Source: Bacteroidales bacterium (lineage in GTDB: Bacteria > Bacteroidota > Bacteroidia > Bacteroidales > Prolixibacteraceae). From it: 64,000 nucleotides of DNA. The notes beneath the pieces are model-generated. The model was given only the letters and a program-made list of their open reading frames with translations, did no database searches and had not been told where the DNA came from. Numbering within the stretch: the first letter of the stretch is position 1; every line of letters begins with the position of its first letter. The DNA is taken from contig JAAYDJ010000007.1 of NCBI GenBank assembly GCA_012729335.1, positions 310,001 through 374,000 of the forward strand, given 5' to 3'. Below, one piece after another: positions 1 through 64,000 of this stretch. The position numbers were made by a program, and so were the translations under genes.

Positions 1-1
1 G

Positions 2-769
2 GCGCTGACCAATTTCATCATTGCCCGGCCGGCGACGGTCAGGGATGAGGAGTATACGGTGTCTATCGTGGTGCCTGCCCGCAATGAAAAAGGGAATATA
101 GAGAATGCGATATTACGCACTCCGGTCTTCGGCAGCCACCAGGAGTTTATTTTCGTTGAGGGTAATTCGTCAGATGGTACCTGGGAGGAGATGCTCAGGG
201 TCAGAGAGGGTCATCCTGAGAAAAACATCAAGGTTTTCAAGCAATCGGGTAAGGGAAAAGGGAATGCGGTCAGGGAAGGATTTGAGCAGGCCGGGGGTGA
301 CATCCTCTTTATTCTGGATGCAGACCTGACCACCCCTCCCGAAGATATGCCCAAGTTTTACGATGCTCTGCGCCGCAACCGCGGGGAGTTCATCAATGGT
401 TGCCGGCTGGTCTACCCCATGGAGAAACAGGCCATGCGTTTCCTGAATCTGGTGGCCAACAAAACCTTCGGAATGTTGTTCAGTTACCTTTTGGGACAAA
501 GGCTCAAGGATACGCTGTGCGGGACCAAGGTGCTTTTCAGGAAGGATTATGAGATGATCAGGGACAACCGCCATTATTTTGGCGATTTTGATCCCTTCGG
601 CGATTTTGACCTGCTCTTCGGAGCGGCCAAGCTTAACCTGAAGATGGTGGAAGTAAACGTCCGCTATAAGGACCGCGCATACGGAACCACACAGATCAGC
701 CGCTTCCGGCATGGCTGGCTCCTGCTGCGGATGACGCTTTATGCTGCCCGGAAACTGAAATTTTTCTGA
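2..769 (+). CDS. Glycosyltransferase family 2 (5' truncated by window edge)
   Basis: Open frame continues upstream of the listed start (ALTNFIIARPATVRDEEYTVSIVVPARNEKGNIENAI); GT2 motifs VVPARNE, FVEGNSSDGTWEE, FILDADLTTPPED. Confidence 0.85.
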   Translation, partial: ALTNFIIARPATVRDEEYTVSIVVPARNEKGNIENAILRTPVFGSHQEFIFVEGNSSDGTWEEMLRVREGHPEKNIKVFKQSGKGKGNAVREGFEQAGGDILFILDADLTTPPEDMPKFYDALRRNRGEFINGCRLVYPMEKQAMRFLNLVANKTFGMLFSYLLGQRLKDTLCGTKVLFRKDYEMIRDNRHYFGDFDPFGDFDLLFGAAKLNLKMVEVNVRYKDRAYGTTQISRFRHGWLLLRMTLYAARKLKFF

Positions 770-779
770 ATCTCCGCCC

Positions 780-3095
780 GTGAAAAGGAAACTTTTCGGC
801 ATGCTTCTCTGTGTGGGAATAACGGTGTTGTTTCTGCTGCTCTTTTTCAGGCCCGTACTTCGTGATCCTGATCATACCTTTTTTGCCACAGGTGGCGACG
901 GATTGAAGGCTTATTTCGGCGCACTTTACCATGTGCAGTATGACTCCCTGTCCATGAGGAGCCAGGCAATGAATTATCCTTTCGGGGAAGTCCTCCCCTT
1001 TACCGACAGCCAGCCTCCCGTAGTAAACGCCATCAGGATGGCTTCGAATGCCCTTCCCTCCCTTGGCAGTCACACCACAGGCCTCCTCAACCTGCTGATG
1101 CTCCTCTCCCTTCTTTTGGGTGCTCTTTTCCTGTACCTGATATTGACCGATCATGGCATTGACTGGTGGTATGCGGGAATCGTGGCTGCAGGCATCGCTT
1201 TTCTCTCGCCCCAGCTGGGGCGCATGGGCGGCCACTTCTCCCTCTCCTGGGTTTTCTGGATCCCCCTGACCTCCTGGCTGATCCTCCGCTTCGACCGAAC
1301 CCGCTGGCTGATCTATTCCTTGTTGCTGGGCGTGACCACTTTCCTCGCCGGTTTCCTCCATTTCTACTATATCGGGTTCATTGGTTTTCTCCTCCTGGGG
1401 TACTGGCTTTTCCGCTTCCTGTGGTACCGTAAAGCCTCCACTTTCTGGTACCGCGATCTGCTCCATGTATTCCTGCAGTTTATACTTCCTGTACTCCTGT
1501 TGCAGCTGCTGGTTCAGATCCACGACGATGTGACCGACCGTACCACCTGGCCCTTCGGATTTGATGGCAGCACGGCCCACCCTGTAGGGATTTTCCTCCC
1601 TTCCGGGGCCCCATGGGCATTCGTCCCCCGGATTTTCACCGTTTTCAGACACATCTCCTGGGAATCCCATGCCTACATCGGAACCGCCGCTCTGGCAGGA
1701 TCCCTGGCAGGCCTCTTTTTCCTTGGCAGAAGGATCAGACGCCGCCAACCCTTCTGGAAAGTGTCGCCGGTAAGAAGTATGAATGTCCTCTTCTGGGTCT
1801 CTTTCGGTGCCTTGCTTTTCTCCTTCGGAATCCCCTTCATTTTCGGCCTCGAATTTTTATACGACTATCTGGGACCATTCCGGCAACTCCGTGTGCTGGC
1901 CCGTTTCTCCTGGCTTTTTTTCTATTTCATCAACCTGGTGGTTTTTGCCTCGCTCTTCCGGAAGGCCTTTGCGGCCCAGAGCCGATGGTGGTGGAAGCTC
2001 CTCGCCGGGGCGGCTGTGTCTATGCTCCTGTTCGAGGCGGTTTTCAATACCCGGGGTATTGCGGTGCACCTGAACAACCGGATTCCCCTGCTGGAAGATA
2101 CCGAAAACCTTCTCCCTGAAAACCAATGGGTGAGAAGTGTCTCTCCATCTGATTTTCAGGCCATACTGCCTCTTCCCTGGTTCCATGTGGGATCAGAGAA
2201 TATCTGGATCGATGGCAGCGAAGAAGGAAAGGAAACCGCCATGGTGGCTTCGCTGAAAACCGGTCTTCCCCTGGCTGCTGCGATGCTGAGCCGGACTTCT
2301 CTCTCACAGACTTTCATGAGCCATGCCCTCCTGCTGGAACCTTTGCAACGCCTGGAGCTGGCCGATTACCTTCCTGCGGAAAAACCCCTTCTGGTTCTGG
2401 TCATGAAGGATTATGCCCCTGCTCCTTCGGAACAATGGTTGCTCCGGGGAACCACTCCCATTACTGAAACGGATAAGTTCGCCCTATTGAGCCTTCCGGT
2501 AGGGCATATTAAAAGCCACCATGAGACCTGGCGCAGGAAAATCATAGACCAATTCAACACTTCCCGGCTATACAGACGGGAGGGATTCCTGCTTTCCGAT
2601 TCGGCGGCATTTTTCAGGGTGCACGGCTTTGACGATCTCGGATCGGCCGAGACCCTCCGGGGTACAGGAGCCTTCTCATTTACTGGCGGCGAAAAGCTCC
2701 TGTTGTCGGCCGACACGCTTACCGGAGTTCCGGCAGGTCAAACCCTGACCTCCGGATTCTGGATCTGCCATTACCAGGAGGATGCCACCCTGCGTACCCG
2801 CCTCGATATTGTGCAAAAAGAGGCAGCCACAGGAGAGGTGGTCAGCGAAAGCAGTTTTCAGCTGTTCCGGCACCTGAAGGCTTACCAGGGCGACTGGGCC
2901 CTGGTGGAGTTCGACCTCATCACGAAAACCTCAGGGGAGATCCTGGAAATGTACCTGCATCACGATGTACTGCGCAAAGGCGAATTCACCGCTGATGAAC
3001 TGCTGATCCGCCAGCAGGGAGTGGATGTCTGGCTGAGCACCGACCGGACTCTCCTCTATAACGGCCGCACTTATATCAGAAGACAGGCGAAATAA
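780..3095 (+). CDS. Large polytopic membrane protein, possibly GT-C/YfhO-like
   Basis: 771 aa ORF, many hydrophobic segments in the N-terminal ~430 aa and a soluble C-terminal domain; directly follows the GT2 gene. Confidence 0.6.
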   Translation: MKRKLFGMLLCVGITVLFLLLFFRPVLRDPDHTFFATGGDGLKAYFGALYHVQYDSLSMRSQAMNYPFGEVLPFTDSQPPVVNAIRMASNALPSLGSHTTGLLNLLMLLSLLLGALFLYLILTDHGIDWWYAGIVAAGIAFLSPQLGRMGGHFSLSWVFWIPLTSWLILRFDRTRWLIYSLLLGVTTFLAGFLHFYYIGFIGFLLLGYWLFRFLWYRKASTFWYRDLLHVFLQFILPVLLLQLLVQIHDDVTDRTTWPFGFDGSTAHPVGIFLPSGAPWAFVPRIFTVFRHISWESHAYIGTAALAGSLAGLFFLGRRIRRRQPFWKVSPVRSMNVLFWVSFGALLFSFGIPFIFGLEFLYDYLGPFRQLRVLARFSWLFFYFINLVVFASLFRKAFAAQSRWWWKLLAGAAVSMLLFEAVFNTRGIAVHLNNRIPLLEDTENLLPENQWVRSVSPSDFQAILPLPWFHVGSENIWIDGSEEGKETAMVASLKTGLPLAAAMLSRTSLSQTFMSHALLLEPLQRLELADYLPAEKPLLVLVMKDYAPAPSEQWLLRGTTPITETDKFALLSLPVGHIKSHHETWRRKIIDQFNTSRLYRREGFLLSDSAAFFRVHGFDDLGSAETLRGTGAFSFTGGEKLLLSADTLTGVPAGQTLTSGFWICHYQEDATLRTRLDIVQKEAATGEVVSESSFQLFRHLKAYQGDWALVEFDLITKTSGEILEMYLHHDVLRKGEFTADELLIRQQGVDVWLSTDRTLLYNGRTYIRRQAK

Positions 3096-3226
3096 GTGTC
3101 GGAGTGTCAAAATACCAGATTGTGATAATATCAGGGGATTAGAATTTCAGAAGGTTGGAATTTCAGTGTCTCCGCGTCTTCAGCTGGCACCGTTTCAGAG
3201 AATCCAGGTAACATCGTATTCGCATA

Positions 3227-6019
3227 TCAACTACTCCGGATAGGCTGCGTCGGTTCTATTTCTTGTCGGGACCTTTCGTCGGTGAGGTGAATTCCTTTTT
3301 CAAGCAGGAGGCGGCCGGCCAGGCGTGTTGTGAGGGTAGCGAAGGCGACCACGGAGACGGAGCTGACCGGCATGAGTATGGCGGCGATAACGGGGGAGAG
3401 GTGCCCCTGGAGGGCGATGCCGATTCCCAGAAGGTTATAGAGGAAGGAAATGGCGAAGCTTACGTAGACGATATGGCGGGCGGTATGGGTGAAGGTGATG
3501 AAGCGGGCGAGAAGGGGGAATTTTGCCGATTCGAGGACGGCATCGCTGGCCGGAGAGAACTGCCAGGCGGTATTGGCCACCGTCAGGGCTACATCGCTTT
3601 GCATGAGGGCTCCTGCATCATTCAGTCCGTCACCGGTCATCAATACATGGTTCCCCTCTTGCTGCAGCTTTTCGATATACCGGGCCTTATCCTGCGGCTT
3701 GCAGTTAAAAATGAGATTTTCTGGTGGAAAGAGACGGGAAAGGTTCTCCCTCTCCGCATCGTTGTCGCCCGAGAGAAGCCACAGTTTGAATCTATTCCTG
3801 AGGGAACCCACCACTTCCTGAACCCCTTCCCGGTAATGGCTGGAAATGGTGAACCACCCTGCTTCCCTGTCGTCAATGGCCACAAATACCGCGGAACCTG
3901 GAAAAGAGATTTTCATTCCAGGCATACCCGACTGCAATGTATCTGCTGTGGTTCCATGCGTTAAGCCGGACTCTGGATTTTCAGATGCTGAACCAGGACG
4001 GGTTTCCGGATCTGCCCAGGTTTCATTATGCCCGGATTTTCCTTCAGAGGAACGACCTGTGACATACTCTTCCGATCCAAGCCTGATGGAGAGTCCGCCC
4101 GCCTTCCCGAAGATGCCGCGCCCCTGCACTTCCACAAACTCTTCAGACAGGCCCGGGGGAATGGTGGATGAAGTGAACGGTTGCGATATGGGGGGTGTGC
4201 CTTTCCCTGTTTCCCCTGAGATGGGATGGGAGACAGAGGCAGTGGGCGATGCTGTAATAAAAGGCTGGATTGGGCTGGTACCCGTGGTATCCCCGTCATG
4301 GGACCGGGAGGCGGTGTTTGAGGGTGAATGTGGTGACCGGAGGGATCTGACAGCAGCTGCCAGGGCCTGGCTCAGGGGGTGGGGCGATTGCCGGGCCACT
4401 GTATATATGGCCTGCTGCTCCTCGGGTGTGAGTTCCCTTCCGTGGTAGGTGACCTTCCGGGCATCGGAACGGGTGAGGGTACCCGTTTTGTCAAAGACCA
4501 CCGTATCGACATGGGAGAGGCGCTCGATCACCTCCGTGTTCTTGATATAAAGGCCTTTCCTCCCGAAGATGCGCATGGCATTTCCGAAGGTAAAGGGTAC
4601 CGAGAGGGCCAGGGCGCACGGACAGGCGATGATCAGTACCGCCGTGAATACATAGACGGCGGTATGGGCGTCACCTTTCCATAGCCAGAAGAGCATGCCC
4701 GCCAGAGCGATCGAGATGACGGTGAGGGTAAAGTACTTGCTGATGCGGTCGGTGAGGTTCTTCAGTGAGTCGGAAGGCTTTTCCCAGGTTTTGTCCTGGT
4801 TCCAGAGCTGGGTGAGATGGCTCTGGTTCACTTCTTTCACCACGCTGATGTGGATGATGCCCCCCATCTGGCGGCCACCGGCATACAGGAAATCCCCCTT
4901 TCTCTTCAGGACTGGCGTTGATTCACCGGTGACGAAGCTGTAATCGATCATGCCCGATCCCTCTGTGAGTGTGGCGTCGGCAGGGATCAGCTCTTTATGG
5001 CGAATCAGCAGTTCATCGCCCACGACCACTTTTTCCAGCAGGATATGTTCTTCCCGGCCAGTGTGGAGGCGGGTGACGGCAATGGGAAAGTAGGATTTGT
5101 AGTTTCGTTCAAAGGAGAGGGCTTCGTAGGACTTTCCCTGGTACCATTTGCCCACCAGAAGGAAGAAAATGAGCCCGGCCAGCGAGTCGGAATAACCCGG
5201 TCCCCTGCCCGAGAGCACCTCCCAAGCGGTAACCCCGAAAAGGACCAGGATGCCCAGGGCGATGGGCAGGTCGATGCTGGTGCTTTTCTTTTTCAGGTTC
5301 TTCCAGGCTGATAGGAAATAGTCGCTGCCACTGAAGAAAACGACAGGTACGACAAGAATGAGGCTCAAAATGGCCAGCATCCGGCCAAGACTGCCCTCGA
5401 CGGGTTTTCCATTGAAGTAGGCCGGAAGGCTGTAGGTCATCACATTGAGGAAAACAAAGCCAGCCACTCCGATTTTGTACAGCAGATTCTTATAAGAGGT
5501 CTTCTCTGCCTTATCGCCGGTACGGCTTTGGGAAAGATCGGGAATGTAATGGATGGAGGCCAGCAGTTCGACGAGTTGCCGCAGGCTGATCTCCTTGCGG
5601 TTAAAGGTGATGTCGACCTCTTTCCTGACGAAGCTGACACTGGAATGGCGGATGCCGGGGTGGAGTTTCTGGAGGTGTTCCAACAGCCAAATACAGGAGG
5701 CGCAATGGATCACGGGAATGTAAAAGCGGACCTTGGCGGTATCCCCTTCGGTGAAGAGGAGCAACTGGGCCTGTACCTCTTCGGTGTCGAGGAATTCGTA
5801 GCGGTTGCCGAATTCGGTGGTTTCCACCCTGATGCCGGGAGTTTTCTCGAGGTTATAATAGGTGTAGAGCTTGTTTTCATGGAGCATCTCGTACACCGTC
5901 CTGCATCCGTTACAGCAAAATTTAAGGCCGTTGCTGACCACCGGCGCTTTCCCGCAGTCGGCTCCGCAGTGAACACATTTGTTTCCCTGGTTGGCAGTAT
6001 GGTATGAATTTTCTTTCAA
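3227..6019 (-). CDS. ccoI: Heavy-metal translocating P-type ATPase, CcoI/FixI-like
   Basis: Cys-rich N-terminus (CVHCGADCGKAP...CCNGCRTVYEML), CASCIW metal site, CPCALALS, DKTGTLT, SPHPLS, GDGLNDAGAL; at the end of a cbb3 operon. Confidence 0.93.
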   Translation of the reverse strand: MKENSYHTANQGNKCVHCGADCGKAPVVSNGLKFCCNGCRTVYEMLHENKLYTYYNLEKTPGIRVETTEFGNRYEFLDTEEVQAQLLLFTEGDTAKVRFYIPVIHCASCIWLLEHLQKLHPGIRHSSVSFVRKEVDITFNRKEISLRQLVELLASIHYIPDLSQSRTGDKAEKTSYKNLLYKIGVAGFVFLNVMTYSLPAYFNGKPVEGSLGRMLAILSLILVVPVVFFSGSDYFLSAWKNLKKKSTSIDLPIALGILVLFGVTAWEVLSGRGPGYSDSLAGLIFFLLVGKWYQGKSYEALSFERNYKSYFPIAVTRLHTGREEHILLEKVVVGDELLIRHKELIPADATLTEGSGMIDYSFVTGESTPVLKRKGDFLYAGGRQMGGIIHISVVKEVNQSHLTQLWNQDKTWEKPSDSLKNLTDRISKYFTLTVISIALAGMLFWLWKGDAHTAVYVFTAVLIIACPCALALSVPFTFGNAMRIFGRKGLYIKNTEVIERLSHVDTVVFDKTGTLTRSDARKVTYHGRELTPEEQQAIYTVARQSPHPLSQALAAAVRSLRSPHSPSNTASRSHDGDTTGTSPIQPFITASPTASVSHPISGETGKGTPPISQPFTSSTIPPGLSEEFVEVQGRGIFGKAGGLSIRLGSEEYVTGRSSEGKSGHNETWADPETRPGSASENPESGLTHGTTADTLQSGMPGMKISFPGSAVFVAIDDREAGWFTISSHYREGVQEVVGSLRNRFKLWLLSGDNDAERENLSRLFPPENLIFNCKPQDKARYIEKLQQEGNHVLMTGDGLNDAGALMQSDVALTVANTAWQFSPASDAVLESAKFPLLARFITFTHTARHIVYVSFAISFLYNLLGIGIALQGHLSPVIAAILMPVSSVSVVAFATLTTRLAGRLLLEKGIHLTDERSRQEIEPTQPIRSS

Positions 6020-6062
6020 TTTGTCCCTGCCAGATCACCCCTCTCAGGAATGTAGTTGCTGG

Positions 6063-6302
6063 TTACCATATTTCACGCCCCTTCGGTTCTCCGTAGTGAA
6101 TTTCGCCATGCAAATTGTCATCATTAACCTGCAACAACAATTCTTCAAGCTCGTATTTACCCTTCACAGGGGTAATGATCTGTGCGCCGTTTTCGAGCGA
6201 AACGGCCACCTTACTCCCTTCAATCATTCCGGATTGGCGGCAATAAGCCCCGGGTATTCTGATAACCAGACTTTTACCCCATTTTTTAAAAGTTGTTTCC
6301 AT
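6063..6302 (-). CDS. AbrB/MazE-like antitoxin (SpoVT/AbrB DNA-binding fold)
   Basis: METTFKKWGKSLVIRIPGAYCRQSGMIEGSKVAVSLENG is MazE-like; start placed at the internal Met of the 6063..6332 ORF. Confidence 0.8.
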   Translation of the reverse strand: METTFKKWGKSLVIRIPGAYCRQSGMIEGSKVAVSLENGAQIITPVKGKYELEELLLQVNDDNLHGEIHYGEPKGREIW

Positions 6303-6385
6303 AACTTTGAGGTATATACTTTGAATATACAAATTTGGGCAATTATCAGAAATATGCTTTGTCTTATAGAAGTGTTTTGTTGGTT

Positions 6386-7171
6386 TTATAAAGATAGAGA
6401 GGTCGACTCATTGAAATAATCGGGTGGCGCGTAGGCAGAAGTGGACGAAAGTTCCTTTTCTTCAAGCGATTTCTCGAATTTTTTCTCTATTTTTTCTTTG
6501 GTGGGGCTGAGGTAAGGGATTCCCAGGTTAAGGCCACGGAGGATAAAGAAAATGCCGACGACAACCACCAGGACGGGTATAAGGCGGTTGATTTTATGTC
6601 GGGCGGCGGTGCTCACCATATTGCCGGCCACACCCAGAGCCAGCAGCATGGGGATGGTTCCCAGTCCGAACAGGAGCATATAAAGGGTTCCAGTTCCGGC
6701 ATGGCCGGTAGCCAGTGCACCAGCCAGGGCAATGTAAACCAGTCCGCACGGCAGCAATCCGTTCAGTAACCCGATAAAGAAAAGGCTCTGGAAGGAGCGT
6801 ACAGAGAAGAGGTTGCTGATGCTCTTTTTCAGTTTTCCCACCAGTTTAAAGCTGCTTTTGGTCAGGTCATACTGGTTGCGGAAGAGGGAAGGGAAGAGGA
6901 CCGAAACGACCATAAGCACTCCCATGATGACGGAGACCACCTGTTGGAATCCGACCAGTTCGAGACCTTGTCCGAGGAGCCCGAAGATGGCGCCCATGAT
7001 GCCGTAGGTGACGGTGCGTCCCAGGTTATAGAGGGTGCCCCCGTAGATTTTCTGGGGAAGGGTGTTGCCATGCAGGGGCAGGGCCACCACGATGGGGCCG
7101 CACATGCCCAGGCAGTGAAAACTGCCGGCGAGGCCCAATACCAGGGCTGAAATAAGAACTCCTATCATCAT
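6386..7171 (-). CDS. Sulfite exporter TauE/SafE-like family membrane protein
   Basis: GLAGSFHCLGMCGPIV and NGLLPCGLVYIAL motifs; typical partner in Bacteroidetes cbb3 clusters. Confidence 0.88.
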   Translation of the reverse strand: MMIGVLISALVLGLAGSFHCLGMCGPIVVALPLHGNTLPQKIYGGTLYNLGRTVTYGIMGAIFGLLGQGLELVGFQQVVSVIMGVLMVVSVLFPSLFRNQYDLTKSSFKLVGKLKKSISNLFSVRSFQSLFFIGLLNGLLPCGLVYIALAGALATGHAGTGTLYMLLFGLGTIPMLLALGVAGNMVSTAARHKINRLIPVLVVVVGIFFILRGLNLGIPYLSPTKEKIEKKFEKSLEEKELSSTSAYAPPDYFNESTSLSL

Positions 7172-7301
7172 TGTTTTATAGTTAGTATTTTACCCTATCA
7201 CTCATTAACGGTTGCCATTGATGGGATGATTGAATTTAAGGGGTGTTTTCCGGGAAAACCATCTTCCATTATGATTCAAGTATCATAGAATGAGTTGGTA
7301 A

Positions 7302-7757
7302 TTATTCAATTATAATTGTTTTATCCACCTCATATTCCAGTCCGGCCGAAGTCCAGGTGATTTTCACAATATAGCGTCCCGGAACCAGGTTGCTTTTGTC
7401 GATGTTCATCTGGTCGCCATCCTTTCTCAATGGGAAAGAGAGGTCCTTGTTATGGTCTGACGGGCGAAAAAAGAGTACCTCCCCCTGCTCGACAGCGGTG
7501 CGCATTTCCGGAGGGAAAACAAGGACTACCGAATCGGTGGTGGTTTCTATGTTAATCAGGGAGGCATAGGCTGCAGAACGCTGATTCTTTTGCATGGTCG
7601 AGGTGTGGTCCACGCCTTTCTCGTAGTAATCACGGTGAACCATGTTCACATCCTGATGAAAGGCAAATACCACAAATGTGATGACCGCTGCAAGGAAAAG
7701 CAGCAGGAAGATCAACACTCCCGTACCCCAGTTAAATTTTACTTTCATTTTCACCAT
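7302..7757 (-). CDS. FixH family protein
   Basis: Single N-terminal TM, short periplasmic domain, located between ccoG and the TauE/SafE gene. Confidence 0.85.
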   Translation of the reverse strand: MVKMKVKFNWGTGVLIFLLLFLAAVITFVVFAFHQDVNMVHRDYYEKGVDHTSTMQKNQRSAAYASLINIETTTDSVVLVFPPEMRTAVEQGEVLFFRPSDHNKDLSFPLRKDGDQMNIDKSNLVPGRYIVKITWTSAGLEYEVDKTIIIE

Positions 7758-7871
7758 TTAATAAGTTGCTCTTCAGTTATTTATAGATTGCTCAACGGTT
7801 GGCCGAGGCAGGAAAGAGTGAAAGGTGCAACACCGGAAAATCATACTAGTCAATTTTTGGTATATGTGAGG

Positions 7872-9248
7872 TTACTTCTCGGGTCCCACAAAGGTCGATT
7901 CCGTGGTTTCGATAAGTTTCTCACCGTGGTATATGGCAAATCTGATGCTGTTTTTTGTCCCGGTGACCTGGTTGCGGGGGAGGAGGAGGACAAAAGAGGA
8001 TTCATACATTCCCTGGTCGGCGACCGATATTTTGTTTCCTGCCATGCGAATCTCTCCTCCCTCAGGGGAGATCAGTCTGAGTTGCAGGTCCATCACCTCG
8101 TGGGTTTTATTGACGATTTTGATATTATAGAGGTTGGAAAGGGTTCCGTCTTCATTTTCCTGATAGAGGAGTCCGGGTGTACGCAAGATGGTGGTTTCGG
8201 CCTCAGGGCGGGTGAGCAGGGTATAGAGGAAGAAGGAGAAGAGGAGGATGAGCACCACGGAATAGGCGCGGTTGCGCCAGTTCCACATAGAAGTATGCCC
8301 TTTTTCGATTCCCTCGGCCGACACATACCGGATCAGGCCGGCCGGCTTGCCGGTTTTTCCCATTACCCTGTCGCACTCGTCGATACAGGCGGTACAGTTG
8401 ATGCATTCGAGCTGGGTGCCGTTGCGGATATCGATGGCGGTGGGGCATACGGCCAGGCAGAGCCGGCAGTCGATACAATCCCCGGTGGCCCTGGGGCCGC
8501 GGGGTTCTCCCCGTTTGTAGTCGTAGGAAACCACCATGCTCCGCCGGTCCAGCAGAACCCCCTGCATACGGCCATAGGGGCATACCATGGTGCAGAGCTG
8601 CTCGCGGAAATAGGAGTACATCCAGTAGAAAAAGAGGGATACCGCCATCATGACCAGGAACTCCGTCAGATGTTTCCCCACGGGATCGGAAATGATGGCG
8701 AAAAGCCTTTCATACCCGATGAACCACATCAGGAAGACATTGGTCATCAGGAAGGCCACCAGTAGGAATAACCCGTGCTTGAGGCTCTTTTTGAAGATTT
8801 TCCGGGTGGTCCAGGGGCTCTGGTCCAGTTTCCGGCGTGCCTGGTAGTCTCCCTCCACAAGGAATTCAATTTTGCGGAAGACCATTTCGAGGAAAAGGGT
8901 TTGGGGACAGGCCCATCCGCACCAGATGCGGCCAAAGGTAACTGTGAAGACGATGATAAACAGGACAAAGGAGAGCATCAGCAGGGCCAGGATAAAAGTG
9001 TCCTGGGCCCAGAAAATCGCCCCGAAGATGATGAATTTCCGGTCGGGAATATCGAGCAGAATCAGGGGATAGCCGTTAATTTTGATAAATGGGGCTGTTA
9101 CGAAAAAGGCCAGAAGGAGATAGGCCACGAACATCCTGCGGGTATGCCATTTCCCCGAGGGTTTCTTGGCATACACCCATTTGCTGTGTCCCTCCTCGTC
9201 GATATTGATGGGACGGTCGCGGAACGAATATTCTTTCTGATTAGTCAC
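7872..9248 (-). CDS. ccoG: Cytochrome c oxidase accessory protein CcoG (FixG/RdxA)
   Basis: GRIWCGWACPQTLFLEMVFRKIE, CPYGRMQGVLLDRRS, CIDCRLCLAVCPTAIDIRNGTQLECINCTACIDECD; C-terminal Ig-like domain. Confidence 0.95.
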   Translation of the reverse strand: MTNQKEYSFRDRPINIDEEGHSKWVYAKKPSGKWHTRRMFVAYLLLAFFVTAPFIKINGYPLILLDIPDRKFIIFGAIFWAQDTFILALLMLSFVLFIIVFTVTFGRIWCGWACPQTLFLEMVFRKIEFLVEGDYQARRKLDQSPWTTRKIFKKSLKHGLFLLVAFLMTNVFLMWFIGYERLFAIISDPVGKHLTEFLVMMAVSLFFYWMYSYFREQLCTMVCPYGRMQGVLLDRRSMVVSYDYKRGEPRGPRATGDCIDCRLCLAVCPTAIDIRNGTQLECINCTACIDECDRVMGKTGKPAGLIRYVSAEGIEKGHTSMWNWRNRAYSVVLILLFSFFLYTLLTRPEAETTILRTPGLLYQENEDGTLSNLYNIKIVNKTHEVMDLQLRLISPEGGEIRMAGNKISVADQGMYESSFVLLLPRNQVTGTKNSIRFAIYHGEKLIETTESTFVGPEK

Positions 9249-9250
9249 TT

Positions 9251-9465
9251 ATGTTAATATTGAGTCTGGAATCAGGAGTCTGGAATCAGGAGTCTGGAAT
9301 CTTGAATGTGGGAATCTGGAATCTTAAGTCTTGAATCTTAAGTCTTAAGTGAACTCCGAACTTCGGAATCTGGAATCTTAAGTCTTGAATCTTAAGTCTT
9401 AAGTGAACTCCGAACTCCGGGATCCGGAATCTTGAATGTGGGAATCTCGAGTCTCATGATCTCTC
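9251..9465. repeat. Degenerate ~7-bp-period repeat with a 54-bp tandem duplication
   Basis: Direct copies of GGAATCTGGAATCTTAAGTCTTGAATCTTAAGTCTTAAGTGAACTCCGAACTtC begin at ~9311 and ~9365; further GGAGTCTGGAATCA units precede them. Confidence 0.9.
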
Positions 9466-9471
9466 CGTCTT

Positions 9472-10068
9472 CTATTCGCACGGTTGGCCTTGTGGGGCTT
9501 TGGCATTGGCCGGGTTGGAGCCTTTGAGGCTAATGATATAACTGGAGACCTGGCTGATTTTCTCATCATTGATTTGTCCTTTGAAGGCGGTCATCCCCTT
9601 GGTGGGGAAACCGTTTTTGATGATGTAGAAAACCTCGTCGAAGGAGCAGCCGTGGATCCAGGCGTTGTCGGTCAGGTTGGGGCCTATGGCGTTGCCTTCG
9701 CCTGCGTTGCCATGGCAGGCGGCGCAGTTCATGGCGGCATACACCTCCCTGCCCGCATTCAGGGAAGCCTCATCGGTAAGCAGGGAAAATACGCCTTCCG
9801 GAGTGGCCGAGGCGTATTTTACCTGTGCCTTTTCAACCGCCCGGGCATACTCCTCATCCTGGTTGGGACCCACTTTCAGCCAGTAATAATAGGCCCCATA
9901 GAGGATGGAGATCCCGATGGTGAGGTAGAAGATGGCCATAATCCATCCTGGCGGCGGATTATCGAGCTCCTTGATCCCGTCATACTCATGTTCTTCGATA
10001 CCCATGTCATTTTTGTCACCCTGGACATCATCATAAAGTTCAGAATCATTGTTATTTGAAGTCATCAT
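9472..10068 (-). CDS. ccoP: cbb3-type cytochrome c oxidase subunit III (CcoP-like, mono-heme)
   Basis: N-terminal TM (GWIMAIFYLTIGISILYGAYYYW) and one heme site CAACHG. Confidence 0.9.
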   Translation of the reverse strand: MMTSNNNDSELYDDVQGDKNDMGIEEHEYDGIKELDNPPPGWIMAIFYLTIGISILYGAYYYWLKVGPNQDEEYARAVEKAQVKYASATPEGVFSLLTDEASLNAGREVYAAMNCAACHGNAGEGNAIGPNLTDNAWIHGCSFDEVFYIIKNGFPTKGMTAFKGQINDEKISQVSSYIISLKGSNPANAKAPQGQPCE

Positions 10069-10270
10069 ATTCAATGTTTTGTTTATTATCAGAATCAGGT
10101 GTTTCCCGGTCATCGAGGATGGCGTTTTTGATCTGGTCCATTTCGTCGCGGGGCCGGAGAAGGGTTCTCACCAGGAAGAGGATGAACATCGCGAAGAAGA
10201 TAAGAAGCCCTATGACATACCAGGTGCCGATGCCCTCGATGGTTTCCAGGAGACTACTGACGATCTTCAT
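10052..10270 (-). CDS. Small membrane protein, CcoQ/FixQ-like
   Basis: 72 aa, one TM (YVIGLLIFFAMFILFLVRTL), between ccoNO and ccoP, overlapping the ccoP start. Confidence 0.75.
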   Translation of the reverse strand: MKIVSSLLETIEGIGTWYVIGLLIFFAMFILFLVRTLLRPRDEMDQIKNAILDDRETPDSDNKQNIEYDDFK

Positions 10271-12713
10271 CGCTTGCTGTATTCAGTGTTTGTAGAATAT
10301 AGGCTGCCAACTGGAGGATCTGCGCTTCGGGGAGCTGGCTTTTGTAGGCGATCATGCCTTTTGCGGGACTTCCCTCGCGGATGGAATGGGCGACGGCTTC
10401 AGGGGAGCCTCCGTGGATCCATTCCCTGTCGGTCAGGTCGGGGAAAGCCGGGGGAATTCCTTTTCCTTCGGGGCCGTGGCACACCGCACATATCTTCATG
10501 TAGTTCTCTTTGCCGGCGTCCAGGTCAGCCTGCGCTACCGGAAGGACCACGGGAGGCAGCTCTTTCTCTGCGGAATCTGCAGCCGCCGGCTGGGAGATGT
10601 CCCTGCCCAGTTTATGGAGGTAGGCGATCACGGCGATCATCTCTCTGTCGGCCGGGATGTCGATGCCGGAGGCTTTCAGGTCGGCGGCGATAATTTCGGC
10701 TTGTTCCCGCAGGTCATCCACCGCCTGTTGGTCATATCCTTCGGGATAGGGGACTCCCAGTTTCTGCATGACCCTGATCTTGGACGGGATGGTTTTCGCT
10801 TTGATGGTATTGGCCCCCAGCCAGGGATAACGCGGCATGATGGAGTTCTCGTTCATTTTCTGGGGATCCATGAAGTGGTTGAAATGCCATGCCGCATTTT
10901 TGTACATCGGCCCGCTCATGTTTCCGGCCCGGGCCAGGTCAGGTCCAGTACGGCGCGACCCCCACTGGTAAGGATGGTCATAGACAAACTCGCCGATCTT
11001 GGAATATTCACCATAGCGGTCGGTCTCCCATCGGAAGGGTCTTACCACCTGGGAGTGACAGGTGTAGCATCCCTCACGGATATAAATGTCGCGCCCCTCG
11101 AGTTCCAGCGGGGTGTAAGGGGTGACGGCCTCGATGGTGGGGATGTTCGATTTGATGAAGACCATGGGGATGATCTCGACGGCGCCGCCGATGGCCAGCA
11201 CGATGAAGGCCACTATGGAGAACTGGATGCCTTTGCGTTCGAGCCAGCGGTGCACGGTTTCCTTTTCCAGGTCGAGGGGTCCCAACCTGGGAAGGGCGGG
11301 AGCCTCGGCAGCCTCCTCATTGGGGCATTTTCCCGCCTGCATGGTCTTGGCCAGGTTGATGATCAGCAGGACAAAACCGGTGAGGAAGAGGGTGCCACCT
11401 ACGATCCGGGCCACGTACATGGGGATGATATGGGTGAGGATCTCCATGAAATTGGGATAGGCCAGGAATCCTTCGGGGGTGTATTCCCGCCACATGAGCC
11501 ATTGGGTGACGGCTGCCCAGTAGAGAGGGATGGCGTAAATAAGGATGCCCAGGGTGGAGATCCAGAAGTGTGCGTTGGCCAGTTTCTCCGACCAGAGTTT
11601 GGTGCGGAAGATCACAGGGACCATCCAGTAGAGCATTCCGAAGATGATACCGCCGTTCCATCCCATTCCGGCGATATGGACATGGGCGATGGTCCAGTCG
11701 GTGAAGTGGGTGATGGCGTTGACATTTTTGAGGGACATCATGGGGCCTTCGAAGGTGGCCATCCCGTATGCGGTGAGGCCGACCACGAAGAATTTAAGGG
11801 CGGCGCTGTCGCGTACCCGGTCCCATGCACCGCGCAGGGTGAGGAAACCGTTGATCATCCCTCCCCAGGAAGGGGCGATGAGCATGATCGAGAAGGTGGT
11901 TCCCAGGGCCTGTGCCCATCCAGGCAATGCCTGGTAAAGGAGATGGTGGGGGCCTGCCCACATATAGAGGAAAATCAACGACCAGAAATGGATGATACTC
12001 AGTTTATAGGAGTAGATGGGCCGGTTCACGGCCTTGGGTAGGTAGTAATACATCAGTCCCAGGATGGGGGTGGTCAGGAAAAAGGCGACGGCGTTATGGC
12101 CATACCACCACTGGACCACGGCGTCCTGGGCCCCGGCATATACTGAGTAGCTTTTAAACAGGGAAACCGGAAGCTCAAAGGAGTTGACAATGTGGAGGAT
12201 GGCAATGCCGATGAAGGTGGCCAGGTACCACCATATGGCGGCATAGATGTGTTTCACCCGGCGCACCATGATGGTGCCGATCATGTTCCAGCCAAAAGTC
12301 ACCCACACGATGGCAATCAGAATGTCGATGGGCCATTCGAGTTCGGCGTACTCCTTCGAAGTGGTGAATCCCAGCACCAGGGTGATGGCCGCCAAAAGGA
12401 TGATGAGCTGCCACCCCCAGAAGTTGATGGCACTCAGCATGTCGTTGTACATCCTGGTTTTCAGCAGCTTCTGCATGGAGTAGTAGACTCCTGCAAAGAT
12501 GCCGTTCCCCACAAATGCAAAGATGATGGCATTCGTATGCACGGGTCGCAGCCTTCCAAAGGTGACCAGGTCCAGGCCCAGGTTGACCCCCGGGAACGCC
12601 AGTTCCAGGGCGATCCAGAGACCCACGATGACCGCGACCATCCCCCAGATCAATGTGGCCCAGATAAACTGCTTGACAATCTTATTGTCGTAATAGAATT
12701 TTTGAAGTTCCAT
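10254..12713 (-). CDS. ccoNO: cbb3-type cytochrome c oxidase subunit I/II fusion (CcoN-CcoO) with extra C-terminal cytochrome c domain
   Basis: CcoN motifs (RPVHTNAIIFAFVGNG, WWYGHNAVAFFLT, HVHIAGMGWNGG), CcoO motif (GCYTCHSQVVRPFRWETDRYGE), then a second heme site CAVCHGPEGKG near the C-terminus. Confidence 0.95.
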   Translation of the reverse strand: MELQKFYYDNKIVKQFIWATLIWGMVAVIVGLWIALELAFPGVNLGLDLVTFGRLRPVHTNAIIFAFVGNGIFAGVYYSMQKLLKTRMYNDMLSAINFWGWQLIILLAAITLVLGFTTSKEYAELEWPIDILIAIVWVTFGWNMIGTIMVRRVKHIYAAIWWYLATFIGIAILHIVNSFELPVSLFKSYSVYAGAQDAVVQWWYGHNAVAFFLTTPILGLMYYYLPKAVNRPIYSYKLSIIHFWSLIFLYMWAGPHHLLYQALPGWAQALGTTFSIMLIAPSWGGMINGFLTLRGAWDRVRDSAALKFFVVGLTAYGMATFEGPMMSLKNVNAITHFTDWTIAHVHIAGMGWNGGIIFGMLYWMVPVIFRTKLWSEKLANAHFWISTLGILIYAIPLYWAAVTQWLMWREYTPEGFLAYPNFMEILTHIIPMYVARIVGGTLFLTGFVLLIINLAKTMQAGKCPNEEAAEAPALPRLGPLDLEKETVHRWLERKGIQFSIVAFIVLAIGGAVEIIPMVFIKSNIPTIEAVTPYTPLELEGRDIYIREGCYTCHSQVVRPFRWETDRYGEYSKIGEFVYDHPYQWGSRRTGPDLARAGNMSGPMYKNAAWHFNHFMDPQKMNENSIMPRYPWLGANTIKAKTIPSKIRVMQKLGVPYPEGYDQQAVDDLREQAEIIAADLKASGIDIPADREMIAVIAYLHKLGRDISQPAAADSAEKELPPVVLPVAQADLDAGKENYMKICAVCHGPEGKGIPPAFPDLTDREWIHGGSPEAVAHSIREGSPAKGMIAYKSQLPEAQILQLAAYILQTLNTASDEDRQ

Positions 12714-12723
12714 GTATTGTGTT

Positions 12724-12933
12724 TTATTTATGTCTCTCAGTCTCTTCGTCTCTCAGTCTCTCAGTCTCTTTGTTCCCATTTTCCTCCTCCACCGGTTCGT
12801 CGTCAAAAAGCATCCGGTAGGGGGGTGTTTCGTTGTCGTCGAACTGACCGGTTCTGACTGCCCAGATGAATGCGGCCAGAAAGATGAGGGCCGCCAGAAG
12901 GCTCGCTCCGATCAGCAGGTAGAAAATATTCAT
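12724..12933 (-). CDS. ccoS: cbb3-type oxidase assembly protein CcoS
   Basis: MNIFYLLIGASLLAALIFLAAFIWAVRTGQFDDNETPPYRMLFDD. Confidence 0.9.
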   Translation of the reverse strand: MNIFYLLIGASLLAALIFLAAFIWAVRTGQFDDNETPPYRMLFDDEPVEEENGNKETERLRDEETERHK

Positions 12934-12981
12934 TCCGGGTTAAGGATTTCGGGTGCTGACATCACCTTTTTTTTTCTGGGT

Positions 12982-13863
12982 TTATTCTTTTCCGGCTTTA
13001 TAAATTTTAAGAATCTGGAAGATGACATAGCCGATGACCAGCCAGACGCCGCCGACCACTCCCAGGTATGCCAGGATCAGCCACCACTGGGTGCGGTCGT
13101 TGGTGGACCAGAGGACCCTGTCGGCGAATAGGTTTTCAGTATCGGCGGGGGCGGCAATTTTCAGGCGGTTCATGACCAGAGGGTCACAACTGAAATCCTC
13201 CCCCAGGGTCACTCTCAGGTCGACGAGGCCTTCCCAGTCTCCCTTGAACTCTTCCGGAAATTTGAATTCTGCATGTCCGGAGCCATTGGTTTTGGCCTGG
13301 CCGATAGCCAGGCTGCCGAAGGTACGTTTGGCGCTGATGAAGAGGTCGGCATGGGGCAGGGGCATCCACTCGCCTGAAGCGTTGAGGGTTTGTGCCGACA
13401 GGGTGAGCACTTTCGCCGTTTCATCAGCGGCCCCCTGCAGACGGGCTTTCACAGGCTCCTCTTTTACCAGGAGCCCTTCATTGGCCGGGTCAAAACTCTT
13501 CATGAAGCTGACGATTCTCCATCGTTGTTCTTCCGTAAGGGTCGTTTCAAAGGCCGGCATGGCCACCCGCCCCGTGGTGATCTTGTAAAAGAGGGCCCCT
13601 TCGCTGTTCTGCAGCATCTGTTCCGAGGTGACATCGGGCGGAGGGGGCACCAGCGGCAGGGCGTTGTTCTTCCCCGGATCGCCGTGACACGATTTGCAAT
13701 GGGTATTGTAAAGTTCCCGGCCGGCCTTTACATTCTCATTGTTGAAGGCCGAGGGATTTTTCAGCGCATCCTGATCGGCGGGGACTTCCCACACCTGGCT
13801 GAAGCCCTGTAAACCCGGCAGCAGAAAAAGCACCGCTGCGGAGAGGAAAAAGAACTTTCTCAT
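12982..13863 (-). CDS. c-type cytochrome with C-terminal membrane anchor
   Basis: Signal peptide, CKSCHGD heme site, middle Ig/FixH-like domain, C-terminal TM (WWLILAYLGVVGGVWLVIGYVIFQIL). Confidence 0.85.
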   Translation of the reverse strand: MRKFFFLSAAVLFLLPGLQGFSQVWEVPADQDALKNPSAFNNENVKAGRELYNTHCKSCHGDPGKNNALPLVPPPPDVTSEQMLQNSEGALFYKITTGRVAMPAFETTLTEEQRWRIVSFMKSFDPANEGLLVKEEPVKARLQGAADETAKVLTLSAQTLNASGEWMPLPHADLFISAKRTFGSLAIGQAKTNGSGHAEFKFPEEFKGDWEGLVDLRVTLGEDFSCDPLVMNRLKIAAPADTENLFADRVLWSTNDRTQWWLILAYLGVVGGVWLVIGYVIFQILKIYKAGKE

Positions 13864-13866
13864 GGT

Positions 13867-15249
13867 CTATTGGTTTTCGGGTTTTTCGGTCAGGTATTTC
13901 TTGTCGATTCCCTGTTGGTGGGCATACTCCCAGATGCTGATGACCGGGAAGAGTTTAGCCAGAAGGGTGATGATGATCAGGGCTCCCACGAATCCAAAGA
14001 GGAGGATGACGATTTCGTTGCTGGTGGGGGCGTAGTGTTTGAAATAGTCGGGCACGTTCTGCACGGGCAGATGGGGGTGTTCCATGGTGGGTATGACGAT
14101 GACATAGCGCTTGAACCAGGAGGCCACCAGAACCAGGAAGGAGATGAGAAACATGGGGAAAGGTCTCCGGAAGTACTTAAAGAGCAAAAGGAAGATAGGC
14201 AGGATAAGCCCGGCGATCTGTACGAACCAGAACATGCGGGAGTAGCCTCCTGCAAAGAGTTCCCGCAGGTGAATGCCTTCGTGGAGCCGCATCTTATATC
14301 CGGGGACCAGGAATTCGTTGATGTTGAAATAGAGGTAAACCAGACAGACGAACACGAGCAGTTTACCCATCATATCGAAATGGTGGTGGGTGAAGTAGTT
14401 TTTGAGGCGGTAGCGCAGCCGGTACACGAACATGACCATTACCACGGCGGCGGTACCGGCGACAAAGGCTCCTGAAACGAAGTAGGGGCCGAAGATGGTG
14501 GTGTCCCAGCCGGCACGGAGTGTGGAGGCAAAGAGCCAGGAGGTAACGGTATGGATGGAGAGCCCCACGGGGATGATGAGAATCATCAGGATGCGCATGG
14601 CATGGGTCACCAGCCGGTATTGTTCCTCGTTGCCCTTCCAGCCGAGGGCGAGTACTGTATAGATTTTTTTCTGTATCTCCGGAACGCCGGTCAGGCGGTC
14701 GCGCAGGAGGGCGAGGTCGGGGATCAGCGGAAGGTAAAAGAGGAGCACCGAGATGACCAGGTAAGTGGTGACCACGGTGAGGTCCCACAGGATGGGGGAG
14801 GCGAAGCGACCGTGGAGGAATACATTCTGGAGCCGGTCGGGGCGCCCCATGTCCATGACGATGATGAGACCTGCCATGGCCACGGCGGCAATGGCCACCT
14901 GTTCGGCCACTCGCGAGATGGGCTTCGACCATTCGATTTTCAGCAAGTGCAGCGTGGAACTGATCAGGAACCCAATCAGACTCACCGCCACAAAGAAGAC
15001 AAAGTTGGCGATATAGGCTCCCCAGGAGACATAATCGCGCATGCCGGTGACCCCCAGCCCGCGCTGGATCTGGATGATGAAGCCCCAGACCCCAACTATA
15101 GCGAACATCACCAGAATGAAGAGCCAAAAGCGGCTCATTTCGTCGCGGTGGGTGATGGAACGGGTGAGGTCCCTGAAAATCCTGTCGAGCGATTTCCTCG
15201 ACTCTTCAGGTGATTTTATCTCATTCATTTTGTTGGTTTTTCTAGACAT
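13867..15249 (-). CDS. NrfD/PsrC family integral membrane subunit
   Basis: About ten hydrophobic segments, e.g. DYVSWGAYIANFVFFVAVSLIGFLISS; flanked by FeS and cytochrome c genes. Confidence 0.88.
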   Translation of the reverse strand: MSRKTNKMNEIKSPEESRKSLDRIFRDLTRSITHRDEMSRFWLFILVMFAIVGVWGFIIQIQRGLGVTGMRDYVSWGAYIANFVFFVAVSLIGFLISSTLHLLKIEWSKPISRVAEQVAIAAVAMAGLIIVMDMGRPDRLQNVFLHGRFASPILWDLTVVTTYLVISVLLFYLPLIPDLALLRDRLTGVPEIQKKIYTVLALGWKGNEEQYRLVTHAMRILMILIIPVGLSIHTVTSWLFASTLRAGWDTTIFGPYFVSGAFVAGTAAVVMVMFVYRLRYRLKNYFTHHHFDMMGKLLVFVCLVYLYFNINEFLVPGYKMRLHEGIHLRELFAGGYSRMFWFVQIAGLILPIFLLLFKYFRRPFPMFLISFLVLVASWFKRYVIVIPTMEHPHLPVQNVPDYFKHYAPTSNEIVILLFGFVGALIIITLLAKLFPVISIWEYAHQQGIDKKYLTEKPENQ

Positions 15250-15310
15250 TCGTTAATGCAATGGTTTTCAGTTGCATAAAGTAGGTTCACTGAAGAAGGT
15301 GCTTCGTGCG

Positions 15311-16261
15311 TTAACCCTGGTGTCCCTTTTCGATCAGCTCCCCTTCAAAAGGGAAGGTCCTGTTTTTGGGCGGGAGATAGTATACCCGGGGTTTGGTGCC
15401 GAGTTCTTCCATAAGGGTATAGGCCCCATTGTCGCGGATCAGTTTGGAAAAACTGACGGTTTCTTTGGTGGTGCCGTTGGTGACGGCATCCTCGTTGCGG
15501 TCGCCGAACCAGTAAACGCTGTTGGGGCATGCCGACACGCAGGAGGGGAGTTTTCCGTCGCGCAAGAGGTCTGCACTGAAGAGGCACTTGGAGATGGTTC
15601 CCTTTTTCTGGGGTACATTGGCCTCGATGTTGTAGGTGACGCCTTCGTACTTTTCCGCATCACGGGGTTCAAACCAGTTGAAGACCCGGGCTGAATAGGG
15701 ACATGCCGCGATACAGAACCGGCAGCCGATGCACCGTTCGTTGTCGATCAGCACAATGCCGTCGGCCCGCTTGAAGGTGGCGTTGACAGGGCACACCTTG
15801 GTGCAGGGAGGATTGTCGCAATGCATACAGGGCTTGGGCATATAATAGGGGGCGGTATGTTCCGCGTCCTGCATTTGCAACACATTGATGTGATGCTGCT
15901 CGGGCCGGAGCTGGTGGTGGTTCTGGCAGGCCGCCATGCACTGACGGGCATTCCGGCATTTTGACAGGTCAATGACCATCACCCAGCTTTTACCCTCCAT
16001 TCCCAGACGCCCCCGCTTCTGATTGTCGGTGAGCGAAGGCATCTCCGCCGGCGTGAGCTGTGAGGCATCCACCTCCACCAGCGTACCCCCGGGGGTCAGA
16101 AGTCTGATCTTACCTTCAGGGGAGACCGAAGAGACTTTGCTGCAGGAGGTAAGTACCCCTGAAGAAACACCCAGTCCGGCTACCCCCAGGGTCACCCCCA
16201 GCGATTTCAGAAAGCTCCTTCTGGTATTGTAATTTTGCTCCATAAGAGTGGTTTTTGACAA
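15311..16261 (-). CDS. Tat-secreted 4Fe-4S ferredoxin-type protein (NrfC/PsrB/DmsB-like)
   Basis: RRSFLKSLGVTLGVAGLG Tat-like signal; Cys motifs CRNARQCMAACQ, CMHCDNPPCTKVCP, CIGCRFCIAACP, CVSACP. Probable start is the second Met at 16243. Confidence 0.92.
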   Translation of the reverse strand: MSKTTLMEQNYNTRRSFLKSLGVTLGVAGLGVSSGVLTSCSKVSSVSPEGKIRLLTPGGTLVEVDASQLTPAEMPSLTDNQKRGRLGMEGKSWVMVIDLSKCRNARQCMAACQNHHQLRPEQHHINVLQMQDAEHTAPYYMPKPCMHCDNPPCTKVCPVNATFKRADGIVLIDNERCIGCRFCIAACPYSARVFNWFEPRDAEKYEGVTYNIEANVPQKKGTISKCLFSADLLRDGKLPSCVSACPNSVYWFGDRNEDAVTNGTTKETVSFSKLIRDNGAYTLMEELGTKPRVYYLPPKNRTFPFEGELIEKGHQG

Positions 16262-16438
16262 CGAATTTAGTGATTCGGAGGGAAATATATCAAAACATGT
16301 TGCACAATATCCAATTAGAATCTTTCCTGAATAAGTGGGATTTCATCCCGATCTCTGCCCTTGGGGTTGGTTATAAGCTGGTTTGCCTCAAGGTGCTCTG
16401 AAAGGTGTAGGGATGTAAAATGGAATGAGTTTAAACAA

Positions 16439-16948
16439 ATGGAAAGAATGGTTGTTAGAGTTCAAAATATTAAAAAACTTTCAGCTATGTTTTGGACAGG
16501 TATTGCATTGGGGATTGTGCTCACCGTTCTGAGTCTGTTTTTAGTACTGCCCAGGGTGATGTTTACAGAAAGCGTGAGCAGGCATGGTTTTGAGGAAACC
16601 GGAGCGCTCATTGAAAAAAAGGCTGCTGAGATGAAATGGGGGATTCCCCACCAGTACGACCTTCAGGCTACACTGAATTCAAAAGGATTTGAGGTGCAGC
16701 CCGTCAGGGTCTATTCGCTATGTAAACCCGATGTGGCCTATCTGATCCTCTCTTCGGAGAAGTCCAGGATAGCTTCAGCGCTGATGCCTTGCAGGATTTC
16801 GGTGTATACCAAGCCCGACGGGAAAACGTATGTATCCCGGCTTAACGCCACGCTCCTCTCGCGTTTCATGGGTAAGGGGATCCGACAGGCGATGAAGCAG
16901 GCAGCCTCGGAGAACGAACTGATCCTGAGGGGAATCGTGGAATCCTGA
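16439..16948 (+). CDS. DUF302-domain membrane protein
   Basis: N-terminal TM followed by DUF302-like HQYDLQATLNSKGFEVQPVRVYSLCKPDVAYLIL...MPCRISVYTKPDGKTYVSRLN. Confidence 0.75.
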   Translation: MERMVVRVQNIKKLSAMFWTGIALGIVLTVLSLFLVLPRVMFTESVSRHGFEETGALIEKKAAEMKWGIPHQYDLQATLNSKGFEVQPVRVYSLCKPDVAYLILSSEKSRIASALMPCRISVYTKPDGKTYVSRLNATLLSRFMGKGIRQAMKQAASENELILRGIVES

Positions 16949-17130
16949 ATCCGGAATCTTGAGTCTTAAGTCTTAAGTCTTAAGTCTTGAGTCTGGAATC
17001 TTGAATCTTGAATATTGGAATCGGGAATCCTGAATATTGAGTCTTAAGTCTTGAATCTTAAGTCTTAAGTGAACTTCGAACTCCGAAATCCGAAATCTTG
17101 CGTCTGGAGTCTGGAATCCTGAATGGTTAA
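16946..17130. repeat. Second copy of the ~7-bp-period repeat family
   Basis: Parses as GTCTGGA ATCTTGA ATCTTGA ATATTGGA ATCGGGA ATCCTGA ATATTGA GTCTTAA GTCTTGA ATCTTAA GTCTTAA GTGAACT; shares CTTAAGTCTTGAATCTTAAGTCTTAAGTGAACT with 9251-9465. Confidence 0.88.
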
Positions 17131-17218
17131 CCCAGATGGGGCAGGGTACCGTGTCTATTTTTACGGTGCAGGTTTCTGATCTTTTGGGGTCCTGACCCTT
17201 CGAACGGATGTGCGGTCT

Positions 17219-18565
17219 TTATCCTTTATAGGTAAGCCATTTGGCCAGTTCCTTGAAGGTGACCTTTTTGCCGTACATAAGGATGCCGGTGCGGTAGATC
17301 TTGGCGCCTGCCCAGATGGCACCTACGGTGGTTGCCAGCAAGAGCAACATGGAGAGGGCGATTTCCCATGCCGGAGGTGAGAAGGGGAGCCGTGCCAGCA
17401 TGCACACCGGGGAGGTGAGGGGGATGATGGAGGCCCAGAAGGCCAGGCTTCCCTCGGGATTCCGTGAAATGGCGACCAACATGATGATGGCCAGGATCAG
17501 TGGGAAGGTGATGGGAAAGATCATTTGCTGCACATCCTCGTCGTTGTCGACGGCGGCGCCGACGGCCCCCAGCAGCGAACTGTAAAGGAGGTATCCCAGA
17601 AGGAAATAGAATACAAAGCCAAAGATGATCAGCGGGATGTTCAGGTTGGCGATGTTTTCCATGATCTCGGCCATCTGGTTACCCTCGGTGGCCATAGCCG
17701 CCGGGGCCTGTCCCATCTGCTGCTGGCTTTCCATGACACTCTGTCCCACCTGTTGGGCGGTTTCCGGGGAAAGGAAATTCTGTACCACCCCCATGACCGC
17801 CACCCCGATCACAATCCAGATGGCGACCTGTGTCAACCCCACCAGGGCGGTCCCCACGATCTTACCCGCCATCAGCTGGTAGGGTTTTACCGAAGAGACA
17901 ATGACCTCCACGATCCGGTTCTTTTTTTCTTCCATCACACTACGCATCACCATCGATCCATACATGAACACAAAGAAATAAATGATGAATCCCATGAGGT
18001 AACTGGCAAAAAAGGCCACCATGGAGGAACTTTTCTTTTGTTCTCCGGTCTCAGTGACCTTCAGCGTGCTGACGGAAACTTTCGTTTTGGTACCTGCCAG
18101 TTTCTGTTCCAGATCGGGCATCTGGCTCTCTTCGATGACTTTCCGCCGTTTGTCGGTCTCGATGACCTGGCTTAGCTTCCGCTCGATCTGTTCGGCCAGA
18201 TCGATGGGTACCTGCTTCTTGGAGAGGAGCTCGGCTTTGTTGACAGTATAGATGTTTCCGGGGATATAGAGCACGGCATAAAACTCCTCGTCGTTCAGGT
18301 CGCTTTTCAGCGCATTGAACTTTTCCTGCTCAATGAAGTGGTATTTTGTAAATCCTTCCTGCCCCAGCTGGTCATAAAAGAGGGTTGATTCGTCGTAAAC
18401 GGCAATAATCCTTTCCTGCTTGTCATCGCGGGTGGCCAGCCACATCGGGACGAACATCAGGGCAGCAAAGAAGAGGGGCACCAGCAGGGTGGTGACGATA
18501 AATGATTTTTTCTTGACGCGGATCAGATACTCGCGTTTCAGGATAAGCCAGGTCTTGTTCATCAC
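17219..18565 (-). CDS. ABC-2 type transporter permease (NatB-like)
   Basis: N-terminal TM, large extracytoplasmic region, six C-terminal TM segments (VMEEKKNRIVEVIVSSVKPYQLMAGKIVG). Confidence 0.9.
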   Translation of the reverse strand: MMNKTWLILKREYLIRVKKKSFIVTTLLVPLFFAALMFVPMWLATRDDKQERIIAVYDESTLFYDQLGQEGFTKYHFIEQEKFNALKSDLNDEEFYAVLYIPGNIYTVNKAELLSKKQVPIDLAEQIERKLSQVIETDKRRKVIEESQMPDLEQKLAGTKTKVSVSTLKVTETGEQKKSSSMVAFFASYLMGFIIYFFVFMYGSMVMRSVMEEKKNRIVEVIVSSVKPYQLMAGKIVGTALVGLTQVAIWIVIGVAVMGVVQNFLSPETAQQVGQSVMESQQQMGQAPAAMATEGNQMAEIMENIANLNIPLIIFGFVFYFLLGYLLYSSLLGAVGAAVDNDEDVQQMIFPITFPLILAIIMLVAISRNPEGSLAFWASIIPLTSPVCMLARLPFSPPAWEIALSMLLLLATTVGAIWAGAKIYRTGILMYGKKVTFKELAKWLTYKG

Positions 18566-18571
18566 TCCGAT

Positions 18572-19513
18572 TTATTTGGTGTTTACCGCGTTTTGTGCGT
18601 TGTAATTTTCTACTGCCTTGATAAATACGTCATTCATGCTGGGAATGACCTCCCTGAATGACCTGATTTCGGCCGCTCCCAGGAGCACCCTGATCAGTTC
18701 ATTGTTTCCTGTACCATCGGTATGCTGGATGCGGATGAAATTCTCACGGAGCGATTCTTTGTGCTCCAGAATGGAGAAATTCTGATCCAGTACCTGCTGT
18801 ATCTGGTTGAAGTCCCCCTTGTAGGAGATTTCAAAGATGTTGCTTTTGTAGTTTTCCTTGACTTCCTGGACCGGGCCGTCGAGGATTTTCCGCGACTTGT
18901 TGATGAGTGCGATATGGTCGCAAAGGTCTTCGACGGTACCCATGTTATGGGTGGAAAAGAGGATGGTGGCTCCCTTGTCGCGCAGTTCCAGGATCTCCTG
19001 TTTGATGAGGTTGGCGTTGATCGGGTCGAAGCCGCTGAAAGGTTCGTCAAAGATCAGCAACCGGGGGTTGTGGACCACGGTGGTGATGAACTGCACTTTC
19101 TGCTGCATCCCTTTAGAGAGTTCCTCCACCTTTTTATCCCACCAGGTGGTGATGTCAAATTTCTTAAACCAGTATTTAAGGCTGTCCATGGCCTGATGGC
19201 GGGTCATCCCCTTGAGCTGGGCCAGGTAGAGGGCTTGTTCGCCGATCTTCATCTTGGTATAGAGGCCGCGTTCTTCGGGGAGGTAACCTATTTTGCTGAC
19301 ATCTTCGCTGGTCATCCTGTGACCTTCCAGAAACACCTCCCCCTGGTCGGGTGCTGTGATCTGGTTGATGATCCTGATCAGGGTGGTCTTGCCTGCCCCA
19401 TTGGGTCCCAAAAGCCCGAAAATCGACCCTTTGGGCACCGTGATGCTGACATCGTTCAGGGCATGGGTGCTCCCGTATACCTTGTGAATCCCTTGTGTCG
19501 TGAAAAATTCCAT
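18572..19513 (-). CDS. ABC transporter ATP-binding protein (NatA-like)
   Basis: Walker A GLLGPNGAGKTTL, signature ELSKGMQQKVQ, Walker B LLIFDEPFSGFDP. Confidence 0.95.
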   Translation of the reverse strand: MEFFTTQGIHKVYGSTHALNDVSITVPKGSIFGLLGPNGAGKTTLIRIINQITAPDQGEVFLEGHRMTSEDVSKIGYLPEERGLYTKMKIGEQALYLAQLKGMTRHQAMDSLKYWFKKFDITTWWDKKVEELSKGMQQKVQFITTVVHNPRLLIFDEPFSGFDPINANLIKQEILELRDKGATILFSTHNMGTVEDLCDHIALINKSRKILDGPVQEVKENYKSNIFEISYKGDFNQIQQVLDQNFSILEHKESLRENFIRIQHTDGTGNNELIRVLLGAAEIRSFREVIPSMNDVFIKAVENYNAQNAVNTK

Positions 19514-19552
19514 AAGTTGTTTTTGCAATGGGTAATGAATCCGGGGTGAAAA

Positions 19553-20704
19553 TTACATTTTTCCCGGGAAGACAGAATCATTTTTGTCAAGTTTGTCCAG
19601 ATCCTGGGTAATTCTTTTCACAATCTTCAGGTTGTCGAAGAATTCCTTGGCGATCACGCGCAGGATGGTGTAGACGGGGATGGCCAGGACCATCCCGGTG
19701 ATTCCGCCCAGGCTTCCGGCGGCCAGAATGACCAGGAAGATCTCCAGGGGATGGGCTTTGACGCTGCTGCTGTAGATCAGGGGCTGGAAAAGGACATCAT
19801 CGAGGATCTTCACGGTGAGGAAGGCCAGGGCCATCCAGCCCAGCAGGGGAAGGGTGTAGGACATGAAATCCATGTGGACATGGAGGGCCAGGCCGATCAG
19901 CAAGCCGATGGTCACCCCGATCCAGGGGCCCACATAGGGAATGATGTTGAAAAGCCCGCAGAATAATCCGATGATGACCGCATGGTTGAATTCGATGCCG
20001 ATAAGGGTCAGCCCCAGGGTGTACAGCGATCCTACCAAAATCATTTCCAGCACGATCCCCAGGAAATACCTTCTGAGAAGATAGGAGATGGAGTCGAGGA
20101 TCTTGCCCACCTTTTCCTCCATGTCGGTGGGTACCAGCAACAGAATGCCGTCACGAAACATGGTGGAATCCTTCAGGAAGAAAAAGGTGATGAAGGAAAC
20201 GGCAAAAAAGCCTATAAATAGCTCACCGACCGTTCCGGCAACAAAATCGACCACGGTATTCAGGTCAGAAATCCGGAATTTATCTTCGAGTTGGCGGCTG
20301 ACCAGTTCGAAGAAGGTGGTGTCGGTGAACACCACCGGCTCACGGCTGAAGAAACTGAAGAAGCGGGAGAGGGGGTCTTGCAGGGAAGTGAAGATCTGGT
20401 CCAGATCGATGGAGGAGAAAGTCTCGAATTCCTTGATCAGAAGGGGAATGAGGAATTTGAACATCCCAAAAAAGAGCAGCCAGAGGGAAACCAGGGAAAT
20501 GAAAGCCGCCATCGACTTCGGAATGGTGAAGCGGCCGATCCTGACCCGGTCGAGGGCCCACATGAGAGGTTTTCCCACAAAGGAGAGGATGACCGAGAGA
20601 AGGATGTATATGACAATGTCCAGGAAAAACCAGAGCAGGAAAGCCAGCAAAACGGCCCCCGAAAGAAGCAGAAGTGTCCGCGTGCGGTTTTTGATATTGA
20701 ACAT
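19553..20704 (-). CDS. AI-2E family transporter (PerM-like)
   Basis: Eight TM-type profile with NIIPYVGPWIGVTIGLLIG and LEIFLVILAAGSLGGITGMVLAIPV. Confidence 0.9.
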   Translation of the reverse strand: MFNIKNRTRTLLLLSGAVLLAFLLWFFLDIVIYILLSVILSFVGKPLMWALDRVRIGRFTIPKSMAAFISLVSLWLLFFGMFKFLIPLLIKEFETFSSIDLDQIFTSLQDPLSRFFSFFSREPVVFTDTTFFELVSRQLEDKFRISDLNTVVDFVAGTVGELFIGFFAVSFITFFFLKDSTMFRDGILLLVPTDMEEKVGKILDSISYLLRRYFLGIVLEMILVGSLYTLGLTLIGIEFNHAVIIGLFCGLFNIIPYVGPWIGVTIGLLIGLALHVHMDFMSYTLPLLGWMALAFLTVKILDDVLFQPLIYSSSVKAHPLEIFLVILAAGSLGGITGMVLAIPVYTILRVIAKEFFDNLKIVKRITQDLDKLDKNDSVFPGKM

Positions 20705-20730
20705 GCCTTTTTTTATTCAAATGTAAAACA

Positions 20731-22389
20731 TTATTTGATCTGTTCCTCTGCCCGGAAGAGGTACCATTGGGTCAGATAGCAGTTGTAGAAGTGGTTCTTG
20801 TCCGGGTGGCGGTATCTGCGTTCCGGATTTTGCCGCATCAGAACTTCGGTCATTTCACGATAGGCCACATCGTCGCAGACAGGATACCAGAGTTGTTTAA
20901 ACCTACGTGGTGCGGTTCTGATGAGCCATTCCCTGAAAGGCCGCCAGGGATGGCTGTGGTGATTATTCCCGGGCAGGGGCAGTTCGCACTTATATTTTCT
21001 GAAGAACCAGCTGTTTAAAGTTTTGAAGTAATGAAGGCCCCCCAGTTGCAGGGAAAAGGGAAGCGCCCCGAAATGGCGGATCAGCTCAGGGTCGTAAAGG
21101 GGCATGACCGGTTGTAGTCCGAAGAATTCGAAGGCCATGACGGAGTTGGTGATCAGTTTGCACTGGCGTTCTTCCAGGTCCCAGTTCCGGAAGGTCTCCG
21201 TCGCGGAACCCGGGCTGAACGGAAATTCCTGCCGGAAGGTAGCGGCCACGTTTTTCATTGCTGTGCGCCCCATGGGATAGGAAGTTCCGAAGCGGGTGAC
21301 CACAGCCTTGAACAGCCTGTCGGGATTCTCCTCCGGAAGGCCGGAATAGAGATGGGAACCCCTGAGGAAATCGCCGGGATGGCCAGGTAAAACGCGTGTT
21401 CCGGGGGAGATGGCCCCGCACTCCAGTAAATGTCTGATGGCCGGAAAATCCTGAAGGAAGGGCATCGAGGAGAGGTGGCCTGCAAAATCGATGTATTCTC
21501 CGAACCGGGGATCCTGGAAGGTGCGGGAAATCAGTTCGGGCGTGTAATCCACGTTCAGGTGGGGAAAACCCAGTTTTTCGGCCAGGGAGCGGGCAGCGGC
21601 GCTCTCCTGATTTCCGGGGCGTCCCCAGGTGGCACAGAGGACCTCTTTGTGCCCCGCCTCTTTCAACAGGCAGGCCAGCAACCGTGAGTCATAACCTCCC
21701 GTCAGGGGAAGCAGGATTTTATGCTGTGTCAGATAGGGCACATATCGGGCAAAAACCCTGCGGATCAAGGCGGCCGTATCCTCTTCCGCAGATGGAAGAG
21801 GCATGTCTGCTTTGGATTTCCGGCCTGTTATGGCGCCAGATGAAGGCTTCTTCTCCTGGCGTGCTGGGTTGGCGGGGGCATCCGGACTAAAATAATGTTT
21901 TTCGGTGCCCTCCTGTGTGAGGCGGACGGTCTCCCCGGGTCTGACCTGGCGAAGACCCCGTGCGAGGGTTCTTGCTGCGGGGGTCACCCCGAATTGAAGG
22001 AAATAGAGGTGTGCTTCGCCGTCGGGGGGCAGGGATCCTTCCCGGCGGAGATATACGAGGGGGCTATCTCCGGCCCAGAACGACTGTTCTTTCCGTGCGT
22101 AAAAGATAGGGTAATTGCGGCTGAGGCTGCATGCCAGCCAGATTTCGGTTCCGGTATAAACGATCAGGGCGAAGTGCCCGTTCAGGGATCCGGTCAGGAT
22201 GCGAAACCGTTCGAAGGATTCCGTGTGTGGGGCAACCGCTTTCAGGAGGGTGCCGCCTGTGATGATCCTCTGGTTCATAAAGGCCCAGCCGGCCACCCTG
22301 GTTTCACCGGAGGCCAGCACTCCCTTTCCGGAAGCTCCTTCCGCACCCCACACAGATGAGGTCGTTTCTGCGATCAGCTGCCCAGCCAT
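20731..22389 (-). CDS. Asparagine synthase-related protein
   Basis: LPLTGGYDSRLLACLLKEAGHKEVLCATWG (synthase PP-loop). Start set at MAGQLIAETTSS; the upstream 140 aa of the listed ORF are antisense to / overlap the next gene and lack family character. Confidence 0.8.
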   Translation of the reverse strand: MAGQLIAETTSSVWGAEGASGKGVLASGETRVAGWAFMNQRIITGGTLLKAVAPHTESFERFRILTGSLNGHFALIVYTGTEIWLACSLSRNYPIFYARKEQSFWAGDSPLVYLRREGSLPPDGEAHLYFLQFGVTPAARTLARGLRQVRPGETVRLTQEGTEKHYFSPDAPANPARQEKKPSSGAITGRKSKADMPLPSAEEDTAALIRRVFARYVPYLTQHKILLPLTGGYDSRLLACLLKEAGHKEVLCATWGRPGNQESAAARSLAEKLGFPHLNVDYTPELISRTFQDPRFGEYIDFAGHLSSMPFLQDFPAIRHLLECGAISPGTRVLPGHPGDFLRGSHLYSGLPEENPDRLFKAVVTRFGTSYPMGRTAMKNVAATFRQEFPFSPGSATETFRNWDLEERQCKLITNSVMAFEFFGLQPVMPLYDPELIRHFGALPFSLQLGGLHYFKTLNSWFFRKYKCELPLPGNNHHSHPWRPFREWLIRTAPRRFKQLWYPVCDDVAYREMTEVLMRQNPERRYRHPDKNHFYNCYLTQWYLFRAEEQIK

Positions 22390-23789
22390 AATCGGAGTAT
22401 AAGAAATGGAACAACCACGATGGCGGCCGCTTTGGCCAGGAACAGAAAGGCCCAGGAGAGCCTGACGCCTGCCAGGCGGAGCGCGTAGAAGGTGAGGAAC
22501 CCGAAAAAGAGAAAGCCCGTGAGGCTGTAGAGGGCGATGGTGGGGGTCAGCTCCTTCAGGATAAGTCCGCCTGCCAGCAACACCCCTGCCCGGGAGAGGA
22601 GCAACAATATGTTGAAGATCATGGATACTTTTTGTTTTTCGCGGGCAATGAGAATGGTGGAAAGGGGCGAACCTGTGAACACAAAAAAGAGCCAGGGAGA
22701 AAGGAGGGCGGCCAGGGAACCGGCGTAAGCCCATTCGGTTCCGAAGAGGAGGGAGAAGATCTTCGTGCCCCAGAAGGCCAGGATGGTAAAAGGGATCAGT
22801 CCGAGCCATACCTGTTTTTTAAAGAGGTCGCGGGTGAGGTGCGCCAGTTCCTCGGGGTGTTCGCTGAGGGCGCGGGCCTTCTGGACATATACGCTGCCGA
22901 TGGAAATGCTGGTCAGCTGCACCGGAATGCTCAGGTAGCGGTGCGAAAAGGAATAGAGACCCAGGAACGTGGGGCCAAAGAATGGTTTGATCATGAAGAC
23001 GGGGAGCTGATTGCTCAGGAAGTTGAAAAATTCGGCCGGAACCTGGAAGCGTGGGAAATGGGCGTAACGGCGGGCCAGGGCTTTTTCATCAGTGGTGTAG
23101 GGGAGGAGCTTCCGGGTTTGGACACTTTGCCATATGGCACGAAGGGTGGTGCGGGATGAAAAGAAGGTTTTGCGGGGGTGTTTCCCGTGGCTCTCAGACA
23201 TGTCAAACAGGAAAACGGCAAAAGTGAGGGCCTGGGCCAGGGTTACCCCCAGGAAAAGCCCCGTATAGGGGAAGATGAACAACAGCGACTGGAGGATTCC
23301 GGAGGCAAGAGCCCTGAAGAGTTCCAGGCGGGCCAGCTTCCTGAAGCGCTGGTTGCTGATGAAGGTATTGCGGATCAGCTGTATGGCCCCGAAGAAAAAG
23401 GCATAGAAGGGGACCATCAGCAACAGCCACCCGTAATGGGGAGCCCGGCGGGAAAACAAAAGAAAAAGCAGGATTCCGGAGAGAAGAAGGAGGTTAAGAA
23501 GCAGGTTGGTTCTGAGGGCCAGGGAAAAAAGGGTTTTCTTTTCGGGATGGTCGCGTGCCAGGAGCAGGGCGCCCTCGTAGCCGCCGTTGGCAAAGACCGA
23601 AATGAGGGAGGCGATGCTCAGGAAGAGTACGAAGTCCCCGAAATCACCGGGGGCATAAAGCCGGGCAATCAGAAGGGCAAAGAGGGCCGGAATCAGCCGG
23701 GCGGCAAATACCCCCGTAAAGAGGCCCAGGATGTTCCTGTAGAAATCGCTCTCTTTCAGTTCAGTCAGGATTTTTCCGGATCGGATCAT
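22374..23789 (-). CDS. Oligosaccharide flippase family protein (Wzx-like)
   Basis: Many TMs, starts NILGLFTGVFAARLIPALFALLIARLYAPGDFGDFVLFLSI. Confidence 0.85.
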   Translation of the reverse strand: MIRSGKILTELKESDFYRNILGLFTGVFAARLIPALFALLIARLYAPGDFGDFVLFLSIASLISVFANGGYEGALLLARDHPEKKTLFSLALRTNLLLNLLLLSGILLFLLFSRRAPHYGWLLLMVPFYAFFFGAIQLIRNTFISNQRFRKLARLELFRALASGILQSLLFIFPYTGLFLGVTLAQALTFAVFLFDMSESHGKHPRKTFFSSRTTLRAIWQSVQTRKLLPYTTDEKALARRYAHFPRFQVPAEFFNFLSNQLPVFMIKPFFGPTFLGLYSFSHRYLSIPVQLTSISIGSVYVQKARALSEHPEELAHLTRDLFKKQVWLGLIPFTILAFWGTKIFSLLFGTEWAYAGSLAALLSPWLFFVFTGSPLSTILIAREKQKVSMIFNILLLLSRAGVLLAGGLILKELTPTIALYSLTGFLFFGFLTFYALRLAGVRLSWAFLFLAKAAAIVVVPFLILRLWLGS

Positions 23790-23924
23790 CGTCAGGATTC
23801 AAAACGGGAGTAAAGGTAAAAAAATGTCGACATAAGCCGTGGTACCTGCAGGGAGAATGGGGGAGGGGGTGTGGCGCGGCCGGTGACGGATGTTTTTTAT
23901 CTTTGCGGAAATAACACCGGGAGT

Positions 23925-24608
23925 ATGGAACTATGGATGGACGACCAGGCGACGGAACGGCAGTACCGTGAATTGCTCTCACAGATCAGCATGCACCGCA
24001 GTGGTGAGGTGGCCGATCTGATGAAGCAGCGCGGGATTCTCTATAAGATGAACTGGGGGGTTTCCCTGACCGATTTGCGTGCCATGGCCGCAGAGGTGAG
24101 ATCCTCGCATCTTCTCGCACTGAAACTCTGGAACAAACAGTGGCGTGAGACCATGATCCTGGCCACCCTGGTCGATGAGCCGGGGGAAGTCACCGAGCAA
24201 CAGATGGACTATTGGACGCACCGGTTTGAGAACATCGAGATTGCCGAGCAGGCCTCGGCCAACCTCTGGTGGCGTACCCCCTTCGCCTATGCCAAGGCCC
24301 TTGAATGGTGCCGCGGCAAGAAACACCTCATCCGTTTTACGGCCGTCCACCTGGCCGGAAGACTCGCCCTCTCCGACAGGAAATCACCCGACGAAATGTT
24401 CGAACCTTTCATGGAGGAAATGGTGACCCTGTCCAGAGACAAAACCCTCACGGAGGTGATCCTCCGTTCATTGATGATCATGGCCCAAAGATCGGCATAC
24501 CTCAGGGAACTGATTGCGCAACTGGCGGCGACCCTTGAAAGCACGGAGCATGAAGCTTCGCGGCGGCTGGCTGCGGAAATCGGAGAAAGCCTGCCGTTTA
24601 CAATGTAA
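23925..24608 (+). CDS. DNA alkylation repair protein (AlkD-like HEAT fold)
   Basis: GVSLTDLRAMAAEVRSSHLLALKLWNKQWRETMILATLVDEP; start chosen downstream of TATCTTTG at 23899-23906. Confidence 0.82.
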   Translation: MELWMDDQATERQYRELLSQISMHRSGEVADLMKQRGILYKMNWGVSLTDLRAMAAEVRSSHLLALKLWNKQWRETMILATLVDEPGEVTEQQMDYWTHRFENIEIAEQASANLWWRTPFAYAKALEWCRGKKHLIRFTAVHLAGRLALSDRKSPDEMFEPFMEEMVTLSRDKTLTEVILRSLMIMAQRSAYLRELIAQLAATLESTEHEASRRLAAEIGESLPFTM

Positions 24609-24669
24609 CCCCGGCACGCTGGTGGTGGGCAGAATCAAAAAAAACATTATATTGCCAAAAATACCCTTT

Positions 24670-25872
24670 ATGCAGCTCCTGGAAGTAACCGACAATAAAA
24701 CCAGATCTCTCTTTCACAAGGTGCCCCACCTGATTTACAAGGACGATCCCCATTGGGCATGTCCTCTGGAGATGATGGTGGAGAATGTCTTTGATCCTGC
24801 GAAGAACGCCTCATTCAAGAACGGGGAGGCCATCCGCTGGGTACTGACCGGAGAAGAAGGGCGTTTGCTGGGAAGGATCGGTGCGTTTGTCAACCATGAC
24901 AAGGCCAGGGTGTATGAGCAGCCCACGGGCGGCTGCGGATTCTTCGAATGCGTCAACGACAGGGAGGCCGCAGCGCAACTTTTCGGGGCTGCGGAAGCAT
25001 GGCTTAAAAACCGGGGAATGGAGGCCATGGACGGTCCTGTCAACTTCGGCGAAAACTACATGAACTGGGGTCTTCTGGTCGACGGCTTTATGCCCCAGGG
25101 ATTTGGAATGCCCTATAACCCGCCCTATTACCTCCGCCTGTTCGAAGAGTACGGTTTTAAAACCTATTTCAAGCAATTCAGTTACCACCTCGACATCACC
25201 CTTCCCGAACTTCCGGAACGGTTCTGGAAGGTCGCCGAATGGGTGGCTAAGAAGCCGCAGTTCAACTTCCGTCATTTCTCGTGGAAGGAGAGCGCGAAGT
25301 TCGTGGAGGATTTTGCCACCGTTTACGACGACGCATGGCGGTTCCACGAACACTTTAAGCCCATGGACCGTGATGATCTGCATGATTTCCTCTCCTCCTC
25401 CAAACTGATGATCGAGGAGAAATTCATCTGGTTTGCCTATCATGAGGAGACACCCATCGCCGTTTTCGTAATGATCCCCGACATCAACCAGATCCTGCGG
25501 CGCCTCAATGGAAAACTCCACCTGTGGAATTTCATGAAGCTGATGTGGTACAAAAAAACCAGGGTGATGACCCGTACGCGCGGCATCATCATTGGCATTT
25601 CTCCGAAATACCAGCGTTCAGGCATTGAATCGGCCATCTTCTGGCACCTGCGGCCGGTAATGTACACCATGCCCTGGTACAAGGAGATGGAGCTCTCCTG
25701 GGCCGGCGACTTCAATCCCAAAATCGTCGCCCTCTATGAATCGGTGGGCGGAAAACATATGAAAACCCACCTCACCATGCGCTGTCTCTTCGATCGCACC
25801 AAACCCTTCACCAGGGCGCCGCTCATCGGCCAGAAACCGGAAGAGATAAAAAAACAAAATATTCAGGAATAA
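24670..25872 (+). CDS. GNAT-like acetyltransferase family protein
   Basis: FHKVPHLIYKDDPHWACPLEMMVENVFDPAKN and GIIIGISPKYQRSGIESAIF; start at MQLLEVTDNKTRS. Confidence 0.65.
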   Translation: MQLLEVTDNKTRSLFHKVPHLIYKDDPHWACPLEMMVENVFDPAKNASFKNGEAIRWVLTGEEGRLLGRIGAFVNHDKARVYEQPTGGCGFFECVNDREAAAQLFGAAEAWLKNRGMEAMDGPVNFGENYMNWGLLVDGFMPQGFGMPYNPPYYLRLFEEYGFKTYFKQFSYHLDITLPELPERFWKVAEWVAKKPQFNFRHFSWKESAKFVEDFATVYDDAWRFHEHFKPMDRDDLHDFLSSSKLMIEEKFIWFAYHEETPIAVFVMIPDINQILRRLNGKLHLWNFMKLMWYKKTRVMTRTRGIIIGISPKYQRSGIESAIFWHLRPVMYTMPWYKEMELSWAGDFNPKIVALYESVGGKHMKTHLTMRCLFDRTKPFTRAPLIGQKPEEIKKQNIQE

Positions 25873-25874
25873 CA

Positions 25875-25906
25875 TTTTGCTTATTTGGTGATTAATTCTA
25901 TCTTTG
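25875..25906 (+). promoter_or_regulatory. Bacteroidetes-type sigma-A promoter for rpmE2
   Basis: TTTTG (25875-25879), 19-bp spacer, TATCTTTG (25899-25906), matching TTTG-N19-TAnnTTTG. Confidence 0.75.
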
Positions 25907-25942
25907 CCCCCCGTTTAAGAAACTGAAGAAATAATTACGAAA

Positions 25943-26206
25943 ATGAAACAGGGAATACATCCGGCAAGTTACAGAATGGTGGCGTTCAGGGATATGTCTA
26001 ACGGTCACACATTTCTCACCCGGTCTACGGTCCAGAGCAAGGAAACCGTAGAGGTCGACGGCGTTGAATACCCGTTGGTGAAAATTGAAATCTCCAATAC
26101 CTCCCACCCGTTTTATACCGGTAAGGTGAAACTGGTCGATACCGCTGGTCGCGTCGACAAGTTCATGAACCGTTACAAGACGCACATGGAAAAGAGAAAC
26201 AAGTAA
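25943..26206 (+). CDS. rpmE2: 50S ribosomal protein L31 type B
   Basis: [30 protein letters not shown]...[20 protein letters not shown]. Confidence 0.96.
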
Positions 26207-26223
26207 TCCTCAAGGATATGAAG

Positions 26224-26252
26224 AAAAGCTCCGGTCACGGGGCTTTTTTTTT
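26224..26252 (+). terminator. Rho-independent terminator after rpmE2
   Basis: AAAAGCTCCG-GTCA-CGGGGCTTTT stem-loop with T-run. Confidence 0.85.
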
Positions 26253-26391
26253 GGTGTTTTCTGCCATAATTGCCCGCCGGGGGAGTGGATTTGCCGGAAA
26301 GTGCCGTTGGCACAACTATTGCCTTAAACAAAGATCCGGAGACAAGAAGCGCATGAGCGACAATTTGTCATAAGGAGAAAGGTTTGATCAT

Positions 26392-28845
26392 ATGGGAAAT
26401 ACAAAATATAACGGATCGGGAGGCTGGAGCTTCTCCGATCTCATCCACAACAACGGTGAGTTTTTTCCTGTCATTGCCGATGGGGATGATGCCAGTCTGA
26501 GGAGTCCCGAGGTGCCAGAAGTACTGCCTGTACTTCCCCTGCGGAATACGGTGCTTTTCCCGGGAGTGGTGATTCCCATCAGTGTAGGGCGTCAGAAGTC
26601 CCTGCGGCTGGTCCAGGATGTCAACCGGGGAGGGAAGCTTCTGGGCACCCTGGCGCAAACCGATCCGCAGCTCGACGATCCCTCTGCAGGAGAGCTTTAC
26701 GGGGTGGGGACCGTTGCCGAAATTCTCAAGGTGCTGGAAATGCCCGACGGGTCGACCACGGTCATCATCCAGGGCAAAAGGCGCTTCCGGGTGAGTGAAT
26801 TTCTGAACGAAGATCCCTATTTCAGGGCGCGGGTGGAGGTCATTCCTGACCTGCCTCCCGTCGACAATGCCGAATTCAGCGCCATCGTAGGCTCACTTAA
26901 GGATCTGTCGATCAAGATCGCCCACTTTTCCTCCAACGTACCCCCCGAGGCCACCTTTGCCGTCAAGAATATAGAAAACTCCACCTTCCTGATCAATTTC
27001 ATCTGTTCCAATACCGACATCAGTGTAGAAGAGAAACAGAAGCTTCTCGAGATCGATGCACTCCGTGACCGGGGGGTGCAGGCCATCAGTTATCTGGTCA
27101 GGGAGGTGCAGATGCTGGAGCTGAAGCACGATATCCAGAAGAAAGTGAAGACCGATATAGACCGGCAGCAACGGGAGTTCATGCTGCATCAGCAGATGAA
27201 GACCATCCAGGACGAGCTGGGAGGCAGTCCGGTCGACCAGGAGATTAAGGTGCTCAGGGAGCGGGCTTCCGGGAAAAAATGGAGCGAAGAGACAGGCCGC
27301 TATTTTGAGAAGGAGGTTGAGAAGCTGAGCCGGCTCAACCCGGCGGCCGGGGAGTATTCGGTACAATACAGCTATTGTCAGACACTGCTCGACCTTCCGT
27401 GGAACGAAACGACTGCCGACAATTTTGATCTGGAGAATGCCCGCAGGGTGCTTGATGAGGACCATTTCGGGCTTGAAAAGGTGAAGGAACGTATATTGGA
27501 GCATCTGGCGGTGTTGAAGCTGAAGGAGGATCTGAAGGCGCCCATTCTCTGTTTGTATGGTCCTCCCGGGGTGGGGAAGACCTCCCTGGGCAAGTCGGTA
27601 GCCCGTGCCCTGGGTCGCAAGTACGTGCGGATGAGCCTGGGCGGGCTCCATGATGAGTCGGAGATCAGGGGGCACCGCAAAACCTACATCGGGGCGATGC
27701 CCGGGCGGGTCATCCAGAATATCAGGAAGGCCAAATCCTCGAACCCGGTGTTCGTGCTCGATGAAATCGACAAGGTCTCCAAACAGTTCCACGGTGATCC
27801 TGCGTCGGCATTGCTGGAGGTCCTTGATCCGGAGCAGAATGGTGAATTTCACGACAACTATGTGGAGCTGGAATACGATTTGAGCAAGGTGATGTTCATC
27901 GCTACGGCCAACACTCTGAGCACCATTGCCCCTCCGCTGCGCGACCGGCTGGAACTCATTGAAGTAAGCGGCTACCTGGTGGAGGAAAAGGTGGAGATTG
28001 CCCGTCGCCATCTGGTGCCCAAGCAGTTGGAGAACCACGGTGTGAGGCCAGGTCAGCTCGGGATACCCAAAGAGGTGCTGGAGCATGTCATTGAGCACTA
28101 CACGCGTGAGTCGGGGGTGCGGGAACTCGACCAGAAGATTGCCAGGATCGTACGCAGGGTGGCCAAGAAGATCGCCTTCGGGGAAACATACCATGTGCAG
28201 GTTACGGTGGAGGACATCCGGGAATATCTTGGTGTAACTGAATACAATAAGGAAGCCTATCAGGGGAATGATTTTGCGGGGGTGGTGACCGGCCTGGCGT
28301 GGACGGCTGCCGGCGGGGAGATTCTCTATGTGGAGAGCAGCCTGAGCAAGGGCAAGGGCACCCTGACCATCACGGGGAACCTGGGCGATGTGATGAAAGA
28401 GTCGGCCATGCTGGCCATGGAGTATCTCAAGAGTCATGCGGGAGAACTGGAACTCCATCCCGATGTTTTTGAGCGGTGGAATGTGCACATTCATGTTCCC
28501 GAGGGGGCCATTCCCAAGGATGGGCCTTCGGCGGGGGTGACCATGGTGACCAGCCTGGCCTCGGCCTTTACCCAGAGGAAAGTCAAAGCAGGCCTGGCCA
28601 TGACAGGAGAGATTACCCTCCGGGGGAAAGTTTTGCCGGTGGGGGGCATCAAGGAGAAGATCCTGGCCGCCAAAAGGGCCGGCATCCGTGAAATCATTCT
28701 CTCTGAAGAAAACCGCAAGGATCTGGAGGAGATCAAACCCGCCTACCTGTCAGGTGTGAAATTCCATTTCGTGCACACCATCGCAGAAGTGTTGCAGCAG
28801 GCCCTGCTGAAAAGCAAGATCAAGAATCCGCTTCAGATCTCCTGA
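26392..28845 (+). CDS. lon: Endopeptidase La (ATP-dependent Lon protease)
   Basis: [49 protein letters not shown] catalytic Ser region, Lys in [14 protein letters not shown]. Confidence 0.98.
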
Positions 28846-28921
28846 ACGCCCCCGGGTATCCGGAGCCGGGGAATGCAGGAAGAATGCCGGTTTTGGGGAT
28901 TCCGGACACCATTAAGCAGGG

Positions 28922-29122
28922 TCAGGGATTGCGTAAGCGGGTGTTGCCCTTGACGGCTTTGGGCCAGTAGGGACAGTGGCGGCATCCGTTGGCGCAACAG
29001 TACCCTCTTCTCCGGAGGTACGCTTCGGTCATCACACGGTATCCTTCCGGGGAGAGGTAGAAGTCGACGCCTTCCTTCAACTGGTCGCCGCCATAGTCGA
29101 TATCATCGGGGAAATGGGCCAT
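28922..29122 (-). CDS. DUF5522-family Cys-rich small protein
   Basis: EGVDFYLSPEGYRVMTEAYLRRRGYCCANGCRHCPY. Confidence 0.85.
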   Translation of the reverse strand: MAHFPDDIDYGGDQLKEGVDFYLSPEGYRVMTEAYLRRRGYCCANGCRHCPYWPKAVKGNTRLRNP

Positions 29123-29169
29123 GTGAGTAAGTTTATTATGTCAATGGTGGGGTGCCGGCCGGGCATGGG

Positions 29170-30405
29170 TCAGGATTCCCCTTCATCGTAGCTGAAGCGT
29201 TGCAGGGTATGGCCGAGGCGGTCGCGCTTGGTTTTCAGGTAGCGCTGGTTATGCGGGTTGGGTTTCACCTCGAGTGGTAACACCCTGACCACCCGGAGGC
29301 CGTATGCTTCGAGGCCCACCCGCTTCACGGGATTGTTGGTCATCAGGATCATGTCAGTGACGCCCAGGCTGCGGAGAATCTGTGCGCCCACGCCATAATC
29401 TCGTTCGTCGGCCTTAAATCCCAGGTGGATGTTGGCTTCCACGGTGTCAAGGCCCTGGTCCTGGAGTTTATAGGCCGCAATTTTATTGAGGAGTCCGATG
29501 CCGCGCCCCTCCTGCTGCATGTAAACGATCACCCCCTTACCCTCTTTCTCGATGATCTCCATGGCCAGATGGAGTTGCTCGCCACATTCGCAGCGCTGCG
29601 AACCGAAGATGTCTCCTGTCATACAGGAGGAGTGCACCCTGACAGGAATAGGTTCGCCGCTTTTCCACTCCCCTTTGATGAGGGCCACATGTTCGAGGCC
29701 ATTGCTTTTCTGGAGAAAAGGAATGATCCTGAAATTTCCGTAGTGGGTGGGAAGGGACACTTCCTCACCCCGTTTGATCAGGCTTTCCCTTTGCAGCCGG
29801 TAGGAGATCAGGTCTTTGATGGTGATGATTTTTATGCCGAAGCGGGCGGCGATTTCCACCAGCTGGGGCAGGCGGGCCATGGAGCCGTCGTCGTTCATGA
29901 CTTCTACCAGAACCCCGGAAGGGTAGAGACCCGCTAGGCGGGCCAGGTCCACAGCTGCTTCGGTATGGCCGGCACGCCGGAGGACTCCCCGGTTTTTGGC
30001 CTTCAGCGGAAAGATATGCCCCGGGCGGCCCAGTTCCTCGGGACGGGTGTCAGGATTGACCAGCGCTTTGATGGTAATCGCCCGGTCAGAGGCTGAAATG
30101 CCCGTAGTCACCCCCGGCAAAAGCGCATCAACCGATACGGTGAACTGGGTCTCATGAAACGAGGTATTCTGACCGACCATCAGGTTAAGATCCAGCTCTT
30201 CACACCGCTTCTCGGTCAGGGCCACACAGATAAGCCCACGGCCATGAATGGCCATGAAATTGATCTTCTCGGGAGTGATCAATTCCGAGGCGGCAATGAA
30301 ATCCCCTTCGTTCTCCCTGTCCTCATCGTCCACCACCAGAACCAGCTCGCCGTTTCGAATGGCTTCAATGGCTTCAGGAATGGTGTTCAGATTAAATTCC
30401 GGCAT
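29170..30405 (-). CDS. ribBA: Bifunctional 3,4-dihydroxy-2-butanone-4-phosphate synthase / GTP cyclohydrolase II
   Basis: [14 protein letters not shown] and [14 protein letters not shown] (RibB); [21 protein letters not shown] and [11 protein letters not shown] (RibA). Confidence 0.97.
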
Positions 30406-30548
30406 GATGGTTTTCTGTTATTTGGGGGTCAAAGATAAGCGAAAAATAGAGAGGCACAATCTTTTTGGGGGTAGGGCTGGAGAGTGACTCCCTTCCGGGA
30501 GGCAGGAAATTATAGAATTTCCGGAGGTGGACTCCGGCCTGGCGGGGG

Positions 30549-31748
30549 TCAATTCTCGGAAGCGCGGCGTGATTTTTCCCAGGTGACTTTCTGGTTGCCT
30601 TTGAAATAACGGCAGATGCCCCATACTGAGGCATAGTTGATGGCCACGAAATAGTAGGGGGCAAAGAAGAGCTTCAGTTTCACTTTCCGGTGTTCGGCAT
30701 ATCCTCCGGCCAGGGCGAGCAGGTAACAGAAGATCTGAAACCAGAGAAGCAGTGTGGGGAATTCCGGGAGGAACCAGGCATTCCGGGAAGCCACCAGGGC
30801 GATGTTAACCGGCAGGAAAAGAAAGAGAAAGAGGGGAGCCACCGACCAGCGGAGCACCTTATGGGAGAAGTACTGCCAGCTGAGGATTCCGTAACGGAAG
30901 GGATTGAGGAGGTATCCCAGGCGGAACATGGTCTGAACTCCTCCTGCGGCAATTCTGACCTTGCGTTTAAGTTCCTCCTTTACGTTCAGGGAGGCGGTTT
31001 CTTCGGCAAAGGCATCGGGGGTGTAGGCGATCCGGTAACCCTGAGCGGCGATGCGCAGGGTGATGATAAAGTCATCAAGAAGGGTATCCTTTTCAACGGG
31101 TTCAAAAAGTGCAGTGCGAATGGCAAAGAGTTCGCCCACGCCGCCCACGGCCGAATTGAGTTCAGCGTCGAGCTTTTTGATAAGGGATTCGAATTTCCAG
31201 TAAAGCCCTTCACCGGCAGCTGAGGCGGTGTCGGCTTCCTTCTCAACGATTCTTTTTTCGCCCGCGACGGCCCCCGTCTGCGGATCCCTGAAACAGGCAG
31301 TCATCTCCCTGATGGTGTTCCGGCTCAACCGGGTGTTGGCATCGGAAAAAATGACCAGAGGCGCCTTCACGAAGGTCATCCCCCGGTTCATGGCATCGAT
31401 TTTCCCTTTCCTTTCAGGCTGGTGGTAGACCTCAATCCCGGGGTAATTGCGCAGCAGGTCAGGTGTTCCGTCGTCTGACCCGTCGGTGACCCAGATATAT
31501 TGTATTTTCTCCTTCGGATAGTCAAGGGCAAAAGAATTGGCCACCTTGCGTTCCACGTAGTGTTTTTCGTTGTAGGCGGTGACAAAGAGGCAGACTTCAG
31601 GTTCAGCACTTTCAGACTCCGCGGGCGGGAGGCTTCTCTTCTTTCCGAATTTTCTTTTAAGGGTCACCAGGAGGTAGAGCACCAGACCGTATCCTGCATA
31701 GCTGTAAAAGAGGAGGATGAGCATGAACCAGAAGAGAAAAGCCAGCAT
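30549..31748 (-). CDS. Glycosyltransferase family 2, membrane-associated
   Basis: FVTAYNEKHYVERKVANS, WVTDGSDDGTPDLL, FSDANTRLSRNT; C-terminal TMs. Confidence 0.9.
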   Translation of the reverse strand: MLAFLFWFMLILLFYSYAGYGLVLYLLVTLKRKFGKKRSLPPAESESAEPEVCLFVTAYNEKHYVERKVANSFALDYPKEKIQYIWVTDGSDDGTPDLLRNYPGIEVYHQPERKGKIDAMNRGMTFVKAPLVIFSDANTRLSRNTIREMTACFRDPQTGAVAGEKRIVEKEADTASAAGEGLYWKFESLIKKLDAELNSAVGGVGELFAIRTALFEPVEKDTLLDDFIITLRIAAQGYRIAYTPDAFAEETASLNVKEELKRKVRIAAGGVQTMFRLGYLLNPFRYGILSWQYFSHKVLRWSVAPLFLFLFLPVNIALVASRNAWFLPEFPTLLLWFQIFCYLLALAGGYAEHRKVKLKLFFAPYYFVAINYASVWGICRYFKGNQKVTWEKSRRASEN

Positions 31749-32950
31749 CAGTTCAGGTTTTGGAGGTAAAAGTCAGCGAGTCGGCGGGCGATGGTGAGGT
31801 TATCCAGGTGTTCCCCGGCAAGCAGTGCGGCATTTCGGCCCAGGGTGAGGCAAAGTTCATGATTCCCGATGACCCTCTCAATAGCCTGGGCAAAAGCAGG
31901 GGCATCGTCGGCCAGGAGGAGGTGGGTCCCATCGGTGACCGGAAGTCCTTCGGCCCCGAGGGTAGTGGAGATAATGGCTTTTCCCAGGGCCATCCCTTCG
32001 GCGATCTTAACCCGCATTCCGCTGCCCGAGAGAAGGGGAACCAACATGATGGCTTTGGAGTGCATGAAACTGGGAGCGCTCTCCACTTCTCCGAGGTAAA
32101 CCACACCAGGCTGTTTGAGTTTTTCCACGAGCCAGGCGGGTGCGTTTCTCCCGGCGACATAGAGTCTGAGGCCGGGATGCTTTGCGGAGAGTTCCTCCCA
32201 CACCCCTTTCAGGAACCAGAGCAGTCCCTCCTGGTTGGGGGCCCATTCCAAAGACCCCAGGTGAAAGAGGGAGGGATATTCGGTTTCGCCGGTCAGAAGT
32301 GCCGGATCGGGAGGCTCAATCCCGGAAAGGGTCACCAGCGAGGGGCGTCTGTTGCCCATTTGACTGAGGATCTGGTTGTCACGGCCGGTGATCGGCACCA
32401 GCAGGTCGTAACGGTTGATCCAACCCTGCTCAAAAAGGGCGATGCGGCGTGACAGAATCTGCAGGTATACTTTTTTAAGCCCGGAGGTCAGGGCGGCTGT
32501 ACGCTGCCAGATCTCCGCCTCAATGTTATGGGCGCGGTAGGCGATCAACGCTTTTGAATGGGCTCTGATCAGCGGGATATAGGGACAGAGGTACAATCCT
32601 TCAAGCTGGACAATATCAAAATCCTTTTCCTTCAGAAGGGAGGTCAGGGCATTTCTGTAGCTGCCGGAGATGAATCTGACGGCATTGTAGGGCAGGCGCG
32701 AAAAAAGGAGGTTGCCGAGGGCGCTGAGGGGGGAGACCGGGGCCGGCACCTCCGCAAACCTGAAATCGGCCAGTTTCCTGACCTCAGGGGGAATCTCTTC
32801 CTTTCGGGTGTGGTGTTTGAGGGTGTTCATCGACAGGATGGTCACCTCATGCCCCAGGCGGTAAAATCCCCTGGTGAGGTTCAGCATGGCAATGGCCCCA
32901 CCGTCTTTGTCGGGCCATGGCGGCTTATTGGTCAGCTGAAGGATCCTCAT
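31748..32950 (-). CDS. Glycosyltransferase (group 1 / GT4-like)
   Basis: MRILQLTNKPPWPDKDGGAIAMLNL, HNIEAEIWQRTA, GSGMRVKIAEGMALGKAIISTTLGAEGL. Confidence 0.92.
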   Translation of the reverse strand: MRILQLTNKPPWPDKDGGAIAMLNLTRGFYRLGHEVTILSMNTLKHHTRKEEIPPEVRKLADFRFAEVPAPVSPLSALGNLLFSRLPYNAVRFISGSYRNALTSLLKEKDFDIVQLEGLYLCPYIPLIRAHSKALIAYRAHNIEAEIWQRTAALTSGLKKVYLQILSRRIALFEQGWINRYDLLVPITGRDNQILSQMGNRRPSLVTLSGIEPPDPALLTGETEYPSLFHLGSLEWAPNQEGLLWFLKGVWEELSAKHPGLRLYVAGRNAPAWLVEKLKQPGVVYLGEVESAPSFMHSKAIMLVPLLSGSGMRVKIAEGMALGKAIISTTLGAEGLPVTDGTHLLLADDAPAFAQAIERVIGNHELCLTLGRNAALLAGEHLDNLTIARRLADFYLQNLN

Positions 32951-34415
32951 CTTTCATCAGTTTTCTGATCAGCTTCTCCGGAATGATTTTCTTGAAGAAG
33001 TTGGTATAGGTCTCGGCCGACATGATGGCGGAGTCCCTGACGGCCTTGTACGTGAGCCAGATGCCTACCGGAAGGAATATCGCCGAGGAGAACCACATGC
33101 CCACGGCCATGTTCCAGACATCCTCGCGTGCCGATTTTTCGCCCGTCATACTTACAATATAATACAGTATGAAAAGCAGAACGGAGACCACCACGGGCAT
33201 GCCCAGCCCTCCCTTGCGGATGATGGCCCCCAGGGGAGCCCCGATAAAGAAGAAAATCAGCACGGCAAAGGAGAGGGCGAATTTGCGGTGAAACTCCATG
33301 CTGTGTTGGTTAATCCGTTTCTTACGACCGTAGAGGTTGTTTTCGATATTGTTGATTTCCTGGAAGTTGTTGCGTGCAGTGTAGATGGCATTCTGGTACA
33401 CCTCCATGCCGTTCCATCTTTCCTGACCTGGGAGCAGCAGGGAAGGATCGATGATTTTCACCGAATCGGGGGTGAAGGTTTTTATCAGGGAGTCGTTTTC
33501 CATCATCCGGGCGTATAGCCTCTGGTTCAGTTGGGCCATGTACCGCGTGTTCAGGATGAAATTGCGGACCCGCAGTTTGTAATCGGCGGCCAGGGAGTCT
33601 TTGGCATAATTGAGCTGGTTGATGTTCAGCATCCGGTAGCTGTTCCTGAAGATACTCTCGTCGCGCCTCTGGAAGTCAAAATTCATGACCCTGATATTGA
33701 GGACCTGCTTGTAAAACCGGTCGCGGCGGAAAGGATAATTGGTTCTGCCTCCTTCCATGGTCTCCTCCGAGAAATTCTCCCCATTGAAAAGGGTGAGCAC
33801 CATGTAGTTTTTGTCCTCGGTGATGTTCAGGAATCCCGAGTCGGCCACAGTCACGCTTTCGTTGGTTTTGTTGTTGGTGTGGTCATAGATGAGGATGTCG
33901 TGGAGGGTGTTGGTCCGGTTATCAACTTTCCCCACCCTCACGGAATAGCCGTCGATTTCATTGGTGAAGACTCCTTCCTGGAGGACCATTTCAGGCCTTT
34001 GCTGTTTGACGCTCCAGAGCAGGGTAGTGAAGCGGAGGTTGGTATGGGGCAGGATGTTGTTGGCGAAGAAGAAGGCGGTACAGGTGATGAAAATGGCCAG
34101 GAAAATCAGGGGTTTCATCACTCTGAAGAGGGATATTCCGGAGGATTTCATGGCCACCAGTTCATAGTTTTCACCCAGTTCGCCGAAGGTCATGATGGAT
34201 GCCAGCAGCATGGCCAGGGGAAAGGCAAAGGGCAGCAATCCGAAGGAGGCGTAAAAGAGGAGTTCCGCAAGAATTCCCCAGTCCAGACCTTTCCCAACCA
34301 GATCATCGACATACTTCCACAGAAACTGCATTAAAAGTATGAAGACACATATAAAGAAGGTCATGAAAAATGGCCCTATAAAAGTCTTGAAGACATACCA
34401 ATGTAAACGCTTCAT
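32925..34415 (-). CDS. LptF/LptG family permease (YjgP/YjgQ)
   Basis: MKRLHWYVFKTFIGPFFMTFFICVFILLMQFLWKYVDDLVGKGL; LptFG-type layout. Confidence 0.92.
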   Translation of the reverse strand: MKRLHWYVFKTFIGPFFMTFFICVFILLMQFLWKYVDDLVGKGLDWGILAELLFYASFGLLPFAFPLAMLLASIMTFGELGENYELVAMKSSGISLFRVMKPLIFLAIFITCTAFFFANNILPHTNLRFTTLLWSVKQQRPEMVLQEGVFTNEIDGYSVRVGKVDNRTNTLHDILIYDHTNNKTNESVTVADSGFLNITEDKNYMVLTLFNGENFSEETMEGGRTNYPFRRDRFYKQVLNIRVMNFDFQRRDESIFRNSYRMLNINQLNYAKDSLAADYKLRVRNFILNTRYMAQLNQRLYARMMENDSLIKTFTPDSVKIIDPSLLLPGQERWNGMEVYQNAIYTARNNFQEINNIENNLYGRKKRINQHSMEFHRKFALSFAVLIFFFIGAPLGAIIRKGGLGMPVVVSVLLFILYYIVSMTGEKSAREDVWNMAVGMWFSSAIFLPVGIWLTYKAVRDSAIMSAETYTNFFKKIIPEKLIRKLMKDEDPSADQ

Positions 34416-34528
34416 GTCAGCCGGAATGAGATCCTTTTTGGAAATGCAAAGCTAGCTTTTTTCGGGGAATTACGGAGGGTTCAGGCGTTGAAACGCAAAG
34501 TGGGTATATCATCGGCCGGACTTACTTT

Positions 34529-34906
34529 TCAGGATCCCAGTACGTGCCGGAGGAGGGAAATATGGTTGTTCCAGAGGGTAATGATCTCCTCTTTTTCAAC
34601 GTCCTCACCGAAATCAGTGACCAGCAGGGCCACATCGCCAGTCAGCTCGTCCTGTAAAATCCGGAATTCGAAATAGGTGTGCTCGTCTTCCTTCCAGGTG
34701 AAACGTACCAGCTTGTTTTCCTTGTAGAGGGAAAGTTCGGCAGCTTCTTCGGAACCTTTCCAGATGAAGGTAAAAACCTTCCCCTCCATCCTTACATCAT
34801 CTGCAAACCATTCTGCTAACCCCGAGGGAGTACTCAGCCGGTTGAAGAGAACTTTGGGGGAACAATTTATAATATATTCAAGTTGTATCTTTTTCTTCCT
34901 GCTCAT
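34529..34906 (-). CDS. START-like (SRPBCC) domain protein
   Basis: MSRKKKIQLEYIINCSPKVLFNRLSTPSGLAEWFADDV. Confidence 0.88.
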   Translation of the reverse strand: MSRKKKIQLEYIINCSPKVLFNRLSTPSGLAEWFADDVRMEGKVFTFIWKGSEEAAELSLYKENKLVRFTWKEDEHTYFEFRILQDELTGDVALLVTDFGEDVEKEEIITLWNNHISLLRHVLGS

Positions 34907-35018
34907 ATGGAACGGGGTTGAATCAAGGTTCTCTTGATGTTATGTTGAATTGGCGTTAGTGATTTTGGTTTCCAATATACTATTTTTTCAACAAATTCCC
35001 GCTTTTTGAAAATAATTG

Positions 35019-35026
35019 TATATTTG
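35019..35026 (+). promoter_or_regulatory. Bacteroidetes -7-like element (TATATTTG) upstream of tRNA-Met
   Basis: TATATTTGC followed by ~110 nt of leader before the tRNA; no clear -33 TTTG at 19 bp. Confidence 0.5.
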
Positions 35027-35138
35027 CACCCCGAAAACAGGACGGAACACGGAAGCCGACGGGAAGCGAATCTGGCAGAGTCATAATGCCGGCAGGGGGA
35101 CCCGGAGGCAATGTTTTCAGGAAGTTCTTATACACGAT

Positions 35139-35212
35139 GGCGAGGTAGCTCAGCTGGTTAGAGCGCATGATTCATAATCATGAGGTCGCCGGATCATGCC
35201 CGGCTCTCGCTA
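35139..35212 (+). tRNA. tRNA-Met (CAT), elongator type
   Basis: GGCGAGG TA GCTC AGCTGGTTA GAGC G CATGA TTCATAA TCATG AGGTC GCCGG ATCATGC CCGGC TCTCGCT A folds as a full cloverleaf, anticodon CAT. Confidence 0.95.
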
Positions 35213-35236
35213 CACGGCAAAAGCCAGTGTTTACAG

Positions 35237-35264
35237 GGGGTTCAGCGATGAGCCCCTTTTTTTG
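35237..35264 (+). terminator. Rho-independent terminator after tRNA-Met
   Basis: GGGGTTCA-GCGA-TGAGCCCC followed by TTTTTTT. Confidence 0.85.
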
Positions 35265-35310
35265 TTGCTTGCATTTAGGGCGTAAATTGGCTACATTTGA
35301 AGATAGGAGT

Positions 35311-35358
35311 TTGTAAATAGCTTATAAATAGCTTATAAATAGCTTATAAATAGTTTTT
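35311..35358. repeat. 11-bp AT-rich tandem repeat
   Basis: TTGTAAATAGC TTATAAATAGC TTATAAATAGC TTATAAATAGT, about four units. Confidence 0.9.
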
Positions 35359-35694
35359 AAATCATAGCCCTCCGTTCTGCCGTTATCCCGGAAGGAAATA
35401 TCTTAATCCGTCAGGATGGAACAGCTTAAACGCTAAATTGTAAGGTTATTCGGGAACACCCCGATTTTTAAGTGATTTCTTGTCTTCACTAATTTTACAG
35501 CTTAACACATTGGGCGGTCAGCCCACTGGGTTTCACTAACCATGTCGAATTTTAACTTGTCCAGAAGGTTCATTATATGCAAAGTAGGCGATTGCGGGGT
35601 TCAAACCGATCCAACCGACATTATGTTGAAGCGGATTACAACCCTTGAATTTGCTACCATCACGCCTAATTATCATATAAAATATTAATAGATA

Positions 35695-36765
35695 TTAGTT
35701 TGTTTTAACAAATTCAACTCTGCGGTTTTGAGCTTTACCCTCCGGGGTATCGTTCGAGGTAGCAGGTGCAGTTTCCCCGTAACCTTTGTACGATAATCGT
35801 GATTGATCTATCCCAAGTTCAATTAGTTTTTTCATTACAGTATTTGCCCTTGCTACGGACAAGCTAAGGTTTACATCTTCATTGCCATCGCTGTCTGTAT
35901 GGCCTTCAACACTAAACCTGAGTTCTGGGTGTTCTTGCATCATTTTCAGCACATGGTTAATGGTTCCCATACTTTCGGGTTTAATGGTTGATTTGTTGAC
36001 ATCGAATTTAATACCGGTCGTAACAAACTTACCATCTGTAAGTAATCTGTCGTAAAGTGGTACGGCTCCTTTTGCTATTTTAATGTTTTTTATATAGCCT
36101 TTCTTTTGATTTCGTGCATCAAAAAGAAAGGTTAAGCCCATAGGATTAAAACCTACGTTGGGTACATTTATAATACGGGCATCATCAAGGTAAACTTTTA
36201 AAGCACGTTTGTTAAAAGATACTGCAATGTGTCGCCAACCCGGTATTTTAACAATAAACGGTTTTGAAGAAGAATATTCACTATTGGGGAATGAACCGTT
36301 TGTACTGCCAAAAACTACCGTTTGTTGTGTGATATCCACGGATGTATATGTTTTAGCATCTATCTTGCTTTTTTGATTTTTTGCATCATAAAACAATAAA
36401 CGGTATATGTTTTGACTAGGTAACCCCTGCTCGAAATAAGCATCAAATTCAATAGTAAATGCTTCCGGAAGATAATCATTGCCAGGGTTATTCATTAATG
36501 GAACAATACCCTGTTTATTCACCATTGCGGCCATTTTCACAAACAAGATGATGTTCTCGTTTCCGAAATTTGCATTTTCGACCAATCCGCCTGTTAAATC
36601 CCATTTACTGGGAAACTCTCCGTTTTGTTCACCCTCTTGGTTGTCTTCGAAAATTATTTCTGTACCGGGAACAAAATCATAATTCTGCCATTTTAAAGAA
36701 GCATTCTCCTGTGCGAAAGCAGTAAAGACTATACATTGCAACAAAAAAACAAAAAATTTCTTCAT
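35695..36765 (-). CDS. OmpA family protein
   Basis: Signal peptide MKKFFVFLLQCIVFTAFAQ; C-terminal OmpA/MotB motif FSVEGHTDSDGNEDVNLSLSVARANTVMKKLIELGID...PEGKAQNRRVEF. Confidence 0.93.
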   Translation of the reverse strand: MKKFFVFLLQCIVFTAFAQENASLKWQNYDFVPGTEIIFEDNQEGEQNGEFPSKWDLTGGLVENANFGNENIILFVKMAAMVNKQGIVPLMNNPGNDYLPEAFTIEFDAYFEQGLPSQNIYRLLFYDAKNQKSKIDAKTYTSVDITQQTVVFGSTNGSFPNSEYSSSKPFIVKIPGWRHIAVSFNKRALKVYLDDARIINVPNVGFNPMGLTFLFDARNQKKGYIKNIKIAKGAVPLYDRLLTDGKFVTTGIKFDVNKSTIKPESMGTINHVLKMMQEHPELRFSVEGHTDSDGNEDVNLSLSVARANTVMKKLIELGIDQSRLSYKGYGETAPATSNDTPEGKAQNRRVEFVKTN

Positions 36766-36859
36766 AAATTCCAGATCCTGTATTTCTATTGGTTTATTCA
36801 AACCCCAAAAATATAATTGGATTAGAAATTATGCGTTGTAAAAAAACGCCATACTTAAA

Positions 36860-37654
36860 CTATATGAACATTTTGGCAAACTGTTCATTATTTTCAAAGT
36901 ATCTCTTAGGGGTAGTACCTGTCATTAGCTTAAAGTCTTTAATAAAATGGCTGTAGTCATAATATCCTGCTTCTGAAATTAATTCGATAATCTTCCGTTC
37001 TGAATTTTGATTAAAATTTTTAAAAAAATGCAAGTTCCTAATAATGCGTAAGTAGCCCTTCAGGCTTAATCCAATTCTGACGTTAAAATAGCGCTGAAGG
37101 GTTCGTTCTGAATAAGGAAATATTGTTCTTATTTCATCTATGGTGATGTTTGCTTTTTTCTCAATTATTGTATCGATTAAAATATCAAATTTATCATACG
37201 AAATGAAATCATGGTCTGTAAGATTAATAAAGAATTCATCCAATAAGACGGCTTTGTCAGTTTCCGGCATGTTGGTTTTTAATTTTTGTAATAGACTATA
37301 AATTCCATCATTGAAATAATGAGCAGCTGATAACCCTTTATCGGTAAAAAGTTTTGCACTTACATTCAACAGTTTAAAAAGTGCTGTTGGTTTCAAATTA
37401 ACTCCAATCATTGATGAATTCTCAGTATTATTTATTTTTGCAAATTTTGAAAGTTGCCCAACAATCATAACTTCATCAATGGGAAAATCGTAATTTGAGA
37501 AAAATGCGTTTATGTTATTTCTTAAATGAAATTGTATGACCGGATGTCCTAAAGGAGGTATCATATCGTGTGTTGTCGCATGATTTTGAATGAAATAGTA
37601 ACTATATATATAATTCCGCAGGTTTATATTTGGTTTTAATTCTAATAATTGCAT
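36860..37654 (-). CDS. AraC family transcriptional regulator
   Basis: C-terminal HTH: IDEIRTIFPYSERTLQRYFNVRIGLSLKGYLRIIRN...ISEAGYYDYSHFIKDFKLMTGTTPKRY. Confidence 0.9.
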   Translation of the reverse strand: MQLLELKPNINLRNYIYSYYFIQNHATTHDMIPPLGHPVIQFHLRNNINAFFSNYDFPIDEVMIVGQLSKFAKINNTENSSMIGVNLKPTALFKLLNVSAKLFTDKGLSAAHYFNDGIYSLLQKLKTNMPETDKAVLLDEFFINLTDHDFISYDKFDILIDTIIEKKANITIDEIRTIFPYSERTLQRYFNVRIGLSLKGYLRIIRNLHFFKNFNQNSERKIIELISEAGYYDYSHFIKDFKLMTGTTPKRYFENNEQFAKMFI

Positions 37655-37918
37655 AATAATTTTGTATTATAACCTTCAATACTTCAAACTACGCTTATCA
37701 GATCAGATCCTGCCAACTGGTCTTAAACGTATTAGAAGTTTCATCAAAAACAGGCTATTTGAAACAGCCGGATTCCAGTTTGAGGTGATAAATCACCAAA
37801 CCTCCGAACTCCATTAAAAAGGGGCAATAATGCTTTACCTTAAAGGGTAGAGAGATCTCTTTGTGTAAACGAAATAACTTCTAATCTACGGTTTAGCGGG
37901 CTGATAAGTTTGTGACTT

Positions 37919-40123
37919 CTATATCATTTGTTTTATAATCCAAGACAGAACATCCTTAGATTTAATATCTGGCGTTGGACCGTAAATAAATTCCATATGT
38001 CCGGGTATTCCTACAAAAGATTTAGGAAATATTGGCATGGGACCTTCAAACTTATTCTTATTTATTTTCTTTGTGGTAATATCAATAATTTTAAATGACA
38101 AAGAATGCTGTACTCCTTGAGCAATAGCATGAGTATATTGTTGAGTGCCCACATATTTGCTTTTAAAATCATAAGATTGAAGTATGTATTTTGGAAATCC
38201 CATTATTTTGCTTTCATCATCAATACATATTAATCTGTCGTTCTCCTTAGTGTAATAGTTAGCATAGTATATAAGGTTTCTGTTGAGGTTGTCTATAAAC
38301 TCAGAAATATAGCTTATAAATAATTTCGTATTGTCATCGGATTTTGCAAAAAGCGAATGTATATATTTAATATAGGTTGTTCTCAAGTTAGTAAGGTTTT
38401 CAGTCATTTTTAATCTAAAGAAGTGGTTCAATTCATTTTTAGATTCAGCAGGAAGACTTGCTAATCGTGTCTCAATAATGTAATTTTTCGAGTCATAGGT
38501 CCTGTTAATATTTTCGATTTCTTTACGGATAAAAGAGTTATTTGGTCCATTGGAACTAATTTTCGAGGAAATCTTCTCTAGTGCCGACTCTATAATATCA
38601 ACCTTGGTTACATTCACCTTATTACACATTATCTCATAAAGTCGTTTTAATTTAGCTAACGTAGAAGTCTCCAGGAGAATCTCCTGCGAGATTACGGTTT
38701 CAAAATAGAATTTAAATATCTCTTCGTTCTCTGCCTTAAAGATAAGTTCCGTCTTCAAAAAATTATCTATAGCTTCGGTGCGAATATTGTAGTCATTGCA
38801 ATTCTTTGCAATACTGTATAGCAATTTATTGTCATGAATAGCTTGAAGGGCACCTTGACGTATATCAAGATTCTTGCCATATAAGACTATATCGTAAAGG
38901 ATGTCTGGTTCTTTTATCTTTATAATATCTGATTTTTCAAATATACCTTTATCCATTTTTGCAAGTTCTGAAAGAATGCCTTGATCAGTCAGATTATTAA
39001 AGGCATATCTTTTAATAGACTTATCCTTATCTGACATTACAATTTCTTGTAATACCTTCTGGTCTGTTAATCGGCTAATTGATTTTTCCCTGACTTTTAT
39101 TATATATTGATACCGTTCATTAGTGGCAAAATATGCTAGTTTATTTTGGTCAGTTAACTTTTCAATGGCATCCAAACTCCAGTCTGAACTTATGACCTCA
39201 TTCGCAATTTCGAATAATACATCTTGATCTGATATTTTTCCTAAGGCGGACAAGCGAACGTCTCTTTTTGGATCGTTTTTAGCGATATCAGCTAATGCTT
39301 TTTGTGTTTCTTTAAATTCCGAATTCTGATATACTAATCTGCGTATGGAGTATGATTTGTCGTTTTTGGCAATATTAGCCATAACATTCTGATCTGTAAT
39401 CTTCTGAAGTGCCACCTTGCGGATATTATCTTCTTTACTGTTTTTTGCAATTTCAATCAGCGTATTCTGGTCTGATAACCTCTTAGTGGCGATCATTCGG
39501 ATGTCTATATTCTTCGCGTATTTTGCTATTTCTGCCAGGGATTTTTGGTCTGTTATCTTTTCAAGTGCAGTTTTACTGTAATCTAAATTTGTGTTATTTA
39601 ATGCAATACTTGCCAAAATATCTGGATCTTTTAGCATTTTAATTCCCTTTAACTGAATGGTTAGATCATGGGAACTCCTTATCATATCGACTAATAAATT
39701 CTGGTCTGTTAACTTTTCAATGGCTTTAAACCGGATGTCAGAATGACCAGCTCTTTTCACTATATCCAGCAAAATATTTTGGTCTGTTAAATTCCTTATC
39801 GCTTCCAGACCCACGGCTATATTTACTGTCTGTATGGCGAGGCGTGCTAATAGATTTGGATCTGATATCTTTTCTGTGGATGCTAAACAGACTTCGACCT
39901 CCATGTCTTTTTTTGCAATTTCAAACAAAGCATTTTGGTCCGACAACTTTTTAATGGCTGCTATACGTATGTTTTTATTTGTATCACCTTTTGCAATTTT
40001 TGTTATTATGGCTTGATTAGAAATACTCTCAACAGCCAACATACGTTTGGAATATTCCGCATATTTCCACTTAGGACCGAAAAGCTTCCCAAAGATTTTC
40101 TCAAAGATATTTAATATACTCAT
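37919..40123 (-). CDS. HEAT-like tandem-repeat protein with unclassified C-terminal domain
   Basis: Repeated (I/L)(T/S)DQNxLxxIAKxxxxxxIRxxAIxK units across residues ~30-450, then a ~280 aa non-repeat C-terminal region. Confidence 0.75.
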   Translation of the reverse strand: MSILNIFEKIFGKLFGPKWKYAEYSKRMLAVESISNQAIITKIAKGDTNKNIRIAAIKKLSDQNALFEIAKKDMEVEVCLASTEKISDPNLLARLAIQTVNIAVGLEAIRNLTDQNILLDIVKRAGHSDIRFKAIEKLTDQNLLVDMIRSSHDLTIQLKGIKMLKDPDILASIALNNTNLDYSKTALEKITDQKSLAEIAKYAKNIDIRMIATKRLSDQNTLIEIAKNSKEDNIRKVALQKITDQNVMANIAKNDKSYSIRRLVYQNSEFKETQKALADIAKNDPKRDVRLSALGKISDQDVLFEIANEVISSDWSLDAIEKLTDQNKLAYFATNERYQYIIKVREKSISRLTDQKVLQEIVMSDKDKSIKRYAFNNLTDQGILSELAKMDKGIFEKSDIIKIKEPDILYDIVLYGKNLDIRQGALQAIHDNKLLYSIAKNCNDYNIRTEAIDNFLKTELIFKAENEEIFKFYFETVISQEILLETSTLAKLKRLYEIMCNKVNVTKVDIIESALEKISSKISSNGPNNSFIRKEIENINRTYDSKNYIIETRLASLPAESKNELNHFFRLKMTENLTNLRTTYIKYIHSLFAKSDDNTKLFISYISEFIDNLNRNLIYYANYYTKENDRLICIDDESKIMGFPKYILQSYDFKSKYVGTQQYTHAIAQGVQHSLSFKIIDITTKKINKNKFEGPMPIFPKSFVGIPGHMEFIYGPTPDIKSKDVLSWIIKQMI

Positions 40124-40985
40124 AAAAATTCCTGTGAATGTGAGAAGTAATATAATTGCTGATGAAATAACTATTGACCAATAGGTAATTGTGGGTTTAA
40201 GAAATAAACAAATAATAAAAGGTTAAGAAACACTAATTGAAATGAACATAAACAGTAACCTAGTCCAAATATTAGATGAAAACCACAAAAAGATTCCTAT
40301 ATTACTCATGTTTTATATTAATATATTATAAGTTGATATAATTCACATTTAGTGATTTCCTTATGATGATAAACATGCTTGTATATTAAACGCCCAAACT
40401 TTCTTACTTCAAATAGCCTTATATCGGGCGGTTAGCAAAGATGTTCTGTGCTAATGTTGGCCCTGAAATATTCGAATTTTGGTTTTAGTTATTTACCATT
40501 GGTTTGAATGCTGCTAAAATATTACGTTTTATTTTGTTAACCTAGTATTCCTGATGAAATTTATATAATTTTTGCGTTGATCAGGTCACTTTTTTTATTT
40601 CTGAAGTGCTAAACCATTATTTATACCAGGCACATAAACCTCTACTTTCATGACAGGGAGGTACCCAATGATAGAGGCTCGATCAGGTCGTCGCTCTCAC
40701 GGTTGACCGTGCCGCGGGTGCGAATGATCCGGGTACACGGGAATACAATTCCAGAATAAGCTGGCTCAGGGCGCTGCGGGATATCTTAGCCCGGCACAGC
40801 CGGGTCCTAAATGCACGTTACCGGCATGCTGGAAGCTTATTCATTACCGGATGGCGAATTAGGATAACCTTTCTGGAATAGGAATAGATCTTGTTATTTA
40901 GCTCTTTAATAACTTGATACTTGTTGAAAGTGAAAATATGCAAATGAAAATTTGCTTATTTTTAGGTCACCAAACGAACTTAACT

Positions 40986-43100
40986 ATGAGACGTACTTTT
41001 TTTCTCATTGTCCTATTTTACATGCCATTCTTCTATCTGTCTGCCCAGCAACCTTCTGATCCCGTTACCGGGACATTTACAGATTCCCGTGATGGCAAAA
41101 CTTACCAGTCAGTGAAAATTGGTGATCAGACGTGGATGGCCGAAAACCTGGCTTATTTGCCTTTGGTATTTGGACCTTCGACCTTATCTGAAGGTAACCC
41201 GCTATGGTATGTTTATGGGTATGACGGAACAGATGTCACCGCAGCAAAAGCAGTGGCGTATTTCTCAATTTATGGGGTGTTATATAACTGGCCCGCAGCT
41301 CTTACGGCATGTCCCGAAGGCTGGCATCTGCCCAGTGATGCCGAGTGGTCAACCCTTACGACCTACCTGGGAGGCCTTGATGTGGCTGGGGGGAAAATGA
41401 AGGAGGCAGGAACTGTTCATTGGAACGCCCCAAATGAGGGGGCTACAAATGAAAGTGGCTTTTCGGGGCTCCCGGGAGGCATACTGGAATATGAATATGG
41501 GTTCAAGAATCTTGGTAATCTTGCAGTTTGGTGGTCTTCAACTGAGCATGATCAAGCCGTTGACTCTTGGGCCCGGGTTTTAGGAAATGAAACACCCATA
41601 GCCTTCCGAAGTGAAGCTAATTTTGATCTGGCGATTAATGTGCGGTGCATAAGGGATGATTACCGTTCTAAGGATACATTATCCATTAATCTGCAAGATA
41701 GAAGAAGTTTATTTTCATCCAACGTCGTTCCTGACAGTATCAATCTCAGGTCCTTGTTTAAAAGGGTGATGGATGAAGGTAAGCTGGTGAAAATCCAGGA
41801 TGAATCGGGTAATTCGATTGAGGATGTGGGCGCTTTTGGTGACTGGATCGATTATGTCGGCGATCTGTCCCCGACCGAGGGTTACAGGATAGAACTCAAT
41901 GACTCCGTCAACATTCAGATCGTCGGTAAGCCCATCGAATACCCTTTTGAAATTCCCTTGAAAGCCGGATGGAATATTATTGGGTACCCAAGAATGACAG
42001 AGATGGACGGGAAGGAGGTGGTTCGTCAGTTGATTGATCGTCAGACGCTCATTGAAGTTCAGGATGGTTCTGGGAACAGGATAGAGAATATTGGATCACC
42101 TGGAGATTGGGTGAATAATATCGGCACTTTCAAACCGGGAAATGGTTACAAAGTCCGTGTCAATTCTGACGAAGTTCTAGTTTTTGGTAATCTACCCCCA
42201 TATGTGCCGCTAAACCCCACGCCGTCTGATTTCGCTATGAATGTTGTAACATTTAAAGAGTTAAGATGGAACTGCACAGATCCGGAAGGGGATGAGATGA
42301 CGTATGATGTTTATCTGGGGAATTCCCCTGAGTCTTTGTTATTGGTAAAGGATGATCATGTTTTAAAGGTATATGATCCGGGAGAATTGCAGTTCGGTAC
42401 TGTTTATTACTGGAAAGTGGTTGCCAGGGATAGCCATGGTAACACCACCGAAGGGCCGGTATGGAATTTCACGGTTGTAAATGAAACCGCCGCATTTACA
42501 GATACCCGTGATAATATCACATACAGCACAGTGCGAATTGGCAATCAGTGGTGGATGGCCGGGAATCTGGCTTATTTGCCGACGGTAAGTCCTCCGTCTG
42601 CTGAATCTTACACGGAGCCTTACTACTATGTACAGGGCTATTCCGGGACTGATGCCGATGCTGCAATGGCCACGGCCAATTATGCCACCTATGGTGTGTT
42701 GTATAACTGGCCGGCAGCAATGACGGCATGTCCTTCAGGCTGGCACCTGCCCAGTGATGCCGAATGGAAGCAATTGGAAATGGCACTTGGGATGACCCAG
42801 GCAGAAGCTGATGAAAAAGGATGGCGTGGCACTGACCAGGGAACACAGCTGAAGGCAACAAGTGGATGGGACAACAGTGGCAACGGGACCAATTCCAGCG
42901 GCTTTGCAATGCTTCCGGGCGGGAACCGTTACGCTACGGGTTACTTCCGCCTCCTTGGAACCAACGGCTACTGGTGGTCCTCTTCGGAGAACTCTGACAG
43001 CGACGCCTGGTTCCGGAACCTGTACACCACCAACACCAATGTCTATCGGTACTACGGCAGCGAGGAGTACGGTTACAGTGTGCGCTGTGTCAGGGATTAA
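40986..43100 (+). CDS. Secreted protein with two Fibrobacter succinogenes major paralogous (FISUMP) domains
   Basis: Signal peptide MRRTFFLIVLFYMPFFYLSAQ; two copies of FTDSRDGKTYQSVKIGDQTWMAENLAYLP...CPEGWHLPSDAEW...VRCIRD. Confidence 0.9.
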   Translation: MRRTFFLIVLFYMPFFYLSAQQPSDPVTGTFTDSRDGKTYQSVKIGDQTWMAENLAYLPLVFGPSTLSEGNPLWYVYGYDGTDVTAAKAVAYFSIYGVLYNWPAALTACPEGWHLPSDAEWSTLTTYLGGLDVAGGKMKEAGTVHWNAPNEGATNESGFSGLPGGILEYEYGFKNLGNLAVWWSSTEHDQAVDSWARVLGNETPIAFRSEANFDLAINVRCIRDDYRSKDTLSINLQDRRSLFSSNVVPDSINLRSLFKRVMDEGKLVKIQDESGNSIEDVGAFGDWIDYVGDLSPTEGYRIELNDSVNIQIVGKPIEYPFEIPLKAGWNIIGYPRMTEMDGKEVVRQLIDRQTLIEVQDGSGNRIENIGSPGDWVNNIGTFKPGNGYKVRVNSDEVLVFGNLPPYVPLNPTPSDFAMNVVTFKELRWNCTDPEGDEMTYDVYLGNSPESLLLVKDDHVLKVYDPGELQFGTVYYWKVVARDSHGNTTEGPVWNFTVVNETAAFTDTRDNITYSTVRIGNQWWMAGNLAYLPTVSPPSAESYTEPYYYVQGYSGTDADAAMATANYATYGVLYNWPAAMTACPSGWHLPSDAEWKQLEMALGMTQAEADEKGWRGTDQGTQLKATSGWDNSGNGTNSSGFAMLPGGNRYATGYFRLLGTNGYWWSSSENSDSDAWFRNLYTTNTNVYRYYGSEEYGYSVRCVRD

Positions 43101-45955
43101 TCCCACTTCACAGCAAACCGGGTTTTCCCCTGGCCAACCGTGTAAACGGCTGCCTCCCCTTCTAATCCGGTGAAGCGCGGTTTTCCTGTAGTTCTGATGA
43201 CCGGGGGTGTGGAATTCCCTTCCATTGGGAGGGTTTCTTGGTCACCGGGCAGATAAAGAAGATTTCTCAGGGGGTTGCCCCTGACGGGAAGATATACCCT
43301 GCCCTCCGAGCCCGGGGGCACGGTCACCTCGAGGTAAAACCAGCCATTCCGCTTTTTCCAGGAGGAGGCAGTCAGTCCGTTGGGCGTTTCCAGGGAATAC
43401 GTGGCATGGGTAAGGTCTCCTGCGGGCTGCGGGCGGAAAACAATATGCCTGTACCCCGGAGCCTCCTGATTGGCCTGAACGCCGGCCACCTGACGGTAGA
43501 ACCAGACGATCCCTCCCCCGAACATGGGATGGTTCCGGGAGTTCCCTCCGTCCCACTGCTCCCAGGTGGTGGTAGCCCCCTGGGCGATCCACCAGCCATA
43601 GCCGGGTTGGGTGGTTTTTCGCATGGCTTCGTAGGCCAGGTCATGCATCCCGTTTTCAGAGAGTACCTCGAAGAAGAACTGGGTTCCGAAGATACCGGTA
43701 CTCAGGTGGCCGTCGTTGCGGGCGATCTCTTCCCTGAGGGCGGTCAGGACCCTGGCTTTCCGTGCGGAAGGAACCCCCATTTTCAGGGCGAAGATGTTGC
43801 CACCGTGGGGGCCGTAGCTTCCCGTGGTTTCGTCGTAGAAGCGGTCATGGAAAGCCCCGGCAGTTCTCGCGGCGAGGCGGCCATATTCCACAGCTTCGGC
43901 TTCAAGCCCCAGTACACGGGCTGTTTGCGAGGTTAGGTCAGCACAACGCCAGAGATAAAAGGTGTGCACCATTTCCGCGGGGGGAAGTTCCCCCGGTGCA
44001 CACCAGTCGCCCAGGTTGATCCATGGATTGGGATGTTCCGGATCGGGAGCCTCCGAGTGCATGATCCCCTCCGGGTCGGTCCAGGTGTGCATGTACCCGA
44101 CATACCCCTTCATGGCCTCATAATTGTCGGAGAGTATCGTGGTATCCCCATAATGGAGGTAAAATTCCCAGGGCATGATGCAGATGGCGGCACCCCATGC
44201 GGGCCCGCCCCCGCAGCCTGGCTGCCAGGGCGCTCCGTTGGGAACATACCCGTTCTCCGGGTTTTGGGCCCCCCGCATGTCTCCAATCCATTTTGTGTAA
44301 AAGGCCCGCGCATCGTAATTGTGCATCACCGTGACACAGGCCACCTGTCCATCACCGGTGTAGGGGGAGCGTTCACGGTGAGGACAGTCGCTGGCCACAC
44401 CCCCATGCATGTTGTCGGTCTGGCTGCGCCGCCAGATCTGATGGATCTTGTTGAACAAGATGTCGGAGCTGGAGAAATGCCCCGCACGCTCTACATCGGA
44501 GTAAACCGCCTCGGCGGTGAGGTCTTCCGGAAGGAGCTCCCCGGGCCAGTTGATGATCTCTACCTCGCGGAATACAAACCAGGTGAAACGGGCGGCATAT
44601 TCTTCAGGGCCGCCTCCGCGCAAGGTGTACGAATTATCGCCGACGGCCGACTCGCACAGGTATCGGATATCGATACGCCGCCCTGGTTCTCCCTCGACCC
44701 GGTTGATGCGCACCCATCCCGAAATCTCCTCCCCGAAGTCGACACGATAATGGCCGTTGCCGAGTTTTTCTGTTTTTACAGGTGGCAGCCGTTCCATGAT
44801 CTTGTCGGGAGGGGCTGTCTGTGCCTGCAGTTTGCCCCCGGGGGCCTTGCGCAGGGCCACAGGTTCCCATCCATTGTCGTCATATCCGGGAGAAGCCCAG
44901 CCCGGAATGTCCCTCCGGGCGTCATAGTGTTCCCCGTCGTATACATTGTCGAGAAGGATGGGACTCCCGTGTGCTTTCCAGTCGGGACCGCTGCCGATCA
45001 CCTCCTCACTGCCGTCGGCATAACTGATGTGGATCTGTCCCAGGAAACGGGGCGTACCATACCCTTCGCACCAGTAATTGCCGGAATTGAAAAAGCCGTT
45101 TCCCAGGATGGTCCCGGCCACATTCTCTCCCTGGCGGAGGAGTCCCGTGATATCGTAACAGAGATAGAAAACCCGGTATTCGCTGAAGTTATTTCCGGTC
45201 ATGATGCCGATCTCTCCGGCGCTTTTGCGTGGGCCGTAAAGAGAAAGGGCGGGAGCCATCACCTCATCGCCGGCTTTCATGCCATTGATATAAAACTCAA
45301 AAAATCCCAGTCCGGTCACATAGGCTTTGGCCGACCGTATGGGGCGTTCGACGTAAAAGCTTTTACGCAGCAGGGGGGCAGGGGAGGGCATCTCGCTGGC
45401 CGGGCGGTGTGCAAACCCGGTTTGGGCGGCCCCACGGGGAAACGCAGGACGGGGCAGGGGAGCTTCCCCTTCCCAGGGAGCACCGATCCACTGCGCCTGC
45501 CAGTCGGAGGTTTCCAACATTCCCATCCCCCAGCAAGCTGGCACGCTCCAGGGACTCACCCGGTCACGGCGGTCCCATACCCTGACCTGCCACCAGCACT
45601 CCTGCCGCGAGGCAAGAGGCTTCCCGGCATACCTAATATTCTGGGAGTTCCGGGAAAAGACCTTCCCCGTCTGCCAGAGAAGATGATTCCCGGTCAGCAC
45701 ATCCTCCCTGCTTCCGGCAACCCTGATCTCATAGGCCGTCTGGTACTGCCCCCGTTCATTCTTTCCGGGAATCCCCGTCCACGAAAGACGAGGCTGTTCC
45801 GCATCTATCGCCCTGGGATTCAGGAGATGTTCACAGCGTAAACGTTCAGGTTTCAACATCGCCCCGGCCAGAAAGGGCAACACTACTATATAAAACATAC
45901 ATAGTCCTGTGACTATTTTTCTTTTTATTTCCGGCCGGAACCGCGGGATGCCCAT
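43097..45955 (-). CDS. Alpha-L-rhamnosidase-like glycoside hydrolase (GH78-like)
   Basis: LRCEHLLNPRAIDAEQPRLSW, HGGVASDCPHRERSPYTGDGQVA, GATTTWEQWDGG; ORF extends to 46102 but the signal-peptide-like start at ~45955 is more plausible. Confidence 0.92.
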   Translation of the reverse strand: MGIPRFRPEIKRKIVTGLCMFYIVVLPFLAGAMLKPERLRCEHLLNPRAIDAEQPRLSWTGIPGKNERGQYQTAYEIRVAGSREDVLTGNHLLWQTGKVFSRNSQNIRYAGKPLASRQECWWQVRVWDRRDRVSPWSVPACWGMGMLETSDWQAQWIGAPWEGEAPLPRPAFPRGAAQTGFAHRPASEMPSPAPLLRKSFYVERPIRSAKAYVTGLGFFEFYINGMKAGDEVMAPALSLYGPRKSAGEIGIMTGNNFSEYRVFYLCYDITGLLRQGENVAGTILGNGFFNSGNYWCEGYGTPRFLGQIHISYADGSEEVIGSGPDWKAHGSPILLDNVYDGEHYDARRDIPGWASPGYDDNGWEPVALRKAPGGKLQAQTAPPDKIMERLPPVKTEKLGNGHYRVDFGEEISGWVRINRVEGEPGRRIDIRYLCESAVGDNSYTLRGGGPEEYAARFTWFVFREVEIINWPGELLPEDLTAEAVYSDVERAGHFSSSDILFNKIHQIWRRSQTDNMHGGVASDCPHRERSPYTGDGQVACVTVMHNYDARAFYTKWIGDMRGAQNPENGYVPNGAPWQPGCGGGPAWGAAICIMPWEFYLHYGDTTILSDNYEAMKGYVGYMHTWTDPEGIMHSEAPDPEHPNPWINLGDWCAPGELPPAEMVHTFYLWRCADLTSQTARVLGLEAEAVEYGRLAARTAGAFHDRFYDETTGSYGPHGGNIFALKMGVPSARKARVLTALREEIARNDGHLSTGIFGTQFFFEVLSENGMHDLAYEAMRKTTQPGYGWWIAQGATTTWEQWDGGNSRNHPMFGGGIVWFYRQVAGVQANQEAPGYRHIVFRPQPAGDLTHATYSLETPNGLTASSWKKRNGWFYLEVTVPPGSEGRVYLPVRGNPLRNLLYLPGDQETLPMEGNSTPPVIRTTGKPRFTGLEGEAAVYTVGQGKTRFAVKWD

Positions 45956-46073
45956 GGACGGGGTTCCGGGGGCTCCGCCTGAAAGGAACCTCTCCTGACC
46001 AACTGTACCTGTTCCCGGGTATTTCAAAAACCGCCCGCAAACATGATGCATCGCTGTAATTCCCTTCATTAAA

Positions 46074-46784
46074 TCATAGGTCTCTCCAGTTGATCCCATC
46101 ATGGATTGCCCTTTGAATTCTTAACGCCTCACGGGCAGCATCCATATTGCCCTGCGTTAAATTTCTCAGGGATTCTGCCGCTGCATCTGAAATCTCTTCA
46201 CCAAATTCCTGCATGATCATCACCAGCTCTTTGACCATCTTTATGTCTCCTGAATTTCCCAGGGCATAAACGGAATTAATTTTTACGTTATCTGGAAACT
46301 CACCATTGATGATCCCAATATGATCACGGTTGTCAAAGGGGATTCCCTGATCCATCTTCTTTTTGATGGTCTCAAGGCTGATCATTTGCCTGACCTTGTC
46401 CAAATCCTCTGCAATATCTTCGTCATCAGGTGATAGTTCAAGGGCCTTCAGTAAATCTTTTTCACTTTGTTCCAGTTGACCTGAAACAGATAGGGTGAGG
46501 CCTCTGTACCTGTATAACTCGGGATTCATCGGATCCCGGTCAATGGCCTGACTGAATATCCTTAGAGCTTCCTCCGTATTCCCGGCTTCCAGTTCTTTGA
46601 CCCCGCCAGATAGTGCTTCCTGACTTTCCGGGAAAGAGGTTTCGATCATTTCCGACAACCCATCATCAATCTCGGAATCAACAGGGGATGCCTCCTGTAC
46701 AAAAATGAAATTGTCTTCATCCTCTACAGGTGGTGTTGTAGGAGCCGGCTTTTTGTTTCTTTTGAGAAAATCGAAAAGTTTCAT
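46074..46784 (-). CDS. TPR-containing cytoplasmic protein
   Basis: GVKELEAGNTEEALRIFSQAIDRDPMNPELYRYRGLTLSVSGQLEQSEKDLLKALELSPDD. Confidence 0.8.
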   Translation of the reverse strand: MKLFDFLKRNKKPAPTTPPVEDEDNFIFVQEASPVDSEIDDGLSEMIETSFPESQEALSGGVKELEAGNTEEALRIFSQAIDRDPMNPELYRYRGLTLSVSGQLEQSEKDLLKALELSPDDEDIAEDLDKVRQMISLETIKKKMDQGIPFDNRDHIGIINGEFPDNVKINSVYALGNSGDIKMVKELVMIMQEFGEEISDAAAESLRNLTQGNMDAAREALRIQRAIHDGINWRDL

Positions 46785-46876
46785 GTGAATATATGTGTTA
46801 ATTTTATGATAAGGTCAGTTTATGGTCCTGTTACAGAGAGGGAAGGTAGGTATTCCTTGTTGAATTAACAAAAAAA

Positions 46877-46902
46877 TCCGGCTGTATTTCTTTACAGCCG
46901 GA
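46877..46902 (-). terminator. Hairpin/terminator downstream of tRNA-Pro
   Basis: TCCGGCTGTA-TTTCTT-TACAGCCGGA, flanked by A-run and T-run (bidirectional). Confidence 0.8.
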
Positions 46903-46909
46903 CTTTTTC

Positions 46910-46985
46910 TGGTCGGGGTGACTGGACTTGAACCAGCGGCCTCGTCGTCCCGAACGACGCGCGCTACCAACTGCGCCACACCCCG
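46910..46985 (-). tRNA. tRNA-Pro (CGG), CCA encoded
   Basis: Reverse complement CGGGGTGTGGCGCAGTTGGTAGCGCGCGTCGTTCGGGACGACGAGGCCGCTGGTTCAAGTCCAGTCACCCCGACCA; anticodon loop TTCGGGA. Confidence 0.96.
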
Positions 46986-47165
46986 GGGCCTTCCGAATGG
47001 CCGGACTGCTTTTGTGGTCCGGCCTTTCTTCTCATAGCCTGACATCTGGCGATGGCGGGCCATTTCTGAGGCGCCACAAAAATAATATTTTCATTGATTC
47101 AAAAACAATAATTTTTTGTTTTTCCTCAAATGGTGTAAATTGGGCGTTCCTTAAAAAAATGAGTC

Positions 47166-50100
47166 ATGATATATCGTATGTTTCGTCTCTTCGCAGCAGT
47201 TTTATGTTTTTCAGTATTCGTTCCGCGGGCATCGGCCCTCGAAGACGCACGGCTTCTCCGTTTTCCCGATATACGGAATGATCTGGTGACATTTGTCTAT
47301 GCCGGGGATATCTGGACGGTCAGCGCCCAGGGTGGTGAGGCCCGCCGAATCACTTCCCATGAAGGGCTGGAACTCTTCCCCAAAATTTCCCCCGACGGGA
47401 AGTGGATCGCCTTCTCAGGTGAATATTCGGGCAGCAGACAGGTTTTTGTAGTCCCTGCGGAAGGGGGTACCCCCCGCCAGCTGACCTGGTATAACTCCGT
47501 GGGCATGATGCCTCCCCGCGGTGGTTTTGACCATGTGGTGCTCGACTGGACTCCCGACAGCCGGCAGATCCTGATCCGTGCCAACCGCACCACTTTCGGT
47601 GACCGCAATGGCAAATACTTCCTGGTTGCCCTCGACGGCGGCCTCGAGAAACCCCTGCCCATCGTCAACGGCGGATTTGCCACGCTCTCCCCCGACGGAT
47701 CGGAACTGGCCTTCACCCCAGTCGACCGGGAATTCCGGACTTGGAAAAGGTACAAGGGTGGCAGGGCTTCCGACCTCTGGATCTTCGACCTGAAAAACAA
47801 CACCTCGGAGCAGATCACCGACTTCAAAGGTACAGACCAGCTCCCCGTTTGGTCGGGCGATGAAATTTTCTTTGCCTCTGACCGCGACCTGAAACTCAAT
47901 ATCTGGAAATACAACGTGAAAACCAGGGAGACCTCTCAGGTCACCTCCCACAAGGAGTTCGACGTTATGTGGCCCTCCGGAGGCGACGGCTGGCTGGTTT
48001 ATGAAAACGGAGGATTCCTGTACAAGCTCAATCTGGCTTCGGGTACCACCACGAAAATGAGCATCAACATCAGGTTTGACAATCCCAATCTGATGACTTA
48101 CTGGAAAAATGTGAAAGACGATATACACAGTTTTGCGGTTTCTCCCACGGGGAAAAGAGCTTTGTTCGACGCCCGGGGCGATATTTTCTCGGTTCCGGCC
48201 GAAAACGGCCTCATCGAAAACCTCACCCAAAGCCAGGGTGTCCGTGAGATCTTCCCCGCCTGGTCACCTGACGGGAAATACATCAGTTATATCTCCGATG
48301 CTTCCGGGGAATATGAAATTTATCTTCTTGAGAATAAAAAGGGTGCAGAGCCGAGGCAGCTGACCTTCAACTCGTCAGCCTGGAAATACCAGCCCTTATG
48401 GTCACCCGACAGCCGGTATCTGCTCTTTTCTGACCGTACGCTTCAACTGCGTTTGCTGGAGGTGGGGTCAGGAAAGATCACCGATATTGACAAGGCGACC
48501 TTCAACGAAATCAGAACCTACGACATCTCTCCCGACTCACGGTGGATCGCCTACACCAGGGAGGGGAGCAATGCCCAGCCGGTGATCTGGATCTACGACA
48601 TCACCACCGGCAAGAAGCAACAGTTGACCGACGGGGTTTTCAGCGATGACGAACCTGTTTTTTCCCTCTGCGGAAACTTTCTTTTCTTTTCTTCCAACCG
48701 CGATTTCAACCTGGCTTTTTCCAGTTTCGAGTTTGATTATCTCTACAATCGGTCGACCAGGTTGTATGCCCTTACCCTGAAGCCTGACGGGCCTAAACTG
48801 GTCAAAGATAAAAACGATGTGGAGCCAGTGAGAGAGGAAAAGGGGAGTGCCCCGGGAAGCGGCGAGCAGGCTGCGAAGAGCGGCAAAAAGGAGAGTACCC
48901 CAAAAGGCGGCACCCCGGCCGCGGATGCCGCTCACGCAGCCAAAAGCCCGAAAGTGGAGATCGGTTTTGAGGGAATAAACAACCGTATTGCTGTCCTCCC
49001 TGGTGAGGCCGGGGAATACAGGATCGCCGGTGCCGTAGAGGGAGGCCTTCTATACATGGCCGGAGGAAAACTCATGCGCTACAACATCGCCGATGAAAAG
49101 AGCGAGGAGATCCTCGACAGGGCCATGATGGCCATGATCACCGCCGATGGGAAAATGGTGATGTACCGTTCGGGCGCCGACTTCGGTATCGTGAAGGTCG
49201 CTCCCAACCAGAAGAGCGGCGCCGGGAAGATCAACCTCGACCAGATGGAAATGAAGATCGACCCCCGTAAGGAATGGAATCAGATTTATGCCGATGGATG
49301 GCGCATCTTCCGCGATTATTTTTACGTCGACAACCTGCACGGCGTTAATTGGCCCGAAGTGAAGGAGCGATACAGCGTGCTGCTTCCCCATGTGAGCCAC
49401 CGTGCCGACCTGGATTACATCCTCAACGAGATTGTTTCGGAGAGCAATGCCGGTCACTCTTATGTCGACTGGGGTGATTTTAAAAGGGTGAAACGGGTGG
49501 ATGGCGGTCTGCTGGGTGCTGACCTGGTGGCCGATGAGGCCGCTGGGCGCTACAGGATGACGAAAATTTACCAGGGTGAAAACTGGAATCCCTCCCGTCG
49601 CTCTCCCCTGACCGAAACGGGTGTGAACGTCAGGGAAGGCGATTACCTGCTGCGGATCGACGGCCGGGAGATTACCCTGAACGACAACCCTTATCTTTTC
49701 CTGGAGAATAAAGCGGGTAAGAAGGTGGAACTCACCGTCAACGGAAAACCCGGGATGACAGGTGCGCATACGGAAGTCATACAGCCCATTGCCAGCGAAC
49801 TGGAGCTGTTTGGCCTCGACTGGGTCAACCAGCGGCGTGAAATGGTCGACAAACTCTCGGGTGGCCGGATTGGGTATATTTATGTGCCCAATACCTCGAC
49901 CGATGGCAACCGGGAACTCTATCGCGGCATCTATGCCTATCATGACAAGGAAGCCCTGATCATCGACGACCGCTACAACGGCGGCGGCTTCATCCCCGAC
50001 CGGATGGCCGACCTGCTCGACCGTAAAACCCTGGTGTGGTGGCACCGCAATGGTCTGGAACCTTCCAAGGCTCCCGGCGTGGCCCATGACGGCCCCAAAG

Positions 50101-50489
50101 TCATGCTCATCAATGGCTATTCCTCCTCGGGAGGTGATGCCTTCCCCTATTTCTTCAAGAAAATGGGTCTGGGAAAACTCATCGGCACCCGTACCTGGGG
50201 CGGCCTGATCGGAATCTCCGGAAATGCCAGGCTCGTCGATGGCGGATATATCTCGGTGCCCCGCTTCGGAATATACGACGAGAACAGCCAGTGGATCATA
50301 GAGGGAATCGGCGTCTATCCCGACATCGAAGTGGTCGACCGGCCCGAACAACTGGCAAAGGGTGTCGATCCAGGTATCGAAAGAGCCGTCAAGGAATTGC
50401 TGATAGAACTGGAGAAAAACCCGGTAAAACGGCCTTCTACTCCAAAATCACCCGACCGTTCCGGATGGATCGAAAAGGAGATCCGGTAA
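47166..50489 (+). CDS. Tricorn protease homolog (S41 family peptidase with beta-propeller)
   Basis: TolB/propeller repeats (FPKISPDGKWIAFSGEYSG...), PDZ region, C-terminal S41 motif INGYSSSGGDAFPYFFKKMGLGKLIGTRTWGGLIGI. Confidence 0.95.
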   Translation: MIYRMFRLFAAVLCFSVFVPRASALEDARLLRFPDIRNDLVTFVYAGDIWTVSAQGGEARRITSHEGLELFPKISPDGKWIAFSGEYSGSRQVFVVPAEGGTPRQLTWYNSVGMMPPRGGFDHVVLDWTPDSRQILIRANRTTFGDRNGKYFLVALDGGLEKPLPIVNGGFATLSPDGSELAFTPVDREFRTWKRYKGGRASDLWIFDLKNNTSEQITDFKGTDQLPVWSGDEIFFASDRDLKLNIWKYNVKTRETSQVTSHKEFDVMWPSGGDGWLVYENGGFLYKLNLASGTTTKMSINIRFDNPNLMTYWKNVKDDIHSFAVSPTGKRALFDARGDIFSVPAENGLIENLTQSQGVREIFPAWSPDGKYISYISDASGEYEIYLLENKKGAEPRQLTFNSSAWKYQPLWSPDSRYLLFSDRTLQLRLLEVGSGKITDIDKATFNEIRTYDISPDSRWIAYTREGSNAQPVIWIYDITTGKKQQLTDGVFSDDEPVFSLCGNFLFFSSNRDFNLAFSSFEFDYLYNRSTRLYALTLKPDGPKLVKDKNDVEPVREEKGSAPGSGEQAAKSGKKESTPKGGTPAADAAHAAKSPKVEIGFEGINNRIAVLPGEAGEYRIAGAVEGGLLYMAGGKLMRYNIADEKSEEILDRAMMAMITADGKMVMYRSGADFGIVKVAPNQKSGAGKINLDQMEMKIDPRKEWNQIYADGWRIFRDYFYVDNLHGVNWPEVKERYSVLLPHVSHRADLDYILNEIVSESNAGHSYVDWGDFKRVKRVDGGLLGADLVADEAAGRYRMTKIYQGENWNPSRRSPLTETGVNVREGDYLLRIDGREITLNDNPYLFLENKAGKKVELTVNGKPGMTGAHTEVIQPIASELELFGLDWVNQRREMVDKLSGGRIGYIYVPNTSTDGNRELYRGIYAYHDKEALIIDDRYNGGGFIPDRMADLLDRKTLVWWHRNGLEPSKAPGVAHDGPKVMLINGYSSSGGDAFPYFFKKMGLGKLIGTRTWGGLIGISGNARLVDGGYISVPRFGIYDENSQWIIEGIGVYPDIEVVDRPEQLAKGVDPGIERAVKELLIELEKNPVKRPSTPKSPDRSGWIEKEIR

Positions 50490-50537
50490 CCCGAACTCCT
50501 CCCTTCACCTGGCAGGTTCTCTTCAAAACCACAAATA

Positions 50538-50575
50538 AACATCCGGTCAAAGTCCTGACCGGATGTTTTTTTTTC
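50538..50575 (+). terminator. Rho-independent terminator after tricorn gene
   Basis: AACATCCGGTCA-AAGTCC-TGACCGGATGTT followed by a T-run. Confidence 0.92.
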
Positions 50576-50647
50576 AGAACATGCCCTAAGGAATTGGCTG
50601 AACGGCTAATTCACCCGTGAAAACCGGGATTCCAAATTGCACACAAC

Positions 50648-52642
50648 GTGGAAAAACACTTTTCAATTTGGGAAAATTTCCTTAAATTTAGTAAGATTCA
50701 GAACCATGAGGATATGGACCCGTCAGATGAAAATTTGTCGATGGAGCAGGCCTTCCTACGTAAACTGAATGACACCATTTACCAGAACCTGAGCAAAGAG
50801 GATTTCGGAGTAAAAGAGTTGTCGCATGAGATGAACATGAGCAGGTCAACATTACTCCGGAAAGTAAAAAAAGAGACCCATAATTCAGTCAACCAGTATA
50901 TTCGCCAACTGAGGCTGGAACGTGCCATGGAGATGTTACAGGATAATGTGGCCTCTGTGTCTGAAATAGCCTTCCAGACGGGTTTCGGTAGTCCCGCGTA
51001 CTTTAACACCTGTTTCCATCATTATTTCGGGTTCCCTCCCGGAGAAGTGAAAAAAATGAAAACCCTGACCTCAAAACAAGGAATTCCGGAAACAGAAAGC
51101 AATGCAAAGCCAAATAAGAAGAGAAGTACAGGAAAAAATTCCTTCAGGTGGATGATCCCTGTCTCTGTCGTTCTTATTGTGGGGATTACCTCCATCTTTT
51201 TCATACTCCCGGAATCACTGAAAACCTGGTTCCCCGGTAATTCAGGGGCGATGGGAAATAAGGTCAAATCCATTGCTGTTCTGCCATTCAAGAACCTGAG
51301 TGAAGACAAGGAATTCCAGTATTTTGCCGATGGCGTAATGGAAGACATTCTTGTCAACCTCAGTTATGTCAAAGATTTTAAGGTGGTCTCACGCACCTCA
51401 GTTGAAACGTTCCGTGAAAATGCACCCCCATTGCCTGAAATATCCAGGAAACTGAATGTGGATTACATTCTGGAAGGAAGTGTTCAAAGCTCCGATAGCC
51501 AGTTGCGGGTAAGGATCCAGTTCATTGAAGCCAGAACCGACAGTCATTTGTTTTCAGAGACCTTTGACCGGGATTTGTCTGATATTTTTAGCATTCAGAG
51601 TGAAATAGCCCGGAAAATATCCAGGGAACTTCAGGCCACCCTGTCAGAAGAAGAGATTGAACACATTGAAAAAATGCCCACCCGGAATATGGAGGCCTAC
51701 AAGCAATACCTCATGGGACGGTATTTCTGGAATAAAAGAGACAAGGCCAGTCAGTTAAAAAGTATCGCCTGTTTTGAGAACGCATTGGCCATAGATTCCA
51801 CTTACACATTGGCGTATGCCGGTCTGGCTGATGCTTACTTTATCCTGACCTGGTGGGACTGGTATCCCCGTCAGGAAGGATATCTGAAAGCAAAAAAACT
51901 GGCATTAAAGGCTTTGGAAATGGACAGGGAACTCGCAGAGGCGCATGCCACCCTGGGGGGTATTTTCTGTTACGGAGATTGGAATTGGCTTGAAGCCAGG
52001 AAAGAACTTGAACGGGCCATAAAAATTAACCCTAATTACGTCAACGGATATCAATATTATGCTGAATTTCTGGATATCATCAATGACAGAGAGGGTGCAC
52101 GCAAAAGCATTGATAAGGCATTGGAATTGGATCCTTATGCCTACATGCCAAATGTCATTAGTGCCATCTGTTATTCTAATGAGGGGAAACTGGATGAATC
52201 TATCAAAGCACGCTACAATATTCTGGAAATCTACCCTGATAAGTTTGAAATTTATTACAGTCTGTTTCAGAATTACATTGTAAAGAAAGATTCCCTAAAA
52301 GCGCTGGAAACTTTCAAGAAGTATTGGATGAAGGAGACTCCTTCTGAAATAACAGTACATGAAATCGAAAATGTATATAAGAAATCAGGTATAAGAGGAT
52401 TAGTGGAAATGTGTATTGAGTCAGAGCTGGGAAATCCCCGTCCTTCCCCTTATGTGATTGCCATAAAATATGCAATGCTGGGTGAAAAGGAGAAAACATT
52501 GACATTTCTTGAAAAAGCCATGGAAGAACGCATCCCTGCTCTTCCACGGATTAACTCCAATCCGCTCTTTGACAACCTGCGTTCGGAGCCCCGGTTTAAA
52601 CGACTGATTGAGGAAATGGGATTGACCCGCTTTGGTAAATAG
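50648..52642 (+). CDS. AraC-type HTH / TM / TolB-like / TPR hybrid regulator
   Basis: N-terminal HTH (FGVKELSHEMNMSRSTLLRKVKKETHNSVNQYIRQLRLERAMEML...FQTGFGSPAYFNTCFHHYFGFPPGEV), TM (MIPVSVVLIVGITSIFFIL), SIAVLPFKNLSEDKEFQYFADGVMEDILVNL, C-terminal TPRs. Confidence 0.9.
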   Translation: MEKHFSIWENFLKFSKIQNHEDMDPSDENLSMEQAFLRKLNDTIYQNLSKEDFGVKELSHEMNMSRSTLLRKVKKETHNSVNQYIRQLRLERAMEMLQDNVASVSEIAFQTGFGSPAYFNTCFHHYFGFPPGEVKKMKTLTSKQGIPETESNAKPNKKRSTGKNSFRWMIPVSVVLIVGITSIFFILPESLKTWFPGNSGAMGNKVKSIAVLPFKNLSEDKEFQYFADGVMEDILVNLSYVKDFKVVSRTSVETFRENAPPLPEISRKLNVDYILEGSVQSSDSQLRVRIQFIEARTDSHLFSETFDRDLSDIFSIQSEIARKISRELQATLSEEEIEHIEKMPTRNMEAYKQYLMGRYFWNKRDKASQLKSIACFENALAIDSTYTLAYAGLADAYFILTWWDWYPRQEGYLKAKKLALKALEMDRELAEAHATLGGIFCYGDWNWLEARKELERAIKINPNYVNGYQYYAEFLDIINDREGARKSIDKALELDPYAYMPNVISAICYSNEGKLDESIKARYNILEIYPDKFEIYYSLFQNYIVKKDSLKALETFKKYWMKETPSEITVHEIENVYKKSGIRGLVEMCIESELGNPRPSPYVIAIKYAMLGEKEKTLTFLEKAMEERIPALPRINSNPLFDNLRSEPRFKRLIEEMGLTRFGK

Positions 52643-52811
52643 TCAATTTCGTAAGTTTTTGAAGCATCGGCGACCATTATCCTCAGCATTACGCAAACCG
52701 GGGTATTTGCCTTTACAGAGGATACACCTTTGTAAGATCCGTATCCCAGGAGGGTTGTTTGCTCATCAGCGCTCAGGATGCCCCGGCGTTAGCCTCAAAA
52801 CCATGAAAAAA

Positions 52812-52840
52812 GCATCCGGTCAAAAACTGACCGGATGCTT
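52812..52840 (+). terminator. Hairpin nearly identical to the one at 50538
   Basis: AGCATCCGGTCA-AAAAC-TGACCGGATGCTT. Confidence 0.8.
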
Positions 52841-52879
52841 CGTTGACTTTTCTTAAGGCCTCTGCCCCAAAAGGGTTTT

Positions 52880-52975
52880 TCCTCCTTCCAGACTCAAGAT
52901 TCCAATATTCAAGATTCCAGACTTCGGATTCCTCCTTCCAGACTCAAGATTCCAGACTCCCGATTCCCGATCATT
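52880..52975. repeat. Third copy of the GGAATCTTGA-type repeat family (inverted orientation)
   Basis: TTCCAGACTCAAGATTCCAATATTCAAGATTCCAGACTTCGGATTCCTCCTTCCAGACTCAAGATTCCAGACTCCCGATTCCCGA; reverse complement matches units at 9.3 and 17.0 kb. Confidence 0.85.
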
Positions 52976-55961
52976 CCTTCTCAATGGTGATCACCTCCCT
53001 GAAGAGGTCTTTGTTTTCATTGATTTTGGCTTCGCTGCCATAGATGCAGAAGTTATTTTTGGCCAGGATGTCGGCCACCATTCCGCTCATGCCGCTGATA
53101 TCTTCGGCTGTAGTGGAGAGAATTTCCTTCCGTTCCTGTTCCAGCATGCCGGCGGTGGTTTTCTCAAAGTGGTACTGCATGGCAGTACGTCCTTTCTGGG
53201 AAGCTGTTTTGGGCTGGTCAATGCGGGCGATGGTCCCGATGATATAACGGGTCATGGCCTTTTCGTCGGCTTTGAAATTCTGCAGGTAAACCGCGGTGGA
53301 GTCGTAATTGACGAGGGTCTCCCTCAGGTTGGGATCCCGGTACGACATAAAATAAACCCCGCCGGCAGGGGAGAAGGAGGAGTACCCCCCGTAGGCTCCG
53401 CCCATGACCCTGATGCGTGTTTGCAGCCAGTCGGTGCTGATGATCTGGTTTAGCACACTCATCTTACCGGTCCAATCGTATCCCAGCATTTTGAAATTGT
53501 AAGCCTTGACCACATACTGTACCTTGGAAGCCGAGAGCAGTGCCTCATTGCCCTGATTGAGGGGAAGTTGCCACGACTGCAACGCATCATTTCCTTCGGG
53601 GAAATCCGCGGCGGTCCGTTCCAGTTCAGTGGTAAACACGGGAATTTCGGCAGGAGAACAGGTGACGGCGGCAACCAGGTTCTTCCGGTTGAAGAGCAGG
53701 GCGGCCGTTTCTTCCAGGTTGCGGCTGATCTCCGGGAAGAGTTCGTCATAACGGGTCACCAGCTGCGACAGGAACCGGTAATAGTCGAGGCCTCCCGTGA
53801 GTTCGTTGAACATTCCGCTCTGTGAGTAGTAAGAGGCGGCCCTGATACGGGCGTAGTTCAGGCCGTTTTGTTTGATGTCGGCATCTACATTCGAGAAATG
53901 ACGGGTAAGGACCGCCTTCAGGCGGAGGGTGTCGCGGTAATCGGAACGGAAGAGGATCTCGGCCAGCAAATCGGCCATCTTGCCGGTTTTATCAGCCATG
54001 GCCTTGGCCGAAACGATCATTTTGGGCTGCATCCCTTCATCGCTCCGGTTTTCCAGAAATGTGGACAGCTCACTGCTGAAACCTCCGGTGTGGATGTTCA
54101 GCGCGTTCTCCAGCTCCCCGAAACTGTAATGTTCAGTGTTCATTTTCCCCAGAAGCGAGGATAACAATGCCGCATAGGGTATCTTTTCCTGTGGAAGCTG
54201 TCTCAGGTCAAAATAATAATCGGCATATATGATACCGTTGGTGAACTGGTCACAGTGCATGACCTTAAGGCCGTTGGTCTTCAAGGGTTTCACGGTGTGA
54301 AATTCCGCTTCCGCGGGTATGTCGGAAATTTCCAGCATCGGTATGCTGGCCAGCGCCTCAGGTGTGTCTTCCCGTTGCTGGAATTCCATCAGTTCTTTGG
54401 TTTCGTTGATGATCGAGTCGAGCTGGGCTTCGGATAAGGAGGCCTTCAGGGCAACCAGTTCCTTTTCCACTTCGGCATCGCGGCGGGCCTGTAACCCCGG
54501 ATCGGGTTTCAGAGTCAGCAACAGCGCATGGGGATTGTTCAGCAGATAACGGTCGACCAGCGACTCCAGCATATGGCTTTCCAGGGCCTTTTTGACTTCC
54601 GCCAGGGGTTTCTCAAACTCCAGTCCCAGAAAGGGATCGCCTGAGTAAATCCAGGGCTGCTGGTTCCGGAAAGTGTACATCAATCCCTTATGGGGGGTGT
54701 TCCCCTCCCGGAGGGTGAACTCGGTACGGTTCAGAAGCCCCTCGATCATGGTTTTATCAAAGCCTTCGGACACTACCTTCTGAAGGGTTTCAGTGACCAC
54801 CTCGCGAAAACGGTCGCGGTCACCGGGATTGGCATTCTGCACGACGATGGCGAACACATTCTGCTGCATCTCCAGGAACCATCCCATCACCTCATGGCCA
54901 ATCCCCGCCTCCTGAAGGGCCAGCCGCAACGGGGCCGACTCGTGATTGACCAATGCGTTGGCAATGAACTCAAAGGCCATGGAGGTCCCCCGGTCGGTAT
55001 TCAGATTGGTCACAAAACTCATGGCCAGATAGGTGTTGTCCTTGACCGGACTCCCCGCAGGAACAGCGTAACTCTCCTCCACGACCTTCATCTCACTGAA
55101 TGGCGCCTGAAGCGGAATCTCCGTGATGTCGCCCGATACCTCATAATGCGATAGGTACTGCTCGTTGATGAACTGCAGCTCCCTGTTCAGGTCGGCATCC
55201 CCGTAAAGCGTGATGAAACTGTTGGAGGGATGATAAAACTTTTTGTGGAAAGCCTTGAAATATTCCTGCGTCAACCCCGGAATGGCGCTCGGATGACCCC
55301 CTGATTCCTTGCCATACGTGTTGTCGGGAAAGAGATTCTTGCCCGTCTGATAATAGAGTTCGGTCATGGGGTCGGAATAGGCTCCCTTCATCTCATTGTA
55401 AACCACCCCCTTGTATACCAGGGGCCCCTCTTTATCGGTGAGCTCCAAATGCCATCCCTCCTGTTTCAGAACCCGGGAATCCTCCAGCATCACCGGGTTG
55501 AAAACGGCATCCAGATAAACATGCATCAGATTGAAATAATCCTTCTCATTCATGCTCGCCACCGGATAGGTCGTGAAGTCGGAACTGGTCATCGCGTTCA
55601 GAAAGGTGTTCAGAGATCCTTTCAGAAGCACGTCAAAGGGGCTCTTCACCGGAAAATGCTTCGATCCGTTAAGCACCGAATGTTCCAAAATATGGGGCGT
55701 GCCAAAATCGTTTTCCGGAACGGTTTTGAATGCGATGTTAAAAAGCTTGTTGGGATCAGCGGCGGCGATTTTCAACAAGTGCGCCCCGCTTTTTTCATGC
55801 ACAAAGTAAAGGCATTCTGCATTGACCTCCTTTACAAAACGCTTCTCTATCAGTTTGAATCCCTGGTAGACTTCATTCACCTTATACTCCCCCTGACTGC
55901 CGCAGGATGTGATAACCGTCGCCAGTGCGATCAACAGAATGGATGGAAAATTCTTCTTCAT
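52971..55961 (-). CDS. M16 family metallopeptidase, lipoprotein (presequence protease/insulinase-like)
   Basis: Lipobox ATVITSCGS; inverted zinc motif HILEHSVLNGS; two-repeat M16C layout. Start at MKKNFPSILLIALATV. Confidence 0.93.
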   Translation of the reverse strand: MKKNFPSILLIALATVITSCGSQGEYKVNEVYQGFKLIEKRFVKEVNAECLYFVHEKSGAHLLKIAAADPNKLFNIAFKTVPENDFGTPHILEHSVLNGSKHFPVKSPFDVLLKGSLNTFLNAMTSSDFTTYPVASMNEKDYFNLMHVYLDAVFNPVMLEDSRVLKQEGWHLELTDKEGPLVYKGVVYNEMKGAYSDPMTELYYQTGKNLFPDNTYGKESGGHPSAIPGLTQEYFKAFHKKFYHPSNSFITLYGDADLNRELQFINEQYLSHYEVSGDITEIPLQAPFSEMKVVEESYAVPAGSPVKDNTYLAMSFVTNLNTDRGTSMAFEFIANALVNHESAPLRLALQEAGIGHEVMGWFLEMQQNVFAIVVQNANPGDRDRFREVVTETLQKVVSEGFDKTMIEGLLNRTEFTLREGNTPHKGLMYTFRNQQPWIYSGDPFLGLEFEKPLAEVKKALESHMLESLVDRYLLNNPHALLLTLKPDPGLQARRDAEVEKELVALKASLSEAQLDSIINETKELMEFQQREDTPEALASIPMLEISDIPAEAEFHTVKPLKTNGLKVMHCDQFTNGIIYADYYFDLRQLPQEKIPYAALLSSLLGKMNTEHYSFGELENALNIHTGGFSSELSTFLENRSDEGMQPKMIVSAKAMADKTGKMADLLAEILFRSDYRDTLRLKAVLTRHFSNVDADIKQNGLNYARIRAASYYSQSGMFNELTGGLDYYRFLSQLVTRYDELFPEISRNLEETAALLFNRKNLVAAVTCSPAEIPVFTTELERTAADFPEGNDALQSWQLPLNQGNEALLSASKVQYVVKAYNFKMLGYDWTGKMSVLNQIISTDWLQTRIRVMGGAYGGYSSFSPAGGVYFMSYRDPNLRETLVNYDSTAVYLQNFKADEKAMTRYIIGTIARIDQPKTASQKGRTAMQYHFEKTTAGMLEQERKEILSTTAEDISGMSGMVADILAKNNFCIYGSEAKINENKDLFREVITIEKE

Positions 55962-56062
55962 ATACGATGTTTTATGGTTTTTTCTTTGGGGGGTGAAAAT
56001 TACAACAATTATTGTTATCCTGCGGGAATTTTTCCACATTTGCGCAACCGATCTTTTCCCGG

Positions 56063-57295
56063 ATGGCTCTGAATTACCTTTTTATCTTCTTTTTCCTGAT
56101 CGCTTTTGTCATTGGGTTGGCCAGGCTTCTGTTCACGGGAGACACGGAAGTCTTCAGTCTGATGGTGAATGCCACCTTTGACAGTGCCAAAACCGGTTTT
56201 GAGATCTCCCTGGGGCTCACCGGGGTGCTGACCCTCTGGATGGGGATCATGAAAGTGGGGGAGAAGGGGGGTGTGGTCAGGCTTTTTGCCCGGGCCATCG
56301 GGCCGTTCTTCAACAAGCTGTTTCCGGCTCTGGGGAAGGACCACCCGGCCTATGGATCGATTATCCTGAACATCGCGGCCAACATGCTCAACCTTGACAA
56401 TGCGGCCACCCCTGTAGGACTACAGGCCATGAAGGAAATGCAGGCCTCCAACCCCCACAAGGAAACCGCCAGCGACCCCATGATTATGTTCCTGGTGCTC
56501 AACACCTCAGGACTGACGATCATCCCGGTAAGCATCATGGTGTACCGGGCCCAGCTGGGTGCAGCCAATCCCGCCGATATCTTCCTTCCTATCCTCATTG
56601 CTACCTATTTCTCCACCCTGGTCGGACTGATTGCCGTATCGCTTTATCAGAAAATCAACCTGCTGAACCGCACGGTACTGGCTTATCTGGGCTCCATCAC
56701 CCTGGTGATCGGCGCCCTCATATGGTATTTCTCAACCCTCGAACAGGCGCAGATCACCCGCATCAGCGGCCTGGTCAGCAATGTCATCCTCTTTTCCATC
56801 ATCACAGGATTCATACTGGCAGGATTCATCAGGAAGATCAATGTCTATGAGGCCTTTATTGAGGGTGCTGTCGACGGATTCAAGACGGCCGTCAAGATCA
56901 TTCCCTATTTGGTAGCCATCCTGGTGGCCATTGGGGTTTTCCGGGCTTCCGGGGCCATGGACTGGTTACTTTCGGGGTTGTCCTGGGTCGTTTCCCTGTT
57001 CGGACTGAACACCGATTTCATTCCGGCCATGCCCACAGCCCTGATGAAACCCCTCAGCGGCAGCGGAGCCCGCGGAATGATGGTCGACGCCATGACCACC
57101 TATGGCGCCGATTCCTTTGTGGGGCGCCTCTCCTCCATATTCCAGGGAGCTACCGACACCACTTTTTACATTCTGGCGGTCTACTTCGGCTCCGTGGGCA
57201 TCAAAAATACAAGATATGCCGTGGTCTGCGGACTTCTGGCCGACTTTGCCGGCGTCATCGCCGCCCTTTTCCTGGGATATCTCTTCTTCCACTAG
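56063..57295 (+). CDS. Nucleoside recognition domain protein (SpmA/SpmB-like fusion)
   Basis: Two Gate-like halves (LGLTGVLTLWMGIMKVGEKGG...NIAANMLNLDNAATPVGLQAMKEMQ; GAVDGFKTAVKIIPYLVAILVAIGVFRASG). Confidence 0.9.
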   Translation: MALNYLFIFFFLIAFVIGLARLLFTGDTEVFSLMVNATFDSAKTGFEISLGLTGVLTLWMGIMKVGEKGGVVRLFARAIGPFFNKLFPALGKDHPAYGSIILNIAANMLNLDNAATPVGLQAMKEMQASNPHKETASDPMIMFLVLNTSGLTIIPVSIMVYRAQLGAANPADIFLPILIATYFSTLVGLIAVSLYQKINLLNRTVLAYLGSITLVIGALIWYFSTLEQAQITRISGLVSNVILFSIITGFILAGFIRKINVYEAFIEGAVDGFKTAVKIIPYLVAILVAIGVFRASGAMDWLLSGLSWVVSLFGLNTDFIPAMPTALMKPLSGSGARGMMVDAMTTYGADSFVGRLSSIFQGATDTTFYILAVYFGSVGIKNTRYAVVCGLLADFAGVIAALFLGYLFFH

Positions 57296-57424
57296 AAAGA
57301 GAACGTTGCCATCTCCTTCCTGAAGGGTTTCTCCTGAATCTGAAAAATTCTCCCCGCTGTTCCGGCAAATTTCCTGAAATATTTCCTAAATTGGAGTCAT
57401 TCTCCACGAAGCAACTTTAACCTT

Positions 57425-59368
57425 ATGGACCAGCTGAAAAAGGGTGGTTCGATGACACCCAAGCGTAATTCCCTGGTTCTGCCCTTGTCAGGCAACCTTC
57501 CGGAAACGGAAACCGGTGGGAAAGCCCGGTCTCTCCTATATCTCCGGGAAAAGGGGTATGCTGTGCCCCGGAGTTATCTGGTGCCGGGCAAAGTCTTTGA
57601 GCGTTACCGCTAGTCAGGTGATGCCACTGTGGAGCAGTTGCGCAGGGAGGTTGCGGGCCTGCCTATGCTGCCTTATGCCGTAAGGTCCTCCGCATATGGG
57701 GAAGACGGATCCGTACATTCCTGTGCCGGCCAGTTTCTGACGCTTCTGAACCGTAAAGGAGAGGAGGAGATTATCGGGGCCATCCTGGAGGTATGGAGAT
57801 CAGCCACAGGGTTCACTACAGGCGAATATTCCCGCATGGCAGGCCAGCAAAATGGCATGCCAGGGTGCGCCGTGATCATACAGGAGATGGTGGACTCCCG
57901 TTTTTCAGGGGTGAGCTTCAGCCGTAACCCGGTTACCGGGGCCCCCGAAACGATTATCGAAGCGGTGGAAGGCAGGGGTGAAGAGCTGGTGCAGAAAGGG
58001 ACCACCCCGCTCCGCTGGAAATTCCGGGGAAACAGAGCCATGGAGGGGGAGTGCGGTCACCTCCTCTTCAAAGTGGTCACCCAGGTGGCCTCATCCACCC
58101 GAAACCTCCAGCGGTCGGCAGGTTTTCCAGTCGATATCGAGTGGGCCTGGGATGGCCGGAAACTGTGGTTTCTGCAGATGCGCAGAATTACCGCCCAGAA
58201 ACACCTGACAGTCTACTCCTCACGGATGGCAGGGGAGATGTTGCCCGGCCAGATCAAGCCCCTGGTATGGTCAGTCAACATTCCCCTGGTGGTCGGTGCC
58301 AAAACAGCCCTGGCAGAGGAAATTACCGGTCCCCTCCGCATCAGGCCTCATGAACTGGTTCGAAGTTTCAGCTACCGCACCTATTTCAACCTCGATAAAC
58401 TCGGGGAGATCCTGCAACAATTCGGACTGCCACCGGAATCCCTGGAAACGGTTATGCGTGGTAACCACCACTCCATGAGTGGATTCCGCCCAGGATGGAA
58501 AACACTCCGCCATCTCCCGCGGATGGTCCGCTTCCTGCGACACAAGCTCCGCTACCCCGACCGCTTCGAAACGGAATACCTCGGGATGAATGAGCAGGCT
58601 CAGACGCTCAGGAATAAACTGGCTACTTTTTCCCTGCCCGGAGATTATCATCCTTTGTTTGACCAGCTTTACCGGCAGGGACAACAACTGGCCCATTTCA
58701 ATATCGTCATACCCGTACTGATGCGGATAACCATGCGGCGGCTGCAGAAAAAGATGGAAAAAGCGGGGATCCCCTTTGACCAGAAGCGGTTTGCCATGGC
58801 GTTCCCCCGACTGGAGGAGTGGTCCCCCGTGGTTTTGATGGCCCAAATGAAAACCGCCTATGAAGATCTGCCTCCATCCCTCCGGCAGGAGATTCACGGT
58901 CCGGCTGACTTGCCCAATCATCCCAGCACCGCCTCCCTGGCGGACGGCTTTGCCCTGTTTATGGAACGGTTCGGCCATTTCAGCCGCTCCGGAAACGACT
59001 TTTCCGTTCCCAAGTGGGAGGAACAACCCGATGAGGTCTGGAAAATGATCCTAAACTCATCTCACCCGGGGGATGAAGCCGGGAAAATGGAAAATGCGGG
59101 GTGTCGAACTGAGGTGAGCCGGGCTGTTCAGCTGCCACGGAAACTGGAAAAACTGTGGCTGAAAGCCGGCAGACTGATGGTTTACAGGGAACAGATCAGC
59201 TCTTTGTATATTTTAGGATATGGTCTTTTCCGGACCTTCTTCCTGAAAACCGGCGCCTGGCTGACCGGGCTGGGGATCATCGCTGAGCGCGGGGATATTT
59301 TCTTTCTGACGCGTGAAGAGGTGGAAGCTGCCATCGGTGCTCCCGGCGATGACAAGTGTGGGGCATGA
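57425..59368 (+). pseudogene. PEP-synthase/pyruvate-phosphate dikinase-like gene, interrupted by an in-frame TAG and 3' truncated
   Basis: LSGNLPETETGGKARSLLYLREKGYAVPRSYLVPGKVFERYR* (stop 57611-57613) continues in the same frame SGDATVEQLRREVAGLPMLPYAVRSSAYGEDGSVHSCAGQFLTLLN; ends FFLTREEVEAAIGAPGDDKCGA* with no phosphohistidine domain. Confidence 0.85.
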
Positions 59369-59929
59369 AACCCCGCAGGCTGCTTCGATGGCCGACGGAC
59401 GGGTGTCATAAGGGGCCAGCAAAGCCAGACCTTTGATGCGGGGTTCCATCGCAGCAGCCAGCACGGCGGCCCCTCCGCCCATGCTGTGCCCCATCAGACA
59501 AACCGTTTCACTCAGCCGCCCGTAAAAGAGAGAGCCGTGCTCGCCGTTCCAGGAGGCCACCTGCCCGGCCACGACTGCCAGATCTTCCGCCAAGCGACGG
59601 TGCGAGGGAAACATCCCCCTTTCGGCCAATGGAAAGGCCACCACACACCCCTCCGGTACCACCAGTTCAACCAGATGACGATAGCTGCCCGGTGCCAGCA
59701 TATAGCCATGTCCGAACACAATGACCGTGAGTGGCTTTCCCTCTCCGGCCGGGGGGTGATCCTTTTCCTCAATTTCCTCCGGATACCATATTTCAACTGG
59801 AATCTTCCGCTGGCCCCTGGCGGGGTCCGTCACCGTGATGGTGGTATGTCCTGCCTTACGGGTCCGGGCCGAAACCTCTTTCCCCGCGAAAAACAGAGTC
59901 AGAAAACAGAGCAGAAGGCCATACTTCAT
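59213..59929 (-). pseudogene. Alpha/beta hydrolase (dienelactone hydrolase/chlorophyllase-like), apparently 3' truncated
   Basis: FGHGYMLAPGSYRHLVE, CLMGHSMGGGAAVLAAA, CPTLVIAGSTD; the following ~39 aa are antisense to the PEP-synthase-like gene. Confidence 0.75.
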
Positions 59930-59966
59930 TCTTCAGTCCTTTTTTTGTGATTGGCTTCTTGTTGAT

Positions 59967-61931
59967 TTACCCGTTTTGGGCGTGCCCGTCATCTTCACGC
60001 CCGTGGTCCCGGCTTCTGCTGTCCTCATCAGGCCGCAGACCGGTCTCTTCGGCTTTTTCTTTTCTGACGGAGGTGACATCCCAGGCACAATCGGTCTCAT
60101 GGATGGAAAAGTCCCTTTCCGTTTGCAGGGTTTCGGTGAGTTGATCGGAGAAGCGGCGCGATTCGCGTATGAAGTGGGTTTCGTCTTTCAGCCAGTGTTC
60201 ATAGAGTTCCCGCATAATGCTGTCTTCGTGATGTTTGAAGGTGAGGGCGGCGCGATGGGCCTGGTAACGGTTGAACCCCAGGAAGTGGAGGGAGCGGCTG
60301 CCCAGTTCGACGGCCGAGTTAAATGTTTCACGCTGCACCATCTGCACCCCCAGCTTATAGAATTCAAATTCGTGAAAGGTGTCCCGGGCACGGGCGGCGA
60401 TTTTCAGGTTGGGGTAGTTTTTCTTGAGCCAGCCGGCGATCTTAAGGGCTTCATCGTCTTCGGCCATGGTAAGCACCAGCAGGCGGGCATCCTTGACACC
60501 GGCGGCTTCGAGCATCTCGGGGCGGGTGACATCACCATAAAAGAGCTTGAATCCATATTTGCGGAGGATCTCCACATTGGCGGGATTGCTGTCGAGAATG
60601 GTGACCGTGAAGCCGTTGGCGATGAGCAACCGTCCCACGACCAATCCGAAGCGGCCGAATCCGGCGATGATGATTTTATTGCCTGTTTCGGGAATTTTGT
60701 CGGGGACCTCCCTGTTGCGGCGGCGGACATACCAGGGTCTGACCAGTTTCTCATTGATGACCAGCAGCAGGGGAGTGAGGGCCATGCTGAAAATGATCAC
60801 CATGATTATCAAGGAGGAGGTTTCATGATCGAAGATGCGCAGGGTATCGGAGAAGGAGACCAGTACAAAACCGAACTCACTGGCCTGTGCCAGGGCCAGG
60901 GCAAAAAGAACATGCCTTCCGTGGCGTAGACCGAACACCCGGGCCGTGACCCACAAGGCTCCAAACTTGAGAAGGATCAGCAAAAGTACCAGTCCAGCGA
61001 TCAGCAGCGGTTCCCGGAAAAAGAGGGTGAAATTGATGCCAGCCCCCACAGAGATAAAAAAGAGCCCCAGCAACAGTCCTTTGATGGGTTCAATGGTCAC
61101 TTCGAGTTCGTGCCGGTATTCGTTTTCGGCCAGCACAACCCCGGCGATAAAGGTTCCCAGGGCGGGCGAAAGGCCGATTTTTGCCGTTCCGTAGGCGCTG
61201 CCGATGACCAGCAAAAGCACAGAGGCGGTGAAAACCTCCCTCATGCCGGCACCTGCCACGAAACGGAAGATATGGCGGGCCACGAACCTCCCGGCGAAAA
61301 TCACGGCCATTCCGACCGTGACAATCAGCAGCAACTGCAAAGCCCCCGGCAGGGCGGCAAATCCTTCCTGAGGGGGCGGGACCTGCCGCTTCACATCGGA
61401 GATGCCTCCGATTACTGCCAGCAAGGGGAGCAACGCCAGGATGGGAATCACGGCCAGGTCCTGGAAAAGCAATACCGAAATGGCAGAGCGGCCGCCGCTG
61501 TTCTTGAGGAGTCCCTTTTCGGAGAGGGTCTGCAACACGATGGCCGTGGAGGAAAGCGATAGGATCAGTCCCATGGCGGCCGCCTGGTTAGGCCTTAATC
61601 CCATCATCCAGGCGGCCCCGGCAATCACCAGCGTGGTCGTCACCACCTGCATCCCTCCCATCCCGAAAATCGAATGCCTGGTTTTCCAAAGCAGGGAAGG
61701 CTGCATTTCGAGCCCGATGAGAAAAAGCATCAGGACCACCCCGAATTCCGCAAAATGCATCACTTTTTCGCTTTCCTGGCCGACCCACCCCAATACATAG
61801 GGACCGATGATTACTCCCGCCAGGAGATACCCCGGTACCGATCCCAACCCGGTCTTTTTGGCCAGCGGAACGGTGATCACCGCCGCCAGCAGGTAAATCA
61901 TCGCCTGTAAGAAGAAATCCTGGTTATACAT
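59967..61931 (-). CDS. CPA2 monovalent cation:proton antiporter with TrkA-N domain (KefB/KefC-like)
   Basis: GYLLAGVIIGPYVLGW, SLSSTAIVLQTLSEKG, KIIIAGFGRFGLVVGRLLIANGFTVTILDSNP. Confidence 0.95.
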   Translation of the reverse strand: MYNQDFFLQAMIYLLAAVITVPLAKKTGLGSVPGYLLAGVIIGPYVLGWVGQESEKVMHFAEFGVVLMLFLIGLEMQPSLLWKTRHSIFGMGGMQVVTTTLVIAGAAWMMGLRPNQAAAMGLILSLSSTAIVLQTLSEKGLLKNSGGRSAISVLLFQDLAVIPILALLPLLAVIGGISDVKRQVPPPQEGFAALPGALQLLLIVTVGMAVIFAGRFVARHIFRFVAGAGMREVFTASVLLLVIGSAYGTAKIGLSPALGTFIAGVVLAENEYRHELEVTIEPIKGLLLGLFFISVGAGINFTLFFREPLLIAGLVLLLILLKFGALWVTARVFGLRHGRHVLFALALAQASEFGFVLVSFSDTLRIFDHETSSLIIMVIIFSMALTPLLLVINEKLVRPWYVRRRNREVPDKIPETGNKIIIAGFGRFGLVVGRLLIANGFTVTILDSNPANVEILRKYGFKLFYGDVTRPEMLEAAGVKDARLLVLTMAEDDEALKIAGWLKKNYPNLKIAARARDTFHEFEFYKLGVQMVQRETFNSAVELGSRSLHFLGFNRYQAHRAALTFKHHEDSIMRELYEHWLKDETHFIRESRRFSDQLTETLQTERDFSIHETDCAWDVTSVRKEKAEETGLRPDEDSRSRDHGREDDGHAQNG

Positions 61932-61940
61932 ACCGGTTTG

Positions 61941-62528
61941 TTAGGGGATGAGAGAATTAATGGATTCCGCATCCTGCCATTTGACAGTGGGCAGGGTGTT
62001 GTCGCGAAGGGCTGTAAGCAGCCTGGCATACCAGTCGGCGTACCGGTCGATCTCCTCTTCCCTGAGGAGGTGGGAACCGTGGACCACAAAGGGGGGCAGG
62101 TATTCCATACCGCACAGGCGGGCCGTCTGATGAAAGGGGGCCAGGAACTGCTTTACGGAGTAGTGGCTGAATCCCTGACGGGTGTATACGGCCTCGCTGC
62201 CTCCCGTGCTGATCACCGACAGGGCTTTCTTCCCGTGGAGGTTGGTCCCCTTCCGGCCGTAAGCAAAATTGTGTTCCAGCACCAGGTCCATCCACTCCTT
62301 GAGGAGAGCCGGACAACTATACCAATAGAAAGGGTGCTGCCAGATCAGGACGTCGTGGACGCGGAGCTGCTTTTGTTCATAGGGCACGTGGATGAAAAAA
62401 TCGGGGTAACGGTCGTAGAGGTTACAGAAAGTAACTCCTTCGACTTCGCCTGCAGCCCTGGCCAACCGGCTGTGAATCCTCGATTTGTGCAGGGCCGGAT
62501 GGGCAAATAGAATAAGTATCTTCTTCAT
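61941..62528 (-). CDS. NAD(P)H-dependent oxidoreductase, KefF/KefG-like ancillary protein
   Basis: ILFAHPALHKSRIHSRLARAA, WQHPFYWYSCPALLKEWMDLVLEHNFAYG; adjacent to the Kef-like antiporter. Confidence 0.92.
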   Translation of the reverse strand: MKKILILFAHPALHKSRIHSRLARAAGEVEGVTFCNLYDRYPDFFIHVPYEQKQLRVHDVLIWQHPFYWYSCPALLKEWMDLVLEHNFAYGRKGTNLHGKKALSVISTGGSEAVYTRQGFSHYSVKQFLAPFHQTARLCGMEYLPPFVVHGSHLLREEEIDRYADWYARLLTALRDNTLPTVKWQDAESINSLIP

Positions 62529-62572
62529 AGGGTGGGATTGCCTTTGTCGCTGCGGTGTATGTTGCCCGTTGT

Positions 62573-63295
62573 TCAGAAGAGCCCCCGGGACGGTGCATAA
62601 GACCAGGGTTTCTTGACTTCCGGGGTATTGGTGTCGGCACCCCTGGCGGTGATCAGCGTGCTGATGGTCCAGGCTTTCATCCCTTCCTCCGGAAATGGGA
62701 CCATCAGGGTCTCTACTTCCTGCCGGGGAAGTTTTTCGTCGAGCCAGGCACCCTCACTCCCTTCAGGCAAGATCAGGGGCATTCTTTTTTTTGTATTGTG
62801 GATCTCTGCCATCAGGGGATTGGCATCGGTGGTGAGGATCGAAAAGGTATGAAGGGTTTCCCTCTCCGGATACTCCCAGATATCCCAAAGTCCTCCGAAC
62901 GAGAAAACCTCCTTGCCGGAAAGGGTGATGAACCAGGGGATCTTTTGCGTGCCCACACTCTGCCATTCAAAGAAGCCATCGGCAGGAACCAGGCACCTGC
63001 GGGTGGCCAAAGACTTCCGGAATGAGGGTTTTTCGAAGGCCGATTCCGAGCGGGCATTCAGGGTCTTGCCCCTTATTTCCGCAGCCTGCTCAGGATCACG
63101 GATCCACGACGGTACCAATCCCCATTGCAACAGGGTGATCTGCCTCTCTTTGCCTCCATGTACCACCGGCATCAGCGGGAAATTAAAACCGTTGACATGG
63201 TGCCGGGGCTCCCAGGTGACCGCCGGTGTAAACGGGGCATGATAGCGGTTCTCCAGGTTTTTGGCCACCTGGCTCATTGAATAGTGAAAACACAT
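62573..63295 (-). CDS. SOS response-associated peptidase (SRAP; YedK/HMCES-like)
   Basis: Cys2 in MCFHYSMSQ, NARSESAFEKPSFRKSLATRRCLVPADGFFEWQ, FSILTTDANPLMAEIHNTKKRMPLIL. Confidence 0.95.
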   Translation of the reverse strand: MCFHYSMSQVAKNLENRYHAPFTPAVTWEPRHHVNGFNFPLMPVVHGGKERQITLLQWGLVPSWIRDPEQAAEIRGKTLNARSESAFEKPSFRKSLATRRCLVPADGFFEWQSVGTQKIPWFITLSGKEVFSFGGLWDIWEYPERETLHTFSILTTDANPLMAEIHNTKKRMPLILPEGSEGAWLDEKLPRQEVETLMVPFPEEGMKAWTISTLITARGADTNTPEVKKPWSYAPSRGLF

Positions 63296-63568
63296 AATCT
63301 GAAATGTTGCTCTCTTTCAAAAGTACACTTTTTTTTCATGGGTTACCCTGACGCTTACCCAGAGCTACCCTTCTTGAACTACGTAACGGCACTGCTGTCC
63401 CATCCTCAAATATAGACAATACAATTCATGAATTTCGCTACGGCACTGTTCCCATTGACCCTTTCACGGCATGGTCCTGCCTTGATGCCTGCCTTTTGTG
63501 AGAGGTCCGGCTTATATCGGGGCCCAGGCATCATAAAACGACCCGGGTTCCACGCTTGAACCTGTAGT

Positions 63569-64000
63569 TTATGTAAGGCGGATTTCCATCAGGTCGCTCC
63601 AGCGGGTGGTGTATCCCGGGGAGAGTTTTTCCTGGCGGAGTCTCCACTTGCGGGTGGTCCCCTGTGTGGCCACCTGAAGGGTCTGCCGGCCGTAGCGGCG
63701 GTTGACCTCGTCGAGTGACTCCATGAGTTTCCGGTGTTTGCCAGTTTCCGCAGAAGAAAAAAGGTCTTGCTGGACCTCTCCTTCGGGGACCAGGCCCGTG
63801 ACGATGACCCCGGCTTTCTTGTACAGGTAACCTGGGCGGTAAATGGCCCTGAGGGCTTCTACGGCCGCCTTGACCAGCAGGATGGAGTCGTTGGTGGGGG
63901 TGGCCAGGGTGATCACCCGGTTGCGGGCATACTGCGGCTGGTCGGTGCGGAAGGCATTGGTGTGAATGAAGACCATCATCTGGGTGGCGGCGCTTTTCCC
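63569..64000 (-). CDS. Y-family DNA polymerase, UmuC C-terminal part (5' end beyond window)
   Basis: Frame stays open to the window edge (GKSAATQMMVFIHTNAF...); C-terminal DUF4113-like LMESLDEVNRRYGRQTLQVATQGTTRKWRLRQEKLSPGYTTRWSDL. Confidence 0.9.
   Translation of the reverse strand, partial: GKSAATQMMVFIHTNAFRTDQPQYARNRVITLATPTNDSILLVKAAVEALRAIYRPGYLYKKAGVIVTGLVPEGEVQQDLFSSAETGKHRKLMESLDEVNRRYGRQTLQVATQGTTRKWRLRQEKLSPGYTTRWSDLMEIRLT

Follow-up and report, generated by a model that had tools for sequence, protein, structure and literature searches.

The 64,000-nucleotide window analysed here, from a Prolixibacteraceae genome, carries three genes on its minus strand that encode an iron-sulfur protein (FeS), an NrfD-like membrane protein (NrfD) and a membrane-anchored cytochrome c (CytC). 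In this order they lead into ccoS-ccoNO-ccoQ-ccoP-ccoG-fixH, the genes of a cbb3 oxidase and its assembly (Table 1). The first-pass annotation had described three same-strand genes running into this oxidase operon, and this layout was confirmed by gene calls together with matches to Pfam and NCBIfam models. The genes are tightly packed, with intergenic gaps of 61, 3, 48 and 10 nt at the FeS/NrfD, NrfD/CytC, CytC/ccoS and ccoS/ccoNO junctions, respectively. Consensus scans, which are weak evidence, placed a promoter-like site 5' of the FeS gene and detected no minus-strand terminator-like site between the trio and the cco genes; as evidence for an operon, gene order and spacing outweigh these scans. 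Besides the assembly genes ccoS, ccoG and fixH, a gene for a CopA-type ATPase lies near the trio.

Table 1 Genes of the trio and the adjoining cco operon, and sites within the trio proteins (positions within the window)
Feature	Positions	Strand	Evidence and remarks
FeS gene	15311-16261	-	Listed start is TTG; first ATG at 16243 is the likely start
Four Cys groups of the FeS subunit	15527-15958	-	I = C102, A105, C108, C112; II = 4 Cys; III = 4 Cys; IV = C226, S229, C241, C245
NrfD gene	13867-15249	-	PF03916 2.4e-33; NrfD/ActC-like integral membrane protein, putative quinol-binding subunit
Putative quinol-site residues D133 to D156	14782-14853	-	Both invariant in 76 homologues
CytC gene	12982-13863	-	Cytochrome_CBB3 3.8e-14; signal peptide, monoheme domain, beta domain, C-terminal TM anchor
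Heme c motif C56-K-S-C59-H60	13684-13698	-	CytC
Distal heme ligand Met102 of CytC	13558-13560	-	
ccoS	12724-12933	-	TIGR00847 above cut-off
ccoNO fusion with extra C-terminal cytochrome c domain	10254-12713	-	COX1, FixO, Cytochrome_CBB3; NF011053 1165 bits
ccoQ-like small membrane protein	10052-10270	-	Position and conservation in related cco operons; no Pfam match
ccoP, short, one heme motif only	9472-10113	-	FixP_N 6.4e-13 and Cytochrome_CBB3
ccoG	7872-9248	-	TIGR02745 above cut-off
fixH	7302-7757	-	PF05751 1.7e-18

The FeS subunit is a 316-aa single-domain protein of the ferredoxin-like NrfC/DsrO/ActB2 class (Fer4_11 in Pfam, 1.3e-20) with a Tat signal (TRRSFLK), and it aligns to PsrB (2vpw_B) and to the C-terminal domain of ActB (6f0k). 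It had been annotated as a Tat-type four-cluster ferredoxin. The Tat signal and the four Cys groups hold, the canonical set of 16 Cys does not: only 14 of the 16 cluster ligands are retained, the second Cys of group I being replaced by Ala and that of group IV by Ser. These losses are a family trait, as none of 75 FeS homologues has Cys at the second position of group I and 74 of 75 have Ser at that of group IV. Intermediate states occur in a related clade, where all Cys are present in L160/L161 and group I is lost in L145-L158; in the oxidase-linked family the second Cys of both groups is lost. The usual ligand pattern of CISM proteins assigns the two distal clusters to groups I and IV. The FeS subunit is therefore likely to hold two three-Cys clusters, an inference from the ligand pattern.

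The closest solved relatives of NrfD are the C subunits of alternative complex III (ACIII; 6lod, 6btm and 6f0k), with E values of about 1e-54. Since homologues share an invariant M8, translation probably starts at the second Met (near 15228). By alignment to ActC of Rhodothermus marinus, for which the site residues were taken from PMC5928083, the ActC residues Asp169 and His139 correspond to Asp156 and Asp133 of the trio NrfD, whereas Asp253 corresponds to an invariant Leu239, so that the third acid of the ActC quinol site is absent. Many charged residues of the two proposed half-channels are retained (Arg119, Glu122, Asp191, His247 and Glu450 as well as Tyr270, Glu326 and Arg395), and Glu394 and Tyr323 are replaced by Lys and Asn, respectively.

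In CytC, the heme ligands and their surroundings (C56, C59, H60, M102 and P103) are kept in at least 97% of 69 homologues. The heme domain aligns to c552/c6 cytochromes and to ActE alike (6f0k_E, 2e-8), and the beta domain and the C-terminal anchor differ from ActE. At four loci NrfD and CytC are naturally fused into a single protein of 761-762 aa. An AlphaFold2 model of one such fusion (L095; pLDDT 78, pTM 0.69) shows an NrfD half with the ActC fold (TM-score normalized to the target 0.79-0.84, ahead of ActF) and a cytochrome half that matches ActE and c552/c6 and includes the C-terminal helix. The mutual placement of the two halves was not confident and was left out of the argument.

Conservation of the trio extends over Prolixibacteraceae, Marinifilaceae, Marinilabiliaceae and further Bacteroidia, and the loci nearest to the window come from Prolixibacteraceae MAGs and from Draconibacterium and Maribellus strains. 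A chance juxtaposition of the three genes is excluded, because the order FeS-NrfD-CytC recurs in most related loci inspected and the linkage to cco in dozens; the synteny of the module, whose absence would have counted against the original proposal, is thus conserved. Of the 70 related trios for which an oxidase was within reach or the downstream sequence extended for 6.5 kb or more, 64 were followed by a same-strand heme-copper oxidase within about 4.5 kb. This fraction is biased, as the related loci had been ordered by how similar they are to the window. The partner was a cbb3 oxidase in 44 of the linked trios and an aa3 oxidase in 20, encoded as SCO1-COX1-COX3-COX4-COX2-CyoE; these counts include three loci with a partial or broken CcoNO (L046, L052 and L072) that had been automatically labelled aa3 and were relabelled cbb3 by hand. 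On the maximum-likelihood tree, the oxidase label changed at least two times, with the cbb3-linked Saccharicrinis/Labilibacter clade branching from within an aa3-linked one (supports 98/99, 95/82 and 99/94). Of the alignments with mixed rows of fusions, NrfD and CytC, only A5, in which the heme motif was in register, was used; the MAFFT alignment A2 misplaced the cytochromes, and A4 showed signs of the same fault. At one relative locus (L163/L164) the trio and cbb3 genes lie on one strand and aa3-ActABCDEF diverges on the other, and in L165 an ACIII operon follows immediately downstream of the trio. In L163-L165 ActC is adjoined by a gene that contains six CxxCH motifs; the Act genes except ActC were named there by order, length and heme count. 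A linkage of the second clade to nitrous-oxide reductase was suspected and not confirmed.

The original description of a module tied to a cbb3 oxidase therefore stands with respect to linkage but not to exclusivity, as relatives precede aa3 operons or stand alone. The trio forms a free-standing three-gene unit in L071, L073 and L081; in L087 the module sits beside nar-type genes, and in L154, a member of the related clade with a split anchor and a separate cytochrome, near a NorC/NorB-like pair. Such loci lend some support to the idea that FeS-NrfD serves another reductase, such as a multiheme nitrite reductase or a cytochrome c peroxidase, and merely shares the cbb3 operon.

The content of the host genome (3.66 Mb in 40 contigs, 99.74% complete) bears on this idea. 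It encodes one NrfD protein, the trio's own. Cytochrome b (PF00033) is absent, with 8 of 14 control genomes positive in the same search, and so are the ActC-like matches, which one and the same query finds in most genomes of Bacteroidia. No match to the molybdopterin oxidoreductase model (PF00384) was obtained, which a cofactor-less ActB1 may escape, and ActF was found neither in the genome nor in the operon (single match to PF03916, a model that could miss a divergent ActF). TIGR04519, for a Tat-type molybdopterin-like protein, gave no match even in the controls and was not counted as evidence of absence. Within the trio operon there is no ActD gene, no multiheme gene that could stand for ActA and no Rieske protein. 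The absence of a molybdopterin-like ActB, a multiheme ActA and bc1 genes from the window, as noted in the first-pass annotation, is in line with these searches, and those for cytochrome b, NrfD and ActC-like proteins revealed neither an intact bc1 nor a full ACIII elsewhere in the genome. With a single NrfD, no cytochrome b, no ACIII found and no Mo enzyme, the trio is therefore the only visible quinol:cytochrome c oxidoreductase that connects the quinone pool to the cbb3 oxidase in this genome. Further terminal enzymes comprise one bd oxidase and, as the second of two COX1-type proteins, the other being CcoNO, a 747-aa NOR-like protein that may be of the quinol-NO-reductase type, an assignment by length and score only.

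In a sample of 147 genomes of the order, an NrfD/ActC protein was present in 46 of the 48 genomes with an A/C-type (O2-reducing heme-copper) oxidase; an NrfD protein was present in 8 of the 99 genomes without such an oxidase, some of them fragmentary or weak cases. Oxidase classes were assigned by score and length, and the Fisher value for the association is optimistic because the genomes are not phylogenetically independent. As far as the searches made can tell, 23 of the 48 oxidase-bearing genomes have the trio and neither an ActC-type match nor a strong cytochrome b. Of the 36 trio NrfD genes in this unbiased sample, only 15 have an oxidase no more than 6 kb away on their contig, many contigs being short. 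Read by eye, the two nearest genera show aa3 together with ActC in 31 of 31 genomes, and the five genomes without aa3 (G000, G721, G651, G655 and G654) have the trio and cbb3 and no ActC. Counter-cases exist: in genera g365 and g383, cbb3 and aa3 are accompanied by ACIII and the trio is missing; in genus g379, which has an A-type oxidase, NrfD is lacking altogether; and genomes G202 and G313 likewise carry an oxidase but no NrfD. Trio and ACIII therefore look interchangeable, not obligatory.

The pattern in which aa3 and ACIII appear and vanish together while trio and cbb3 remain is difficult to reconcile with service to another reductase. The same is true of the trio's position as the sole NrfD of a cbb3-bearing genome without detectable bc1 or ACIII, and a distant catalytic reductase as partner of NrfD, which would have undermined the original proposal, is unlikely in the absence of a Mo enzyme from the genome. 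This last argument covers Mo enzymes only, since a multiheme partner such as NrfA was outside the search. Overall, we consider the other-reductase explanation very improbable.

Among characterized systems, the trio most resembles ACIII (ActABCDE(F) of Rhodothermus and Flavobacterium), with which it shares the ActC-like NrfD, in sequence and in the fold of the fusion homologue, an ActB2-like FeS domain, a gene position beside an oxidase operon and the same presumed reaction (PMC5928083). In contrast to ACIII, it has no multiheme ActA, no Mo-like ActB1, no ActF that could be found and no ActD gene in the operon, and its FeS subunit is a separate protein that is neither fused nor adjacent to a Mo-like ActB1 domain. 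The cluster ligands differ as well: ActB2 lacks the second Cys of group III and has its [3Fe-4S] cluster in the membrane-proximal position (PMC5928083), whereas the trio FeS subunit lacks a Cys in groups I and IV. The replacement of His139 by Asp and of Asp253 by Leu likewise sets the quinol site apart. As the search for ActA, ActB1 and ActF turned up none of them, we do not class the trio as a member of ACIII. Its earlier characterization as a stripped-down ACIII-like enzyme is supported at the level of sequence and fold; for catalysis it remains an inference.

The nearest NCBIfam models for FeS and NrfD are those of DsrO and DsrP of the DsrMKJOP complex, both below cut-off (180.6 bits against 200 and 128.7 against 350, respectively). 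Unlike the trio FeS subunit, DsrO keeps all cluster Cys, and Chlorobia-type DsrP is distant from the trio NrfD on the tree. Membership in DsrOP was rejected on the basis of these sub-cut-off scores, the separation on the tree and the lack of a second NrfD in the genome. With NrfD encoded next to a multi-cluster FeS protein, the trio meets the definition of an NrfD-type quinol module. NrfCD/PsrBC-type modules consist of two proteins, with or without a catalytic subunit, and pass electrons to periplasmic proteins (PMC6303296); an oxidase-linked three-gene monoheme unit is not among the known systems in the portions of PMC6303296 and PMC8076601 that were available. With cytochrome bc1 the trio shares the metabolic position between quinol and cytochrome c, but it has no heme b, no Rieske protein in its operon and no Q-cycle, and the host genome has no cytochrome b.

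The QrcC and QrcD models also score FeS and NrfD, weakly and below cut-off, and the NrfD family works in both directions (PMC6303296). The trio could accordingly be read as a Qrc-type cytochrome c:menaquinone reductase that passes electrons from a periplasmic donor to the quinone pool, its linkage to oxidases being regulatory. We find this very improbable: the genome yielded no molybdopterin formate dehydrogenase, ActC is the closest solved structure in both fold and sequence, and the trio is linked to two different oxidase types. A role in the assembly or redox maturation of heme-copper oxidases, such as supplying electrons for heme or copper insertion, could draw on the adjacent ccoS, ccoG, fixH and CopA-type ATPase genes and on SCO1 in the aa3 operons, but it is hardly tenable given that cbb3 and aa3 occur in many relatives that lack the trio and that the conserved putative quinol-site acids and the ActC fold point to quinol chemistry.

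Together, we regard it as probable that the trio is a minimal NrfD-type menaquinol:cytochrome c oxidoreductase, equivalent to ActB2-ActC-ActE, that feeds the downstream cbb3 oxidase, although catalysis is inferred without biochemistry. The split anchor and separate cytochrome of the related clade, in one case near a NorC/NorB-like pair, also count in favour of this reading. Under this proposal, menaquinol would bind NrfD near D133/D156 on the periplasmic side and be oxidized there, and the electrons would pass from NrfD to the periplasmic FeS subunit, on to the His/Met heme of the membrane-anchored CytC and from there through the hemes of CcoP/CcoO to O2. A distance of about 11 A separates the membrane-proximal cluster of ACIII from heme I of ActA (PMC5928083). 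As there is no ActA beside the trio, the CytC heme must sit near some FeS cluster. A single NrfD with partly conserved half-channels could pump protons, work as a redox loop or contribute nothing to energy coupling. The direction of electron flow, its exact path, the formation of a physical complex and whether the half-channels move protons are matters of inference; gene content, conservation, genomic exclusivity, oxidase swapping, the fusions and the conserved heme and putative quinol-site residues were observed in the sequences, and the ActC-like fold in a predicted model.

The available portions of two surveys of NrfD proteins, PMC8076601 (2021) and PMC6303296 (2018), contain no oxidase-linked FeS-NrfD-monoheme unit, and priority is not certain. 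Among published proposals, the closest concerns the DsrOhPh-tetrahaem locus of cable bacteria, which follows the same FeS-NrfD-cytochrome logic and has been called a candidate alternative complex III (PMC13047784). That locus encodes a tetrahaem cytochrome with no oxidase linkage reported, whereas the cytochrome of the trio is monoheme, C-terminally anchored and oxidase-linked.

How electrons from menaquinol reach c-type oxidases in the many Bacteroidia without bc1 and ACIII has no described answer in the literature searched. More tentatively, and with less than even confidence, we propose that the trio represents a third kind of respiratory complex III: three proteins that are the sole quinol:cytochrome c oxidoreductase in many Bacteroidia, can be plugged into either cbb3 or aa3 through direct binding by the anchored cytochrome, and may translocate protons through one NrfD. 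Whether and how NrfD proteins pump protons is an open question that ACIII obscures, having a pair of NrfD subunits and an FeS wire whose role is unclear; a module of three subunits that has a single quinol site and a single NrfD would be a simple system in which to address it. If the trio is indeed a third kind of complex III that translocates protons, it would be the smallest known coupling enzyme of the quinol:cytochrome c step.

Natural fusions in which NrfD, the putative quinol-binding membrane subunit, and the cytochrome are joined in frame were found at four related loci from other genomes. The arrangement in the sister clade (L145-L162, from other Bacteroidia) is FeS-NrfD, followed by a heme-less anchor protein of ~300 aa and a separate monoheme cytochrome of ~140 aa. 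Near the FeS-NrfD genes of this clade, we observed a NorC-like/NorB-like pair a few kb downstream in L154 and a NarK-like transporter upstream in L152, both identities being assigned by eye.

Coordinates of the oxidase subunit, the trio neighbour and the NrfD-cytochrome fusions
Feature	Location	Strand	Remark
CcoNO	window 10254-12713		ORF 819 aa; additional C-terminal cytochrome c domain past FixO
DUF302 protein	window 16361-16948	+	adjoins trio, divergently transcribed
NrfD-cytochrome fusion	L089:2519-4804		
NrfD-cytochrome fusion	L090:454-2739		
NrfD-cytochrome fusion	L095:9998-12286		
NrfD-cytochrome fusion	L102:5045-7330		

The additional domain of CcoNO also occurs in several relatives; CcoNO of Marinifilaceae measures ~710 aa compared to 819 aa in the window. 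Degenerate 7/14-nt repeat arrays (unit TCTTGAG / GAATCTTGAGTCTT and variants) lie between genes at several places in the window (9262-9433, 16954-17070, 52936-52967).

One genus of the Prolixibacteraceae (G702-G705) encodes an A-type COX1 of ~683 aa without an NrfD protein. The window's own genome encodes a second COX1-family protein of ~747 aa (G000:C35:38497-39798), which is probably a quinol-dependent NO reductase.
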